Part shown: positions 1-58,607 of the stretch, in pieces | Layout: every line of letters begins with the position of its first letter | How positions within the stretch are numbered: the first letter of the stretch is position 1 | Source: Sphingomonadaceae bacterium | GTDB lineage: Bacteria > Pseudomonadota > Alphaproteobacteria > Sphingomonadales > Sphingomonadaceae | DNA: 58,607 nt | Assembly (NCBI GenBank): GCA_020630295.1 | Contig: JAHDBR010000012.1 | Coordinates: forward strand, 1 to 58,607 | Direction: 5' to 3' | Translations under genes and position numbers: made by a program | Notes under the pieces: generated by a model | Databases searched by the model: none | What the model saw: only the letters and a program-made list of their open reading frames with translations | What the model was told of the DNA's origin: nothing

Positions 1-5
1 ACCAG

Positions 6-269
6 ATGAGCGTAGCCCAAGAGATGGAGACATTGCTGCGCGATGCCTTCGCCCCGTCAAAGTTGGATATTGTCAACGATAGCGGCAATCACGCAGGCCA
101 TTCAGGCGATGATGGCAGCGGCGAATCGCACTTCACCATTATCATCGAGAGCGCCGCATTTGACGGTGTTTCGCGCCTTGAAAGGCAGCGCATGGTCAAT
201 CGCGCACTGGGCGATATTCCTGGCAAGCGCGTCCATGCACTGGCGATAAAGGCTTCCCCGCCCGCCTGA
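6..269 (+). CDS. BolA family protein
   Basis: The 87-residue product has the compact BolA alpha/beta layout, with the SHFTIIIESAAF strand in the middle and the VHALAIKA strand near the C-terminus that is typical of the family. BolA proteins work with monothiol glutaredoxins in handling [2Fe-2S] clusters, and some act as regulators. The ATG lies at base 6 of the window, so upstream partners (often a monothiol glutaredoxin gene in alphaproteobacteria) cannot be seen. An acidic, glycine-rich stretch lies before the core, around residues 31-40. It is followed after 39 bases by an SDR gene on the same strand. The family call is firm; the specific role is not. Confidence 0.85.
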   Translation: MSVAQEMETLLRDAFAPSKLDIVNDSGNHAGHSGDDGSGESHFTIIIESAAFDGVSRLERQRMVNRALGDIPGKRVHALAIKASPPA

Positions 270-308
270 AATTTAGCCCCAATCCGCGCAGTAAACCAAG
301 GAAATGCC

Positions 309-1124
309 ATGAGTTTCGAATCACAAACCGTCTGGATTACGGGTGCGTCATCGGGAATTGGAGAGGCTCTGGCGCATGAATGGGCCGGAAGAGGTGCAAA
401 GCTGATCCTGTCAGGCCGTGATGAAGCCCGTTTGGCTTCGGTCGCCGACGCGCTGGATACAGAAACGCTCACTCTGCCTTTCGATGTGCGTGATGAAACC
501 GCGATGCAGCAGGCCACCGGGCAGGCAATCGCATGGACAGGCAATGTCGATATATTTGTCGCCAATGCAGGCGTGTCACAGCGCAGTCAGGCGCTGAAAA
601 CCGATATTCAGGTTTACCGCGATATTATCGATATTGATCTGACCGCACAGATTGCCGCCACTCAGGCATTGCTTCCGCATATGGCAGAGCGCGGCTCAGG
701 ACGGTTCGTATTTATCTCGTCCATCGCGGGCAAAGTGGGTGTGCCGATGCGCACAGCATATTGCGCGGCCAAGTTCGGGCTGATCGGATATGCCGATGCG
801 TTGCGCGCCGAATTGTCGGTGAAGGGCGTGGACGTTCATGTGATCGCACCGGGCTCCATTGCAACCAATGTGTCGCGCAATGCGCTGAGCGCGGATGGAA
901 GCAAGCGCGGACGCAGCGATGACGTAATTGATAATGGCATCCCTCCCGAGGAAGCGGCCAAAACTATGGTCGATGCCATCGCCGCCGGACAGCGCGAGAT
1001 CATTGTGGCGCGCGGCATGGAGGAGGCGATGGGCGAGATGCGCCGAACACCGGACCAGTTGCTCGATCAAGTCGCTGCGATGGTCGCTGCCGGTTATGTC
1101 GAGAAGATGGAAGCAGATGACTGA
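309..1124 (+). CDS. SDR family NAD(P)-dependent oxidoreductase
   Basis: A 271-residue classical short-chain dehydrogenase. The dinucleotide motif TGASSGIG is at residues 11-18, NAG at 86-88, the catalytic serine near 138, and YCAAK with Tyr151 and Lys155. Length and motif order are normal for the family. An Asp near 60 and an SGRDE stretch after the second strand would suit NADP(H), but this is an inference. The stop overlaps the start of the next gene (alpha/beta hydrolase) by 8 bases, so the two are probably co-translated. The substrate cannot be read from the sequence. Confidence 0.88.
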   Translation: MSFESQTVWITGASSGIGEALAHEWAGRGAKLILSGRDEARLASVADALDTETLTLPFDVRDETAMQQATGQAIAWTGNVDIFVANAGVSQRSQALKTDIQVYRDIIDIDLTAQIAATQALLPHMAERGSGRFVFISSIAGKVGVPMRTAYCAAKFGLIGYADALRAELSVKGVDVHVIAPGSIATNVSRNALSADGSKRGRSDDVIDNGIPPEEAAKTMVDAIAAGQREIIVARGMEEAMGEMRRTPDQLLDQVAAMVAAGYVEKMEADD

Positions 1125-2031
1125 AGTATCGCAGGAAATGGTCCGCATCAGCCTGCCGAGCGGAATTGAACTGGACGTTCTCGATACCGGTCCGCGCGAT
1201 GCGGAAACGCTCATTTTCCTGCACGGCTTTCCGGAGAATCACCGCACTTGGCGGCACCAGATAGCGGCCTTTTCCAACCAATATCGCTGCATCGCTCCTG
1301 ATCAGCGCGGCTATGGCCGGTCATCAGCTCCGCAAGACGCGGCGCAATATACCATCGACAAGCTGATGCGTGATATCGTCCAGATGGCAGACGCATTGGG
1401 CGTGGAGAAATTCACGCTGGTAGGCCATGATCTGGGCGGCGTGGTTGCTTGGGCCATGGCGCTTAAGGGCGTTGTAGCAGACCGGATGGAGCGGCTTGTA
1501 ATCGCCAATGCGCCCCACCCGCTAATCTTGTCCCGACTGCTCTACACCAATGTAGATCAGCGCGCCGCGAGCCAGTATATCCGCGCATTTCGTGACACAT
1601 CGAACGATGCCCTTATCCGCGAACAAGGGTTACTGCCGCTGCTGGTCAAAGCGCTGGATTTCCAAGGGTCCGAAGTCATGGAGGATCGCGAGCGGGCGCT
1701 TCTTATGCAGCAATGGTCCAATCCTGACACCGCAATGGCAATGATCAACTGGTACCGTGCGGGGCTTGCTGATGTACCGCCGATGGATGCCCCCTTCGCG
1801 CTTCCGGCCAGCTATAACCCGCCCGAATTACCGAATGTGGCCGTGCCTATGCTGGTCGTATGGGGCATGGATGACAGCGCATTGCCCGATGCCAATCTGG
1901 ACGGGCTGGAAGATCTGGTCGACGATCTGACGCTGGTCAAAGTGCCGGATTGCGGACATTTCGTGACGTGGGAAGCGCCGGAGATTTTCAATAGATCACT
2001 GGCAGAATTTCTGGCTGCAACCGGCAGTTAG
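1117..2031 (+). CDS. alpha/beta hydrolase, epoxide hydrolase / haloacid dehalogenase type
   Basis: A 304-residue alpha/beta hydrolase. The oxyanion motif HGFPE is at residues 36-40 and the nucleophile elbow is GHDLGG at 103-108, with Asp105 in place of the usual Ser. The late CGHF gives the catalytic His. Asp nucleophile plus HGxP is the pattern of soluble epoxide hydrolases and fluoroacetate dehalogenases. I place the start at the ATG inside the SDR stop region (8-base overlap), because the reading frame further upstream only reads through the SDR gene. The end overlaps the DUF2332 gene on the other strand by 4 bases. The family is clear; epoxide versus halide substrate is open. Confidence 0.87.
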   Translation: MTEVSQEMVRISLPSGIELDVLDTGPRDAETLIFLHGFPENHRTWRHQIAAFSNQYRCIAPDQRGYGRSSAPQDAAQYTIDKLMRDIVQMADALGVEKFTLVGHDLGGVVAWAMALKGVVADRMERLVIANAPHPLILSRLLYTNVDQRAASQYIRAFRDTSNDALIREQGLLPLLVKALDFQGSEVMEDRERALLMQQWSNPDTAMAMINWYRAGLADVPPMDAPFALPASYNPPELPNVAVPMLVVWGMDDSALPDANLDGLEDLVDDLTLVKVPDCGHFVTWEAPEIFNRSLAEFLAATGS

Positions 2032-3089
2032 TTTCCAAACCATTCCGCCCATGCGCCGTGCGGGTGCCCGCACCCAAGCAGAACCGGTGCGCCCCCTCCC
2101 GGCCAATAGCGAACGTGCAATTCATGTCGGAACGTGTCGCGGTTCGTTTCCAGAGATACCCATGCCAGCGGGCGTTCAGCGGTTGCTTGCGCGGCGGCGG
2201 TTAGCATAGCTTCCTCAATGGCTGCGCGTGTGTCCTGCGGGATATATTGCCACACGATCGAATGACACAAAACCCGCGTGACGCCTTCTGTTTGCGGAGC
2301 GGCCAGCATTTCCCGCACGAAATCTCCAGCGTCCTGCCGGACAATCTGCGGCGGTTTTTGGCTGGCGAGTTCGATAGCCGCCTCTATCCGGCCCATACGA
2401 GCTGCGGCTTCCGGCCATACATAGCTTTTCAAACGCAGCGCGGCTTCGGGGTCCGACAAGTCAATCGGTGCCTGATCGCAGCCGCGGATCGACGTAATGT
2501 GAACGGGGCTGTCCGGTGGCGGCAGGCCGCGCCACTCAGGATGTATATGCATCGGCGATTGCGGGCCGGTTTCCACCCCGCCAAGATTGAAATGATACCT
2601 TTCCATCATCGTGTTGACCCCGGCGCTGGCACCGATTTCACAAAGTTCGAATTCGGGGCCAAGCCGTTCTGAAAGCCACAACAAGGCGCTCATAAAGGCC
2701 CATGACCGGCCCGCTTCGTTTGTTTGCGGAGGACCGTCCAGCCACGGCAGCAGGCGCGCATCATATGTACGCACAACATCTACCACCAGCGCATCGATGG
2801 TATTCTGGTCAGTGATAAGTCCTGCATAAACTGGCTCCAGACGGCGGTCTTCCCCTGTGAGAACCAGATTATGCAGCCCGCCATTGATCCGCAGCGGCAT
2901 GGCATCTTCCAGCGCAAGCCCTTGCCAGTTAGCCATGCGGCGACCCACCGCAGTATCGGTTTCCAGCAGTGCGAGCATCGCTCTGACTACCCTGCCGGTG
3001 CACGGCGCGCCTGCTTGCTCAGCGTGTTCTGCCTGCCACTCGATTCCCTCTGTCACAGAAACCATATTCATTATTCCGCCTGCCGCCAT
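2028..3089 (-). CDS. DUF2332 family protein
   Basis: A 353-residue protein matching the DUF2332 family, whose function is unknown. Recognisable parts are the RINGGLHNL stretch near the N-terminus, the [12 protein letters not shown] motif in the middle, which looks like a SAM-type glycine loop, and a C-terminal WHAE-like region in altered form. The family resembles class I methyltransferases, but no activity has been shown to my knowledge. The ATG at 3089 has a weak GGAAG upstream; an in-frame ATG at 3071 is an equally possible start. It is transcribed leftward, convergent with the hydrolase and divergent from hisG. No signal peptide is seen. Confidence 0.8.
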
Positions 3090-3148
3090 CTGGTTTCACT
3101 TCCATTTTCGTTGCTCTTTACAGACCTAATGCCTATTTGCCGCCCATC

Positions 3149-3802
3149 ATGACAAGCCAGCTTACCTTTGCCGTTCCCAAGGGACGTATCCTTGATGAAG
3201 CCCTGCCCGTAATGGAGCGCGCCGGGATTGTTCCGGCAGACGCATTCCATGACACAAAAGACAGATCGCTCAGCTTCGCAACAAACCGCGAAGATATGCG
3301 GCTGATCCGTGTCCGTGCATTTGATGTCGCTACCTTTGTAGCACATGGCGCAGCGCAAATGGGAATCGTGGGCAGCGACGTGATCGAAGAGTTTGACTAT
3401 TCAGACCTGTATGCCCCCGTCGATCTCGACATAGGCAAATGTCACTTGTCCGTAGCCGAACCGAAAGAGGGCCGCGCAACAATTGGCGCAGCCAGCCACA
3501 TTCGTGTTGCGACAAAATATCCCAATATCACCCGGCGCCATTTTGAAGCGCGAGGTATTCAGGCGGAGTGTGTGAAGCTGAACGGTGCGATGGAACTGGC
3601 ACCCACTTTGGGGTTGGCTGGACGCATTGTGGATCTGGTTTCCACGGGCGCAACGCTCAGACAGAACGGCTTGGTAGAAACTGACAAGATCATGGACATT
3701 TCAGCACGGCTGATTGTGAACCGTGCGGCGCTAAAAACAGATGCGCGGGTCGCGGCTTTCGTCGAAACATTCCGCGCCGATGCGCAAAGCGAAGCCGCCT
3801 GA
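3149..3802 (+). CDS. hisG: ATP phosphoribosyltransferase, short form (HisG)
   Basis: HisG catalyses the first step of histidine synthesis, joining ATP and PRPP. The product starts [13 protein letters not shown], the classical N-terminus, and has the [14 protein letters not shown] phosphate-binding stretch near residue 160. At 217 residues it is the short form that lacks the C-terminal regulatory ACT-like domain. Short HisG normally needs HisZ, which is not in this window. I chose the ATG at 3149 over an in-frame TTG at 3137. It opens a tightly coupled operon, with its TGA sharing one base with the hisD ATG. No strong Shine-Dalgarno is visible. Confidence 0.95.
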
Positions 3803-5091
3803 TGCAGCTGCTCTCTATCAATGATCCCGATTTCGAGACTGCATTTCGCAAGATCGTAGATGACCGGCGGGACGGTGACGCGAACGTTGCCAATCAGGTT
3901 GCGTCAATCCTTGCCGATGTTAAAACTCGCGGCGATAGCGCCTTGGCAGATCTCACCCAGCGGTTTGACCGGCACACGCTGGAAAGCGACGCTGACTGGT
4001 CCATCTCGGCGCAGCAATGCAAGACTGCATTTGACAAATTGGACGGCGATCTGAAATCCGCGCTGGAACTCGCGGCAACGCGCATCCGTGCCTATCACGA
4101 AGCCCAGCTACCCGAAGATCGCGACTATACCGACGAAGCAGGTTTGCGGCTCGGCGCGCGCTGGACCGCGGTTGACGCTGCGGGTCTGTATGTCCCCGGC
4201 GGACGCGCCGCCTATCCTTCCTCTCTGCTTATGAATGCCATCCCCGCCAAAGTTGCGGGCGTTGGCCGGTTAGCAGTTGTGACCCCCACCCCGCGCGGTG
4301 AGGTCAACGATCTGGTTCTCGCCGCCGCGCACCTTGCTGGGGTTGATGAAATTTGGCGCGTTGGCGGCGCCCATGCTGTGGGCGCGCTAGCCTATGGCAC
4401 GCAGAGAATTGATCGGGTGGATGTAATCACCGGGCCGGGGAATGCCTATGTCGCGGAGGCGAAAAGACAGCTCTACGGCGTGGTAGGCATTGATATGGTT
4501 GCGGGGCCAAGCGAAATTCTGGTCATCGCTGACAATCAGAATGATCCGGACTGGATCGCTGCAGATTTGCTGAGCCAGGCAGAGCATGATCCGAACGCGC
4601 AATCGATCCTGATTACCGATGACGCTGCATATGCAGCGCAGGTTTCCGACCGAATTGACGTGCAATCGGCAATGCTGGAAACGAAAAAAGTCGCGCAGCA
4701 AAGCTGGGCCGATCACGGTGTGATCATTGTCGTCGATGATTTGATGCAGTCGGTTGAGCTTGCCAATGCGCTGGCGGCTGAACACGTTGAACTGGCTGTC
4801 GAAGACCCTCGCCCGCTCTTTGACGACATCCGGCACGCAGGCAGCATTTTCATCGGCCGCCACGCACCAGAGGCCGTCGGTGACTATGTTGCCGGCCCCA
4901 ACCATGTCCTGCCCACAGGCCGCCGTGCGCGCTTCGCCAGCGGTCTGTCCGTCCTTGATTTTATGAAACGATCAAGCTTCATCGAGCTTGACGAAAACGC
5001 TTTGAAAGCGGTCGGCCCCGCCGCCGCCGCGCTGGCACACGCAGAAGGTCTGCCAGCCCATGCCAAATCCATTGAGGCCCGCCTGAAATGA
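3802..5091 (+). CDS. hisD: histidinol dehydrogenase
   Basis: HisD performs the last two oxidations of histidine synthesis, histidinol to histidine, with NAD+ and zinc. The 429-residue length is normal. Visible signatures are GLYVPGGRAAYPSSLLMNA, the GPGNAYVAEAK loop, the GPSEILVIAD strand, and SQAEHDPNAQS with the catalytic and zinc-binding Glu/His/Asp residues. GPNHVLPTGRRARFASGLSV is near the C-terminus. It begins within the hisG stop codon (TGATG) and ends in an ATGA overlap with nusB, so the three are one transcription and translation unit. Confidence 0.97.
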   Translation: MQLLSINDPDFETAFRKIVDDRRDGDANVANQVASILADVKTRGDSALADLTQRFDRHTLESDADWSISAQQCKTAFDKLDGDLKSALELAATRIRAYHEAQLPEDRDYTDEAGLRLGARWTAVDAAGLYVPGGRAAYPSSLLMNAIPAKVAGVGRLAVVTPTPRGEVNDLVLAAAHLAGVDEIWRVGGAHAVGALAYGTQRIDRVDVITGPGNAYVAEAKRQLYGVVGIDMVAGPSEILVIADNQNDPDWIAADLLSQAEHDPNAQSILITDDAAYAAQVSDRIDVQSAMLETKKVAQQSWADHGVIIVVDDLMQSVELANALAAEHVELAVEDPRPLFDDIRHAGSIFIGRHAPEAVGDYVAGPNHVLPTGRRARFASGLSVLDFMKRSSFIELDENALKAVGPAAAALAHAEGLPAHAKSIEARLK

Positions 5092-5534
5092 ACACCTCCA
5101 AATCACAAGCCCGTTCTGCCGCACGCCTCGCTGCGTCACAGGCGCTGTATCAGCAACACATGGAAGGTACTGCGCTCGCCAAATTGCTGGACGAATTCCA
5201 CCAGCACCGGCTGGGCCGAGAGATTGAAGACGATCAATATGCCGATGCCGATGTCGATTTCTTTGACGATATTGTTGCCGGCGTAGATGCACGGCGCGAT
5301 GAAATTGACGCGAAGCTGACGGAAAAACTGGCAGATGGCTGGACAGTGAAGCGTCTGGACAAGACCATGCTGCAAATCCTGCGCGCGGGTGCCTATGAAT
5401 TAATGGCCCGGCCCGATGTCACTGTTGGTACTGTGATCAGCGAATATGTTGATGTTGCAAAGGCGTTCTTCGATGACCGCGAGGCCAAATTTGTAAATGG
5501 CGTGCTTGACGCAGTTGCCAAATCGGTCCGGTGA
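5088..5534 (+). CDS. nusB: transcription antitermination factor NusB
   Basis: A 148-residue all-alpha NusB. The arginine-rich N-terminus SARLAASQALYQQ, which contacts boxA RNA, and the C-terminal VGTVISEYVDVAKAFFDDREAKFVNGVLDAVAK are both classical. NusB with NusE (ribosomal protein S10) supports antitermination of rRNA operons. The start overlaps hisD by 4 bases and the end overlaps thiL by 4 bases (GTGA). The nusB-thiL pairing is common in proteobacteria. The usual upstream partner ribH is replaced here by the histidine genes. Confidence 0.95.
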   Translation: MNTSKSQARSAARLAASQALYQQHMEGTALAKLLDEFHQHRLGREIEDDQYADADVDFFDDIVAGVDARRDEIDAKLTEKLADGWTVKRLDKTMLQILRAGAYELMARPDVTVGTVISEYVDVAKAFFDDREAKFVNGVLDAVAKSVR

Positions 5535-6412
5535 ACGGCGAGCTCGACTTCATCGAAAGCTTGCGGGCACTGGCCACGCATCCCGCAGCACGCGGTCTGG
5601 AAGATGACGCAGCCGTGCTGGAAGTTGGTAATGAGACTCTGATCATTACCCATGATGCGATGGTGGAAGGCGTCCACTTTCTTCCTGATCAGGATATGAG
5701 CGATGTCGGGTGGAAGCTGGCAGCCACAAACTTATCAGATTTGGCAGCGAAGGGTGCCGTCCCGGTCGGCGCGCTACTCAGCTATTCATTAGGGGCAGAT
5801 AAAGAACGGTTTATCACCGGCCTTTCGGAAGCGTTGGACCGGTTTGAACTGCCGCTTCTAGGCGGTGATACAGTCAGCTCAAACGGACCGCGTCATTTTG
5901 GCATGACCGCGATTGGCCGCGCTTCGCATACACCTGTCCCTTCGCGCTCGGGCGCCCGATCAGGAGACGCGGTGTACGTAACCGGCGCAGTCGGAGCAGC
6001 AATGCTCGGTTTTGAAGCGCTCAGGGATCAAACCGGTGCGGACAGCTCGCTATTTCGCCGCCCGATTCCCTTGATTGAGCAAGGCAGACTGCTCGCACCA
6101 TTCGTATCGGCCATCATGGATGTGTCGGACGGGCTTCTGCTCGATGCCAGCCGAATTGCCGCTGCTAGCGGAGTGTCTGTGAACATTGATCCAGCATCCG
6201 TGCCCTTAGCTGCCGATGAAGACCGGCGTATGGACGCCCTGCGATGGGGCGATGACTACCAGCTGCTTTTCACGGCAGATCAGGCGGTTAGCTTGCCTGT
6301 GGAAGCCTGGAAAATCGGAACAGTCTGCACATTTTCGGGGTCGGATATTCTGCTGAATGGAGAAACGCCCAGCCCCGATTTCCCGCTGGGCTTTACCCAC
6401 TCATCCGGCTGA
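5531..6412 (+). CDS. thiL: thiamine-monophosphate kinase
   Basis: ThiL phosphorylates thiamine monophosphate to thiamine diphosphate, the active cofactor. The 293-residue protein has the PurM/ThiL fold features: EDDAAVLEVGNETLIITHDAMVEGVHF in the N-terminal half (acidic Mg-binding residues), NLSDLAAKGAVPVGAL, GGDTVSS, and MDVSDGLLLDA in the C-terminal half, with WGDDYQLLF near the end. It starts with GTG inside the nusB stop (GTGA overlap). No TPP riboswitch is visible before the operon, so it seems to be expressed constitutively with hisGD and nusB. Confidence 0.95.
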   Translation: MNGELDFIESLRALATHPAARGLEDDAAVLEVGNETLIITHDAMVEGVHFLPDQDMSDVGWKLAATNLSDLAAKGAVPVGALLSYSLGADKERFITGLSEALDRFELPLLGGDTVSSNGPRHFGMTAIGRASHTPVPSRSGARSGDAVYVTGAVGAAMLGFEALRDQTGADSSLFRRPIPLIEQGRLLAPFVSAIMDVSDGLLLDASRIAAASGVSVNIDPASVPLAADEDRRMDALRWGDDYQLLFTADQAVSLPVEAWKIGTVCTFSGSDILLNGETPSPDFPLGFTHSSG

Positions 6413-6451
6413 AACTGCGCTCCGCCGTGCATTTATCCCGCTTAGGGCTTG

Positions 6452-6520
6452 CACCAAACCTTTCGGCGATATAGCCCTCGCCCGGTCTATGGACCCGTAG
6501 AGACGGGCCAAGCATCAAGC
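6452..6520 (+). promoter_or_regulatory. possible hppA promoter and leader
   Basis: The 128 bases between thiL and hppA hold a TTGCAC hexamer followed at about 15 bases by TATAGC, a weak promoter-like pair. After it comes an imperfect inverted repeat (GCCCG ... CGGGC) spanning about 6480-6508 in the leader. A good ribosome site (GAGGGG) lies just before the GTG start at 6541. The promoter call is tentative because the spacer is short. Confidence 0.25.
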
Positions 6521-6540
6521 CATCCGCAGAGGGGATTTCC

Positions 6541-8646
6541 GTGGAACTAGTTTATATCGCAATCGGACTGGGATTGCTTGCCGTCGTGTACGGCATTGTT
6601 ACCAGCCAACAAGTGCTCGGCGCTGCCGCCGGCAATGCAAGAATGCAAGAAATCGCAGGCGCAGTTCAAGAAGGCGCACAAGCCTATCTGAAGCGCCAAT
6701 ACACCGCGATCAGCGTGGTAGGCGTGGTTGTTGCCATTCTCGTTTTCGTATTTCTCGGGGCCATTTCGGCCACCGGCTTCATCATTGGCGCGGTGCTTTC
6801 CGGCGTCGCGGGCTTTATCGGGATGAATATCTCGGTCCGCGCAAACGTGCGTACAGCTGCCGCAGCTGAAACCGGCCTTCAAGAAGGCTTGACCGTGGCG
6901 TTCCGCGCTGGTGCGGTTACCGGTATGCTGGTTGCAGGCCTTGCGCTTCTCGCCATCGCCGGCTTCTTCTACGTGCTGACTGGCCCGATGGGGCTCGACC
7001 TCACAGTACTGGCAGAGAAACGCGAAGTTATTGACGCATTGGTAGGTCTGGCATTCGGTGCCTCGCTCATCTCGATCTTTGCGCGTCTTGGCGGCGGTAT
7101 CTTCACCAAAGCTGCTGACGTTGGTGCCGATCTGGTCGGTAAGGTGGAAGCGGGTATCCCGGAGGATGATCCACGCAACCCGGCTACAATCGCAGATAAT
7201 GTTGGCGATAATGTCGGCGACTGCGCGGGTATGGCTGCCGATTTATTCGAAACATATGTTGTTACCGTGGGTGCAACGATGGTTTTGACGGCTCTTTTGT
7301 TCACCGGCCTTGCTGCTGCTGACCTGTTCAGCCTGATGAGCCTGCCACTGCTTATTGGCGGCGTGTGCATCGTCACCTCGATTATCGGCACGTATTTTGT
7401 ACGTCTCGGTAAATCGAACAACATCATGGGTGCTCTGTACAAGGGCTTCATCACCACCACCGTTCTATCGATCCCGGCGATCTATTTCGCCACCGATTAT
7501 GCTGTGGGCATGGCGACTGAATATACCGTTGGCGATCAGTCGTTCACCGGTATGTCGCTGTTCTGGGCGATGATGGTGGGTCTGGCTGTGACCGGCCTGA
7601 TCATCTGGATTACCGAATATTACACTGGCACCGAGTATCGTCCGGTTCGCTCCATCGCGAAATCGTCCGAAACCGGTCATGGCACCAACGTCATTCAAGG
7701 TCTGGCAATCAGCCTTGAATCAACCGCACTGCCAACGCTGGTTATCGTGGTCGGTATCATCGTCACATACCAGCTTGCCGGTCTGATGGGCATTGCCTTT
7801 GCCGCCACATCGATGCTGGCTCTGGCCGGTATGGTCGTTGCACTCGACGCTTACGGCCCTGTGACAGATAATGCCGGCGGAATTGCCGAAATGGCTGAGA
7901 TGGAAGAAAGCGTTCGTGAAAAGACTGACGCGCTTGACGCTGTCGGCAACACCACGAAAGCCGTGACCAAGGGTTATGCAATCGGTTCTGCCGGTCTTGC
8001 TGCCTTGGTTCTGTTCAGTGCCTACACTGCTGACCTTAAAGAGTTCTTCCCGGATCTCGAAGTCAGCTTCAGCCTCGAAAACCCGTATGTCATCGTTGGC
8101 CTGCTACTTGGCGCACTGCTCCCGTACCTGTTTGGTGCGATGGGCATGACCGCTGTTGGCCGCGCTGCCGGTGATGTTGTGGTTGATGTGCGTGACCAGT
8201 TCGCAAAAGACCCGGGCATCATGGAAGGCACCAGCCGTCCGAACTATGCCCGTACAGTGGACTTGGTGACGAAGGCAGCGATTAAGGAGATGATCCTTCC
8301 TTCAATGCTGCCACTGCTTGCACCAATCGTAGTGTACTTCGCGATCACCGCTGTTGCAGGCCAGGCGAACGGCTTTGCCGCTCTTGGCGCGCTGCTTCTC
8401 GGTGTGATCGTTTCGGGTATCTTTGTGGCGCTTTCCATGACCGCAGGTGGCGGCGCGTGGGACAATGCGAAGAAATACATCGAAGACGGTAACCACGGCG
8501 GCAAGGGCTCTGATGCCCACCACGCTGCGGTAACAGGTGACACTGTTGGCGATCCTTACAAGGATACCGCAGGTCCAGCCGTTAACCCGATGATCAAGAT
8601 CACCAACATCGTCGCCTTGCTGCTTCTCGCAGCTCTGGCGGCTTGA
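6541..8646 (+). CDS. hppA: K+-independent H+-translocating membrane pyrophosphatase
   Basis: This 701-residue polytopic protein hydrolyses pyrophosphate and pumps protons across the inner membrane. The substrate-binding signature [20 protein letters not shown] lies around residue 195, followed by the acidic [21 protein letters not shown]. Near residue 469 it reads GNTTKA. The lysine there (Lys473) marks the K+-independent subclass; K+-dependent enzymes have alanine. About 16 membrane segments are expected and the hydrophobic pattern fits. The GTG start has GAGGGG upstream. The pump recovers energy from pyrophosphate made by biosynthesis, including the nearby HisG reaction. A strong terminator follows. 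Confidence 0.97.
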
Positions 8647-8673
8647 TCTGACCCAAACCAGCTTAGGCTAAAC

Positions 8674-8712
8674 AAAGCCCCGTCCGGATCACTCCGGGCG
8701 GGGTTTTCTTTG
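8674..8712 (+). terminator. intrinsic terminator of hppA
   Basis: The arms CCCCGTCCGGA (8678-8688) and TCCGGGCGGGG (8693-8703) pair over 11 positions with one G-U, around a TCAC loop. The run TTTTCTTT follows. It sits 30 bases after the hppA stop. Confidence 0.92.
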
Positions 8713-8808
8713 CCCCACAGCGGTACATCACCGTTAAAACTTCCTCAGTGCTGCCGTGCTATGTGCCATGCGAAAGCGTGAATACGTGCAGTTTGAAGAG
8801 TTAACCCG

Positions 8809-9987
8809 ATGGCCAGTGCCGCAATAGCAGAGGTGGAGGATAGTCCGCGCAACCGGCGCAGGCATATTCCCGCGCGCGCCAACGGTGTGACTATAACTGG
8901 CTGGAAAGAATGCGTATCCGACGCCAACTTCATTGCTGCCTGGGATGCATTGGAAACGGCGGCCTCTGAACCGAATCCGTTTTATTGCCAGTGGAACCTG
9001 CTGCCGGCCCTGCGCGCCTTTGATCCAAATGGTGATGTAGCATTACTGCAGCTGTGGCAGGATGACCGCCTCATTGGGTTACTGCCGCTGAGCCAGTCAA
9101 ATTCTTACTACGGATACCCGTTGCCGCATTTGACCAGCTGGCTTCATGAAAACGGTTTTTGCGGGGTTCCCCTCATCGCGCTTGGGTGTGAAAAGGAATT
9201 CTGGGAAGCAGTCTTGGCCGCAATTGATCGCGAATACGGCGCCTCAATGTTCCTGCATCTGTGTCATGTACCTGAAAACGGCCCGGTCTTCAGCGCTTTG
9301 GCAGACCTGATTGCAGAACAGCCCCGACCTGCGGCTATCGTCCACCGTGAACAGCGCGCTCTGTTGCAATCCGACCTGACACCTGACGCATATCTGGCAG
9401 CGTCGATGAGCGGCAAGAAACGGAAAGAATTGCGCAGGCAAACCAAACGCCTTGGCGAACACGGCAAAGTTACATTTGACTGCGTGACAGGCAGCGAGGG
9501 ACTTGGCCGATGGTGCGACAGCTTCCTTGCGATGGAACGCGCCGGTTGGAAGGGGCGCGAAGGCTCGGCCTTGGCATCTCAAGTGCCAACCGAGCAGTTT
9601 TTTCGCGATGCGCTGCGTGGAGCAGCTAAGGCAGGTAAACTTGAACGATTGACGCTGCATGTAAGTGACAAACCGGTTGCCATGCTCGCAAGCTTCGTCA
9701 CCCCTCCCGGTGCGTTCGCCTTCAAAACGACCTTTGACGAGGACTATGCCCGCTTTTCTCCGGGCGTACTGCTCCAATGCGAGAACTTGAAAATACTCGA
9801 TAACCCGAATGTTGAATGGACGGATAGCTGCGCCGCCGCAGATCATCCGATGATTGACCGGATATGGCGCGAAAAGCGCAGCATTGTCCGGTTGAGCATC
9901 GGCATCGGCGGAAAAGTACGGCAAATTGCTTTCCGCCAATTGCTGCGCGCTGAAAGCGGCAGCGAAATGATCGGCGGCCAAAGATGA
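8809..9987 (+). CDS. GNAT family acyltransferase, CelD/BcsL (Acetyltransf_6) type
   Basis: A 392-residue protein with two tandem GNAT-like halves, as in the CelD/BcsL family. The second half holds KKRKELRRQTKRL, FLAMERAGWKGREGSAL and TTFDEDYARFSPGVLLQ, which are the family's hallmark positions. CelD-like proteins have been linked to cellulose and other surface polysaccharides and to amino-acyl transfer onto small molecules; the substrate here is unknown. The N-terminus carries a basic stretch (NRRRH) but no signal peptide. Its stop overlaps the next gene by 4 bases (ATGA), so it works with the JmjC/cupin-like protein. It starts about 95 bases after the hppA terminator and likely has its own promoter. 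Confidence 0.82.
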   Translation: MASAAIAEVEDSPRNRRRHIPARANGVTITGWKECVSDANFIAAWDALETAASEPNPFYCQWNLLPALRAFDPNGDVALLQLWQDDRLIGLLPLSQSNSYYGYPLPHLTSWLHENGFCGVPLIALGCEKEFWEAVLAAIDREYGASMFLHLCHVPENGPVFSALADLIAEQPRPAAIVHREQRALLQSDLTPDAYLAASMSGKKRKELRRQTKRLGEHGKVTFDCVTGSEGLGRWCDSFLAMERAGWKGREGSALASQVPTEQFFRDALRGAAKAGKLERLTLHVSDKPVAMLASFVTPPGAFAFKTTFDEDYARFSPGVLLQCENLKILDNPNVEWTDSCAAADHPMIDRIWREKRSIVRLSIGIGGKVRQIAFRQLLRAESGSEMIGGQR

Positions 9988-10850
9988 CAGTGAATTCCGC
10001 CTCTCGCAGTCCGGCTGTTTTCAGTCCCGATGCTCGCGAATTGTTCGCGCGAAATTATCCTGAAACGCCGCATATTCTGCCCCATTCGCTGGCCGGTGAA
10101 CGCTTGCTACAACTTGATGCTCTGGCACAGCTTGGCGGCCAGCTGCCTGATGGATCTGTCGAATATAATCGCGGAAATCTGCCAATCGGTGTCGATGGGA
10201 AACCTGCTTCAAACGGATTGTCGATCGAGGACACTATCCGTCAAATCGCCACAAGCGAGAGTTGGGCAGTTTTGAAGAATATAGAACAAGTCCCTGAATA
10301 TGCAGATTTGTTGCTCGCGCTTTTGGATGAACTCAAGCCGCAAATCGAAGCGAAAACGGGTGCATTGCTTCGGCCGCAAGGATTTATCTTCATATCTTCA
10401 CCCGATGCGGTCACGCCATATCATTTCGATCCCGAACATAACATTCTGCTGCAACTTACCGGCAGCAAAGTGATGACCCAATTCCCGGCTGGCGATGCGC
10501 GTTTTGCACCCGACACTGTACACGAAACCTATCACGCTGGCGGCGCGCGGGAATTGCACTGGGATGACACCTTTCTGTCTGGCGGAACTGAGTTTCCTTT
10601 GAAGGCCGGTGACGCCTTATTTGTGCCCGTTATGGCACCGCACTTTGTCCGTAACGGACCGAATAGTTCGATTTCGCTTTCAATTACATGGCGCAGCGAC
10701 TGGAGTTTTGAAGAGGCGGATGCCCGCGGGTTTAACCGCCTGATGCGCGCCCGGTCATTAGCGCCAGCACCGCCTAAACGCTGGCCCGGTTCCAATCGCG
10801 GCAAAGCATATGCGTTTCGCGCGCTGAGAAAGTTTGGGCTCACGGCCTAG
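9984..10850 (+). CDS. JmjC/cupin-like iron-dependent oxygenase-type protein
   Basis: A 288-residue protein with a cupin/JmjC core. The metal-binding HxD is in PYHFDPEHN (His147, Asp149) and the distal histidine is His220 in VPVMAPHFVRNG. These three residues fit Fe(II)/2-oxoglutarate hydroxylases of the cupin_8 kind. The IRQIATSESWAVLKNIEQ region and the phenyl-rich FIFISSPDAVTPYH strand also fit. Possible reactions are hydroxylation of a protein or small molecule; none is proven. It is translationally coupled to the GNAT gene and ends 41 bases before tesB. No signal peptide is seen, so it is cytoplasmic. Confidence 0.8.
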   Translation: MTVNSASRSPAVFSPDARELFARNYPETPHILPHSLAGERLLQLDALAQLGGQLPDGSVEYNRGNLPIGVDGKPASNGLSIEDTIRQIATSESWAVLKNIEQVPEYADLLLALLDELKPQIEAKTGALLRPQGFIFISSPDAVTPYHFDPEHNILLQLTGSKVMTQFPAGDARFAPDTVHETYHAGGARELHWDDTFLSGGTEFPLKAGDALFVPVMAPHFVRNGPNSSISLSITWRSDWSFEEADARGFNRLMRARSLAPAPPKRWPGSNRGKAYAFRALRKFGLTA

Positions 10851-10891
10851 CCTGCGTTGACCTGACGCGGCGCGCGCAGCAAAGCAGCTGA

Positions 10892-11806
10892 ATGGACGAC
10901 ACGAAATCTCCACAGCAATTGGTGGAAGGCCTAGTCCGCTTGCTAACCGTGCAGCGGACTGACCCGGATCATTATGTGGGCAATCCGCAACCTGGCGGCG
11001 TGGGGCGCGTTTTTGGCGGACAAGTGATCGCGCAGGCGTTGATGGCGGCGCAGCATTCAGTCCCGCAGGACAAGGTCGCGCATTCGCTTCATGCATATTT
11101 CCTGCGCGGGGGAAAAGAAGGTCCCGCCATCGATTACCAGATCGCCCGCGATTTTGACGGACGGAGTTTCGCCAATCGCCGTATTGTTGCATCGCAAGTA
11201 GAGGATGACGGTAATCCAAAGCCGATTTTGAATCTGACGGCGAGCTTCCAGACAATAGAAGATGGATTAGAGCATCAGGATTGCCCGATGCCCGAAGTCG
11301 CCGCTCCGGAAGATCTGAAATCAGATATGGAGCTGCGGCGGAAATATGTTGATGCACAGCCCGAATTGCCGGAAACCGCTCGTAAGTTTATGCTACGCCC
11401 GCGCCCAATCGAGATGCGCACGATCGACCGCCTACACTGGATGAATAGCGAACCTAAGCAGCCGCAGGCACATACCTGGTTCAAAGCAGCGGCCACTCTG
11501 CCCGATGATCCTGCCATGCATCGTGCAATCATAGCTTATGCAAGCGACTATACACTTCTGGGCACAAGTGCGCTGCCGCATGGCCTCAGCTGGATGCGCG
11601 GAGAGCTGACGGGTGCGAGCCTCGATCACACCATATGGTTCCATCAGCCGGCACGCGCCGATGACTGGCTCCTATATGCGACCGACAGCCCTTGGAGCGG
11701 CGGCGGCAGAGGGTTTAACCGGGGGCGTATCTTCACACGCGACGGGACTTTGGTAGCCAGCGTGGCGCAAGAAGGGATGATCAGGCGAAGGCGATCAAAG
11801 GCCTAA
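10892..11806 (+). CDS. tesB: acyl-CoA thioesterase II
   Basis: A 304-residue TesB with two hot-dog domains. The N-terminal RVFGGQVIAQALMAAQHSV and HSLHAYFLRGG stretches are family signatures. ASDYTLLGTSALPHG in the second half carries the catalytic Asp, and the late SPWSGGGRGFNRGRIF with VASVAQEG completes the site. It cleaves medium- and long-chain acyl-CoA to free acid and CoA. Length is slightly above E. coli TesB (286). It may be co-transcribed with the GNAT-JmjC pair, but a 41-base gap leaves that open. Confidence 0.95.
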   Translation: MDDTKSPQQLVEGLVRLLTVQRTDPDHYVGNPQPGGVGRVFGGQVIAQALMAAQHSVPQDKVAHSLHAYFLRGGKEGPAIDYQIARDFDGRSFANRRIVASQVEDDGNPKPILNLTASFQTIEDGLEHQDCPMPEVAAPEDLKSDMELRRKYVDAQPELPETARKFMLRPRPIEMRTIDRLHWMNSEPKQPQAHTWFKAAATLPDDPAMHRAIIAYASDYTLLGTSALPHGLSWMRGELTGASLDHTIWFHQPARADDWLLYATDSPWSGGGRGFNRGRIFTRDGTLVASVAQEGMIRRRRSKA

Positions 11807-11838
11807 ACCGATAAGCCCGGGACACGGCAGATACGAAA

Positions 11839-12519
11839 TTAGCCGCCCTTGCTGCGAACGCCGCTACGTGATGAGGACGAATTTGCACCGCCATTGCGGT
11901 CTTTCAGATTCCAACTGCCATTGCGCGAGCCAAAACCGCCGCGACTGGCCAGCTTGGAAGCCGGTTTCACCTTCGGTACGGTTTTCGGCTTTTCGAAACC
12001 CCGGGACGATGCGTAATATTTACCGGGTGCACCGGCATAGCCGAGCTTCATCCCGTTCGCGGTCTGCATTCCGCCACCTTTGCCTTTAAACAAAGGTGCG
12101 TTCTTGCCGGCCCCTTCTTTGGTGGAAATCCATGCGACCAAAAACGGCGAGAAGTGACGGCGGCGCCCGGTGTCTTCGCCCGGTTGCATACATTGCCCGG
12201 CGCCGAACTCGGCCTCGCAATCCTCCAAGGATGCAAAGCGAGGGGACTCTTTCTCTGCAGCTGCAAGCGCCTGCTCGCGGTCGGCCGCGCATTGCTGGCG
12301 CGTTTTGCCAGTAACTTTCGCGCATTCGAAAACATTCTCGAACACCTGAACTTCAAGAGCGTCGGCAGGCTTTGACGGCACATCTTGTGCAGCCTTAGCT
12401 GCAGGTACTGAATCACCATCCCCGCACGATGCGAGCATGGCTCCGCTCGACAATGCGACCATCGTTGTCAGTGCCACCCGGCCTGAACGCTTGCGCTTTG
12501 CGGCAAATGCGTCTGCCAT
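11839..12519 (-). CDS. DUF1190 (YgiB-like) lipoprotein
   Basis: A 226-residue DUF1190 protein, the family of E. coli YgiB. The N-terminus has a basic run (AKRKRS) then a hydrophobic segment ending in the lipobox LASC, giving a lipidated Cys32. The middle has paired cysteines (FECAKVTGKTRQQCAADR, LEDCEAEFGAGQCM), and the C-terminus is glycine/serine-rich with many Arg and Lys. The ATG at 12519 has a strong GGGGGA; an in-frame TTG at 12546 lacks one. It is divergent from the YgiC-like ligase gene 80 bases away, whereas ygiB-ygiC are in one operon in E. coli. Function unknown. Confidence 0.85.
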   Translation of the reverse strand: MADAFAAKRKRSGRVALTTMVALSSGAMLASCGDGDSVPAAKAAQDVPSKPADALEVQVFENVFECAKVTGKTRQQCAADREQALAAAEKESPRFASLEDCEAEFGAGQCMQPGEDTGRRRHFSPFLVAWISTKEGAGKNAPLFKGKGGGMQTANGMKLGYAGAPGKYYASSRGFEKPKTVPKVKPASKLASRGGFGSRNGSWNLKDRNGGANSSSSRSGVRSKGG

Positions 12520-12585
12520 GAAATATCCCCCGTCTGTAATCTTCAAAGCATTGGCATAGTTAGAAAAGATTATCAGAAGGTAATC

Positions 12586-12603
12586 ATGCTCAAAAAAGGA
12601 TGA
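12586..12603 (+). other. possible five-codon leader minicistron (MLKKG)
   Basis: An ATG at 12586, preceded by AGAAGG at 12575-12580, opens a frame reading Met-Leu-Lys-Lys-Gly-stop. Its stop overlaps the ATG of the glutathionylspermidine-synthase-like gene as ATGA. That larger gene has its only GGA immediately next to its ATG, so the minicistron may supply translation by coupling. It could equally be chance. Confidence 0.35.
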
Positions 12604-13775
12604 AGGCAGTGCAGCGTAAAACCGTGGAAGAACGCCCGAACTGGCAAGAGATAGCCAATGAAAACGGGTTTATATTTCATCATGTAGACGGCGAACGATA
12701 TTGGGATGAACGCGCATATTGGGAATTTTCCTTGCGCGAAGTCGAAGACGAAATTGAAGATCCGACCACGGAAATCTACGCCATGTGCCTGTCACTTGTG
12801 GACGATGCCTGCGGCTCTCAGGAATTGATGGAAAAGCTTGCGATACCGGATGACCACCGCGATCTGGTTGCGCATAGCTGGCGCGGAACTGATATGTCGC
12901 TTTATGGGCGGTTCGACTTTGCCTATGACGGTACAAATCCGGCCAAGATGCTGGAGTTTAACGGCGACACTCCTACCAGCATTTACGAAACTGCCTTCTT
13001 CCAGTGGAACTGGCTGGAGGGCATGATCGATCTGGGAAAGCTGCCCGAGAATGCCGACCAGTTCAATCGCCTGCATGAAGCCCTCATGGAACGTTTTGCA
13101 CAGGTCCTGACAAAAGGCAGCCTGCTGCATTTCTCTGCCGTTCAGGAACATGTCGAAGACCGCGCCACAGTGCTGTATCTGGAAGACATCGCCAGTCAGG
13201 CGGGATTGGAAACGAAATTCGTTCCTATCGAGCAGATCGGGATCGATGATAAGGGCAATTTCCTTGACCATGAGGATTTCCGGATTGGGGCGCTGTTCAA
13301 GCTCTATCCTTGGGAAGATCTCATGCGGGAGGAATTTGCCGCGCATATCCCGCGCTCAAAGACAATGTTCATCGAGCCTGCATGGAAAGCGATCCTTTCC
13401 AACAAAGCGATGCTGCCGCTGCTGTGGGAACGCAATATGGGCCACAAAAATCTGCTACCGGCATATTTTGAAGGGACCGATCAGGCCAAATCGCTCGCAT
13501 CCGGGCCTCACGTCTACAAACCCTTTTTCAGCCGCGAAGGCGCCGACATCACTTTGTTTGACGGAGACGCGCATCATGCCGGCCCGGAAGAAGGCTACGG
13601 CGAAGAGGGCGGGATTGTACAAGCCTATGCGCCTATCGCCCGATCCGGTGACAATCACGCTGTCATCGGCAGCTGGATTGTCGGCGACGAGGCGGTGGCG
13701 ATGTCTGTCCGCGAAGATGCCAGCCCGATCACCCGCGATCTGGCGCGCTTCTTACCCCACGCGATTATCGATTAA
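12600..13775 (+). CDS. glutathionylspermidine synthase-like ATP-grasp ligase (YgiC family)
   Basis: A 391-residue member of the glutathionylspermidine synthase preATP-grasp family, as E. coli YgiC/YjfC. Signatures are RFDFAYDG, KMLEFNGDTPTSIYETAFFQWNW near residue 115, the EPAWKAILSNKA stretch, and VYKPFFSREGADITL with the ATP-binding lysine. An IGSWIVGDEAVAMSVRED strand is at the C-terminus. Only the synthetase half is present; no amidase domain as in E. coli GspSA. It forms an amide bond, but between which substrates is unknown. The start ATG has no spaced Shine-Dalgarno; see the overlapping minicistron. The gene pairs functionally with the divergent YgiB-like lipoprotein gene in other bacteria. 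Confidence 0.88.
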   Translation: MKAVQRKTVEERPNWQEIANENGFIFHHVDGERYWDERAYWEFSLREVEDEIEDPTTEIYAMCLSLVDDACGSQELMEKLAIPDDHRDLVAHSWRGTDMSLYGRFDFAYDGTNPAKMLEFNGDTPTSIYETAFFQWNWLEGMIDLGKLPENADQFNRLHEALMERFAQVLTKGSLLHFSAVQEHVEDRATVLYLEDIASQAGLETKFVPIEQIGIDDKGNFLDHEDFRIGALFKLYPWEDLMREEFAAHIPRSKTMFIEPAWKAILSNKAMLPLLWERNMGHKNLLPAYFEGTDQAKSLASGPHVYKPFFSREGADITLFDGDAHHAGPEEGYGEEGGIVQAYAPIARSGDNHAVIGSWIVGDEAVAMSVREDASPITRDLARFLPHAIID

Positions 13776-13796
13776 TCGGCGGTGGTGCCTGCTGGC

Positions 13797-15764
13797 TTAC
13801 CCGCCAGCGTGATAAAAATCATAGATCGTCTGCGCCACAGCCGCGCTTACGCCCGGTGCGCGCTGGAGGTCTTGGAGCGATGCGGCGCGGACTTTTCCGG
13901 CAGTTCCGAAGTGGAGCAACAAAGCGCGTTTGCGCGACGGGCCGATGCCCGGAATTTCATCCAGCGGAGACGCGGTTATCGCGCGGCTGCGTTTTGCCCG
14001 GTGCGCCCCGATTGCGAAGCGGTGCACTTCATCGCGCAGGGTCTGCAAATAGAAAAGCACCGGTGAGTTGGTCGGCAGGGTTTTCTCCCTCCCGTCGGGG
14101 AAATGGAACACCTCGCGCCCCTCCCTTCCGTGATCGGGGCCCTTCGCAATCGCGATTAACGGCACGTCTTCGATGCCCAGTTCTTCCAGCGTGTCTTTAA
14201 CGGCGCTCATCTGCCCTTTACCGCCATCAATCAGCACCAGATCCGGCCATACGCTTTTGTCGCCGGATGTTTCGCGGTCAGGGTCATCCTTCATGGCGCG
14301 GCTGAAACGGCGGTGCATTACTTCGCGCATCATTCCGAAGTCGTCATTCGTCTGGGCGGTTTTGATATTGAACTTGCGGTACTGGTTCTTGATGAAGCCT
14401 TCCGGCCCCGCGACAATCATTCCGCCGACCGCCTTTGCGCCCTGAATATGGGAATTGTCATAGACCTCGATCCGCTGAGGCACATCGGCCAATTCCAGAA
14501 ACTCGGTCATTTCACGCAGGGTTTTCGCCTTGGTACCGCGTTCTGCCAGACGGCGATCCAACGCCTCCACCGCATTACGCTGCGCTTGCTGCATCAGTTT
14601 ACGTCTGTCGCCGCGTTGGGGGATCGAAATCTCTACCCGATGTCCGGCACCGCCCTGCTCGGCGCTGGCAGCGAATGCCTCTTCGATCAGCTCTTGTTCG
14701 GGCAGTTTCCGGTCGACCAGAATGGTTCTGGGCGGCGGCACCTCTTCATAGAATTGCGCCAGTACATCGGCCAGAACCTGATCTTCTTCCACATCTTTTG
14801 TGTGACTGGGGAAGAACGCGCGGTGCCCCCAATTTTGGCCGCCTCTGATGAAGAAGGCCTGCACCGCGATCTGACCGCCCTTACTGGCCAGCGCGAATAC
14901 GTCGGCATCGCCAACGCCGCTGGCATTGATCGCCTGACTGCCTTGAATAAATGTCGCCGCGCGCAGCCGGTCACGCAAAATAGCCGCCGTCTCGAAATCG
15001 AGGCTCTCTGCAGCCTTCGCCATTTGTTTTTCCAGATCGGCCTGCACCGAGGAAGATTTGCCGCCAAGGAAATCCTGCGCCTGCTTCACCAGTTCGGCGT
15101 AACCCTCCTTGTCGATCCGGTCCACGCACGGGGCGCTGCACCGTTTGATCTGGTATAGCAGGCATGGTCTGTCACGGCGGCTGAAAAAGCTATCGGTACA
15201 TGACCGGAGCAGGAACAGTTTCTGCAAGGCGTTGATGGTGGTGTTCACGCTGCCCGCGCTGGCAAAGGGGCCGTAATAATTGCCTTTTGCCCGGCGAGCG
15301 CCGCGATGTTTCATGATCCGCGGGAAATTATGCTCCGACCGCAACAGGATAAACGGAAAACTTTTGTCGTCGCGCAGCAGTACGTTGAAAGGCGGGCGAA
15401 AGCGTTTGATAAGTTGCGCTTCCAGCAGCAACGCCTCGGCCTCGCTATTGGTGGTGACGATCTCCATCCGCCGCGTCTGGCTGACCATCCGCAAAAGCCG
15501 CTGCGACAGGTTCTTAGGCTGGGCATAGTTAGCGACCCGGTTTTTCAGAACCCGCGCCTTCCCGACGTAAAGTACATCGCCACGCGTATCGAGCATCCGG
15601 TACACACCCGGCACCGGCTGCAATGTCTTCACCGTGTCTCGAATAGCGGTGATGCCGGTTTCAAGATCGGGCGTTGCGGACGAAATTGTATAGGCGGCAC
15701 GCTCCTCATTGAAGCGCTCGGCCCCTCTCGGGTCATGCGGTGTGCCTGCCGGTGTTTTAGCCAT
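13797..15764 (-). CDS. uvrC: excinuclease ABC subunit C
   Basis: UvrC makes both incisions in nucleotide excision repair. The 655-residue protein has an N-terminal GIY-YIG nuclease (GVY at 53-55, YVG at 66-68, KARVLKNRVANY). A Cys-containing stretch (LLYQIKRCSAPCV) follows, then a UVR helix pair (DFETAAILRDRLRA) that binds UvrB. The RNase H-like nuclease core comes next (RIEVYDNSHIQG, VVAGPEG-type region, LVLIDGGKGQ). A helix-hairpin-helix DNA-binding end reads IPGIGPSRKRALLLHFG. About 45 extra residues precede the nuclease domain. It converges with the YgiC-like gene; a short inverted repeat (13791-13808) spans its stop codon. Confidence 0.97.
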   Translation of the reverse strand: MAKTPAGTPHDPRGAERFNEERAAYTISSATPDLETGITAIRDTVKTLQPVPGVYRMLDTRGDVLYVGKARVLKNRVANYAQPKNLSQRLLRMVSQTRRMEIVTTNSEAEALLLEAQLIKRFRPPFNVLLRDDKSFPFILLRSEHNFPRIMKHRGARRAKGNYYGPFASAGSVNTTINALQKLFLLRSCTDSFFSRRDRPCLLYQIKRCSAPCVDRIDKEGYAELVKQAQDFLGGKSSSVQADLEKQMAKAAESLDFETAAILRDRLRAATFIQGSQAINASGVGDADVFALASKGGQIAVQAFFIRGGQNWGHRAFFPSHTKDVEEDQVLADVLAQFYEEVPPPRTILVDRKLPEQELIEEAFAASAEQGGAGHRVEISIPQRGDRRKLMQQAQRNAVEALDRRLAERGTKAKTLREMTEFLELADVPQRIEVYDNSHIQGAKAVGGMIVAGPEGFIKNQYRKFNIKTAQTNDDFGMMREVMHRRFSRAMKDDPDRETSGDKSVWPDLVLIDGGKGQMSAVKDTLEELGIEDVPLIAIAKGPDHGREGREVFHFPDGREKTLPTNSPVLFYLQTLRDEVHRFAIGAHRAKRSRAITASPLDEIPGIGPSRKRALLLHFGTAGKVRAASLQDLQRAPGVSAAVAQTIYDFYHAGG

Positions 15765-15871
15765 GCCTCCGCATAGAACATGACGCCCAAATTGCCCATA
15801 AGAATACGCCGGTCACTTGCCCCGCAGCGGCACAGTCTCGCGGCGCGCATCTGCGTTGAACAGGTTTTACT

Positions 15872-15927
15872 TGTGGATAAGTGGTGAATTGTTGACACTC
15901 TTGCTTGAAAAGAGCGATTCGCGATTC
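15872..15927 (+). promoter_or_regulatory. mipZ promoter region: DnaA box, TTGACA and two GANTC sites
   Basis: The 198 bases between uvrC and mipZ hold a perfect DnaA box (TGTGGATAA, 15872-15880, the reverse complement of TTATCCACA), a perfect -35 hexamer TTGACA (15892-15897), and two GATTC sites at 15916-15920 and 15923-15927. The GATTC sites fall where a -10 element would sit, and no good TATAAT is present. Both are embedded in CGATTCG. This fits control by DnaA, CcrM methylation and GcrA, as known for mipZ in Caulobacter; it is an inference here. Confidence 0.7.
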
Positions 15928-15962
15928 GTTTGGGATCGGGCTGGAGTGCGAGGGGGTTGGGC

Positions 15963-16913
15963 ATGAGCGCGCAAAATGGAGATGGTGAAGCTGCTTCTGT
16001 AGTTCTGGCTGACATTTGCCGCAGGCCGGAAATAAACGCCCAAATTATTGTATTTGCCAATGAAAAAGGCGGCGTCGGAAAGTCGACACTGGCATTCCAT
16101 ACGGCCATTTTCCTCGCACGTGCCGGCCAGAAAGTGCTCGCCATCGATCTTGACCGAAGGCAGCGTTCGCTGGAACGCGCGCTCGAAAACCGGGAAGCAA
16201 CGTGTCGAAGCCTGGGCATTGACCTGCCCAGCCCACAGCATTTGGCACTCGGTCATCCGTCCGGCGCAATGCTGATGCAGGAAATCGCGCGCGCTGGGCA
16301 TAATTGTCAGACCGTCATTATCGACGTGCCGGGACATGACTCCCCAATTGCCCGCCGTGCAATCGCGATGGCCGACAAGCTGGTAACTCCGGTAAACCCG
16401 AATTTCATCGATCTGGATTCAGTAGCGCAATTTAATCCTGCAACGCGCAAGTTTAACCGGCTGGGTAAATTCGCCGAAATGGTATCGCAGCTTCAAACCG
16501 AAAGGCTCGAACGCGGTCTGTCAAAAACCGACTGGATGATCGTGAAGAACCGTGTTCGCCGGAACGAACGGGTGCAGTTGGAACGGTTCAATCAAGCGAT
16601 CGATCAGCTACCTGCGCATATCAATGCGAGGCTCACCTGCGGTTTGCCGGAAAGGGTCGCTTTCCGTGAGCTCTTCCTGTTCGGTCTGACCTATGCCGAT
16701 TGTGGTGATCTGCCAGAGGTTGGCGCCTTCAAAATGCAGAATGGTGATGCAATGACCCGCTTGCTGGGCGAAATGGATGTTCTGGACGGACACATTGCCG
16801 CCTCGACATCCGGGACTACTCGCGTCCGGCGGCCCGCGCAATCAATGCAGCGCTACCGCCAATCCCTTCGGTCTCATTTCGGCGTGACAGAATTGGCCGA
16901 AGAAACCGCATAA
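15963..16913 (+). CDS. mipZ: division plane positioning ATPase MipZ
   Basis: MipZ is a ParA/MinD-family ATPase that forms a gradient from the chromosome origins via ParB and blocks FtsZ polymerisation away from mid-cell. The 316-residue product has the deviant Walker A EKGGVGKST at 34-42 (Lys35 and Lys40). IDLDRRQRSL follows at 61-70, a MipZ hallmark, and VIIDVPGHDS acts as Walker B. The IVKNRVRRNERVQLERF stretch also fits. The ATG at 15963 has GAGGGGG upstream; an in-frame TTG at 15930 has no ribosome site. The extra N-terminal 27 residues and the C-terminal 30 or so are less conserved by appearance. Confidence 0.93.
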   Translation: MSAQNGDGEAASVVLADICRRPEINAQIIVFANEKGGVGKSTLAFHTAIFLARAGQKVLAIDLDRRQRSLERALENREATCRSLGIDLPSPQHLALGHPSGAMLMQEIARAGHNCQTVIIDVPGHDSPIARRAIAMADKLVTPVNPNFIDLDSVAQFNPATRKFNRLGKFAEMVSQLQTERLERGLSKTDWMIVKNRVRRNERVQLERFNQAIDQLPAHINARLTCGLPERVAFRELFLFGLTYADCGDLPEVGAFKMQNGDAMTRLLGEMDVLDGHIAASTSGTTRVRRPAQSMQRYRQSLRSHFGVTELAEETA

Positions 16914-16953
16914 CAGCTCTGTCAGTTCGGCTATCGAGGCTGCCGCGTTGACG

Positions 16954-17008
16954 CGCCGCCTCCTTCTGTTACGCTGACAATGTCGACTTTGAATAGAACA
17001 AGGCGGCG
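16954..17008 (+). repeat. inverted repeat next to the acyltransferase ribosome site
   Basis: CGCCGCCTCCTT at 16954-16965 can pair with AAGGCGGCG at 17000-17008, with one bulged base. The 3' arm runs into GGGAGAG, the likely Shine-Dalgarno of the TTG start at 17020. A folded leader could limit translation. No U-run follows, so it is not a terminator. Confidence 0.4.
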
Positions 17009-17019
17009 GGAGAGACATA

Positions 17020-18636
17020 TTGCGTCAATTACAAGGCATGGATGCCTCATTTGTTGCGCTGGAAACGCGCAACTCGCCGATGCATATCGGCTCTTTGCTG
17101 ATTTACAATCCTGAAACCGCGCCCGGCGGCTTTGTTCGGTACAAGGATATTCTCGGCTTTTTTGAAAGCCGGATGCAGCTGTCACGCACAATTCGTCAGA
17201 GATTGGTCAAAGTCCCTTTTGATCTCGATTATCCCTACTGGATCGAGGACCCCGATTTCGATCTGGAATACCATGTCCGCCATGTTGCCTTGCCCAAGCC
17301 CGGTGACTGGCGCCAACTATGTATTCAAGCGTCACGGATATTTGCGCGCCCGCTCGATCTTACGCGTCCGCCATGGGAATTTACCATCGTAGAAGGGCTC
17401 GATAACATTCCCGGCGTTTCGCCCGGAAGCTATGCGATGGTCACCAAAGTCCATCACGCTGCCATTGACGGGATGAGCGGCGTCGATTTGCTGGAGGCGA
17501 TGCATACGTTGACCCCGGATGCGCCTGCGCCTTCAACCCCTGACACTTGGGAAGCGGAAAAAATTCCCAATGCGGTTGAATTGCTCGGCAAATCCTATGT
17601 CAGTGCTCTCGCCAATCCGGTCAAACAGCTAGAGGTACTGGCCAAGGCTGCTCCGGGGCTGGCCAACGCTATCAAAGGGCTGGCAGTCAAAGATTTTAAA
17701 GTCGGCGCGGAAATGGTTGCGCCGCGGTGCCGGTTCAACCGGGTCATTTCACCAAATCGCGTCGTCGAAGGCATCAGCGTGCCGTTGGCTGACATTAAGG
17801 CCATCCGCAGATTGGTTCCGGACTGTAAAGTAAATGACGTGTTCCTTGCGATAGTGGGCGGCGCAATGCGCAAATATCTGCTCAGCAAAGATGACCTGCC
17901 AGGACGCACGCTAACCGCAATGGCGCCTATTTCAGTGAGATCCAAGGATGAAAAAGGCGATATGGGAAATCAGGTGGCCGCGATGGTCGCACCGCTGGGA
18001 ACCCATATTGAAGACCCCGCAGAGCGGTTGAAGTTTGTCTACGAGAAAACCGCCAACAGCAAGGCCATGACCGAGGCAATGGGCGCCCGGAATATGACCG
18101 AGATGAGCAAGGTGAGTCCGGCGCTATTCATGGCGCTGGGCGCGCAGCTTTACACGCGGCTGGGGCTGGCAAACCGCGTGAATGCGCCGTTCTCCACAGT
18201 CGTTACCAACGTGCCCGGGCCGCCAGTTTCGATTTATTCTTCGGGTGCACGGCTTGAAAGCCAGATGGGGCTGCTGTGCCTTACCGACGGAATGGGCCTT
18301 GGGCACGTGGTGCAAAGCTATTGTGAGGAGGCGACAATCGCTTTCACCGGATGCCGCAAATTGTTGCCTGACCCCGATTTCTACGTACAGTGCATTCGCG
18401 AAAGTTTCGAAGAACTGCGCGATCTTGCGGCCAGTGAACCCGCCCCTACTACCAAGAAAGCTGCATCTGGGAAAAAAGCACCTGCCAAGAAATCGGCCCC
18501 CAAAAAGACAGCACCTACGAAAACACCGACCAAAGCCGCTAAACGAAAAGCTGCTCCCAAGAAGGCAGCCTCCACCAAATCCGCATCGGGCCGTAAACCC
18601 GCTGCCAAGAAAACCACACGGAAGGCTTCCAAATGA
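17020..18636 (+). CDS. WS/DGAT-family O-acyltransferase with histone-H1-like tail
   Basis: A 538-residue wax ester synthase / diacylglycerol acyltransferase family protein. It starts MRQLQGMDASFVALET, the usual family opening, so the TTG at 17020 (GGGAGAG upstream) is the right start. The catalytic HHAAIDG is at 145-151, and NVPGPP with LYSSG-like positions lies in the second half. The last 60 residues (about 479-538) are almost only Lys, Ala, Pro, Ser, Thr and Arg, like a histone H1 or AlgP tail. Such tails bind DNA or acidic lipid surfaces; the role here is an inference. The stop overlaps the next gene as ATGA. It makes neutral storage lipid or related esters. Confidence 0.9.
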   Translation: MRQLQGMDASFVALETRNSPMHIGSLLIYNPETAPGGFVRYKDILGFFESRMQLSRTIRQRLVKVPFDLDYPYWIEDPDFDLEYHVRHVALPKPGDWRQLCIQASRIFARPLDLTRPPWEFTIVEGLDNIPGVSPGSYAMVTKVHHAAIDGMSGVDLLEAMHTLTPDAPAPSTPDTWEAEKIPNAVELLGKSYVSALANPVKQLEVLAKAAPGLANAIKGLAVKDFKVGAEMVAPRCRFNRVISPNRVVEGISVPLADIKAIRRLVPDCKVNDVFLAIVGGAMRKYLLSKDDLPGRTLTAMAPISVRSKDEKGDMGNQVAAMVAPLGTHIEDPAERLKFVYEKTANSKAMTEAMGARNMTEMSKVSPALFMALGAQLYTRLGLANRVNAPFSTVVTNVPGPPVSIYSSGARLESQMGLLCLTDGMGLGHVVQSYCEEATIAFTGCRKLLPDPDFYVQCIRESFEELRDLAASEPAPTTKKAASGKKAPAKKSAPKKTAPTKTPTKAAKRKAAPKKAASTKSASGRKPAAKKTTRKASK

Positions 18637-19433
18637 CCGCAGCGACACTCAGCACTTCGCCCGCAGCGCGCCCGCCGCACCGCATATTCACGCTCGCAGA
18701 ACCTGGCCGTGCAATGGCCGAGCTTGCGAGTTTCTTCGCGCTCCGCCCCGCCATGTCTGCGCTTCCGAAGGGTGACGGGCACGGCGTTCTTGTTCTTCCG
18801 GGATTCATGGCGACTGACAATTCCACAAAGCCGATGCGTTCACTGCTTGACAGCCTTGGCTATCAAACCGCTGGCTGGGACTTGGGTCGCAATGTGAAGG
18901 TGGATAATGAGCGCGTCGATGCGATGGCAAAATGCGTGGAGGCACTGGCGGAAAAAACCGGCGGTAAGATATCTATCGTCGGTTGGAGTTTAGGCGGCGT
19001 TTTCGCCCGTGAGCTGGCCAAAATGCTGCCGGAGAAAGTGCGGACGGTGATATCGCTCGGCAGTCCGATCAGCGATGACCGCGATCACAGCAATGCCCGC
19101 ATTCTGTTCGAATGGCTTAACGGCAAAGAACCCGAGCCCATTCAGGCAGGCCGCTTCACCGGCTTGGACGCTGCGCCGCCGGTGCCAACTACCTCTATCC
19201 TGACGAAGACTGACGGCGTGGTGCATTGGCGCGGATCAGTTCAGCAACCCGGCGAAGGTCTACCCGGGCAAACCGAGAATATCGTAGTTCTTGCCAGCCA
19301 TATGGGATTGGGAGTGAACCCGACAGTGATGCTGGCCATCGCCGACCGGCTGGCACAGGCAGACGGTGAATGGAAACCTTTCAACCCCAAGGGCCTGAAA
19401 GCGCTTCTTTACCCGAAAGCGCGCCTTCACTAG
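18633..19433 (+). CDS. alpha/beta hydrolase, lipase-like
   Basis: A 266-residue alpha/beta hydrolase. The nucleophile elbow GWSLGG is at 117-122 (Ser119), VLPGF near 54-58 is the oxyanion region, and SHMGLGVNP carries the probable catalytic His. There is no signal peptide, so it is cytoplasmic. The ATGA overlap with the WS/DGAT-family gene suggests that one enzyme builds and the other turns over the same lipid. The N-terminal 48 residues, before the first strand, are rich in Ala and Pro. It converges with the TonB-dependent receptor gene; a small repeat (CTAGA...TCTAG) spans the two stop codons. Confidence 0.82.
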   Translation: MTAATLSTSPAARPPHRIFTLAEPGRAMAELASFFALRPAMSALPKGDGHGVLVLPGFMATDNSTKPMRSLLDSLGYQTAGWDLGRNVKVDNERVDAMAKCVEALAEKTGGKISIVGWSLGGVFARELAKMLPEKVRTVISLGSPISDDRDHSNARILFEWLNGKEPEPIQAGRFTGLDAAPPVPTTSILTKTDGVVHWRGSVQQPGEGLPGQTENIVVLASHMGLGVNPTVMLAIADRLAQADGEWKPFNPKGLKALLYPKARLH

Positions 19434-19440
19434 AGTTATT

Positions 19441-22242
19441 CTAGAACAGCTTTCGAATATCAATACCCAAATACCGGCCCGTCGGGTCGATCAAAAGCGG
19501 CTGATAGTTGATGGGAGTTTCCCCATTAACGTCGGTCACTCTGCGGCGCCCGTCAAAGATATTGTCGAAGCGTAGAGACACGCGCATTCCGTCCAATATC
19601 CCGTCATCCTTGTTCAGAACCCTGCCCAGATCGGCAAATAACCTGAAATCGATAGTCGCTAGGTCATTCACAGTGAGCGAATTGACGCTGGCTGCACCCG
19701 TATATCTTCCCGACACGCGGGTACCCCAGCCGTTCCAGAATAAACCACCCTCAAGCCGTGATGTGTGACGGGGCGTACCGAATTGCGATGTGCTGTCCCC
19801 GTCCAGCAGATCAAGAACGGGCCCGCCTTGCGCAATGATGACCTGCTGTTCCAGTTCGATTGAATGGTTGAAGTTAAGGAAGTAGCGGCCTCGGCCATCT
19901 CCGCCGCGCCCGGGCAAACCGGGAGGTCCGCCGCGCCCGCCAGCTTGGCGAGGACGTGTTTGCCCCTCACCAGAAGCATCTGATCCTGCAGAGGATTGTC
20001 CGCCATTTCCAGGCTGTCCAGCGGCGGGTCCGCCAGCAGAACTGCAGATTCTGTCACGGAAAGATGCCAGACGCTGCTGGTCCACTACGCCGTTCTCATC
20101 GCGCAACCGGGCCAGCATCCTTTCTGCACGCGCGGGATCAAACTCGGGAAAATCGGGCAACGGCTCACCCTTGGCCGCAGCTTCAACCAACCGTTGAAGA
20201 AACGCTGGCCCATCATCGGCACATAGACGTGTTCGGAATGCTGCAAACTGTTCACCGCCGCGCGGTCCGCGCCCTGCACCTCGCCCGTTACCATTAGCAT
20301 CGGGCCTACCTACGCCTGGCCTAGCTGCGGCAGGTCTGCCGGATCCATCGGGGCGTGCGCCGCGGGTACTGGGCTGCGCTTTGCCGACGCTTCCGCGAAG
20401 CGTAAGACCGAAGGACAGCCGCTTACTGCGTGTTTCGAAGAAGTCGACGGGTCGAACGTCGATCGCTGTCAACGTACCCGCCGCGTCGCGCGTGACGCGG
20501 TTCGGAAACGCTGCTTCTATCTCTGGGGTCAGAAGCGGGAATGCGGATGACACATTGTTCGACGTATTGTCATTGTATTCCACGCGGAAACGCGCCCCGT
20601 CGATGAAGGGTAACTGCCAATCAGCCGCGAAATTCCAGTCTGATTGGGTTTCCTCTGACAGGAACGGATTGCCGCCCGAAACAACGCTGACCAGCACAGT
20701 CTCGCCTGTCGTAAAATCGAAAACGGGGGAATTCAGGGTGGTAATTGACGGACTACCAAGCTGCTGCAGTGAGGGAGCCGCCTCGCTCGACACATAGGTT
20801 GCTTGCAGATTCAGATTGTCACTAACCGCCCATGTCACGCCCCCGCTCCAACGGGTAAGCGTCCCGAAATCGGAGAGATTGTTGATCCGGAACTGTCCGT
20901 TTAACGTGATTGAGCCTAGCGCCGACAGCACATCATCGCGCACACTGGTGATCGGCACACCAACATTGATACCGCCGCCGAGCGTGCCGCGTGTAAGCTG
21001 CGTGGCTCCAACCGCGCGGGAATCTTCGCTCTCAATCCGGTTCCAGACATAATCGGCATCCAGCGTTACCGAAACCTCGCCTGCGGGGAGTAAGAACGGG
21101 TTGCCGCGCAATGTCGCCTTGGTGTCCGCCAGATAGGTCCGTATGTTCGCCGTGTCGAAACCGGCCTCGGTCAAACCGGGAAGATCGCCATCAATTGCGA
21201 GTGCGCCGGACAAGGCATCTGACACGAGCAAGGATACATCAGCCCGCCGGTCGATCTCGGTGGTTGTGTCCGAAAGTGTCCCGTCCGCGGTCCAAGTGAG
21301 AATCCAGTCCCCCAAAGGACGGTTGAAACTTGCTGCAGCGGAGAAAGTATCGCTCGCCGTGCGCCGTTCTAACGGGTCTTGGGCATTCAGCGTGCGCAAG
21401 GCTGAATTGCCAGAAGGATCGGTTAGAATGACACTATCCAAACCGGACAGGCTCTGGCTGTCATTGCGGATATAGGTGCCGTTAAGGCTGACGGAGCTGC
21501 CGCTCTCAATAAATGCTTTCGCGAAATTCGCCGTCGCTTCAATTTGGCGGCTATCCGCTATTAAACTGCGGAAAGCGGCGGGATCGGGATCGGTTGCCAC
21601 ATCGGGCACGCTGCCGATAGTTTGCGAAAGATCGCGCTCGGCTTCAGTAAGCAGCGACGTGTCGCTAACCTCAAGGTCCAGATTTAACCTACCGCCTTTG
21701 GTGATCTGAAGGAGCGTCAGCTCTTGTTCGTTTCTGGAATAGCCCCCTCGGTCAGGCTGCTCATATTCGACCTCTGCCGTAATTGCAGAATAGTCATCTT
21801 TGAGAATAAAATTGATAACGCGCCGGTTTGGCGGAAAACCGAACCTTTGCGCGGTTTCTTCTGGCAGAACTTCAACCTTGCGGATGGCTTCCGGCGGATA
21901 GGACCGAAACTCGCGGAAGCTGCCTACGCGAATGCCGTTGACCAAGAATACCGGGCGCCCCCCGCCGCGACCGCGGGTTGAACCTGTTTGCGGTTCAATT
22001 GCAGCAACAAGATCCTGAATTGAAGACACCCCATATGCCGCAATGTCGGCCTCATCCAGCTCCAGAATTGGGGCTTGCACGCTGTCAATTTGCCCGCGGA
22101 TCCGGTCGCCAAGTACCAGTATCTCGTTGGCCAGAATGGAACCGTCTTCGGTTTCCTGACCGTCTTGTTCTTGAGCAAACGCTCCCGCTTGCGGAACAAA
22201 CGCCAGCACGGCGGCAGAAGTCACAAAAGTGGTAAATCGCAT
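19441..22242 (-). CDS. TonB-dependent receptor with Gly/Arg-rich loop insertion
   Basis: A 933-residue outer membrane receptor. The signal peptide [23 protein letters not shown] is followed by a plug domain ([51 protein letters not shown]). A long beta-barrel then ends in a final aromatic residue (RKLF). Around residues 619-784 an insertion rich in Gly, Arg, Pro and Ala interrupts the barrel, and it holds two FRxRxC-type motifs. The insert is probably an extracellular loop. The ATG at 22242 starts the signal peptide; the longer frame adds an unlikely 52 residues. The substrate is unknown; no siderophore or iron genes are near. Confidence 0.88.
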
Positions 22243-22268
22243 TTCTGTGCCTATCTGTAAGCGAGCGG

Positions 22269-22290
22269 CATCATACAAGCCGATATGATG
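22269..22290. promoter_or_regulatory. dyad between receptor and infA
   Basis: CATCATA (22269-22275) and TATGATG (22284-22290) form a perfect 7-base inverted repeat around 8 bases. It lies 27 bases before the receptor ATG and 126 bases before infA. It could be an operator for the receptor gene; there is no direct support. Confidence 0.3.
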
Positions 22291-22415
22291 TATCAAAATG
22301 TCGCAGCGATGTTTCATCCTGCTTACACAGCAATACGCACGAGGCTTCCCTTTTATCCCTTCGGGGGCTATGGGCGCGCGATACAAATCGACAAACAACA
22401 GGAATATGCAAAAAT

Positions 22416-22673
22416 ATGGCTAAAGAAGAACTCCTCGAAATGCGCGGCAAGGTAGTAGAGCTGCTGCCAAACGCGATGTTCCGGGTAGAGCTTGAGAACG
22501 GCCATGAAGTGCTCGGCCACACCGCAGGCAAGATGCGTAAAAACCGTATTCGTGTTTTGGTCGGTGACGAAGTGCTGTGCGAATTGACCCCATATGACTT
22601 GACCAAGGCGCGGATTACCTACCGCTTTATGCCCGGACGTGGCGGCCCTGGCCAAGGTCCTGGCCCGCAATAA
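22416..22673 (+). CDS. infA: translation initiation factor IF-1
   Basis: The first 71 residues are a standard IF-1 with the OB fold: [49 protein letters not shown], and the late [12 protein letters not shown]-1 binds the A site of the 30S subunit during initiation. The 85-residue length exceeds the usual 72, because a Gly/Pro tail (about residues 72-85) follows ITYRF. It opens a same-strand block with maf, the RNase E/G gene and yacG, an order seen in other sphingomonads. An AGGA lies 12 bases before the ATG. Confidence 0.96.
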
Positions 22674-22685
22674 TCCGTCATTGAG

Positions 22686-23282
22686 ATGAACGGCCCGGCC
22701 ACAACTGCCCCACCGCCAGTTCTAATTCTAGCATCTGCCAGTCCGCGCCGCCGCGAATTGCTCGCGCGGTTAGGCATCACGCCCGCGCAGATTGCCCCAG
22801 CCGACATTGATGAAACCGCAATGCCTGGCGAATTGCCGCGCGATTACGCAAGGCGAATGGGCGCAGAGAAGGCCATGGCCGCTGCAACGTCTGACGGCTT
22901 TGTTCTGGCAGGTGATACGGTAGTTGCTGCCGGCCGGCGTATACTTCCCAAAGCCGAAGATGACGCGACCGCGCGGCATTGTCTTGAGCTACTTTCTGGC
23001 CGCCGCCACCGCGTGTTTTCCTCGATTGCCTTACGGGCACCGGACGGCGGTATGAAGGCGAAATTGAGCGAGACAATTGTGCGGTTTAAAAACCTGTCAG
23101 CAGGCGAAATTGACGCATACATCGACAGCGGCGATTGGGAAGGCAAAGCAGGCGGATATGCGATCCAAGGCGCTGCCGAGGGTCTGATAAACTGGATCCA
23201 CGGTAGCCATTCCGCGGTCATGGGCTTGCCGCTTTTCGAAACACGCGCTTTGCTGAAATCGGCAGGCTTTCGCATTGGCTGA
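22686..23282 (+). CDS. maf: Maf-like nucleotide pyrophosphatase
   Basis: A 198-residue Maf protein. LILASASPRRRELLARLGI near the N-terminus is the family signature. AEKAM, LAGDTVVAAG and FSSIALRAPDGG follow, then GDWEGKAGGYAIQGAAEGLI and GSHSAVMGLPL. Maf proteins hydrolyse dTTP/UTP or modified nucleotides and so keep pools clean; which specificity applies cannot be told here. The end overlaps the next gene by 8 bases. Same operon as infA, the RNase and yacG. Confidence 0.94.
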   Translation: MNGPATTAPPPVLILASASPRRRELLARLGITPAQIAPADIDETAMPGELPRDYARRMGAEKAMAAATSDGFVLAGDTVVAAGRRILPKAEDDATARHCLELLSGRRHRVFSSIALRAPDGGMKAKLSETIVRFKNLSAGEIDAYIDSGDWEGKAGGYAIQGAAEGLINWIHGSHSAVMGLPLFETRALLKSAGFRIG

Positions 23283-24249
23283 ATGGATTGTCGAACATGG
23301 CATCGGCGAGGATCGCGCGATTTTGCTGCATGGCGGACAAATCGTGGCAGCGCGGCTCTATTGCCATGGCACATTGGCAGCCGGCCATGTTGCAGAAGCG
23401 ACCCTCAGTTCCCGTACAGCTGGAAGCAAGCGGGGCACGGTTCGGTTTCCCGGCGGAGAAGAAGCCCTCATTAGCGGCTTGCCTGCGTCATCGCGCGAAG
23501 GCGCGGCAATTCGTTGCCGCATTGGCCGGGCAGCGATAGCCGAACGGGGCCGCTACAAACTTGCGCAAGCCGTCCCTGATGACGCAGGCTTGCAAGATGC
23601 ATCCAGTCTCGAATCCCAACTGCAAATCAGCGGGCATTCGGCGAAAGTTGTTCGCAGCTTTCCGGAAGGCGACTGGGAAGAATTATGGCTTGAAGCATGG
23701 CAGGGCGAGGTCGAATTCAGTGGCGGCACTCTGGTGTTTGATAATACTGCGGCGATGACCCTTATTGATATTGACGGGGATGATGATGCCCGTGAGTTGG
23801 CCGCCAATGCAGTCACACCAATTGCACGGGCCATCGGACGGTTTGACCTTTCCGGATCAATCGGAATTGATTTTCCGACTTTGCCGGTCAAGGCAGAGCG
23901 CAAGGCAATAGATGCTGCGATTGCCGCATCTCTGGATCATTGGCCGCACGAACGGACCGCGATGAACGGGTTCGGTTTCGTCCAGCTTGTCGCCCGCTGC
24001 GAACGCCCCTCATTGCTACAGCAGATTCAGTATGCCCGCCCCGCTGCGGCCGCGCGCCTGCTGCTACGCAAGGCGGAGCATATTGCGGAGACAGGTGCTC
24101 TGTTGCTGACGTGCCATCCGGCGGTTTCGGCGCATCTCAATGCGACATGGTTGGCTGAATTGACCAAGCGCACGGGACGCGGGGTGCGGATTGAAACCAA
24201 ACCAGATATTGCACTGGAAGCAGGATTCGCTCAGGCGGTGCCATTATGA
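23275..24249 (+). CDS. short ribonuclease E/G family protein
   Basis: A 324-residue member of the RNase E/G family, much shorter than RNase E and below RNase G (about 490). VFDNTAAMTLIDIDGDDDARELA carries the catalytic Asp165, and GSIGIDFPTL carries Asp199, matching Asp303 and Asp346 of E. coli RNase E. The Asn of the DIN triplet is Asp167 here. The Zn-link CPxC motif is absent. The N-terminal S1-like region is shortened. It starts with TTG inside the maf gene and overlaps yacG by 4 bases. Likely an RNA-processing enzyme; activity is not certain. Confidence 0.85.
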   Translation: MAEWIVEHGIGEDRAILLHGGQIVAARLYCHGTLAAGHVAEATLSSRTAGSKRGTVRFPGGEEALISGLPASSREGAAIRCRIGRAAIAERGRYKLAQAVPDDAGLQDASSLESQLQISGHSAKVVRSFPEGDWEELWLEAWQGEVEFSGGTLVFDNTAAMTLIDIDGDDDARELAANAVTPIARAIGRFDLSGSIGIDFPTLPVKAERKAIDAAIAASLDHWPHERTAMNGFGFVQLVARCERPSLLQQIQYARPAAAARLLLRKAEHIAETGALLLTCHPAVSAHLNATWLAELTKRTGRGVRIETKPDIALEAGFAQAVPL

Positions 24250-24428
24250 CGACTCGACGCCCCTGCCCGATCTGCAAGAAGCCACGCACCGAAGAATTCA
24301 CTCCGTTCTGCTCAAGCAGGTGCCGTGACCGCGATTTGAACCAATGGTTCAGCGATGGATATGCAGTGCCCGGGCGGCCTGCCTCGCCGGAAGATGTCGC
24401 GACGGAAGATTGGGAAAAGCAGGATTAG
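24246..24428 (+). CDS. yacG: YacG zinc-binding protein
   Basis: A 60-residue YacG. Four cysteines (Cys7, Cys10, Cys22, Cys26) in CPIC and CSSRCRDRDLNQW form the zinc site. E. coli YacG inhibits DNA gyrase by binding GyrB. The C-terminal tail is acidic and variable, as in homologues. It ends the infA-maf-RNase-yacG block and overlaps the RNase gene by ATGA. Confidence 0.93.
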   Translation: MTTRRPCPICKKPRTEEFTPFCSSRCRDRDLNQWFSDGYAVPGRPASPEDVATEDWEKQD

Positions 24429-24503
24429 TCATCATTCGGGTCGATTTCCCACTTGCCAAGCGATGCGCCCTTCGCCATAGCGCCGCTTCCAACCCGATTG
24501 CTG

Positions 24504-24509
24504 GATAAT
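24504..24509 (+). promoter_or_regulatory. probable -10 element of tRNA-Phe
   Basis: GATAAT lies 16 bases before the mature tRNA 5' end, at a good distance for a promoter -10. A clear -35 is not seen at 16-18 bases upstream, so the site is tentative. Confidence 0.35.
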
Positions 24510-24525
24510 CAGCAAACGGCGCTGT

Positions 24526-24601
24526 GCCCGGATAGCTCAGTTGGTAGAGCACACGATTGAAAATCGTGGTGTCGGCAGTTCGAATCTGCCTCTGGGCACC
24601 A
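24526..24601 (+). tRNA. tRNA-Phe (GAA), CCA encoded
   Basis: The acceptor arm GCCCGGA (24526-24532) pairs with TCTGGGC (24591-24597). The D arm has AGCTCAGTTGGTAGAGC and the anticodon loop reads TTGAAAA with anticodon GAA. The T arm is GCAGTTCGAATCTGC. CCA is encoded at the end. The fold and length (76 bases) are standard for elongator tRNA-Phe. Confidence 0.98.
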
Positions 24602-24633
24602 CTTCCCTACGGGAAGTATTTCTCTTCTTTCGT
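24601..24633 (+). terminator. intrinsic terminator of tRNA-Phe
   Basis: ACTTCCC (24601-24607) and GGGAAGT (24611-24617) form a 7-base stem with a TAC loop, followed by a T-rich run (ATTTCTCTTCTTT). The stem starts on the last base of the encoded CCA. Confidence 0.85.
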
Positions 24634-24640
24634 TACGTTA

Positions 24641-25540
24641 TCAGGTCGTCCGGTCAGCTTTGTCTTTGGCGTTAGTGCCTTTGATCATGCTGCGCATCTG
24701 CTCCCATTCGGCATCGCCAAGCGGCGCGAGGGTCTGGTAGAAATTGCCGCCTGTGGCCTGATAGCCGGCTCCGTCTATGGCGATGGTCTGGCCATTCACC
24801 CATTCAGCGCCCGGTCCCATCAGGAATACCGCCAGATTGGCAAGCTCGTGCATTTCGCCGTGGCGGCCCATCGGGTTCATCCGGTCATTCGAATTGTCAC
24901 CGCGCCCGCCAGGTGCAAGGCGTGCGCTCATCCCGTCCGTGGGAAACAGGCCGGGTGCAATCGCGTTGAAGCGCATTCCGTAACGCCCCCACTCCACAGC
25001 TAGGCTTTGCGTCATGGTGTTGATTGCCGATTTCGACATAGCTGAAGGCACCACAAACGGGCCGCCATTCCAAACCCACGTCGTCAGGATAGACAGGAAG
25101 TTTGCCGATTTCTTTTCCGCAATCAGCCGCGTGCCTACCTCATGCGTCAGATAGAATGTTCCGCGAAATACGATGTCGGAAATTGCGTTAAAACCATTGA
25201 TCGACAGATCTTCCGTCCGGCTGATGAAGTTACCGGCCGCATTGTTCACCACACCTGTCAGGGCACCTCCCTCTTCCCAGATTGCGTCAACCATCGCCTT
25301 GATCGCGTCCGGATCGCGAATGTCGCAGGCGTGACCCACGACCTTGCCGCCATGCTGCTGCATCAGTTCCTGTGCAGTATCATCCACCTTGTTCTGCCGC
25401 CTGCCGCAAATATGGACAGTCGCGCCAAGTTTCAGGAACGCTTCGGTCATCTCGCGGCCAAGGCCCGTTCCGCCGCCAGTGACAAGAATACGCTCGCCAT
25501 CCATCAGTCCCTCTCGGTACATCAATTTAGAAATATCCAT
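24641..25540 (-). CDS. SDR oxidoreductase, 2,4-dienoyl-CoA-reductase-like
   Basis: A 299-residue SDR. TGGGTGLG near the N-terminus binds the dinucleotide and CGRRQNK fits NADP. NNAAGNFISRTEDLS and FRGTFYLTHEVG resemble 2,4-dienoyl-CoA reductases. At the usual YxxxK site it reads SAMSKSAINTMTQSLAVEWGRYGMRFNAIAPG, so the Tyr is missing and only the Lys is kept, as in dienoyl-CoA reductases, where the Tyr sits elsewhere. The ATG at 25540 has AGGAGAG upstream; the longer frame has none. It is last in a leftward operon behind the crotonase gene (28-base gap), so a role in acyl-CoA metabolism is likely. Confidence 0.85.
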   Translation of the reverse strand: MDISKLMYREGLMDGERILVTGGGTGLGREMTEAFLKLGATVHICGRRQNKVDDTAQELMQQHGGKVVGHACDIRDPDAIKAMVDAIWEEGGALTGVVNNAAGNFISRTEDLSINGFNAISDIVFRGTFYLTHEVGTRLIAEKKSANFLSILTTWVWNGGPFVVPSAMSKSAINTMTQSLAVEWGRYGMRFNAIAPGLFPTDGMSARLAPGGRGDNSNDRMNPMGRHGEMHELANLAVFLMGPGAEWVNGQTIAIDGAGYQATGGNFYQTLAPLGDAEWEQMRSMIKGTNAKDKADRTT

Positions 25541-25568
25541 CCTAGCTCTCCTGATGAAAATGGCGGGG

Positions 25569-26324
25569 CTATCCGCGAAAATCCGGTTTTCGTTTTTGCG
25601 TAAATGCGGTCGTTCCCTCAATGAAATCTTCACCTGAGAAAGCGTTCGCGAAGGCAGATTTGGTCGCGGCATTTTCGGAAATCTGTCCGTCCAGCCAGCT
25701 GCGCATCATCTGCTTCATAGAAATGTTGGAACTGCCCGAAACCGCCTCGATCGACGATCTTAACTCGTCCGGCGAATTGCTAATCAATTCGGCAAGACCG
25801 ATCCGTGCCGCCTCGTGGTGATCGATAATGTCACCTGTAAATAGCAGGCGCTTGGCCTGTCCGGGGCCGACCAGATCGGCCAGCAGTTTTATGTCGTGAA
25901 ACGGATAGACAAGGCCCAGTTTTGCAGGCGTAATACCAAATCGTGCGCGCTCTGACGCGACGCGAATGTCGCAGGCTAAGGCGATGGCGCATCCGCCGCC
26001 AATACAGTCTCCGTCCACAAATGCCGCAGTTGGAATTGGAAACCGCGCCAAGCGGTGCTGAGCATCCGAAATAGCGGCCTGATTCTCCGCCTTCCAGCCG
26101 GCATCATCGCGGTGTTCGAGGAGTTCGTGAATATCCGCGCCTGCACTAAACAGGCCGGGCTTGGCCGATTGAATGATCACCAGACGGATGCCGTCCTGCC
26201 CCTCAATTTCATCAAGGGCTTCAGGAATGGCGCGCCACATGTCTAATGTGATCGAATTGCGGCGCTGCGGACGATCAATGTGCAAATAGGCCGTTCGCCC
26301 AGCGTTTTGCCAATGAATGCTCAT
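25569..26324 (-). CDS. enoyl-CoA hydratase/isomerase (crotonase) family protein lacking both usual catalytic Glu
   Basis: A 251-residue crotonase fold protein: FSAGADIHEL (oxyanion hole), FVDGDCIGGGCAIALACDIR and FGITPAKLGLVYPF. In enoyl-CoA hydratases Glu follows GGGC; here it is Ala113. The second Glu (QPE in the rat enzyme) aligns to Pro/Ala around 133-134. Hydration is therefore unlikely, and an isomerase, decarboxylase or other crotonase reaction is more probable. The ATG at 26324 gives an ATGA overlap with the kinase-like gene; a GTG at 26333 is possible. It sits between that gene and the SDR in one operon. Confidence 0.88.
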   Translation of the reverse strand: MSIHWQNAGRTAYLHIDRPQRRNSITLDMWRAIPEALDEIEGQDGIRLVIIQSAKPGLFSAGADIHELLEHRDDAGWKAENQAAISDAQHRLARFPIPTAAFVDGDCIGGGCAIALACDIRVASERARFGITPAKLGLVYPFHDIKLLADLVGPGQAKRLLFTGDIIDHHEAARIGLAELISNSPDELRSSIEAVSGSSNISMKQMMRSWLDGQISENAATKSAFANAFSGEDFIEGTTAFTQKRKPDFRG

Positions 26325-27241
26325 GGCACACACTCATAGACCGCGCTGCAAACATCACTGAGCCGCGCGAAATCTTTGGGTCGGGTCAGCCGGTAAACCG
26401 GCGTAGCAGCCGCAATTTTCGCGCAATAAACCACTTGTTCTCCTAACAATCCCATCAGCTCCAGATATTCTTTGCGGTACATTGTTGCTTCGCAAAGCGC
26501 ACGCACCGCAGTCCCTCCGCGCAAACGCGTGACGGAAATCTCGTCCCCCCATTCAAGAACGAATATCGCTGCCAATGGGCGCGGCACTGTCAAAACTTCC
26601 GCAGCCTCAATCGGCAAATGGAATTTGCGGTCGCGAAAATGGTCACGCTCAAGTTCTACGGTCGGCAATCCAAAATGCTCAAGCGCGGTATCCCATAGCT
26701 TCAAACGCCCTGCCGATGGATAGATAGAGGTGACACCATCTTGCAGTTCGACGCGGCTCAGATCATCCGCGATTACACTGTTACCGCCGCGCAGGAATGC
26801 ACCTGCCATGGTTGATTTTCCCTGGCCCGCATCGCCGCAAAACAAGACGGCCTTACCTGCCACATCAACCGAACTTCCATGCAACATTGGCCAGCCGCGC
26901 TGGTAACCGAGAGCGCCCCATGCGCTGCCCAATGTAAACAGGCGCAATTCCGCCAGCCGCTGATGCCCATCGGGATAAACAAGGATGCGATCTCCAGCCT
27001 CGACAGACCAGCCCCCTACGTCACGAACAGAAAATTGCAGCTTTGCACCATCATAGATGCCATGTTTTTCAGGATGCACGATGTGATTGGGTTCGTCCTG
27101 CAAACCGATGCGCACATCGGCAGTGCCGGCATCATGCTCTGAAAAACAGCGCCATTCGGGAAGTTCAAATTCCGACGCAATAACAACGCCGGAATGGCGA
27201 TAGAAATGCTGCTGCGTTGCTACTGTCGCGTCGGTCGCCAT
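26321..27241 (-). CDS. HPr kinase-like P-loop protein
   Basis: A 306-residue protein whose second half looks like the kinase domain of HprK/P. HGSSVDV (121-127) is followed by GDAGQGKS (P-loop, 136-143) and ADDLS (158-162), which match the HGT, P-loop and VADD motifs of HprK. The N-terminal 110 residues are unlike HprK. Such HprK-like proteins occur as serine kinases of lasso-peptide and other modification systems, and as orphans. No PTS, precursor-peptide or cyclase gene is nearby. It is first in a leftward operon with the crotonase and SDR genes. Confidence 0.75.
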   Translation of the reverse strand: MATDATVATQQHFYRHSGVVIASEFELPEWRCFSEHDAGTADVRIGLQDEPNHIVHPEKHGIYDGAKLQFSVRDVGGWSVEAGDRILVYPDGHQRLAELRLFTLGSAWGALGYQRGWPMLHGSSVDVAGKAVLFCGDAGQGKSTMAGAFLRGGNSVIADDLSRVELQDGVTSIYPSAGRLKLWDTALEHFGLPTVELERDHFRDRKFHLPIEAAEVLTVPRPLAAIFVLEWGDEISVTRLRGGTAVRALCEATMYRKEYLELMGLLGEQVVYCAKIAAATPVYRLTRPKDFARLSDVCSAVYECVP

Positions 27242-27253
27242 ATAATAGCTTCT

Positions 27254-27273
27254 GGCCTAGTGCTGCACAGGCC
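27254..27273. promoter_or_regulatory. dyad in the kinase-like/purC divergent region
   Basis: GGCCTAGTGC and GCACAGGCC are near-perfect inverted halves around one T. It lies 12 bases beyond the start codon of the leftward kinase-like gene and 132 bases before purC, where an operator would be expected. There is no independent support. Confidence 0.3.
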
Positions 27274-27337
27274 GCAACCCGCTGGACAGACAGTGCGGCG
27301 CAGATTGCACTTTGCGCGGTTAGTCAGTAAAGGATTC

Positions 27338-27394
27338 GCACGCCCCGGCGATGCCGAAGTGCTAGACTTCGTCAGCCGGGGCGGTGCTATTTTT
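27338..27394 (+). promoter_or_regulatory. terminator-like hairpin in the purC leader
   Basis: The outer stem CGCCCCGGC (27341-27349) pairs with GCCGGGGCG (27375-27383) and extends with GCA/TGC across one bulged G. The inner stem CGAAGT (27355-27360) pairs with ACTTCG (27366-27371) around a GCTAG loop. TTTTT follows at 27390-27394, then the Shine-Dalgarno AAGGA at 27396-27400 and the purC ATG at 27406. No other rightward gene lies just upstream, so a terminator here could only act on the purC message. It could be an attenuator, a regulatory RNA switch or a stability element. Confidence 0.75.
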
Positions 27395-27405
27395 AAGGAA
27401 CGCGC

Positions 27406-28206
27406 ATGACCCGTCGCCGTCAGATTTACGAAGGTAAAGCCAAGATTCTCTATGAGGGTCCTGAACCGGGCACAATCATCCAGTATTTCAAGGATGACGC
27501 GACCGCGTTTAACGCCCAGAAAAAGGGTACGATCAACGGCAAGGGTGTGATCAATAATCGCATCAGCGAATATGTGTTTAGCCGTCTCAGCCATATCGGT
27601 ATTCCGACGCATTTTATCCGCCGCCTGAACATGCGCGAACAGCTGGTCCGCCAGGTGGAAATCGTTCCGATCGAAGTGATCGTACGAAATGTCGCAGCAG
27701 GCTCAATCTGCAAGCGCCTGGGGCTGGAAGAGGGCGAGCCTTTGCCGCACACTTTGCTCGAATATTGTTACAAGGATGATGCCTTGGGCGATCCATTGAT
27801 CGCAGAAGAGCACATCGCTTGTTTTAATTGGGCAAGTCAGGAAGAAATGCAGGATATTTCCAGCATGGCGATCCGCATCAATGATTTTCTCTGCGGGATG
27901 TTCGCCGCAATTGATATTCGTCTGATCGACTTCAAGCTGGAATTTGGCCGCCTGTTTGATGGCGATTTCAGCCGGATTGTACTTGCTGATGAAATCAGCC
28001 CGGACGGATGCCGCCTGTGGGATATGAACACCAACGAGAAGCTGGATAAGGACCGCTTCCGTCGCGATCTTGGCGGAGAGGAAGAGGCATATCAAGAAGT
28101 CGCCAAACGTCTCGGTATCCTGCAAAACGATGACAATGGCCCGGGCGAGGTCTTTGATCTGAACGCCCATCGCGGCAAAATGCGCGGCAGCAAGCCTAAG
28201 AAGTGA
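27406..28206 (+). CDS. purC: phosphoribosylaminoimidazole-succinocarboxamide synthase
   Basis: PurC joins aspartate to CAIR in purine synthesis, using ATP. The 266-residue protein has [16 protein letters not shown] at the N-terminus (phosphate loop), [20 protein letters not shown], and [33 protein letters not shown] and [14 protein letters not shown] follow, with the ATP/Mg and Asp-binding residues. AAGGA precedes the ATG by 5 bases. The leader holds a terminator-like hairpin. Its stop overlaps the M16 peptidase gene as GTGA, and purS and purQ follow beyond it. Confidence 0.97.
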
Positions 28207-31100
28207 TTATAACTCGCCTAGTTGCAAAGTGTTTTCGGGGCGCCATCTGCGCCGGGTTTTTCATTGCCGGAATGGCGCTTCCAATCGCTGGGCATAATAG
28301 TGCCTTAGCGCAAGATGGCGACGAGACAGCTGAACAGGTCGATCCGGTCTGGGCATTTGAAACCAGCGATATTCCGGTCGATCCCAAATATCATTTCGGA
28401 GTGCTCGATAATGGTATGCGCTATGTAATCCGGTCTAATGACCGGCCCGAAGGCACGGCTCTGGTCCGCCTTCACATCAGCTCCGGATCTTTGGCCGAGC
28501 AGGAAAACGAACGCGGCCTAGCGCATTTTCTGGAGCATATGGCGTTCAACGGTTCGCGCCGCGTCCCGGAAGGTGAAATGATCAAATTGCTGGAGCGCGA
28601 AGGGCTTGCTTTTGGCGCCGATACCAATGCCAGTACCGGCTTTGAGAGCACTTCTTACCGCCTCGATCTGCCCAGAAACGATCCCGCATTGTTAGACACA
28701 GCGCTCATGCTCATGCGTGAGACTGCCAGCGAGCTTTTGCTGGACCCGGAAGCCATCGACCGGGAACGCGGCATCATTCTGTCAGAGCGACGCGACAGGC
28801 GCAATTTTAGCCAGCGCGAGTTGGAGGACAGGTTTGCGTTTTTGACCCCCGGGGCTCGCTATACACAGCGGCTCCCCATCGGCATCCGCGAAGTTTTGGA
28901 AACTGCGACAGCAGACGATTTTCGCGCCTTCTACGAACGTGAATATGTGCCTGTAAATGCCGTCGTTCTGGTTGTGGGGGATTTTGATGTCGATACCGTC
29001 GAAGGTGCGATCAAGGCACATTTCGACAGCTGGCAGAAAGCCCCTGCCCCGCAAAAACCGGTTGTCGGGCCGGTTGATCTATCCCGCTCTGGCGAAACGC
29101 ATATTTACCTTGATCCTGCTCTGTCGGAACGGCTTCGCATTTCGCGGCACACGGGCCCTCGGAATTCTGATGACAGCGTGGCGAAACGTCAGCAAAATCT
29201 ACTGACTTCTATTGGATACGGGATCATCAACCGCCGGCTTCAGAGACTGGCGTTAGGTGAAAACGCTCCGTATCGTTCCGCAGGTTTCGGTACAGGCCGC
29301 ATCTTTGATATTGGCCGGACTACCAATATTGTTATCGATACCGCTGACGGGTTGTGGGAACCAGGAATGGATGCCGCCGTAACCACGCTGCGCACTGCCC
29401 TCGCCTTCGGCTTTTCGGAAAGCGAGGTGGCAGAACAGATTGCCAATATCCGTACATCACAGAACAATGCCGTTTCTGCGGCTGACACACGCGGCAACGC
29501 GTCGCTCATTAATGCCGCGACGAGCCTGATCACTCAGGAAATAGTCCCATCCACCGCGCAGTCTTCGCTCGAACGGTTTGAAAGCTTCGCCCCGTATGTG
29601 ACACCGGCGGCGGTATTGGCCGCCGTGCGGGACGACGCCGCGCGATTGATCAATCCGCTCATCAGATTTCAAGGACGTACTGCACCTAAGGGCGGCAAAT
29701 CTGCGTTGCGCAAAAAGTGGAACGAGTTGATTGCGCGGAAATTGACCAAGCCCGCAGAGAGCGCAGCAATAGAATTTGGATATACGGATTTCGGGCCGCC
29801 CGGCTCGGTCGTTAGCGACATGACCGATGCGCGTTTGAACATCCGTCAAATACGCTTCTCAAACGGCGTTATGCTCAATCTCAAGCAGACTGATCTGTCC
29901 AAAGACCGGGTCAGCTACCGGATGTCTGTTGACGGTGGCAGTCTGCTAAATACGCGGGACAATCCGCTCGCCACATCGATGGTGTCCGTGATCCCTGCCG
30001 GAGGTTTGGGCAAACATTCGCGTGATGAATTGCAGACAGCGCTGGCGGGCCGCAATGCGGATATGTCCATCTCCAGCGGTGGCGACGTGTTTGTCAGCAG
30101 CGGAACTACTACTAATCGCGACATCGAATTGCAGTTGCAATTGCTGGCTGCAACCCTGACCGATCCGGGCTACCGCAAGGAAGGTGAAACGCGATACCGC
30201 CGCAGTGTCACCAACTATTACAAGACGCTCGACTCCACGCCGGGTCGCGCGCTGTCGGCTGCGCTTGGCGGAATCGTATCGGATCAAGATCCGCGGTTCA
30301 CACTACAATCCGAAAAAGACACCAAAGCGCGCAGCTATGCTTTGTTGGATAAGGATATCGGTGACCGTCTACGTTCGGGGGCCATAGAGATAGGCATCGT
30401 TGGTGATTTCGATGCGGATGAGATTATCAAACGTGTGGCTTCCACACTTGGTGCGTTGCCTGCGCGGGAAAATGAATTCCTGCCCAGAACAAGCGAGCGA
30501 CAGCGCGGCTTTACCCGGGACCGCTCCCTGCGCACGCTCAACCACAAAGGTGAAGATGACCAAGCGCTCATCTACATGGTCTGGCCGACACGGGACGACA
30601 GCGATTTACGCGCGGCGCAAGAGCTGGAACTGCTTGAACGCATTGCCCGCTTGGCTTTGCAAGCAGAATTGCGCGAAAAGTTGGGCAAGACCTACTCCCC
30701 GTCTGCCAGCAGTTCTCTATCTTCGATTTATACCGGTTACGGAACCTTCTCGCTTACTGCGTCGATCGACGTTGCTGAAATTGATGCAACCCGCTCCGCG
30801 CTTTCGGATGCCATTGCGAAACTACGCGATGAACCTGTTGGTCCGGATACGCTAGAAAGAGCGCGCAAACCGCTGCTGGAGGCATATGACAACGCCCTGA
30901 AAAGCAATGGCAGCTGGCTGAGGCTCGTCGACCGGGCGCAGAGCCGGTCCGATGATATTGACCGGTTCTTGGCTGCGAAAGATGTTATAGCGAGCATAAC
31001 CGCACTGGACATCCAGCGCACGGCGCAAAAATATCTGCAGGATGACGATCTTCTCGAAGTACGGGTGGTGCCGGAAACCACGCAGGATGTTAGCGGATAA
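28203..31100 (+). CDS. M16 family zinc metalloprotease, exported
   Basis: A 965-residue two-domain M16 (insulinase/PqqL-like) protease. A signal peptide spans about residues 1-36 (hydrophobic [17 protein letters not shown], then SALAQ). The zinc motif HFLEH is at 108-112 with the third ligand Glu188, exactly 76 residues after His112, so the site is intact. The second half repeats the fold without the motif. It likely degrades peptides in the periplasm. It starts with GTG inside the purC stop (GTGA), so it is translated with a purine gene, an odd pairing. A short perfect inverted repeat (31124-31138) lies downstream. Confidence 0.9.
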
Positions 31101-31123
31101 TTCGCCTGTATGGCTTGCCGTTC

Positions 31124-31138
31124 GCCGCGCAGCGCGGC
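31124..31138 (+). repeat. GC-rich inverted repeat between the M16 gene and purS
   Basis: GCCGC and GCGGC pair around GCAGC in a 15-base palindrome-like element. No T-run follows, so it is a poor terminator; it may stabilise one of the two mRNAs. Confidence 0.35.
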
Positions 31139-31186
31139 ATAGGCTGCGGCCAGTGTAACAGGCCAATTTCAACAGAGGCTCGCCCC

Positions 31187-31426
31187 ATGAAAGTTCACAT
31201 TCACGTATCGCTCAAGCCCGGCGTTCTCGACCCGCAAGGCCGTGCAATCCATCATGAGCTCGAAGCTCTTGGCTTTGATGGTGTGAATGATGTTCGCGCC
31301 GGCAAGCTAATCGAGCTGGACGTTGCCGATAACACTTCCGATGATGATCTGGATCAGATGTGCCGAAAATTGCTCGCTAATATGGTCATCGAAAACTACC
31401 GGATCGAGAAACTGGAAACAGCATAA
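31187..31426 (+). CDS. purS: phosphoribosylformylglycinamidine synthase subunit PurS
   Basis: A 79-residue PurS, the small bridging subunit of the three-part FGAM synthase (PurS-PurQ-PurL). [35 protein letters not shown] and ENYRIEKLE are the family pattern. I chose the ATG at 31187; the longer frame to 31115 has no support. It is followed directly by purQ with a one-base overlap (TAATG). purL is not in the window. Confidence 0.96.
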
Positions 31427-32103
31427 TGGCGTTCCGTTCGGCAGTCATCACCTTCCCCGGTTCCAACTGCGACCGCGACATGGCCGTAGCGCTGGAAAAA
31501 GTCTCCGGCAGCGCACCGCAACGCGTTTGGCACGGCGATGCTTCATTGCCTGACGGGTTGGATTTCATCGCCTTGCCCGGTGGATTCTCCTACGGAGATT
31601 ATCTTCGCTCTGGTGCAATGGCCGCGCGCAGTCCGATCATGAAGTCAGTAATAGCCGCCGCAGAAAAAGGCGTCCCTGTACTGGGCGTCTGCAACGGCTT
31701 TCAGGTTCTCACCGAAAGCGGGCTTCTGCCAGGCGCATTGATGCGCAATGCCAGCCAGAACTTCATTTGCCGCGACGTGCCGCTGAAAGTCGAAAATACG
31801 CAGTCCCTATTCACCGCAGGCTATGATGCCGATGAAGTGATCACCATCCCGGTGGCCCATCATGACGGGAACTTTTTCGCGGATGATGCCACGCTGGACC
31901 GGATTGAAGGCGAAGGCCGTGTCGCGTTTCGCTATCTGGAAAGCTGCAATGGATCGCAGCGCGACATTGCGGGAATTCTTAATTCAGCCGGCAATGTCTT
32001 GGGTATGATGCCTCATCCCGAGCGCGCGATTGAGGAAGAGCACGGCGGATCCGATGGCCGCGCATTGTTTGAAAACGCGATCAACGGACTTGTGCGGGCT
32101 TAA
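31426..32103 (+). CDS. purQ: phosphoribosylformylglycinamidine synthase subunit PurQ
   Basis: A 225-residue class I glutamine amidotransferase that supplies ammonia to Pur[11 protein letters not shown] at the N-terminus, [13 protein letters not shown] and [17 protein letters not shown] (nucleophile Cys) are present. VAHHDGNFF and GMMPHPERA with the catalytic His and Glu complete the triad. It shares one base with purS. The end runs 26 bases before the end of the leftward GGDEF/EAL gene. No terminator is seen in that gap. Confidence 0.96.
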
Positions 32104-32129
32104 TCCCCTTATCACCGTAGACAGGCGTA

Positions 32130-34481
32130 TCAGGCGGTTAGACGGCCTTGGTCATCGAATATGGCACGCGCCTCTATTGCAGGCATTGGACGGCCGAAAT
32201 AGTATCCTTGAATCTTGGTACAACCAAGCGCGCGGATCATCGCCGCTTCTTCAGCGTCCTCCACCCCTTCTGCCGTGGTTGTCATTTCCAAGCTGTCTGC
32301 CATGGCGACAACAGCGCGGATGATTGCGAGGCTTTCGGCACTTTTCTGCGCCGCACCTTGCACAAAGCTGCGATCAATTTTGATGGTCGAGAAACTCAGC
32401 TTTCTGAGATAGCCGAGAGAGGAATATCCGGTCCCGAAATCATCCAGTGCCACCGTGCAACCGAGCGCAATGATCTGTTCCAGAGCCGCACGCGCGACAT
32501 TCGCATCGCGCAGGAAAATGCTTTCTGTGACTTCAATTTCCAACCGGTTCGCGTTCAGTCCGGAATTGGCAAGTGCACGAACCACAGTAGATGCGAAATC
32601 AGGCTCGATCAGTTGCTCGCCTGAAACATTCACTGCCACTCTTATATGATTTGGCCACCGCGCCGCTTCACGGCACGCCTCTTCCAGCACCCACGTACCG
32701 ATCGGTATAATTAGCCGCGTATCTTCTGCCAGCGGGATAAACTTGTCTGGCCCGACGAAACCATGCTCGGCACTGTTCCAACGAAGTAGTGCTTCGAAGC
32801 TGACAACATGCTCCTCATTGGCGTCCACAACTGGCTGGTAGTTGAGCGAGAACTCGTTCCGTTCAAGCGCACGGCGCAGAGAAAATTCAAGTTTCCGGCG
32901 CTCCTCTGCAGACGCGTGCAGTGATGGTTCATACGGGCAATGCTCGCCGCCGCCCTCATCTTTCGCCCGGTAAAGTGCAAGGTCGGCATTGCGCATCATT
33001 TCTTCGACCGTTTTGCCGTCGCGCGGCCCCACCGCAGAGCCAACGCTGGCACCCACATACAAAGTGTGGTGATCGACATTATAGGGCTGTGACAGCTTCG
33101 CGATAATCTTGCGCGCCAGTGCTTCGACAGACCCGCGCTCTGACGCATCACGAATAACAATAGCGAATTCGTCGCCGCCCAGACGCCCGCACATCGTGTT
33201 GTCGTCCATCAATTCCTTGAGGCGCTTGGAAACGCGCGCAAGCAACTGGTCGCCGACCAAGTGCCCCAGCGAATCGTTGACCGACTTAAACCGGTCCAGA
33301 TCAAGCATCAGAAACGCGCAGCGTGTGTTCCACTGCTCGGCAAAGCGGATTGCATCACGCAGCGCTTCGTTCAGCATCAGGCGGTTGGGCAGTCCTGTAA
33401 GCGTATCATAGCGCGCGAGATATGCGATTTTCTCGCTCGACTCACGTTGCTCCGTCACGTCGGAACCGACACCCCGGAAACCGATATAGGAGCCTTGATC
33501 GTCCAGAATGGGTGTACCGGAAAGTTCCCACCAGCGATGTTCGCCATTGATGATCACTTTAACAATCAGGTTCGAGAAATTCTCGCGGCGCTTTAGCCGT
33601 TCGGCCAGATCGTGCAGGCTGGGCGCAAATTGGCCCGTCTGCCAGGAATCCCCGGCGATTAACTGCAGGAACGGCGTGCCTTCAATCTCGGCAGGCTCTT
33701 TACCCAAAGCGAATGAGAAACGCGGCGAAACAGAGCGCACTCTGCGTCCTGTATCTACTTGCCATAACCAGTCTGCCTGATTTTCCTCAAACTCCCGCAG
33801 AAGCAAAGACACCACTTCGCTTTTTTCGGCGATACCCGCCTCTGCGATGCGCGATTTCAGATATGTCCGCGCGCTGCCGATGGTTCCGATCACCATTACT
33901 GCTGCAAAGAACAGGATAATTGCCGCGACCTCGAACTCACCAACTAACAAAGCTGTTACGCAGGCAGCGGAAGCTGTCATGACGGTAAAGATGATTGTTC
34001 CGAGCGGAGCGGCAGAGATAATCAGCGCCGACCCGACGCATAAGGTCGACACAACTGTCCAGATAGCCAGCATTTCAGTGGCTGTGCCGCGCAGCGTAAA
34101 GAAGCCGATCGGCACGCACCAAACCAGGCTGACAAGAGCTACTGCGATCCAGTGTTTGCGAAATTCCGCATTGGTGAGCCGGCGCGTATCCGCATCAGCC
34201 AAGCTCTTATCGCAGGCAATCGAATAGTATAGGACACCGGCCAAAGCGAGCACCCAGCTACCCAGTGCGATTGGAGCTACAAGCCCGAAAAAGATTGTCA
34301 GGCCGAGCAAAACACCAACGGTATGTGCGGCGATTTTGAGCGGAATCCCCTTGGCAAGACGGGCATATTGAAGCCCGCGCATACGCGCCCAGTCATCCTG
34401 TCCGGGATTGGTAAGACCAAGCACGGCAAGGGCTGGAAGTCGCGCCGGAAGCGCGGGAAGTTCAGATTGGTTCTCGCTCAC
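32130..34481 (-). CDS. membrane GGDEF-EAL protein with PAS domain
   Basis: A 783-residue bifunctional cyclic-di-GMP protein. Five or six membrane helices span about residues 48-205, a PAS domain with a PAC-like end (WWELSGTPILDDQG) about 225-350, GGDEF about 355-520 and EAL about 530-775. The cyclase motif GGDEF near 435 is intact. So are the phosphodiesterase signatures: EALLRW near 563, TES, DDFGTGYSSL, and a late TAEGVED. Either activity is possible. The membrane part resembles a MASE-type sensor. It is transcribed leftward, upstream of no obvious partner, and lies between purQ and glmS. Confidence 0.92.
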   Translation of the reverse strand: MSENQSELPALPARLPALAVLGLTNPGQDDWARMRGLQYARLAKGIPLKIAAHTVGVLLGLTIFFGLVAPIALGSWVLALAGVLYYSIACDKSLADADTRRLTNAEFRKHWIAVALVSLVWCVPIGFFTLRGTATEMLAIWTVVSTLCVGSALIISAAPLGTIIFTVMTASAACVTALLVGEFEVAAIILFFAAVMVIGTIGSARTYLKSRIAEAGIAEKSEVVSLLLREFEENQADWLWQVDTGRRVRSVSPRFSFALGKEPAEIEGTPFLQLIAGDSWQTGQFAPSLHDLAERLKRRENFSNLIVKVIINGEHRWWELSGTPILDDQGSYIGFRGVGSDVTEQRESSEKIAYLARYDTLTGLPNRLMLNEALRDAIRFAEQWNTRCAFLMLDLDRFKSVNDSLGHLVGDQLLARVSKRLKELMDDNTMCGRLGGDEFAIVIRDASERGSVEALARKIIAKLSQPYNVDHHTLYVGASVGSAVGPRDGKTVEEMMRNADLALYRAKDEGGGEHCPYEPSLHASAEERRKLEFSLRRALERNEFSLNYQPVVDANEEHVVSFEALLRWNSAEHGFVGPDKFIPLAEDTRLIIPIGTWVLEEACREAARWPNHIRVAVNVSGEQLIEPDFASTVVRALANSGLNANRLEIEVTESIFLRDANVARAALEQIIALGCTVALDDFGTGYSSLGYLRKLSFSTIKIDRSFVQGAAQKSAESLAIIRAVVAMADSLEMTTTAEGVEDAEEAAMIRALGCTKIQGYYFGRPMPAIEARAIFDDQGRLTA

Positions 34482-34528
34482 AGATTGGCAGGTAACCGAG
34501 AAAGGTTAGCGGGCCGTAAAATATTGTG

Positions 34529-34553
34529 AAAAAACCGTCAGGGCAACGCCTGC
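34529..34553 (-). terminator. weak possible terminator of glmS
   Basis: Read on the minus strand, CAGG...CCTG with a six-base loop is followed by ACGG and six T. The stem has only four pairs, so this is weak. It lies about 25 bases after the glmS stop. Confidence 0.3.
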
Positions 34554-34577
34554 AAATTCAGCAGCAGCTTAAGGTTA

Positions 34578-36401
34578 CTATTCCACAGTGACGGATTTCG
34601 CCAGATTTCGCGGCTGGTCAACGTCCGTGCCTTTGACACAGGCTACGTGATAGGCAAGCAATTGCACTGGCACCGCATAGACCAGCGGGGCGATCAATGG
34701 GTGGACTTTCGGCATTTCAATGGTCGCAATGCAACCCTCGCCTGCCTCTTCCAGCCCTTCCTTGTCAGAAATCAGTACGATCTGTCCGCCGCGGGCACGC
34801 ACTTCTTGCATATTCGAAACGGTTTTCTCGAATAGCGGACCTGATGGCGCAAGAACGATGACGGGCACGTCTTCATCAATCAACGCAATCGGGCCATGCT
34901 TCATTTCGCCAGATGCGTAACCTTCTGCGTGTATATAACTGATTTCTTTCAGTTTCAGAGCGCCTTCAAGCGCCAAAGGAAAGTCCGGCCCGCGCCCAAG
35001 ATAGAGCACATCACGGGCCGGCGCGATTAGGTGTGCCATGCTCGCAATATCGTCATCGTGATCGAGCGCAGAATTCAAACAAGCGGGTGCTTCGAGAAGA
35101 TGCTTCACAACTTCCTGCTCTTCCGCCCGGTCCATCTTACCCTTCCTGACGGCAAGGTGCGCTGCAAGCGCCGCAAGCACTGCCAATTGACATGTAAATG
35201 CTTTGGTTGACGCAACGCCGATTTCGGGGCCCGCATGGGTTGGCAGCAGCAAGTCCGCCTCGCGCGCCATTGAACTGGTCGGGACGTTCACGACTACAGC
35301 GATCGTCTGACCCTTTTCCTTACAGTGGCGCAAAGCTGCGAGTGTATCGGCTGTTTCACCCGACTGCGAAATAAACAGCGCAAGACCGCCATCCTCCAGC
35401 ACCGGTTCGCGGTACCGGAATTCGCTGGCGACATCCAAATCGACCGGAACGCGCGCAAACTGTTCGAACCAGTATTTTGCGACCATTCCTGCGTAATAAG
35501 ATGTTCCGCAAGCGACGATTGTTACGCGCTTGATCTCTGACAGGTCGAAGTCGATTTGCGGCAAAGCAACCGTTTCTTCCGCCCGGTGGACGTAGCTTGC
35601 CAGAGTTTGCGCAACCACGGTTGGTTGCTCGAAAATCTCTTTCTGCATATAGTGGCGGTAGTTGCCCTTCTCTACCGCAGCAGCAGAGGCACCCGAGGTT
35701 GTAATTTCACGCTCTACCGGGTTGTTATCCTGATCATAGATACGCGCCGTATCGCCCGTAATGACCACCCAGTCACCTTCTTCAAGGTAGGCGATCTTTT
35801 GCGTCAGCGGGGCCAGTGCCAAAGCATCCGAACCAAGGAACATCTCACCTTCACCATAACCCACGACTAGCGGTGAACCAAGACGGGCACCGATGAGTAG
35901 ATCGGGGTGCGACCGGAACGCAATCGCCAATGCGAATGCACCGCGCAGTGTAGGCAGAACCGCCTTCAATGCATCTTCCGGTGAAGCGCCATTCTCAACC
36001 TGTTCGGAGATAAGGTGCGCCACCACTTCGCTGTCTGTATCGCTTTCCAGCGTTCTGCCTTTGGCGATCAGACCGTCACGCAGCGGTTTGAAGTTTTCAA
36101 TAATTCCGTTGTGGACCAAAGCGACATTATCAGTCGCGTGCGGATGCGCATTATGGGTAGTTGGCGCGCCATGTGTTGCCCAGCGTGTGTGCGCAATACC
36201 AATGGTTCCCGGCGCGGGATTGCCGCCAAGCTCCTCGACCAAATTGTTCAGTTTGCCTTGTGCGCGGCGGCGGACCAGCTGACCATTGTCGATCGTGCAA
36301 ACGCCCGCGCTGTCATAGCCGCGATATTCCATCCGCTTCAGCCCGTCGACCAGACGATCTGCGACCTGTTCATTGCTGACAATGCCGATAATTCCACACA
36401 T
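34578..36401 (-). CDS. glmS: glutamine-fructose-6-phosphate aminotransferase
   Basis: GlmS makes glucosamine-6-phosphate, the first step towards peptidoglycan and lipopolysaccharide sugars. The 607-residue protein has the Ntn-type amidotransferase with Cys2 in MCGIIGIV, then RMEYRGYDSAGV and HTRWATHG. Two SIS sugar-isomerase domains follow (CGTSYYAGMV, SQSGETADTLAALR, STKAFTCQL), and the C-terminus ends DQPRNLAKSVTVE. Length and both halves are normal. The 232-base upstream gap should hold its promoter. No glmS ribozyme is expected in this phylum, and none is seen. Confidence 0.97.
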   Translation of the reverse strand: MCGIIGIVSNEQVADRLVDGLKRMEYRGYDSAGVCTIDNGQLVRRRAQGKLNNLVEELGGNPAPGTIGIAHTRWATHGAPTTHNAHPHATDNVALVHNGIIENFKPLRDGLIAKGRTLESDTDSEVVAHLISEQVENGASPEDALKAVLPTLRGAFALAIAFRSHPDLLIGARLGSPLVVGYGEGEMFLGSDALALAPLTQKIAYLEEGDWVVITGDTARIYDQDNNPVEREITTSGASAAAVEKGNYRHYMQKEIFEQPTVVAQTLASYVHRAEETVALPQIDFDLSEIKRVTIVACGTSYYAGMVAKYWFEQFARVPVDLDVASEFRYREPVLEDGGLALFISQSGETADTLAALRHCKEKGQTIAVVVNVPTSSMAREADLLLPTHAGPEIGVASTKAFTCQLAVLAALAAHLAVRKGKMDRAEEQEVVKHLLEAPACLNSALDHDDDIASMAHLIAPARDVLYLGRGPDFPLALEGALKLKEISYIHAEGYASGEMKHGPIALIDEDVPVIVLAPSGPLFEKTVSNMQEVRARGGQIVLISDKEGLEEAGEGCIATIEMPKVHPLIAPLVYAVPVQLLAYHVACVKGTDVDQPRNLAKSVTVE

Positions 36402-36633
36402 GCGGCGATACCTTTACCGTAAAAATTGTTCTCGATTTGCGCGTGGCTTACGGCAAATTCGTTGCATTTCCGTGTAGCGCCAATGCGCAGCCATTCAATC
36501 GCTGAATCGTAACGTACCGTGAATTGGCGTTAAACACGGACCAAAGCGGCACTGATGCAGCAGTGATGCGGCGTGCCCTATTCACCTTAGATTGCAAATA
36601 TTCAACGGTAGGTAAAACGGTCCGGCAGGGAAG
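36402..36633. other. 232-base gap upstream of glmS
   Basis: No open frame or RNA gene is visible between the GT2 end and the glmS start. The glmS ribosome site (AAAGG) is 10 bases before its ATG. One GANTC site (GAATC) lies at about 36504-36508. A GC-poor stretch nearer the GT2 gene could hold a promoter, but I cannot name one. Confidence 0.4.
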
Positions 36634-37659
36634 CTACTTAGACTCTATCAAAGCCTTGATTGTCGCTTCTGCATCGCGATCAAACAATGCGCCTGACCGC
36701 TCTGCGATCGAATACTTATCCGCCTCGTCTACAGTGCGTTTGAGCAGTAATTCCGCCAACAACCCCGTGCCAATCAACTGCCCGCCGGAAACTACTGCGA
36801 GAATGCCGAATAGGAGCAGCGGACGGTCACCAATGGGACCTGCGCCGATTAGCCAAAGAACGCTGAGATATGCCAGAATGCCCAAACCAATAGTGGTCGT
36901 CACCAAACCGGCAACGCCGAACAGGTGCAATGGCCGAGCGCCGTAGCGCGTCGTCAAGGCCACTGTCATCAAATCCAAAGCGCCCTTTATCAAACGCTTT
37001 GCACCAAATTTAGATTTTCCGAATTGGCGCGCACGGTGCTGGACGGGAATCTGGCCAATTTTGAAACCCCGCGCGTGAAGCAGCGCAGGGACAAAACGGT
37101 GGAGCTCGCCGTACATTTCCAGCTCTGCCAATGCTTCGCGGCGATATGCTTTGAAACCGCAATTGTGGTCATTTAGCGTCAGGCCGAATGTCTTGTTCAC
37201 AGCTCCATTGAACAGCTTGGACGGTAAAGTTTTATCCATCGGATCGTTGCGGATTTGTTTCCAGCCGGAAACGCAATCGACGCCTTCATCCAGAGCTTTC
37301 AGAAAGTTGCCAATTTCTACCGGATTGTCCTGCAAATCGGCATCCATGCTGAAGATTACATCTCCGCGCGCTTCACCAAAACCGGCCGAAAGCGCGGCAG
37401 ATTTACCGAAATTGCGGCGGAACCGGATCAGTGAAATGCGCCGATCAGTTTTCGCCAATTTACGGATGACATCGCACCCGCGATCGGTGCTGCCATCATC
37501 GATGAAGATAAGTTCGAAGCTGGTGTCCAATTTCTCGCACGCTTCTGTTATCTCGCCATGAAGGATTTCAAGGCTTTCTTCCTCGTCAAAAAACGGGATT
37601 ACAAAGCTGAGATCGGGACGTGTCTCGCCAAAATTTTCCGGCGCGTTCTGCATGGACAT
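36634..37659 (-). CDS. GT2 family glycosyltransferase, polyprenyl-phosphate (GtrB/DPM1-like)
   Basis: A 341-residue family 2 glycosyltransferase. FVIPFFDEEESL, DDGSTD (54-59) and the catalytic-metal DADLQDN (106-112) match polyprenyl-phosphate mannosyl- or glucosyltransferases such as GtrB. So do FNHCGFK-like positions (DHNCGFKAYRREAL). Two membrane helices near 235-310 anchor it. It charges undecaprenyl phosphate with a sugar on the cytoplasmic face. It faces away from the GT-C-like gene 84 bases off, which could use that lipid-linked sugar outside. GGAAAG lies before the ATG at 37659. Confidence 0.9.
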   Translation of the reverse strand: MSMQNAPENFGETRPDLSFVIPFFDEEESLEILHGEITEACEKLDTSFELIFIDDGSTDRGCDVIRKLAKTDRRISLIRFRRNFGKSAALSAGFGEARGDVIFSMDADLQDNPVEIGNFLKALDEGVDCVSGWKQIRNDPMDKTLPSKLFNGAVNKTFGLTLNDHNCGFKAYRREALAELEMYGELHRFVPALLHARGFKIGQIPVQHRARQFGKSKFGAKRLIKGALDLMTVALTTRYGARPLHLFGVAGLVTTTIGLGILAYLSVLWLIGAGPIGDRPLLLFGILAVVSGGQLIGTGLLAELLLKRTVDEADKYSIAERSGALFDRDAEATIKALIESK

Positions 37660-37743
37660 CGCAGTCTTTCCTTACTGTTTCAGCGCCAGTTAGGCCGCAG
37701 TAAGAAAAGATTTCGTTAACGCTGTTTGGTAAGGACAAATTTG

Positions 37744-39672
37744 ATGGTGTTCAGCGGATTGATCACAGCACTGGTTGCCGCGCTCTGCTGCGCGCCTGGC
37801 GTGATGCTTTCAAATGGCAATGCATCATTGCCAGGGCAGCGTTTAGCATTCGGTGCGATGTCACTCATTCTGGTTCTACTGATCACCGCCATCGCAGGTA
37901 TCGCGCTGAATTTTATGTTCGGGATCAGCATACCTGCCTGGTCAATAATGCCGGTAGCGATTGTTATACTTGGCGCCGTTATCATGCGCCAACGGCGAGC
38001 ATCTAGTGGGAAGGCAGACTCGCCCGCGACCGCGCGGGGAGAATGGCAGGCAGCGATGTTCGCCGTTCTGTTCGCCGTTTTTGGACTATTCACCCACTGG
38101 CTGGGCGTGACCGAGCTTGATGACGGTTCGCTTGCGGTGCACGCTTGGTTCAACGCTGACTGGTTTAAACATTTGGGCCACGTATCGGCGCTGGCTAATT
38201 ACGGGGTTCCCGCAAAAGACATCTTTCAGGGGGGTGAGCCGCTTTACTATTACTGGCTCTTCTATCTTCTCCCCGGCGCGGTTGTGTCTTTGGGGGCCAG
38301 CCCGTGGACTGCGCTGATTGCCGTAAATGTTCTGTGCAGCGGATTGCTGGCGGCGCTGCTTTATTACACCATCCGAATTGCGTGTGCGCACCGTATGATG
38401 GCGCTCGTGATTGCTATTGCGGCAGTCTTTGTCTGCGCGCCGGTAATCTATGTGGGCTACATCTTTTCGGCGGAACTGATCCAACAAGTGATGACTATGG
38501 CGGACCCGCCCAAGGGCCCTCCGCTTTTGGCCATGGCGCAATATATTCCGCAACACGCCTTGGCCGTAATCGCTTATTTGGCGTGGCTAGTGCTCTACCA
38601 GCCCGGATCGCAAATATCATCGAGTGCAAAGTGGTTTGCCCTCATCGCATTTGCGGCAATTATGACCATTTCGGTGCTGCTAGGTGCCATGCTGCTCGCC
38701 GCATACGGGCTTCAACGCTTATGGGATGGTCGCGGGAAAGCTGTGCCCGAACTGTCGGCGATGGTCGTGCTCTCAGGCCTGTTGGTTCTCATTTTGGGCG
38801 TGGTTCAAATCAGTGATCCCTCATCCGCCATCGCCAGTCCGCTTCTGACTGATCCCGCAGATCCGCAACCTTTGCTGGCGCGCATTTTTACCAATGTCGC
38901 CAAGCTCGTTGGCGGATTGGGCCTGCCCTTTATCGCCGCTTTGGTTGTGCTGGTAAAATGGAAGCCGGATGGGGAACGTGCACTATTTGCGCGAAACACT
39001 TGCATCGCGCTGTTCGCTGCCTGCTTCGTTGCAGCCATCGCAGGCGAAGCGGTGATGACAGAACGGTTGGCGAAAGAATTGCTGATCCGTGCGATAAACC
39101 TGCCGCCCATTGGCATAGCTTTGATCGGCGGCGCATTATTGTCATTCTATTGGGCACGCGGCGGGCGGACGAGAACGCTATCTGGCGTTGCAATAGCTGT
39201 CTTCATTCTGGCGGCCCTGCCCAGCACCATTTTCCGCACAGCGTGGCACGCGAATATCGGCGATGCCTACACCACGATTATTCCCGCTGATGACCGCAAG
39301 GTTCTAGCTGCCCTTCGCGAACAAAGCCTCCCGACAGATCAGGTCTGGCAATATCCGGAGCCTCCATTTCTGAACGAGATTTCAGGTGATGACAATTGGA
39401 CTGCGATCATCGCGGGCCGCACTGTGCCAGCGTCGCTACGGGCAACCAATTACGGACGCGCCGCCCCTGTGATTGCTCAGGCGACGGAGTACTTTTCTGG
39501 CAGTAGCGAAGCGATTCCTGAAACTGTGAACTGGGTGTATCTGTCGCGAAAGCTGCATCCTGAAACATACGACCCGATTGCGACGCGTTTGACCTCCGAT
39601 GCAACATGGAACCAGCGCGAATGTTATGCAGATGCGTGCCTGTTTGAACGATCTGTCACGCCGATCCAGTAA
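37744..39672 (+). CDS. polytopic membrane protein, GT-C glycosyltransferase-like
   Basis: A 642-residue protein with about 12-14 hydrophobic helices and a C-terminal soluble tail. The first large loop has DWFKHLGHV with acidic and polar residues, followed by GEPLYYYWLFYLLPG. This is the layout of GT-C enzymes, which use lipid-linked sugars outside the membrane. The C-terminal part has ADDRKVLAALREQ and GRTVPASLRATNYG. AAGGA precedes the ATG at 37744; the TTG at 37726 is less likely. It probably partners with the divergent GT2. It overlaps the flippase-like gene by 49 bases at the 3' end. The exact family is uncertain. Confidence 0.65.
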   Translation: MVFSGLITALVAALCCAPGVMLSNGNASLPGQRLAFGAMSLILVLLITAIAGIALNFMFGISIPAWSIMPVAIVILGAVIMRQRRASSGKADSPATARGEWQAAMFAVLFAVFGLFTHWLGVTELDDGSLAVHAWFNADWFKHLGHVSALANYGVPAKDIFQGGEPLYYYWLFYLLPGAVVSLGASPWTALIAVNVLCSGLLAALLYYTIRIACAHRMMALVIAIAAVFVCAPVIYVGYIFSAELIQQVMTMADPPKGPPLLAMAQYIPQHALAVIAYLAWLVLYQPGSQISSSAKWFALIAFAAIMTISVLLGAMLLAAYGLQRLWDGRGKAVPELSAMVVLSGLLVLILGVVQISDPSSAIASPLLTDPADPQPLLARIFTNVAKLVGGLGLPFIAALVVLVKWKPDGERALFARNTCIALFAACFVAAIAGEAVMTERLAKELLIRAINLPPIGIALIGGALLSFYWARGGRTRTLSGVAIAVFILAALPSTIFRTAWHANIGDAYTTIIPADDRKVLAALREQSLPTDQVWQYPEPPFLNEISGDDNWTAIIAGRTVPASLRATNYGRAAPVIAQATEYFSGSSEAIPETVNWVYLSRKLHPETYDPIATRLTSDATWNQRECYADACLFERSVTPIQ

Positions 39673-40502
39673 CCCGCGATCCCGAAAACGGCATCACCGC
39701 CCAGCGTCACCAACCGGATTAAAACGGCCAGCAATGCGGTCGGTGCTGCGCCGAAGGCAAAGCCTGCAAGGGATATTAAAACCGCTTCACGAACGCCGAT
39801 TCCGCCGGGCGCAATAGGCACCAGGAAACCAGCGAGCCAAGCGATAAGGTAAAGCCCCGCGAAACGCGCCGGATCATCAACCAGCCCGGTCGCATTGGCG
39901 ATGGCCGCGACAATCAGTGCAAAGCCGCCAAAGAAACTGATCTGCAATCCGAATGCACGTGAGGGTGCGGAAGAACCGGCAAAGCCAAGAACAAGCCCTA
40001 TTGCTATCAGTGCAGAGGGTCCAACCCAGCCAAAAACAGAGATTAGCGCTGCGGCCGCTAAAGCTGCACCTAAATGCAAAATTGCTTCCACCAGGCTCGA
40101 CTGCCCCATAGCTGATTGAGACAGCCCGTGCTTTGCGCCCAATATCTGGCGCGAGGCATATTGAAATACGGAGCCAGGCAGATATTTCGCCACTACCCCT
40201 GGTGCATAAGTGCCCAATTCCGCGCGCCATGTGGCGGCGGTGTCGCTTGCGTCTGCATTGCCGCTGCGGCTCAATGCGACACCGAACCAAGCCTTTGCCA
40301 GCAAAGCCAACAATGCGGCATAAACTAAACCGCAGGCGACTGAAACGGCCCAGCCAGTATCACTGATGCCATTCGCAAGTCCGGCAAAATCCAGTACAGA
40401 AATCTCGCGCACTAAATATGCCAGTGCCGCAATCATCGCTGCCCAGCCAATTACACGCCCGGCAAGTTTGAGTTTTGTGTGACGAGGCGCGTCAGCCTGC
40501 AT
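39624..40502 (-). CDS. flippase-like membrane protein (LPG synthase TM / UPF0104 type)
   Basis: A 292-residue protein with about eight membrane helices. FLVPIAPGGIGVREAVLISLAG in the last third is the signature of the lysylphosphatidylglycerol synthase transmembrane / flippase-like family. ELGTYAPGVVAKYLPGSVFQYASRQ fits the other conserved region. Members are found near glycosyltransferases. It overlaps the SAM-type gene upstream by 11 bases and the GT-C-like gene (opposite strand) by 49 bases. It may move a lipid-linked intermediate; this is an inference from neighbours. Confidence 0.78.
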   Translation of the reverse strand: MQADAPRHTKLKLAGRVIGWAAMIAALAYLVREISVLDFAGLANGISDTGWAVSVACGLVYAALLALLAKAWFGVALSRSGNADASDTAATWRAELGTYAPGVVAKYLPGSVFQYASRQILGAKHGLSQSAMGQSSLVEAILHLGAALAAAALISVFGWVGPSALIAIGLVLGFAGSSAPSRAFGLQISFFGGFALIVAAIANATGLVDDPARFAGLYLIAWLAGFLVPIAPGGIGVREAVLISLAGFAFGAAPTALLAVLIRLVTLGGDAVFGIAGYWIGVTDRSNRHASA

Positions 40503-41148
40503 CGGTCAGAAGGCTCGTATAATCGGGGTATGGAACGCAGAATGATCGTCCATAGAAACGGTTTTCCGACAATCCGCATGTCTCAATCGCATCGCGGTAG
40601 CGCTTCCGCCCGGAATCGTCGAAAACGATGATACCGCCCGCGTTAAGCCGTGCGCGGGCTTCCATAAGACACGCATTACGGTGGCGGCCATCCACAACGA
40701 TCAGGTCGTATCCACCGTCCTCTTCAGCGATTGCATTTACGTATGGTCCCGGCCCGCCATCAATCGGACGGAACCTCAGCTCGACATTATCAAACGCTTC
40801 GGTTTGCTTCTTAAAACGGTTTAGCCAATCCCGATCATGCTCGACAGTCGTGACGGCGCCGGATCGTTTGGCAAGCCACACTGTGCTGGCGCCAGAGCCA
40901 TATTCGAAGATCCGGGCGTTAGGGCGACCGGCCAGAAACTCCTCGATGGTGCGTGTCGCTTCGACATTCCACCATGGCAGATCAAGTTCGATCATGCGGT
41001 CGGTATCGTAGATTGCGAACAGCGAAGACACCCACCGCCCCCAACCATATGCATCGGATTTGGCCCCGCTGTTAGAGACAGCTGAAAATGGCGGGATCCC
41101 CGCGGCTGACTGCATAACATCGATATAAGTGCGTTTGACTGCGTGCAT
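40492..41148 (-). CDS. SAM-dependent methyltransferase-like protein
   Basis: A 218-residue class I Rossmann protein. IFEYGSGASTVWLAKR resembles the glycine-rich SAM loop, VTTVEHD is the acidic strand after it, and DLIVVDGRHR with GGIIVFDDSGR are later strands. AGGAGGAAG precedes the ATG at 41148. It overlaps the flippase-like gene by 11 bases and so is expressed with it. A surface-glycan modification is possible; the acceptor is unknown. Confidence 0.72.
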   Translation of the reverse strand: MHAVKRTYIDVMQSAAGIPPFSAVSNSGAKSDAYGWGRWVSSLFAIYDTDRMIELDLPWWNVEATRTIEEFLAGRPNARIFEYGSGASTVWLAKRSGAVTTVEHDRDWLNRFKKQTEAFDNVELRFRPIDGGPGPYVNAIAEEDGGYDLIVVDGRHRNACLMEARARLNAGGIIVFDDSGRKRYRDAIETCGLSENRFYGRSFCVPYPDYTSLLTDAG

Positions 41149-41452
41149 CACTTCCTCCTGAAATGCCCGCCTATCAAGAAAGCCTTAACCAATAACTACC
41201 ATCATTTAATCATATTTTCCGCGCCTTGGTAAATACGTCGCTGCAAACGGCAGCTACCGTGCGGATCGCAGTCCGAACCGGAATTTCAGAGAAAGCGCCA
41301 AGATGGTTAAAAAGCTGTTCGCATTTAGAGATTAATAAGGTTTCCAGCCTATTCACCATTTTCGAGGACAGCTGTTGGGGGATTTTTGCTCAGCAGCGAC
41401 ACAGTAATTTAGTGGCTTTGGCCACATATGGGCCACAAAGAGGGGACCCCAG
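41149..41452. other. 304-base intergenic region before cpaF
   Basis: No convincing gene is present. A frame of 76 codons (41226-41456) lacks a ribosome site and family features. Near 41411-41434 there is an imperfect inverted repeat around GGCCACATATGGGCC. A TTAACC half-site like a CtrA element lies at about 41184-41189, but no TTAA-N7-TTAA pair is present. AGGGGA sits just before the cpaF ATG. Confidence 0.4.
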
Positions 41453-42979
41453 ATGAGCGCTTTTGGACGGAAAAACGGACCTAGCGGAATGAAGTCGGGA
41501 TCCCGGCCATCATTCGGCGTAGCGCGCCCGATGAAGGGTGGTTCCGGCGAGTCTGCGCCCAAGGAAGATGCACCATTACCAGGCGGCGAACAGTTCCCGC
41601 CCCTGCCAGGTGAGGACGAAGCACCGGCATCTGCAGCCCCGAACAAAGATGATGCGATGACCCGCCTGACTGACCGCGCGAATGCAGTCATGGAAGGCAA
41701 AACCGAAGTTGGCGGTTTTGAAGCCAGCGTCCACAAAATCAAAGAACAGGTTCTTCCGCGATTGCTGGAAAGGGTTGATCCCGAAGCGGCAGCGACACTT
41801 TCGAAAGAAGAGCTTTCGGAAGAATTCCGCCCGATCATTATGGAGGTTCTGGCCGAGCTTAAAGTTACGCTGAACCGGCGCGAGCAGTTCGCGCTTGAAA
41901 AGGTTCTGATTGACGAACTGCTTGGCTTTGGTCCGCTGGAAGAACTGCTTAGCGATCCGGACGTTTCGGATATTATGGTCAACGGGCCTGATCAGACATA
42001 TATTGAAAAAGGCGGTAAGCTGATTATCGCGCCAATCCGTTTCCGTGACGAAAACCATTTGTTCCAGATTGCGCAGCGAATCGTGAACCAGGTCGGCCGC
42101 CGCGTCGACCAGACCACACCGTTGGCCGATGCCCGTTTGAAAGACGGTTCGCGTGTGAACGTCATTGTTCCGCCGCTGTCGCTTAAGGGCACTGCAATCT
42201 CCATTCGTAAGTTCTCCGAGAAGCCCATCACGCTCGATATGCTCAAGGGCTTCGGTTCGATGGATGACAAGATGTGTACCGCGCTGAAAATTGCCGGCGC
42301 GTGCCGTATGAACATCGTTATCTCGGGCGGTACGGGTTCGGGTAAAACCACCATGCTCAACGCTTTGTCGAAAATGATCGATCCGGGTGAGCGCGTGCTG
42401 ACGATTGAGGATGCTGCCGAGCTTCGCTTGCAACAGCCGCACTGGCTGCCGCTGGAAACGCGTCCGCCAAACCTTGAAGGGCAAGGCGCGATTACCATTG
42501 GTGACCTTGTTAAGAACGCTCTGCGTATGCGTCCGGACCGGATTATTCTGGGTGAGATTCGTGGCGCTGAATGTTTTGACCTACTTGCCGCGATGAACAC
42601 GGGCCACGATGGTTCCATGTGTACGCTTCACGCCAACTCCGCACGCGAGTGTCTGGGCCGGATGGAGAACATGATTTTGATGGGCGACATCAAGATCCCT
42701 AAAGAGGCCATTTCGCGCCAGATCGCAGAATCAGTCGACCTTATCGTACAGGTGAAACGTCTGCGTGACGGTTCACGCCGAACGACCGGCATCACCGAAG
42801 TTATCGGCATGGAAGGCGACGTGATTGTGACTCAGGAATTGTTCAAGTTCGAATATCTGGACGAGACTGAGGACGGCAAGATTTTGGGCGAATTCCGCGC
42901 GTCGGGCCTGCGCCCATATACGTTGGAAAAAGCACGCCAGTTTGGCTTTGACCAAGCCTATCTGGAAGCCTGCCTCTAA
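41453..42979 (+). CDS. cpaF: CpaF/TadA-type secretion ATPase
   Basis: A 508-residue type II/IV secretion ATPase of the Flp/Tad pilus class. Residues 1-65 are low-complexity and rich in Gly, Pro and Ser. The N1D-like domain ends with LIDELLGFGPLEELLSDPDVSDIMVNG. The Walker A is GGTGSGKTT at 292-300, then LTIEDAAELRL and MRPDRIILGEIRGAE. NTGHDGSMCTLHANS follows. It powers Flp pilus assembly. No other tad/cpa genes are within the window, so it is separate from its partners here. AGGGGA precedes the ATG. Confidence 0.93.
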   Translation: MSAFGRKNGPSGMKSGSRPSFGVARPMKGGSGESAPKEDAPLPGGEQFPPLPGEDEAPASAAPNKDDAMTRLTDRANAVMEGKTEVGGFEASVHKIKEQVLPRLLERVDPEAAATLSKEELSEEFRPIIMEVLAELKVTLNRREQFALEKVLIDELLGFGPLEELLSDPDVSDIMVNGPDQTYIEKGGKLIIAPIRFRDENHLFQIAQRIVNQVGRRVDQTTPLADARLKDGSRVNVIVPPLSLKGTAISIRKFSEKPITLDMLKGFGSMDDKMCTALKIAGACRMNIVISGGTGSGKTTMLNALSKMIDPGERVLTIEDAAELRLQQPHWLPLETRPPNLEGQGAITIGDLVKNALRMRPDRIILGEIRGAECFDLLAAMNTGHDGSMCTLHANSARECLGRMENMILMGDIKIPKEAISRQIAESVDLIVQVKRLRDGSRRTTGITEVIGMEGDVIVTQELFKFEYLDETEDGKILGEFRASGLRPYTLEKARQFGFDQAYLEACL

Positions 42980-42990
42980 CCGATCATCAG

Positions 42991-43236
42991 TTATTGGCCG
43001 GACAGTATTCCCTTGGCAGCAAGGGCGATAAGCCCTGCCCCGATCATAGCGCTGAATACGAAAATGGAAGTCCAGGGGACCCAGCCGACATTGTCAAAGC
43101 GGGCGGTTCGCGCGCGTCTGCGTTCAGCCCACATCGCAAACAGTGCGAGCAGGATTAAGGCCAGCCCCCACAGGCCAACGATCTCTGCTTCGCTCGCAAA
43201 AGTCAGATAGTCAAAAATCTTCATGCGCACGCGCAT
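42991..43236 (-). CDS. small two-helix membrane protein, unknown
   Basis: About 81 residues with two hydrophobic segments (IVGLWGLALILLALFAMWA and TSIFVFSAMIGAGLIALAA) joined by a basic RRRARTARFDN stretch. I do not recognise the family. The start is unsure: an ATG at 43224 would give 77 residues, and a longer frame reaches an ATG at 43329 with a Pro-rich N-terminus. None has a good ribosome site. It ends 11 bases after the cpaF end and is convergent with it. It may be a real lineage-specific gene. Confidence 0.55.
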   Translation of the reverse strand: MRVRMKIFDYLTFASEAEIVGLWGLALILLALFAMWAERRRARTARFDNVGWVPWTSIFVFSAMIGAGLIALAAKGILSGQ

Positions 43237-43361
43237 ATGGTGCCAGCTAGGGTCTGCGGCAATAGGCGGACTCGGGTCCAACTCACTTGGTGAAGGAACG
43301 GTTTCCTCGTTTCTCCGTTTGTATTCCATTGGCTAAGCGCCGGAAGAAAAAGGAATGTTTG

Positions 43362-43490
43362 ATGATCAAGAAAGTAATCCTCGCCGCAACGCTCGGCGTA
43401 ATGACCCTCAGCACAGCCGCTTGTAATACCGTACGCGGCGCAGCCGCCGATGCGACAGACGTAGCAAACGAGGTTGATGACGAGATTTAA
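43362..43490 (+). CDS. entericidin-like small lipoprotein
   Basis: A 42-residue prolipoprotein. MIKKVILAATLGVMTLSTAAC is a lipoprotein signal with the lipobox TAAC, and the mature part (CNTVRGAAADATDVANEVDDEI in shorter pieces) is Ala- and Asp-rich. This matches the entericidin EcnA/EcnB family of small membrane-active lipoproteins. AAGGAA lies 7 bases before the ATG. A strong terminator follows. No partner toxin or antidote is visible next to it. Confidence 0.85.
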   Translation: MIKKVILAATLGVMTLSTAACNTVRGAAADATDVANEVDDEI

Positions 43491-43510
43491 TTCCTCAGTC
43501 ATACACCGCT

Positions 43511-43549
43511 AAAGCGCCTCGCAGGAAACTGCGGGGCGTTTTGTTTTTT
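43511..43549 (+). terminator. intrinsic terminator of the entericidin gene
   Basis: CGCCTCGCAG (43515-43524) pairs with CTGCGGGGCG (43529-43538), with one G-U, around a GAAA tetraloop. TTTTGTTTTTT follows. It lies 24 bases after the stop. Confidence 0.92.
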
Positions 43550-44156
43550 AAGCAGACGGGCCCTGCAATTGGCGGTACACAAGGATCAAATTATTCGCCG
43601 GCATCTCGTATCGCGCGGACCGGGACAGCCCTTCCTCCTCAGCAAACGCGTCAACATCGTCAACATGGCGAATTCCCCAACGCGGGTTTCGGCTGCGCAG
43701 GCTGAGATCAAAATCGAGATTTGACGGACTTGGTTCAACTTCCCTTTCGAAATAGGGGCCGTAGAGGATCAATGGCGCGCCTTTGGGTAAAAGACGCGCT
43801 GCCTCTGCGATCAGTCCGGTCGCCGCAGACCATGGACTTATATGGATCATGTTTACGCACAAAATCGCGTCAACATTCTCCACCGTCCAAGGCGTTTGCG
43901 CAGCATTTAATTGAATTGAGGGAGCTATATTTGGAAGGTCGCTATCTTCCAGATAGGCGTCAATCGAAGCGAGCGCCTCAACATCAAGGTCACTGGGCTG
44001 CCAGTGCAGGTTCGGGAAGCGGCGCGCAAAGAATAATGCGTGCTCGCCTGATCCGCTCGCTATCTCCAGCACTGTCCCTTGTTTAGGCAATTCGTGTGCG
44101 AGAATGTCGGCAATAGGCTCACTATTACGCGTTGTCGCAGGTGCATGGCGTTTCAC
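43548..44156 (-). CDS. DUF938 family SAM-dependent methyltransferase-like protein
   Basis: A 202-residue DUF938 protein. APATTRNSEPIADILAHEL at the N-terminus and VLEIASGSGEHALFFARRFPNLHWQPSDLD carry the SAM loop. VNMIHISPWSAATGLIAEAARLL and ILYGPYFE are further family signs, and DLSLRSRNPRWGIRHVDD is the classical end. The molecule methylated is unknown. It is last in a leftward set with the ABA4-like and NAD(P)-binding genes. It ends within the run of the entericidin terminator on the other strand. Confidence 0.88.
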   Translation of the reverse strand: MKRHAPATTRNSEPIADILAHELPKQGTVLEIASGSGEHALFFARRFPNLHWQPSDLDVEALASIDAYLEDSDLPNIAPSIQLNAAQTPWTVENVDAILCVNMIHISPWSAATGLIAEAARLLPKGAPLILYGPYFEREVEPSPSNLDFDLSLRSRNPRWGIRHVDDVDAFAEEEGLSRSARYEMPANNLILVYRQLQGPSA

Positions 44157-44171
44157 TCAGCAGGCACCATC

Positions 44172-44630
44172 TCAGCTTTTCATCCGGCCATGCTGTTTGC
44201 GCGCTGCCCGCTCGCGAATGATCAGCCAAAGGAACAAGCCCAAGGGCCCCGCCATGAAAGTAGCCAGCAGAATAGGCGCCTGTAGCCAGCGTGCGAACCC
44301 CTTTGCATCGGCATCTTTCGCGATCCACAGTCCCACGAACAAATCGAATGCGAGGTAATGCACCCATCCGATTGTCACGCCGCCATTCGATGCGAAGATG
44401 GCCCTTACGCCCTCAATCGTCGAAAAGTTCATGGCAGCATCGCCGGGGCCAACAGGATCTGCCACGCCTGTCAGAATAGAGATAATACCCACGGCATAGA
44501 CAGCGCAGAGCAGGCCGACACCCAGATACATAATCGCGCTAAGCGCCAAGGGCTTGCGCGGCAACAGGATCAGCACCGCCCATGCAATCATGGCGACAAT
44601 ATTGGCTGACTTGAAGATAACGTCCCACAT
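44172..44630 (-). CDS. ABA4-like membrane protein (DUF4281)
   Basis: A 152-residue four-helix membrane protein. MWDVIFKSANIVAMIAWAVL, GGVTIGWVHYLAFDLFVGLWIAKDA and ILLATFMAGPLGLFLWLIIR match the ABA4/DUF4281 family. In plants ABA4 is needed for neoxanthin synthesis; the bacterial role is unknown. AGAGAG precedes the ATG at 44630; the longer frame runs back into the gene before it. It is separated from that gene by 4 bases and from DUF938 by 15, so the three form an operon. Erythrobacters make xanthophylls, which makes the link worth a test. Confidence 0.78.
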   Translation of the reverse strand: MWDVIFKSANIVAMIAWAVLILLPRKPLALSAIMYLGVGLLCAVYAVGIISILTGVADPVGPGDAAMNFSTIEGVRAIFASNGGVTIGWVHYLAFDLFVGLWIAKDADAKGFARWLQAPILLATFMAGPLGLFLWLIIRERAARKQHGRMKS

Positions 44631-44634
44631 CTCT

Positions 44635-45336
44635 CTAGTCCCCTGCGTCGGCGATTTTTGGTAGCGCATTCGCAGCTCTGCGAATTCCGTCATGGTCATG
44701 GATGAACTTGCCGGCCGCTTGCCGTTTGCAAAGGCCGAGCACGCCTTGCGCGACCAGATCATCGCTGATGGCGCGATATTTGCGCAAACCGCCCTGCATC
44801 AGCAAATTGGTTATCGGGCTAACAATCCGGCCAATGCCTTCCGCCACCCTTGTATCATCGACCCTGTCACCCAGCAGCAAACCGGGCCGGAATATGTCTA
44901 CCCGTTTAATGCCGCAGCGGAGCAATTCCCGTTCCGCTTCGCCTTTCACTTTCAGGTAGAAGTTCTTAGATGCGGCATCCGCCCCGACAGAGCTGATTGC
45001 AATGAGATGACCCACTCCCGCGCGATGTGCAGCCGTCGCGGTATTTACGACAAGATCATGGTCCACCGCGCGAAAAGCATCCTCGTCTTTTCCGGCCTTG
45101 CTCCAAGTGGTTCCGAGCGCGCTTACCAACACGTCGGGCTTCGTCTGCATCAGCACGTCGCCCCAGTCGCTCGGGTCGGCCACGATCATTTCCATCCTCG
45201 CGCCATCAGGTAGCGCGCTTTCACGCCGGGCAATGCCGAGCAATCGCATATCTTCCCGCCCGATCGCTTGCCGGATAATAGCTCTCCCGATCAGACCTGT
45301 TACGCCTACTACCGCGATACGCAGGGGGTCAGACAT
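44635..45336 (-). CDS. NAD(P)H-binding Rossmann protein (atypical SDR)
   Basis: A 233-residue protein with GVTGLIGRAIIRQAIG at the N-terminus (nucleotide loop). SALGTTW, VGHLIAISSVGADAASKNFYLKVKGEAERELLRCGI and IFRPGLLLGDR are atypical SDR signs. It lacks a clear YxxxK catalytic pair (a YLKVK is present instead). It may be a redox enzyme or a scaffold. GGAGGGA precedes the ATG at 45336. It overlaps the dGTPase-like gene by 8 bases. Confidence 0.82.
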   Translation of the reverse strand: MSDPLRIAVVGVTGLIGRAIIRQAIGREDMRLLGIARRESALPDGARMEMIVADPSDWGDVLMQTKPDVLVSALGTTWSKAGKDEDAFRAVDHDLVVNTATAAHRAGVGHLIAISSVGADAASKNFYLKVKGEAERELLRCGIKRVDIFRPGLLLGDRVDDTRVAEGIGRIVSPITNLLMQGGLRKYRAISDDLVAQGVLGLCKRQAAGKFIHDHDGIRRAANALPKIADAGD

Positions 45337-46492
45337 TCGACAATCCCTCCGGTGCGGACCCATAGATGCGCGCGCATTGCTGCATTGCAAACCTGTCCGT
45401 CATTCCGGCGATATAGTCCGCGATATGGCGGCTGCGCGCAGGTTCTTCTTCAGGCAAGTTCTGACGCCAATCATCGGACAACAGTGCGGCATCCTGCTCG
45501 TATGCAGCATATAATTTTGCCACCACCTCACGGGCCTTTTCGGCAGTATCCAGCTGTTCGGGATGGTAATAAAGCCTATCATACATGAAGTTCTTCAGCT
45601 CGCGTTCGCACGCAGCGAATACGGGCGAGAAATGCGCGGAAAGACTGTCCGCCCGCCGGACATCTTCCATAGTCTCCATCCCTCTGGTCATTTTGCGCGT
45701 ATATTCGATAACGTCATTGACCATCATCCCGATCTGGCCCCGCACCAATTCCCGCAGCTGACGCTCTCTTGGCGCGGAAGGGAAGCGCTTTTCGACCGTT
45801 CGCCATTGCTGCGCGACAAAATCGATTTCCAGTAATTCATCCAGATCAAGGAAACCGGCGCGCAATCCGTCATCAATATCGTGATTATCATACGCAATAT
45901 CGTCAGCTACGGCAGCGACTTGCGCCTCCAGCGAAGGATAGGTCTGCAATTCGAGCGGGAACTCGGCATCCAGCTCTGCAAGCGCCCAGCCAGGCGACGC
46001 AACGGGCCCATTATGTTTAGCCAAACCTTCCAGCAATTCCCATGTTAGATTCAACCCCTCATGCTCGCAATAAGGGCTTTCGAGACGCATCAGCGTACGC
46101 AATGACTGGGCATTGTGGTCAAACCCGCCATGCTTTTCCATCGATTGCGATAGCGCCTTTTCTCCGGCATGACCAAAGGGCGGATGGCCGATATCATGCG
46201 CCAGACACAGCGCTTCTGTCAGATCCTCATCCAACCCCAAAGTTCGCGCGATCACGCGGCCAATTTGGGCCACTTCGAGGCTATGTGTCAGCCGGGTGCG
46301 ATAATGGTCGCCATCTGGAGCGATAAAGACTTGCGTCTTGGAGCGGAGGCGGCGGAACGAGATGGAATGGATGATCCGGTCACGATCACGCTGAAACTCG
46401 GTGCGGGGGCCGCGCGTCCCTTCCCGGTCTTCGGGAAATTCTCGGCCCCTTGATGTGGCGGGGTCTGCGGCAAAGGGGGCGCGGTCTATCAC
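45329..46492 (-). CDS. dgt: deoxyguanosinetriphosphate triphosphohydrolase-like protein
   Basis: A 387-residue HD-domain nucleotide triphosphohydrolase. RTRLTHSLEVAQIGR, LCLAHDIGHPPFGHAGE and the late VADDIAYDNHDIDDG carry the metal-binding His and Asp residues of the HD fold. The family removes triphosphate from dNTPs and keeps the pools balanced. The start is GTG at 46492; upstream ribosome-site support is weak. It opens the leftward run ending in DUF938. Confidence 0.9.
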   Translation of the reverse strand: MIDRAPFAADPATSRGREFPEDREGTRGPRTEFQRDRDRIIHSISFRRLRSKTQVFIAPDGDHYRTRLTHSLEVAQIGRVIARTLGLDEDLTEALCLAHDIGHPPFGHAGEKALSQSMEKHGGFDHNAQSLRTLMRLESPYCEHEGLNLTWELLEGLAKHNGPVASPGWALAELDAEFPLELQTYPSLEAQVAAVADDIAYDNHDIDDGLRAGFLDLDELLEIDFVAQQWRTVEKRFPSAPRERQLRELVRGQIGMMVNDVIEYTRKMTRGMETMEDVRRADSLSAHFSPVFAACERELKNFMYDRLYYHPEQLDTAEKAREVVAKLYAAYEQDAALLSDDWRQNLPEEEPARSRHIADYIAGMTDRFAMQQCARIYGSAPEGLSNV

Positions 46493-46559
46493 ACTGCGCG
46501 GCTTAGTTTAGCGTGGCCTGACCGACAACGGGAACAATCGGGCAACATTGACCCCGCGA

Positions 46560-47255
46560 TCAGTTCTCCGCCAGAATCCAGTCGGCAGCCGCCGCGCAAT
46601 GAATGCGCGTGGAATCGTAAATTGGCAGCACGTTGGCGTCGATATCAACCACCAGCTCCAGTTCCGTACACGCCAGCACAATAGCTTTCGCGCCTGCCTG
46701 CTCTTTCTGAGTGATGATTGTTTTCAAAGCGCGTTCTGCATCACGGCTGGCTTTGCCGATCATGAGCTCATCATAAATGATCCGGTCAATCTGCGCGACA
46801 TTTTCCATTTCGGGCGCGCGTAAATCCACACCGTGAGACACGATCCTTTGCCGGAAGAAACTTTCGGTCATGACATTTTTGCGGCCAATTAGGGCAGCGT
46901 CCAGGACGCCGTCTGCCGCCATCTTTTCGCCAATACAATCGGCCACGTGGATCACCGGGATATCGATTGCGCCTGTGATCTCGTCATACACTTTGTGCAT
47001 CGAGTTGGCGCAAATGATGATATTTTCGGCACCTGCCATTTCGAGCCGTTTAGCCGAAGCAACCAATTGATCGGCCACCACATCCCAATCGGCTTCATCG
47101 CGCTGCCCGTGTAGTTCCGAAAAATCGAGGCTCTCGATCAAAAGCGGCACCGTAGTACGCGGCGCTGTGCGCTTTTGGACCATGCGGTTTATCTGTTCCA
47201 GATAAACACGCGTGGCGACCCAGCTCATGCCCCCAATCAATCCCAGCTTTCGCAA
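46560..47255 (-). CDS. aspartate/glutamate racemase family protein
   Basis: A 231-residue racemase. LGLIGGMSW at the N-terminus, IICANSMHKV with the first catalytic Cys, and VLACTELEL with the second are the hallmarks of the two-cysteine Asp/Glu racemase family. Both active-site cysteines are kept, so it is likely active, without PLP. I chose TTG at 47255, which has AAAGGG upstream and gives the standard N-terminus; a GTG at 47282 is possible. A 6-base inverted repeat lies at 47296-47312 just upstream. The substrate (Asp, Glu or a relative) is open. Confidence 0.85.
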   Translation of the reverse strand: MRKLGLIGGMSWVATRVYLEQINRMVQKRTAPRTTVPLLIESLDFSELHGQRDEADWDVVADQLVASAKRLEMAGAENIIICANSMHKVYDEITGAIDIPVIHVADCIGEKMAADGVLDAALIGRKNVMTESFFRQRIVSHGVDLRAPEMENVAQIDRIIYDELMIGKASRDAERALKTIITQKEQAGAKAIVLACTELELVVDIDANVLPIYDSTRIHCAAAADWILAEN

Positions 47256-47295
47256 ATCAGCAATCCCTTTGACCGCAGACACCCAGCCCGCGCAT

Positions 47296-47312
47296 GGTGC
47301 AGTTTATGCACC
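47296..47312 (-). repeat. inverted repeat upstream of the racemase gene
   Basis: GGTGCA and TGCACC pair around GTTTA. It lies 41 bases before the chosen TTG. It may be an operator or a leader hairpin; nothing decides between them. Confidence 0.3.
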
Positions 47313-47346
47313 CTAAGAGCATCAGTCTATAGCTATCGAAATCTAT

Positions 47347-48333
47347 TTAATTTGCAGTCGGTTCGCTGTTTAACCGGCCGTTCAGAACGGTGTCTTCCAT
47401 CCAGGTTCCCACGTCGCGGGCGCTGGATTCGGCTGTTTCCTCCATGGGCAGATGACCGATCCCATCATACACGACCAAACGGCTGTTTGGGAGCTTTTGA
47501 TCGTACCATTCACCCGCCGCAAGCGGGACCAGCGCATCTTCGTCTCCCCACATTACCAAGGTTGGCATCGGCAAAGAGGAAATCTGCGCGGCATCATAGG
47601 TAACGCGGGGCGTGTTGAACCGGGCGATGGTGGCACGGCGGTTGCCGGGATAGCGTAACAGCTCCCAATAACGGTCAATGGCCTCCGGCGTGGCGATTTC
47701 TTCGTTGGAAACGCTTTGCCGGAAACTTTGCTCCACCAGACTGCGCGGAGTTATATGCTCCATAATACGGTTTACGCCGGGCATAGCGGCAATCGTAAAG
47801 CCGATATTGCCCCCCGAACCTTCCGGCCGTTTGACCGGTGCGCCGCTGGCATCGACCAGTAACAAACCGTCGAGCCGGCCCGGATGCGCCAAGGCAAAGC
47901 CGGCAGAAACCCACCCGCCCATAGAATTACCGCCCAGTGTAAAGCTATCCAGTTCCAGATGGTTGGCGACTTGGTCCACATCCTCGACAAAATCCTCAAG
48001 CATATAGTCGCCGTCTTGCGATGGCCCCGTCAGTCCATGGCCAATCTGGTCATAACGGATAATCCGGTATTCGTCCGAAAGCCGATCGACCCATGGCTGC
48101 CACGTGTGCAAGTCCGCGCTCGAACCATGCAGCAGAATGATCGCAGGCGCATCACGCGGCCCCTCGTCCCGCAGGTGCACTTCTTGGCCGTCCGCCAGTG
48201 TCACGAATTGAGAAGGATCGCCGCCATACTTGGCACGCATCTCTGCCCGATCGGTGTCCGGTGTACGGAAGATGATGAAGGCAGCTACAGCAAATGCCAG
48301 TATGATGCCGATAATCTTGGCGAGGGTTTTCAT
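47347..48333 (-). CDS. membrane-anchored alpha/beta hydrolase
   Basis: A 328-residue alpha/beta hydrolase. An N-terminal hydrophobic helix (about residues 5-22) would anchor it in the inner membrane with the rest in the periplasm. Oxyanion motif LLHGSSADLHTW, nucleophile elbow GNSMGG, then MWGDEDALVP and DGIGHLPMEE carry the catalytic Asp and His. It is third in an operon with a beta-helix protein and a diheme cytochrome; the gap to the cytochrome is one base. The substrate is unknown. Confidence 0.85.
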   Translation of the reverse strand: MKTLAKIIGIILAFAVAAFIIFRTPDTDRAEMRAKYGGDPSQFVTLADGQEVHLRDEGPRDAPAIILLHGSSADLHTWQPWVDRLSDEYRIIRYDQIGHGLTGPSQDGDYMLEDFVEDVDQVANHLELDSFTLGGNSMGGWVSAGFALAHPGRLDGLLLVDASGAPVKRPEGSGGNIGFTIAAMPGVNRIMEHITPRSLVEQSFRQSVSNEEIATPEAIDRYWELLRYPGNRRATIARFNTPRVTYDAAQISSLPMPTLVMWGDEDALVPLAAGEWYDQKLPNSRLVVYDGIGHLPMEETAESSARDVGTWMEDTVLNGRLNSEPTAN

Positions 48334-48334
48334 T

Positions 48335-49342
48335 CTACTTCATCTCCGCAATCCACCGCTCGATTGCGGCGACACCATCTTTATCGACAGTCGATTTCCC
48401 CAGCTCGGGCATGGCCACACCCGTTTCCGGACTGGCCATCCGGTAGTGGAGGATAGACTGGTCCGGTTTGCCCGGTACAATATCAAACTCAAGCCCGCCA
48501 GAGCCGCGCCCGGCCGCCACTGGCCGTTTCAATATGCCTATTGCGCTTGCCGTCCCCTGCTCCCAGCGCAGATCGAGGCCGGAATTGGACGCAGTCGCAC
48601 CGGGCCGGTGACAATGCGCACAATTGACATCGAGATAGCCGCGCGCGGCGCTTTCCGCAGAAACCTGCTCCCGATTGCTCCACAGTGGAACTTCAGCGGT
48701 GCCTTGCGGAATTCCGTCAAGCAGACCTGCAGCAACCATTTCACCGATTGCATCGCGGGAAAGGTTGCGCGCCTTTGGGCCAATCGGCACGACCTCGCCG
48801 TTCAATCCGTGACATTCCTTGCACTGGTTCTTGTTCGGAACGCGGTAACTGATTTGCTCGCCAGACGGCGTCGTAACGGGCAGACGTTTACCCGCAATGG
48901 CCAGGCGCGCCTCTGTCTGCTGCGCGTTCCATACATATGGCAACGCCAACCAGCCATCGGCGCGGTGCAGCAGCACGCGGGTTTCGATTAGTTTTCGTCT
49001 ATCGCCGTCATCAAAGGCAAAGGTTTTGATTAGCGCGCTGCCCACCGGCAACTGCAACAGATTCTCACCGTCCGGCGTGATCGTCTGACCGGTTGGTACG
49101 TAGTAAAAACGCAGCTTTTCAGCCCCGTCAGAATATAATGGCGTGTTGAGCTGATAGGATTTCACCCCGATTGTCGGAACCTGCGCTGCAGCATCAATGA
49201 AGAAGCCGAAGTCTGACAGAGTCCGCGGCAAACCGTCCTCTAATATCACTGCATCTGCCACGTCTGGGGCAGCCAAGCGGGCATTTGCTGCCGCTGCGAT
49301 CAGGGCGATGGCAGAAAAAGCAAAGACAATGCGCGACTTCAT
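48335..49342 (-). CDS. SO2930-type diheme c-type cytochrome
   Basis: A 335-residue periplasmic cytochrome. The signal peptide is MKSRIVFAFSAIALIAAAANA. Two heme c sites are CKECH at 174-178 and CAHCH at 241-245. The region between residues 40 and 170 has SYQLNTPLYSDGAEKLRFYYVP and PVGSALIKTF, which fits the SO2930/HNE_0200 family. It overlaps the beta-helix gene by 4 bases (ATGA). From memory, the public family descriptions list these two as genomic neighbours in other bacteria. The electron donor and acceptor are unknown. Confidence 0.85.
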   Translation of the reverse strand: MKSRIVFAFSAIALIAAAANARLAAPDVADAVILEDGLPRTLSDFGFFIDAAAQVPTIGVKSYQLNTPLYSDGAEKLRFYYVPTGQTITPDGENLLQLPVGSALIKTFAFDDGDRRKLIETRVLLHRADGWLALPYVWNAQQTEARLAIAGKRLPVTTPSGEQISYRVPNKNQCKECHGLNGEVVPIGPKARNLSRDAIGEMVAAGLLDGIPQGTAEVPLWSNREQVSAESAARGYLDVNCAHCHRPGATASNSGLDLRWEQGTASAIGILKRPVAAGRGSGGLEFDIVPGKPDQSILHYRMASPETGVAMPELGKSTVDKDGVAAIERWIAEMK

Positions 49343-50556
49343 CCGGCAATCCGCGCAGACAAAGCCTCAGGCGCGCCAGTGCAGCAGTTGCGCTCACCTT
49401 GTGGAGGAGTGCTCACAATCATTGGCCCGGGTGTGGCTTTATCCAGACCGATGCCTTGTTCCGGCAAATTGAGCGACCACCCGCGTGTGCCCTCTACTGC
49501 AAATAAAGCTGGCTCGCCCTCTTTCGACAGGCCGTCCCAGAGCACGTCTGGCAAAGCGCCGCCAAACGCGGCCAGCAGCATGTCCTTGCCCGGCAATTGC
49601 GGGTCGGTTCCGCCGCCAGTGTAGAGATTACGCCCGATTACGACATTGCGTGGATACGGATCATACCGCTCGTCAGAAAATTTCTGGGCGTAAGCGACAA
49701 CCAGCACCTGGGCGGTATCGTTGTTCGAGATCAGATTGTCTTCAACGTAAACATTCTCGTTGGCCATCACCATGATTCCGGTACCCTTGGGGATGGCGGC
49801 AACAATATTACCTTCCGGCGCGAAATTGGGCGTGTTGTTCGTAGTGACCAGATTGTTGCGCACGGTCACATCGCCGCCGCCCATTACCGGTAAATCCGGT
49901 AGATCAAAAACCAAGATGCCGCCCGTATTGTGGATCGCCATATTGTCTTCAACCACCGCGTTGCGGCTGTTTTCAATCTCTATTCCGGCTACATTATATT
50001 GCGCGATGGAGTTGCGGACAGTGATGGCGTTGCTCTGCCCGACATAGATGCCGGCATCGGAGGCACCCGATACGACGACACTGTCGATCAGTATGTTGGT
50101 GCTTTCCACTGGATAGACTGCATAAGCACCGTTGCTGGCTTTTGGCCCTTCGGTCCATGTCACACGCAAACGGTAGTAGATTATGTCATCGGCGCCCTTG
50201 GACTTAATTCCGTCGCCTTTGGCATTCTCTACCGCAAAATCACGCAGCGTCACTTTATCGGAAGTGACAAGCAACCCCTCACCCGCTCCCTGCTGGCCGG
50301 TAAAATCGAGGATGGTGGCATCCATACCCGCGCCGCGAACAGTGACACCGTCAACATCGAGGCTCAGTCCGTCCGTGAGTGAAAACCGGCCCGCTTCCAG
50401 AACAATCTCGTCGCCCGCTTCGGCCAGTATCAGTGCTTCCTGCAACCGTTCCTGCGCCCCGTCCCCGGCGGTAACAATAGTGGTTTTTGCAAAGGCGGGC
50501 TGCGCAACCAGCAACAGTCCAGCAGCGGCAAGACACGCTCTGTTCAGCTTGATCAT
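49339..50556 (-). CDS. secreted parallel beta-helix protein
   Basis: A 405-residue exported protein. The signal peptide MIKLNRACLAAAGLLLVAQ ends near PAFA. The body is a right-handed beta-helix, with repeated short strands separated by Asn and Gly (NILIDSVVVSGAS, ITVRNSIAQYN, AVVEDNMAIHN, VTVRNNLVTTNN, VYVEDNLISNND). Such folds often bind or cleave polysaccharides. A CC near the C-terminus (NCCTG) could link subunits or bind metal. The ATG at 50556 has GGGAGA upstream. It is first in the leftward operon with the diheme cytochrome and hydrolase. Confidence 0.85.
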   Translation of the reverse strand: MIKLNRACLAAAGLLLVAQPAFAKTTIVTAGDGAQERLQEALILAEAGDEIVLEAGRFSLTDGLSLDVDGVTVRGAGMDATILDFTGQQGAGEGLLVTSDKVTLRDFAVENAKGDGIKSKGADDIIYYRLRVTWTEGPKASNGAYAVYPVESTNILIDSVVVSGASDAGIYVGQSNAITVRNSIAQYNVAGIEIENSRNAVVEDNMAIHNTGGILVFDLPDLPVMGGGDVTVRNNLVTTNNTPNFAPEGNIVAAIPKGTGIMVMANENVYVEDNLISNNDTAQVLVVAYAQKFSDERYDPYPRNVVIGRNLYTGGGTDPQLPGKDMLLAAFGGALPDVLWDGLSKEGEPALFAVEGTRGWSLNLPEQGIGLDKATPGPMIVSTPPQGERNCCTGAPEALSARIAG

Positions 50557-50669
50557 TCTAAGTCTCCCTCTCTCGCTGCGTAGTGTGTCGCAAAATTGAT
50601 GTGAAACCAAGTGGCAGTTTGAAACGAATGACTTTATCAGCGACGATATTGCTTGAGAGGACTGACCAG

Positions 50670-51113
50670 ATGAACGCTAATAGGATGAGTTTTGCCCGAT
50701 TGACCAGCACACTGGCGCTAGGCGCTGCGGCGACGCTGACGTTCGCCGCGCCTGCATCTGCGGCACCTGCATCCATTGCCGGAAACTGGAAAACCGACGA
50801 TGGTAAATCAGTCATCCAATTCTATAAATGCGGTTCATCCATGTGCGGCAAAATCTCGAAGTTTCTTGTGAAGGAACCGGCAGGCGGCGCGCGCGATACA
50901 GAAAATCCCGACAAGTCGAAGCGTAACCGAAAGCTTTTAGGTCTGCAGATATTCTCGAACCTGAAAGCAGATGGAAATGCTTTCAAAGGCAATGGCTACA
51001 GCCCTGAAGACGGCCGCGACTTCAAAGCGCAAGTCTACCGTTCGGGTTCGGGATTGAAGGTCAAAGGTTGCGTGCTGGTATTTTGCCGCACCGCTAGTTT
51101 TACCCGCTACTAA
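50670..51113 (+). CDS. DUF2147 family exported protein
   Basis: A 147-residue protein. A signal peptide is seen at MNANRMSFARLTSTLALGAA with cleavage near ASA-A. The mature part has IAGNWKTDDGKSVIQFYKCGSSMCGKI, the classical DUF2147 opening with two cysteines, and GLQIFSNLKADGNAFKGNGYSPEDGR. The C-terminus has two more cysteines (KGCVLVFCRTASFTRY). Function is unknown, probably periplasmic. GAGAGGA lies 9 bases before the ATG at 50670. It is divergent from the beta-helix operon. Confidence 0.85.
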   Translation: MNANRMSFARLTSTLALGAAATLTFAAPASAAPASIAGNWKTDDGKSVIQFYKCGSSMCGKISKFLVKEPAGGARDTENPDKSKRNRKLLGLQIFSNLKADGNAFKGNGYSPEDGRDFKAQVYRSGSGLKVKGCVLVFCRTASFTRY

Positions 51114-51122
51114 GCCGCAGGA

Positions 51123-51461
51123 TCAGCCAATTCCGATAGCGCACAGGCCCGCGCTCGTTCCGGTAACAGCCACGACCTCTGCATCACCGACGCGTTTCAC
51201 CCGCCGTAGATAATCGCGCAGACCGGTGGGCTTTTCGGGCTCGCCCTCTTGCGCTTCCATATTGCGGAGCTTGAGCAATTGCGGGATGCTAAGCCGGTCG
51301 ACCATCCTTGCGGACATACATTCAGCGCGCTTCTCGCTTAGTCCGTTTTCCACCAGCGCGGTTTTGACCCGCCACTGCACCAGCCCGTCAGTCAGACCAG
51401 TACTGATCGCCAGCGCAACTACACCTGCCAGCAGAGCTAGAAAAACGAGCAATTTGCGCAT
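51123..51461 (-). CDS. hypothetical protein with N-terminal membrane helix
   Basis: A 112-residue protein with one hydrophobic helix (about residues 4-20) and a charged, mostly helical remainder (EKRAECMSARMVDRLSIPQLLKL). A central cysteine and the motif GLCAIGIG at the end are visible. I do not recognise the family. It starts 3 bases after pntB ends, so it may be the last gene of the transhydrogenase operon. It converges with the DUF2147 gene. Confidence 0.65.
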   Translation of the reverse strand: MRKLLVFLALLAGVVALAISTGLTDGLVQWRVKTALVENGLSEKRAECMSARMVDRLSIPQLLKLRNMEAQEGEPEKPTGLRDYLRRVKRVGDAEVVAVTGTSAGLCAIGIG

Positions 51462-51464
51462 TGC

Positions 51465-52916
51465 TTAGTCGAGGCTCTTCACGATTTCTTCGACCATCTT
51501 TTTCGCGTCGCTCAGCAACATCATGGTCTGGTCCATATAGAACACATCATTATCCACGCCGGCATAGCCCACTCCGCCCATGCTACGCTTGATGAAGAAC
51601 ACCTGCTTTGCCTTATCGACGTCGAACACAGGCATTCCGTAGATGGGTGATGTTTTATCGGTTTTGGCGGCGGGATTGACCACGTCATTCGCGCCGATGA
51701 TGAAGGCGACATCCGCTTGCGCAAATTCGCTGTTGATGTCCTCCAACTCGAACACTTTGTCGTAATCGACGCTGGCTTCGGCGAGCAATACGTTCATATG
51801 GCCCGGCATCCGCCCAGCAACGGGATGGATCGCGAATTTAACATTCACGCCTTTTTCTTCCAGCACATCGGTCATTTCACGCAACGCGTGCTGCGCCTGC
51901 GCCACCGCCATGCCGTAACCCGGAATGATAATCACATTCTCGGCTTGCTCCAGCATGAAAGCGGCATCAGCGGCGCTGCCTTGTTTATAAGGCCGCTGCT
52001 CGCGCGGTTCGCCGTCACCCGCAGCCGCCTCTGCACCAAAGCCGCCCGCAATAACCGAGATGAAACTGCGGTTCATCGCCTTGCACATGATGTAGCTCAG
52101 AATTGCCCCGGAAGCCCCGACCAGCGCGCCGGTGATGATCATTGCCGTATTGCCAAGGGTAAATCCCATGGCCGCCGCTGCCCAACCGGAATAGCTGTTC
52201 AGCATGGAAACCACCACGGGCATATCCGCGCCGCCAATCGGGATGATTAGCAGGAAGCCGATAATGAATGCCGCAGCCAGAATGACCCAGAACATCCAAC
52301 CCTCACCGGCCCCGCCAAGCGGGCTGACCGCGTACAAGCCTGTCAGCACCAGTATCGCGACCAGCGTGCCCAGATTGATCACATGGCGTCCAGGCAACAA
52401 GATCGGTGTGCCCGACATATTTCCGTTCAGCTTTGCAAAAGCAATGACCGAGCCGGAGAATGTAATCGCCCCGATTGCCGCACCCAGCGCCAGCTCTATC
52501 CGGCTGACGGTCAATATTTGCCCTGCGCTATCGGTTATCCCAAACGCGGACGGGTCAAGGAATGCAGCAAGCGCCACCAGCACTGCAGCAAGGCCCACCA
52601 AAGAGTGAAACGCGGCCACAAGTTGCGGCATATCGGTCATCGCGATCCGGCGTGCGATGGTAAAGCCGATGATTCCGCCAAGCAGGATGGCAATGCCGAT
52701 TTCCGGCAGGCTCGCAATGCTATGCGTGACCAATGTGGTCACGACCGCGATCAACATTCCCACCATGCCGTATCGGTTACCCGCCCGGCTGGTTTCAGGT
52801 GAACTTAGTCCGCGCAAAGCAAGGATAAACAAGACACCAGCGGCAAGATAAGCGAGCATCGCCCATGCGGGTGTTGCGGCGGCTTCAGCGCCAGCTGCAA
52901 GGAAGGGAAGCATCAT
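51465..52916 (-). CDS. pntB: NAD(P) transhydrogenase subunit beta
   Basis: A 483-residue PntB. The N-terminal half has about eight membrane helices that carry the proton channel (GAITFSGSVIAFAKLNG). The C-terminal domain III binds NADP: IIPGYGMAVAQAQHALREMTDVLEEKGVNVKFAIHPVAGRMPGHMNVLLAEA, in pieces. FIIGANDVVNP and the late GMPVFDVDKAK strand also fit. The enzyme makes NADPH from NADH using proton motive force. It overlaps pntAB by 4 bases. Confidence 0.97.
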   Translation of the reverse strand: MMLPFLAAGAEAAATPAWAMLAYLAAGVLFILALRGLSSPETSRAGNRYGMVGMLIAVVTTLVTHSIASLPEIGIAILLGGIIGFTIARRIAMTDMPQLVAAFHSLVGLAAVLVALAAFLDPSAFGITDSAGQILTVSRIELALGAAIGAITFSGSVIAFAKLNGNMSGTPILLPGRHVINLGTLVAILVLTGLYAVSPLGGAGEGWMFWVILAAAFIIGFLLIIPIGGADMPVVVSMLNSYSGWAAAAMGFTLGNTAMIITGALVGASGAILSYIMCKAMNRSFISVIAGGFGAEAAAGDGEPREQRPYKQGSAADAAFMLEQAENVIIIPGYGMAVAQAQHALREMTDVLEEKGVNVKFAIHPVAGRMPGHMNVLLAEASVDYDKVFELEDINSEFAQADVAFIIGANDVVNPAAKTDKTSPIYGMPVFDVDKAKQVFFIKRSMGGVGYAGVDNDVFYMDQTMMLLSDAKKMVEEIVKSLD

Positions 52917-53197
52917 TTCTTCTCCTTCTTCTTATACATTGCCAGCATCCGCTCCGTCACGGCAAAGCCCCCGAAAATATTGACGCTGGCCAGAACCACA
53001 CCTGCCAAACCAAGCCATTTGGCCACCGCGCTGCCCGCCTCTGCCGACGCGATGAGCGCGCCGACAATGATTACCGAGGAAATCGCATTGGTCACCGCCA
53101 TCAGCGGTGTATGCAGCGCGGGCGTAACCGACCAGACGACATAATAGCCGACAAAACAGGCCATCACGAAGATCGAGAGAATTGAGATAAAGTCCAT
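52913..53197 (-). CDS. pntAB: NAD(P) transhydrogenase subunit alpha part 2
   Basis: A 94-residue membrane subunit with about three helices (FISILSIFVMACFVGYYVVW, AISSVIIVGALIASA, LAGVVLASVNIFGGFAV) and a Lys-rich end. It is the transmembrane piece that in E. coli is fused to PntA; a split is common in alphaproteobacteria. It overlaps pntB as ATGA and lies 24 bases after pntAA. Confidence 0.95.
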   Translation of the reverse strand: MDFISILSIFVMACFVGYYVVWSVTPALHTPLMAVTNAISSVIIVGALIASAEAGSAVAKWLGLAGVVLASVNIFGGFAVTERMLAMYKKKEKK

Positions 53198-53221
53198 AAT
53201 TCAGGCCCCCTCGCCTGCTAT

Positions 53222-54349
53222 TCATCCAGCCTGCGATAGCCTCTCGCTCACAACCTTCCCGCCTTGCGTCAGGCGAACGGCATTGCCGATCTCTTCATCA
53301 AGGACCGGCTTTCCTGTTTCATTGTCCCAAAAGGCGGACAGGAAATTAAACAGATTGCGCGCATACAGGGCAGACGCATCCGCTGCGAGATGGGCGGGTG
53401 TATTGGAGTAACCCATGATCTTCACACCGTGACGCTCGGTGACCTGATCGGGCACGCTTCCTTCCACATTGCCGCCTTGTGCAACTGCCAGATCGAAGAT
53501 CACGCTTCCCGGCTTCATGCTGGCGATTTGCGCGTCAGAAATCAGCCGCGGTGCAGCGCGGCCTGGAATGAGCGCGGTCGTGATGACAATATCCTGCTTG
53601 GCGATATGGCTTGAAACCAGTTCGGCCTGCGCCTTCTGGTATTCCTCGCTCATTTCGGTGGCATAGCCGCCACTGCCCTCGCCTTCGATACCCTCAACAG
53701 TCTCGACGAAAACGGGTTTGGCACCAAGCGACTGGATCTGTTCTTTAGTGGCGGAGCGCACATCGGTAGCTGAAACTTGCGCGCCCAGACGTTTGGCCGT
53801 GGCAATAGCCTGCAATCCGGCAACGCCTACTCCCATCACAAATACGCGTGCCGCCTGAACAGTGCCGGCGGCAGTCATCATCATGGGAAAGGCGCGCCCG
53901 TATTCCTGCGCGGCCGCCAGAACAGATTTATATCCCGACAGGTTCGATTGGCTGGACAAAACGTCCATGCTCTGCGCGCGCGTTATTCGCGGCATGAACT
54001 CCATCGCCAATGCTTCAAGCCCTGCCTTGGCATAAGCTTCTACGCGCGGCTTTTCGCCAAACGGGTCGAATATGGCTGCGACCATCGCGCCGGTATTGGC
54101 GCTGGCCAATTTCTTCGGGTCGGGCGCCTGCACAGCCAATATAATATCGGCGCCCTTGGCGGCGGCAGTTGCTGCGACAATCTCCGCCCCTGCATTGGCA
54201 TAGTCCTGGTCAGAAATAGACGCAGTTAGTCCCGCGCCCTTTTCCACTGCGACATTCGCCCCCAACGCGATGAATTTCTTCACCGTTTCAGGAGTGACCG
54301 AAACGCGCGTTTCCCCTGCGGCGCGTTCTTTCAGGGCTGCTATGCGCAA
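53222..54349 (-). CDS. pntAA: NAD(P) transhydrogenase subunit alpha part 1
   Basis: A 375-residue soluble domain I that binds NAD(H). MRIAALKERAAGETRVSVTPETVKKF opens the family. GVGVAGLQAIATAKRLGAQVSATDVR is the nucleotide fold, and GSVIFDLAVAQGGNVEGS with NTPAHLAADASALYARN follows. It resembles alanine dehydrogenase but is the transhydrogenase form by context. It starts 12 bases after the end of the cytochrome oxidase subunit IV gene. Confidence 0.96.
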   Translation of the reverse strand: MRIAALKERAAGETRVSVTPETVKKFIALGANVAVEKGAGLTASISDQDYANAGAEIVAATAAAKGADIILAVQAPDPKKLASANTGAMVAAIFDPFGEKPRVEAYAKAGLEALAMEFMPRITRAQSMDVLSSQSNLSGYKSVLAAAQEYGRAFPMMMTAAGTVQAARVFVMGVGVAGLQAIATAKRLGAQVSATDVRSATKEQIQSLGAKPVFVETVEGIEGEGSGGYATEMSEEYQKAQAELVSSHIAKQDIVITTALIPGRAAPRLISDAQIASMKPGSVIFDLAVAQGGNVEGSVPDQVTERHGVKIMGYSNTPAHLAADASALYARNLFNFLSAFWDNETGKPVLDEEIGNAVRLTQGGKVVSERLSQAG

Positions 54350-54361
54350 AGCGATACTGGC

Positions 54362-54487
54362 TTAGTCAGCAATCAGAATGACAACGATCGCCGTGATCAC
54401 CGCGATGAGCGGCACGCTCCACTTAAGGTTTGCAATGAAAGAATCGTACGTCTTGTTCGCCGCTTTCATGTCATTTGCAGAAGCCAT
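54362..54487 (-). CDS. aa3-type cytochrome c oxidase subunit IV microprotein
   Basis: A 41-residue protein. It starts MASANDMKAANKTYDSF and has one membrane helix (about residues 24-40). This matches the bacterial aa3-oxidase subunit IV family: a short charged N-terminus with MKAA-type sequence, then a single helix. GAGGATT lies before the ATG at 54487. It heads the leftward pntAA-pntAB-pntB set with a 12-base gap. The catalytic oxidase genes are not in the window. Below normal gene-caller length, so easily missed. Confidence 0.85.
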   Translation of the reverse strand: MASANDMKAANKTYDSFIANLKWSVPLIAVITAIVVILIAD

Positions 54488-54656
54488 GGGTGTAATCCTC
54501 GATATTGACTGTGGTGTATAGAAATTCTGATTGATGGCTTATCGCGGTGACGCGCTCGCATCAAGCCCTCCAAACTTTCCGAATAGCCTTAATCAGACCT
54601 TTACTGATTGTCCCTAAATCGAACGCCTGTACCGCGACGGGACGATTTTGAGGGTT

Positions 54657-56087
54657 ATGGTAGAAAGCGATACTCGCCTTTTGATGCTGATCGATGATGA
54701 GCCTGCACAAAGCCGGCTGATCACGGCGCTCGCCGCGCGTGACGGATGGCGCACTCTTGTAGTCAAAGATTCAGAAACTGCCATTGCCACCCTCGGCACG
54801 CGCGAAGGGATGCAATGTTCGGCAATTATCCTTGATCAGTGGGTACCAGGTGACGATGCCAGCGCTCTTATCGAAGAACTGAAAGCGCGCCGCCCGGCAA
54901 TGCCGATCCTGATGCTGACCACCAGTGCCAGCCCGCTACTGGCTGTCGATGCCATGCGTGCAGGCGCCACAGATTACCTTATCAAACCGGTCGCGCCCGA
55001 TCGGCTCATGCAAGCGCTGCGCAGTGCCACGCGGCAAGAGGCCCCGAAAGAGGAACTTCAGCCGCTTACCGAAAAGATTTCAGCCAATCTCGATTTTGAT
55101 TCGATGATCGGCAACGCCCCCGAATTTCGCTCTGCATTAGCCAAAGCTGCCAAAGCAGCGCGCGGTCACGGTCCGGTGTTGATCGAAGGCGAAAGCGGAA
55201 CGGGTAAGGAAATGTTGCTGCGTGCAATGCATGGGGCCAGTCCGCGAGCCAAGGCCACTCTGCGCCTGATCAACATTCGCGGCGTACCGGCAAATTCAAT
55301 TGAGTCTGTGCTGTTCGGGCATGAACCCAATGCATTTCCCGGTGCCTTTGACCGCCAAATCGGCGCGATCCAGCATTGCGATGGTGGCACTCTTATCCTC
55401 GACGAGATCGACCGGCTGAACGAAGACTTGCAAGCCCGCCTAGCAGAGACCCTATCCAGCGGGATTGTTCGTCCCGTCGGCGCCAAGCACGGCTTCCGCG
55501 TGGATGTGCGCGTGCTGAGCGCCAGCAACTTGCCGCTGGCAGACCTAAACGATGGCAAAAACGCGATCGGCCATTTTCATCCTGATCTGCTGGAATACAT
55601 TTCCCAGACCAAGATTACGTTGCCGCCGCTTCGTCAGCGCGCTGGCGATATCCCCGCATTGGCCCGGCATTTCCTGTCGCGCATTGGCGAGCAACCCGGT
55701 CTGCGACATATGTCTATCAGTGACAGCGCTCTGGCCTTGCTGTCTGCATTCGATTGGCCCGGCAATGTCCGCCAATTGCAGGCTGTATTGTTTCGGGCGG
55801 CGGTATTTTGCGACCGCGAGACACTAACTGCATCCAGCTTTCCGCAGCTTTCCGAAGCCGTTGGCGAAGTGACCGAAGAGGTCAACCCGATGCAGGAGGG
55901 TGTCGGCGTCATGCTCTATGCAGCCGATGGCAATTTGCGCCCGCTAGAAGACATCGAGGCTGACGTAATCCGTTTGGCAATCGGTCATTACCGCGGACGC
56001 ATGACAGAGGTTGCCCGCCGTTTGGGTATTGGGCGCTCGACGCTATACCGCAAGCTGAGCGACCTTGGCATTGGTGACGCAGCCTAA
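54657..56087 (+). CDS. sigma54-activator-like response regulator with altered GAFTGA
   Basis: A 476-residue NtrC-type regulator. The receiver has acidic Asp13-Asp14, phosphorylation site Asp60, Thr89 and Lys110. The AAA+ domain has Walker A GESGTGKE (178-185) and Walker B TLILDEID (245-252). Where GAFTGA should be it reads NAFPGAF (225-231), so the loop that contacts sigma54 has changed. The C-terminus is a Fis-type helix-turn-helix (RMTEVARRLGIGRSTLYRKLS). It may act with sigma70 or as a repressor. No histidine kinase is next to it. The ATG at 54657 has GAGGG close upstream; an in-frame TTG at 54648 is possible. Confidence 0.88.
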   Translation: MVESDTRLLMLIDDEPAQSRLITALAARDGWRTLVVKDSETAIATLGTREGMQCSAIILDQWVPGDDASALIEELKARRPAMPILMLTTSASPLLAVDAMRAGATDYLIKPVAPDRLMQALRSATRQEAPKEELQPLTEKISANLDFDSMIGNAPEFRSALAKAAKAARGHGPVLIEGESGTGKEMLLRAMHGASPRAKATLRLINIRGVPANSIESVLFGHEPNAFPGAFDRQIGAIQHCDGGTLILDEIDRLNEDLQARLAETLSSGIVRPVGAKHGFRVDVRVLSASNLPLADLNDGKNAIGHFHPDLLEYISQTKITLPPLRQRAGDIPALARHFLSRIGEQPGLRHMSISDSALALLSAFDWPGNVRQLQAVLFRAAVFCDRETLTASSFPQLSEAVGEVTEEVNPMQEGVGVMLYAADGNLRPLEDIEADVIRLAIGHYRGRMTEVARRLGIGRSTLYRKLSDLGIGDAA

Positions 56088-56149
56088 ATCACCCGTAGGA
56101 CGGTTCCGATGTTGCTGGACTTGGCTGCTACGGCTGCCTAATCCGCGCC

Positions 56150-56911
56150 ATGCTTTTTTCAGATGACATTTCGAAACGCTCCGCTCTCATAACCGGTGCC
56201 GCATCCGGCATTGGTGCCTCTTGCGCCCGATGGCTTGATAATCAGGGTATCGGAAAGCTGATACTGGTTGACCGAGACGAGGCGGGTCTGTCGGCTCTGA
56301 AGCTGGTGTGCCAAACAGAGCTGCATGCTGCCGATGTTAGCGATGAGGCGTTCTGGAACGGACTGGACGGCCAAATGGAGGGCCTCGACTACTCGGTCAT
56401 CAATGCCGGAATTGGCGCATTCTCTCCCTTTGCAGACCATTCATTCGAGGATTGGCGCCGCGTCATGTCGGTCAATCTTGACGGCGCATTTCTCACCTTG
56501 CGCACCTCGCTGAAAGCGATGAAGGCATCGGGCGGCGGCAGCGTGGTTCTGGTAGCCTCGATTACCGGCCACAAAGCTGTCCCGGCCATTGGCGCATACG
56601 GCGTGGCCAAAGCCGGCGTTTCACATATGGCGCGTATTGCAGCGGCAGAAAGCGCGAAGGACAATATTCGCGTCAACGCAATTGCACCTGGCGGCGCGGA
56701 TACCGCAATCTGGGACACCGGAGAGGCATTCCGCAAAGCTGCCGCAGAACATGGCCGCGATGCAGCCTTGCAAGGGCTTGCCGTTGGCACACCTCGCGGC
56801 AAACTCGCCACATCTGACGAGATTGCAGGCAATATCGGATATTTGCTCAGCGACGCAGCGGCAAATATCACTGGCACCGTTTTGGTCAGTGATGGCGGAT
56901 TTTCGCTATGA
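56150..56911 (+). CDS. SDR family NAD(P)-dependent oxidoreductase
   Basis: A 253-residue classical SDR. TGAASGIG at 15-22 binds the dinucleotide, LVDRDEAG suits NAD(H), NAGIG is present, and the catalytic ASITG plus YGVAK are in place. The end LVSDGGFSL is typical. Substrate unknown. It follows the regulator by 62 bases on the same strand and may be under separate control. Confidence 0.88.
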   Translation: MLFSDDISKRSALITGAASGIGASCARWLDNQGIGKLILVDRDEAGLSALKLVCQTELHAADVSDEAFWNGLDGQMEGLDYSVINAGIGAFSPFADHSFEDWRRVMSVNLDGAFLTLRTSLKAMKASGGGSVVLVASITGHKAVPAIGAYGVAKAGVSHMARIAAAESAKDNIRVNAIAPGGADTAIWDTGEAFRKAAAEHGRDAALQGLAVGTPRGKLATSDEIAGNIGYLLSDAAANITGTVLVSDGGFSL

Positions 56912-57003
56912 ACGATGGCGGACCTACCTTCGTGTAGCCATTTTGTTAGCAATATTGCGCTATTCCTCTGGTGATACCGGATCATCCGATTGGAGAATGC
57001 AGA

Positions 57004-57438
57004 ATGGCGCAAGACAGTTTTCAGCAAGTATGCGACGGCCTTTCGAAGATCGTCGATGAAGGTCATTTTGAACGTTTCCGCTGGGACCGCGACGAAGCTC
57101 CTAAACTCAAACGTTTGGTGGAGCTTGTTCACGCTGCCTTTGAAGAACGCCGCGATTTCGACATGGCCGAAGAAGGCGCGACTGCCGAACTGAAGCGTTT
57201 TGTCATCAAGATCCACGGCAAGCGCACCATTGCGGTGGCCATTTCATACGAGAACGGCCAAGCCGTCTTCCGCGCGGATTCGGTTGACCGGAGCGCATAT
57301 AAGGCTGTTCCCGGCGACCCTATCACCACCGCTTACGAGAACGTCGATGAAGACTGGATCAAGCAAGCGCTGCAAGCCGTGTTCAGCCGTATCCGCACGG
57401 CTGCCAGCTCCGATTCTAGTCAGCAGGAAGCTGCGTAA
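57004..57438 (+). CDS. conserved-looking hypothetical soluble protein
   Basis: A 144-residue charged protein without signal peptide or membrane helix. It has a helical N-terminal half (FQQVCDGLSKIVDEGHFERF, LKRLVELVHAAFEERRDFD) and then a beta part (LKRFVIKIHGKRTIAVAISYENGQAVFRAD in pieces). I do not recognise the family. GGAGA precedes the ATG at 57004 by about 9 bases. Its last 23 bases overlap folP on the other strand. Codon use looks like that of the neighbours, so it is a real gene. Confidence 0.7.
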   Translation: MAQDSFQQVCDGLSKIVDEGHFERFRWDRDEAPKLKRLVELVHAAFEERRDFDMAEEGATAELKRFVIKIHGKRTIAVAISYENGQAVFRADSVDRSAYKAVPGDPITTAYENVDEDWIKQALQAVFSRIRTAASSDSSQQEAA

Positions 57439-58543
57439 AGTCGGTCAACGCCGCATCGCGTAATCCGCGCCACACATTGCGTGCCTGAACCGCATCTGCG
57501 GCATCATGCACGCGGTGCAGCTGCACACCTGCATCCATACCCGCAACCGTCAGGGCGATGCTGCCACCCAGCCGCTTTTCTGCGGGCGCTTCATTCGACA
57601 AAGCCCCGATCATCCGCTTGCGGCTTGCGCCCAGCAGCAAGGGCTGCCCCAGCGCGTGAAACAGCGGAAGCGCATTCAGCAAAGCAAGGTTCTCCGCCAA
57701 TGTCTTGCCGAAGCCGATGCCGGGGTCCAGCACGATATGCGCGCGATCTATTCCGGCCTCTATGGCTTGGTCCCGCGCTGCTTTGAGCCAGTCGAACACG
57801 TCGAACACCACATCCGAATAGACGGCATTAGCGTGCAGATCCTCGCCCTCACCCGGAGCGTGCATCAGCACCACCGGACAGCCTCGGCTTGCCATCAGTT
57901 CCAGACTGCGCGGATCATGCCGCAAAGCCGATACGTCATTGATGACATGCGCGCCGGCATCCAGCGCCGCTTCCATCACCGCAGGCCGCCGCGTATCCAC
58001 GCTGATCGCTGCACCCATGCCGGCGCAATACTCGACCGCGGGGATGACCCGCTCCAACTCGTCGCCTTCCCACGTTGCGGGCGCACCGGGCCGTGTGCTT
58101 TCGCCGCCAATGTCGACAATCGCCGCGCCGGCTTCCAGCATAGCAGCCGCATGGGCGCGTCCGACTTCGGGATCGTCCAGAAACGCGCCGCCATCGCTGA
58201 AACTGTCCGGCGTGACATTGAGAATGCCCATGATCTGCGGCTGGTCCAGCGCGATAGTCCGCTCTCCCAGTTGCAGCGGCGGATGTGCGGTGGTCAGCCC
58301 CGCCCATTGCTGCCCGCCTTCTGCCGCGATCTCATCGGGCAGATTACCCAGCACATCGTCAATCGTGTCCTTGGTCGCCAAAATGCGCTCGACAATCCCG
58401 CCGCCATTATCTGCGCTCCGCCGCCGGATAACTGCAAACCGATAGGCATACACCATCCCGCCAGCCAGCCGGATAGCGTTGCCATGTTCGCTTTGCGGGC
58501 TGTGGGTAAGGCCCACGGGACGTATGTAAATCCGGTCACTCAT
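57416..58543 (-). CDS. folP: dihydropteroate synthase with N-terminal extension
   Basis: A 375-residue protein; normal DHPS is about 280. The catalytic core starts near residue 103 with MGILNVTPDSFSDGG, then DIGGESTRPGA, SVDTRR, INDVSALRHD, LMHAPG and LDPGIGFGKT, and ends with GASRKRMIG and VHDAADA. All substrate-binding motifs are kept. The first 102 residues have no known domain that I can name; similar extensions occur in other sphingomonads, from memory. It makes dihydropteroate for folate and is the sulfonamide target. The ATG shares one base with the stop of an upstream frame. Confidence 0.94.
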   Translation of the reverse strand: MSDRIYIRPVGLTHSPQSEHGNAIRLAGGMVYAYRFAVIRRRSADNGGGIVERILATKDTIDDVLGNLPDEIAAEGGQQWAGLTTAHPPLQLGERTIALDQPQIMGILNVTPDSFSDGGAFLDDPEVGRAHAAAMLEAGAAIVDIGGESTRPGAPATWEGDELERVIPAVEYCAGMGAAISVDTRRPAVMEAALDAGAHVINDVSALRHDPRSLELMASRGCPVVLMHAPGEGEDLHANAVYSDVVFDVFDWLKAARDQAIEAGIDRAHIVLDPGIGFGKTLAENLALLNALPLFHALGQPLLLGASRKRMIGALSNEAPAEKRLGGSIALTVAGMDAGVQLHRVHDAADAVQARNVWRGLRDAALTDFTQLPAD

Positions 58544-58607
58544 CAGGCTGCTCCGACATTGTCAGGACGAGACATGGACCACATGGACCACCCTCCTGAA
58601 AGAAAAA
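58543..58607 (-). CDS. 3' end of an upstream gene, partial at window edge
   Basis: On the minus strand a frame stays open from the window edge to a TGA that shares its last base with the folP ATG (TGATG). The visible end reads FLSGGWSMWSMSRPDNVGAA. The pattern matches the coupled gene ends elsewhere in the window. A short leader frame starting at an ATG with AGGAGGG upstream is the alternative. A perfect 9-base tandem repeat (CATGGACCA twice, 58573-58590) lies inside. I cannot identify the gene. Confidence 0.45.
   Translation of the reverse strand, partial: FLSGGWSMWSMSRPDNVGAA
58573..58590. repeat. 9-base tandem repeat before folP
   Basis: CATGGACCA occurs twice in a row. In the upstream frame it encodes WSM-WSM, a possible replication-slip duplication. 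Confidence 0.6.

Follow-up and report, generated by a model that had tools for sequence, protein, structure and literature searches.

A conserved hairpin followed by a displaced U run in the purC leader of Sphingomonadaceae

PRPP, ppGpp and purine riboswitches stand upstream of purine genes, and the his and trp leaders are known as hairpin-stabilised pause sites, the common pause consensus including a G after the pause. According to PMC12288461, NusA-stimulated pauses have their hairpin 10–13 nt before the RNA end, and the NusG pause has TTNTTT at -11 to -6 with the hairpin 11–12 nt upstream of the RNA end.

The leader considered here precedes purC in a window of 58,607 nucleotides, that is, the whole stretch of DNA analysed. 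purC was located in 188 of 197 genomes, comprising 118 of the 119 from the window's family (one gave no match) and 70 from other families of the order. Leaders were read from all 118 family genomes, from seven of the 70 others and from 80 further loci (Pontixanthobacter, Erythrobacter, Qipengyuania, Novosphingobium, Croceicoccus and others) that partly overlap the genome set. For the anatomy of the element, 190 loci gave 182 distinct leaders, 155 of which matched a loose pattern, tRNA stems among them. Dropping leaders with tRNA marks or with arms more than 50 nt apart left 134, two with odd arms (L088 and L166) were set aside to leave 132, and removal of near-duplicates at 85% identity gave 111 non-redundant leaders. 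A seed alignment was built from 34 of 47 diverse leaders, 13 being excluded for long or odd loops or arms.

The purC leader and its predicted promoter

The features of the locus are as follows.

26321-27241, minus strand: divergent gene with a below-cutoff match to the HPr kinase C-terminal domain (domain search); gene start at 27241
27305-27310, plus strand: predicted -35 element TTGCAC; TTGC is the best -35 in 99 of 111 leaders
27328-27333, plus strand: predicted -10 element TAAAGG, 17 nt after TTGCAC; relatives have TATAGG- or TAAAGG-like hexamers
27340, plus strand: predicted transcription start (A), 7 nt after the -10 and one base before the stem
27341-27349, plus strand: 5' arm of the outer stem, CGCCCCGGC, part of a stem common to 83 of 118 family leaders
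27355-27371, plus strand: inner stem-loop CGAAGT-GCTAG-ACTTCG; an inner stem is favoured in relatives
27375-27383, plus strand: 3' arm of the outer stem, GCCGGGGCG, conserved in relatives
27388-27394, plus strand: T-rich run TATTTTT (TTTTT at 27390-27394)
27395-27399, plus strand: Shine-Dalgarno sequence AAGGA
27406-28206, plus strand: purC, SAICAR synthetase (PF01259, E 7.7e-85), ATG at 27406
31187-31426: purS, downstream of an M16 peptidase gene
31426-32103: purQ, downstream of purS

The hairpin had been picked out beforehand in a sequence-only reading of the window, as a terminator-like structure with a 9-base perfect outer stem and a 6-base inner stem in front of the ribosome site, and these stems are present exactly as described. 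All nine outer pairs are formed (27341-27349 with 27375-27383) in a G+C stem, and six inner pairs join CGAAGT (27355-27360) to ACTTCG (27366-27371). The fold of 27320-27405 reaches -36 kcal/mol (z -3.0), a stability equalled by none of 200 shuffles, so that the leader does hold the stable G+C-rich hairpin that belongs to a canonical intrinsic terminator. The terminator-like shape is not significant by itself, a general terminator scan of 26000-29000 having returned five sites against 3.8 ± 2.1 expected, and the significance of the purC hairpin therefore comes from its conservation. An extended stem, also part of the earlier reading, can be drawn in the window by pairing GCA (27338-27340) with TGC (27385-27387) around one bulged G, but with A27340 as the predicted start G27338 and C27339 probably lie outside the transcript, and no pairing beyond the nine pairs is consistent across the 111 leaders.

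The promoter prediction is shared by the relatives. The spacer between -35 and -10 measures 17 nt in 97 of 111 leaders, the promoter score stands at or above the 95th percentile of shuffled upstream sequences in 110, and the gap from the -10 to the stem is 8–10 nt in 75. On the usual assumption that the start follows the -10 by 6 nt, the transcripts of 84 of the 111 leaders are predicted to begin 1–4 nt ahead of the stem. A scan using a different -10 rule placed a promoter site at 27217-27246, likewise upstream of the hairpin.

A mapped purC start with an 81-nt leader is given for Zymomonas mobilis in Table 3 of PMC7566282. One of the surveyed genomes (G031) is Z. mobilis, since 4000 bases of a plasmid contig match NC_017180.1 with 100% identity. 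Read by eye, its leader (L185) has TATAAA preceded by TTGCGC at 16 nt, and position -81 stands 7 nt beyond the TATAAA; the scripted promoter register lies two bases further downstream than the by-eye one. The prediction of A27340 relies on this same distance between -10 and start, taken from a strain that differs from the mapped one and from a leader without the conserved stem. The last 81 nt before the start codon of L185 hold another small hairpin (CAGGATCTGTCCTG) followed by TTCCTTTTT.

A transcription start downstream of the hairpin had been named as grounds for abandoning the proposal; the predicted start lies upstream instead. As had been claimed, no rightward gene stands just upstream, the neighbour being the leftward gene that starts at 27241, and a role for the hairpin as the terminator of an upstream gene was rejected on this orientation and on the promoter in between. 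Lying between the predicted promoter and the purC start, the hairpin should act on purC, in agreement with the earlier reading. Between purC and purS lies the M16 peptidase gene (28203-31100), which overlaps the stop codon of purC; with this gene, purS and purQ behind purC, the element may govern more than purC.

Conservation and anatomy of the stem

A census was taken with the pattern GCCYCGG, 6–50 nt, CCGGGGC, allowing at most one mismatch and a distance of at most 200 nt from the start codon. The stem was found in 83 of the 118 family purC leaders, five others having a tRNA-Phe just upstream instead and 30 having neither; the corresponding figures for the 80 loci were 58, 20 and 2. It is present in 67 of 95 family genera, three of which are mixed, with members both with and without it. 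The pattern occurred in 92 of 2360 shuffled leaders and in one of 117 adjacent upstream stretches of 200 nt. The opposite strand of the same family leaders matched in 84 of 118 cases, as the pattern is palindromic, and the strand call thus rests on the promoter and the U run. The pairing is therefore conserved in relatives, which removes its absence as a ground for refutation, while the 35 family leaders lacking the pattern (the five with a tRNA-Phe directly upstream included) indicate that the element is dispensable.

The stem was absent from all seven leaders read from the order's other families, where the residual structure averaged z -0.3. Among the 30 family leaders with neither stem nor tRNA the mean was z -0.9 (with the promoter guessed by score); variant hairpins built from other stem letters were seen in L174, L183, L186, L248, L250, L254 and L258, and others had none. 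In many Erythrobacter-type genomes a tRNA with a GAA anticodon, read by eye as tRNA-Phe, lies directly before purC and the hairpin pattern was not found. This arrangement was noted in L041, L042, L046, L048-L053, L059, L064 and others, the tRNA ending about 25–75 nt before purC, and purC may be co-transcribed with the tRNA in those genomes.

Over the 111 leaders the stem reads C-GCCYCGG-C / G-CCGGGGC-G, with seven core pairs nearly fixed in sequence and the two end pairs formed in about 70–74%. Bases just inside the stem on the loop side are not conserved, so no ligand-binding core is apparent. Shuffling the loop only gave a mean z of -2.06 in 110 leaders, 99% of them below zero, from which it appears that an inner stem is kept though its sequence is free; the best-supported offset for this inner stem had a pairing z of +4.6, as one of 100 offsets tried. 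A covariation check had been proposed with the earlier reading. In the 34 aligned leaders the stem itself proved conserved, but covariation of the outer stem was weak, since the outer stem hardly varies: three of nine pairs changed on both sides, a count reached by 42 of 500 shuffles, and the covariation score was equalled by 84 of 500.

For the pattern GCCYCGG N5-35 CCGGGGC the window's genome has a single match, at purC (the reversed pattern, counted as a control, gave two forward and one reverse matches), and forward-strand counts in six other genomes range from 5 to 57. The 57 forward matches belong to G034 (genus g28), where many are near-identical 20-base palindromes of the GCCCCGGCCTTCGCCGGGGC type, which suggests a dispersed repeat in that genome. 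An interspersed repeat was rejected for the window's genome on the single occurrence and on a BLAST search with just seven other matches, of 14–17 nt. A covariance model built with stricter filters (R1) matched 81 of 119 family genomes at E <=0.003, and in 79 of the 119 the match lay at purC by hand comparison, the exceptions being G043 and G093. Nineteen order-level genomes also had R1 matches; in the 11 of these with a listed place for purC, none lay at purC. A weak second match to the purC-leader model was seen in the window at 43510-43555 on the plus strand (E 0.05).

No Rfam family matched the hairpin at the gathering score, the sole match in the whole window being the tRNA at 24526-24598, and a relaxed search at the hairpin returned just two sub-threshold microRNA matches. 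None matched at 20 related loci either. The remark of the sequence-only reading that it knew of no purC leader motif of this shape in alphaproteobacteria agrees with the covariance searches of the window and these loci. The loop varies in length across purC leaders. An operator for a transcription factor appears unlikely, as the arms stand 9–48 nt apart.

Spacing of the U run and candidate functions

Release at intrinsic terminators takes place at 7–9 nt, which is shorter than the distance from the stem to the last U in the purC leaders, where the median from the last pair to this U is 10 nt (interquartile range 9–10). Counting from the final C of CCGGGGC, the 111 leaders show an excess of T between +7 and +11, and 97% have a T at +9. 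In the 104 leaders with a run, its centre stands 8.6 ± 2.0 nt from the stem, compared with 27.7 ± 10.0 nt to the ATG. TTTT occurs within 25 nt in 77 of 111 leaders against 15.6 expected from shuffled tails, and the first TTT after the extended stem follows at 3–7 nt in 96, at 0–2 nt in eight and not at all in seven. With the d'Aubenton-Carafa formula, the terminator score was above zero in four of 111 leaders, or five with a G+C-only stem. By these rules, with the T run displaced and few scores positive, the hairpin is not a canonical terminator, and the canonical geometry implied by the earlier description is not supported.

Many of the next-best model matches in these genomes resemble ordinary terminators. 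The surroundings of 26 were read, 19 were taken and 18 scored, in a set chosen by form from which L205, L207, L231, L234, L239, L240 and L243 were left out as non-plain terminators or chance-like. In these 18 form-chosen matches the longest T run followed the G+C stem at 0–2 nt in 12 (directly in 11) and at 3–6 nt in six, and the score was above zero in 14 and below in four. The spacing thus sets purC leaders apart from those terminators of these genomes that have a comparable stem, as far as a set chosen by form can serve for comparison. As a control, 3044 other hairpins in the loci had T runs at all offsets, 20 at offset 0 and 6–15 elsewhere, a slight excess that is expected if most are chance hairpins.

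A predicted 5'-terminal element that would act in cis on purC, in Sphingomonadaceae in the wide sense, is a well-supported reading of the conserved layout, in which a shared promoter is followed by a 9-bp stem of conserved sequence, enclosing an inner stem whose sequence is free, and by a U run ending about 10 nt after the last paired base. How it would act is a more tentative matter. The reading we favour, as plausible, is a promoter-proximal hairpin pause or leaky attenuator, an action on early elongation that is inferred from the spacing. As the polymerase leaves the promoter, the hairpin would form inside its exit channel at the moment when the U run has just been synthesised; RNA polymerase would pause and a fraction might terminate, so that the element would set the transcription entering purC and perhaps the genes behind it. 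NusA, NusG, a protein or nucleotide levels are candidate modulators, if there are any. The median of 10 nt to the last U fits the 10–13 nt of NusA-stimulated pauses if the polymerase pauses where the run ends or immediately beyond it. Against the pause reading, a pause signal need not keep its stem sequence so strictly, the outer-stem covariation is weak, the pattern is palindromic and missing from 35 of 118 leaders, and the U run does not match the NusG motif: TTNTTT is held within 16 nt by 25 of 111 leaders, and the T run is too far from the stem. A G after the pause was likewise not evident in the base table of the 111 leaders.

We regard a broader version as unlikely, namely a new class of leader element in which a hairpin at the transcript start, with its U run displaced, stalls RNA polymerase as soon as it has escaped the promoter. 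Such an element would need no aptamer, leader peptide or antiterminator, and nucleotide levels or elongation factors would let it meter purine synthesis in most genera of the family. As to growth conditions, Table 3 of PMC7566282 lists the purC promoter of Z. mobilis, a species without the conserved stem, as constant between minimal and rich medium.

The chief rival to a pause or leaky attenuator, with which it could coexist, is a 5' stabiliser, and we judge it possible though somewhat unlikely. A hairpin a few nucleotides from the 5' end would block RppH and RNase E and so prolong the life of purC mRNA; both enzymes depend on single-stranded 5' ends according to PMC3997798, and the stem is predicted within that short distance of the start in most leaders. 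The absence of the pattern where tRNA-Phe precedes purC also suits this explanation, as the 5' end of the mRNA there could come from tRNA processing. Stabilisation nevertheless gives no reason for the U run to keep its distance from the stem or for the stem sequence to be conserved, and most predicted starts leave 2–4 unpaired bases, while at least two suffice for B. subtilis RppH (PMC3997798).

A further candidate is recognition of the conserved stem, perhaps with the U run, by an RNA-binding protein that controls purC translation or termination: the outer stem is conserved beyond pairing, and a G is retained in the 3' arm opposite a 5'-arm U in four of the 34 aligned leaders. Such a protein site is nonetheless decidedly unlikely in our view, as there is no candidate protein, the loop is unconserved and the window's genome has a single site, so that a factor dedicated to it would have one target gene there.

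A purine-responsive attenuator was the function suggested in the sequence-only reading. Its proposal of an attenuator or leader element acting on purC holds as regards position, conservation and the lack of an Rfam match, but its canonical form, with an intrinsic terminator, must be considered very unlikely. Although a G+C hairpin with a U run stands in a purine-gene leader behind a conserved promoter, the T run is displaced and few leaders score as terminators, the hairpin begins so near the predicted start that no room is left for an upstream antiterminator, and the stem pattern occurs at purC alone in the window's genome. That the element is an independent small RNA, roughly 55 nt long, whose end before purC is accidental is scarcely credible: it would have its own promoter, hairpin and U run, but the loop is variable with no conserved seed. 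In four genomes where tRNA-Phe precedes purC, the strongest model match at another place is weak three times (E 0.04 in G054, 0.2 in G070 and 0.78 in G060) and once has the form of an ordinary terminator (G047, 1.1e-4).

Comparison with described systems

Open-licence PubMed Central papers yielded no account of a leader element at purC in this group, and the hairpin may be a hitherto undescribed control element. If the pause or attenuation reading is true, a one-hairpin device at the transcript start in 67 of 95 sampled genera would regulate the entry to purine synthesis with no need for an RNA that binds a ligand, and a hairpin with a U run would by itself be no proof of a terminator. The 111 non-redundant natural variants make the element directly testable.

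The position in a purine-gene leader is shared with the PRPP, ppGpp and purine riboswitches, from which the purC leader differs in having no Rfam match and no conserved loop bases beside the stem. A hairpin at the predicted mRNA 5' end recalls the ompA-type stabilisers, whereas the purC hairpin has both a conserved sequence and a conserved U run. The likeness to hairpin-stabilised, NusA-stimulated pauses is one of sequence spacing, with a hairpin about 10–12 nt before the end of a U-rich stretch. As in intrinsic terminators and attenuators, a 5' leader here carries a G+C hairpin and, behind it, a U run; unlike theirs, this U run mostly begins 3–7 nt after the stem, and the hairpin is predicted at the 5' end of the transcript and is conserved in sequence family-wide.
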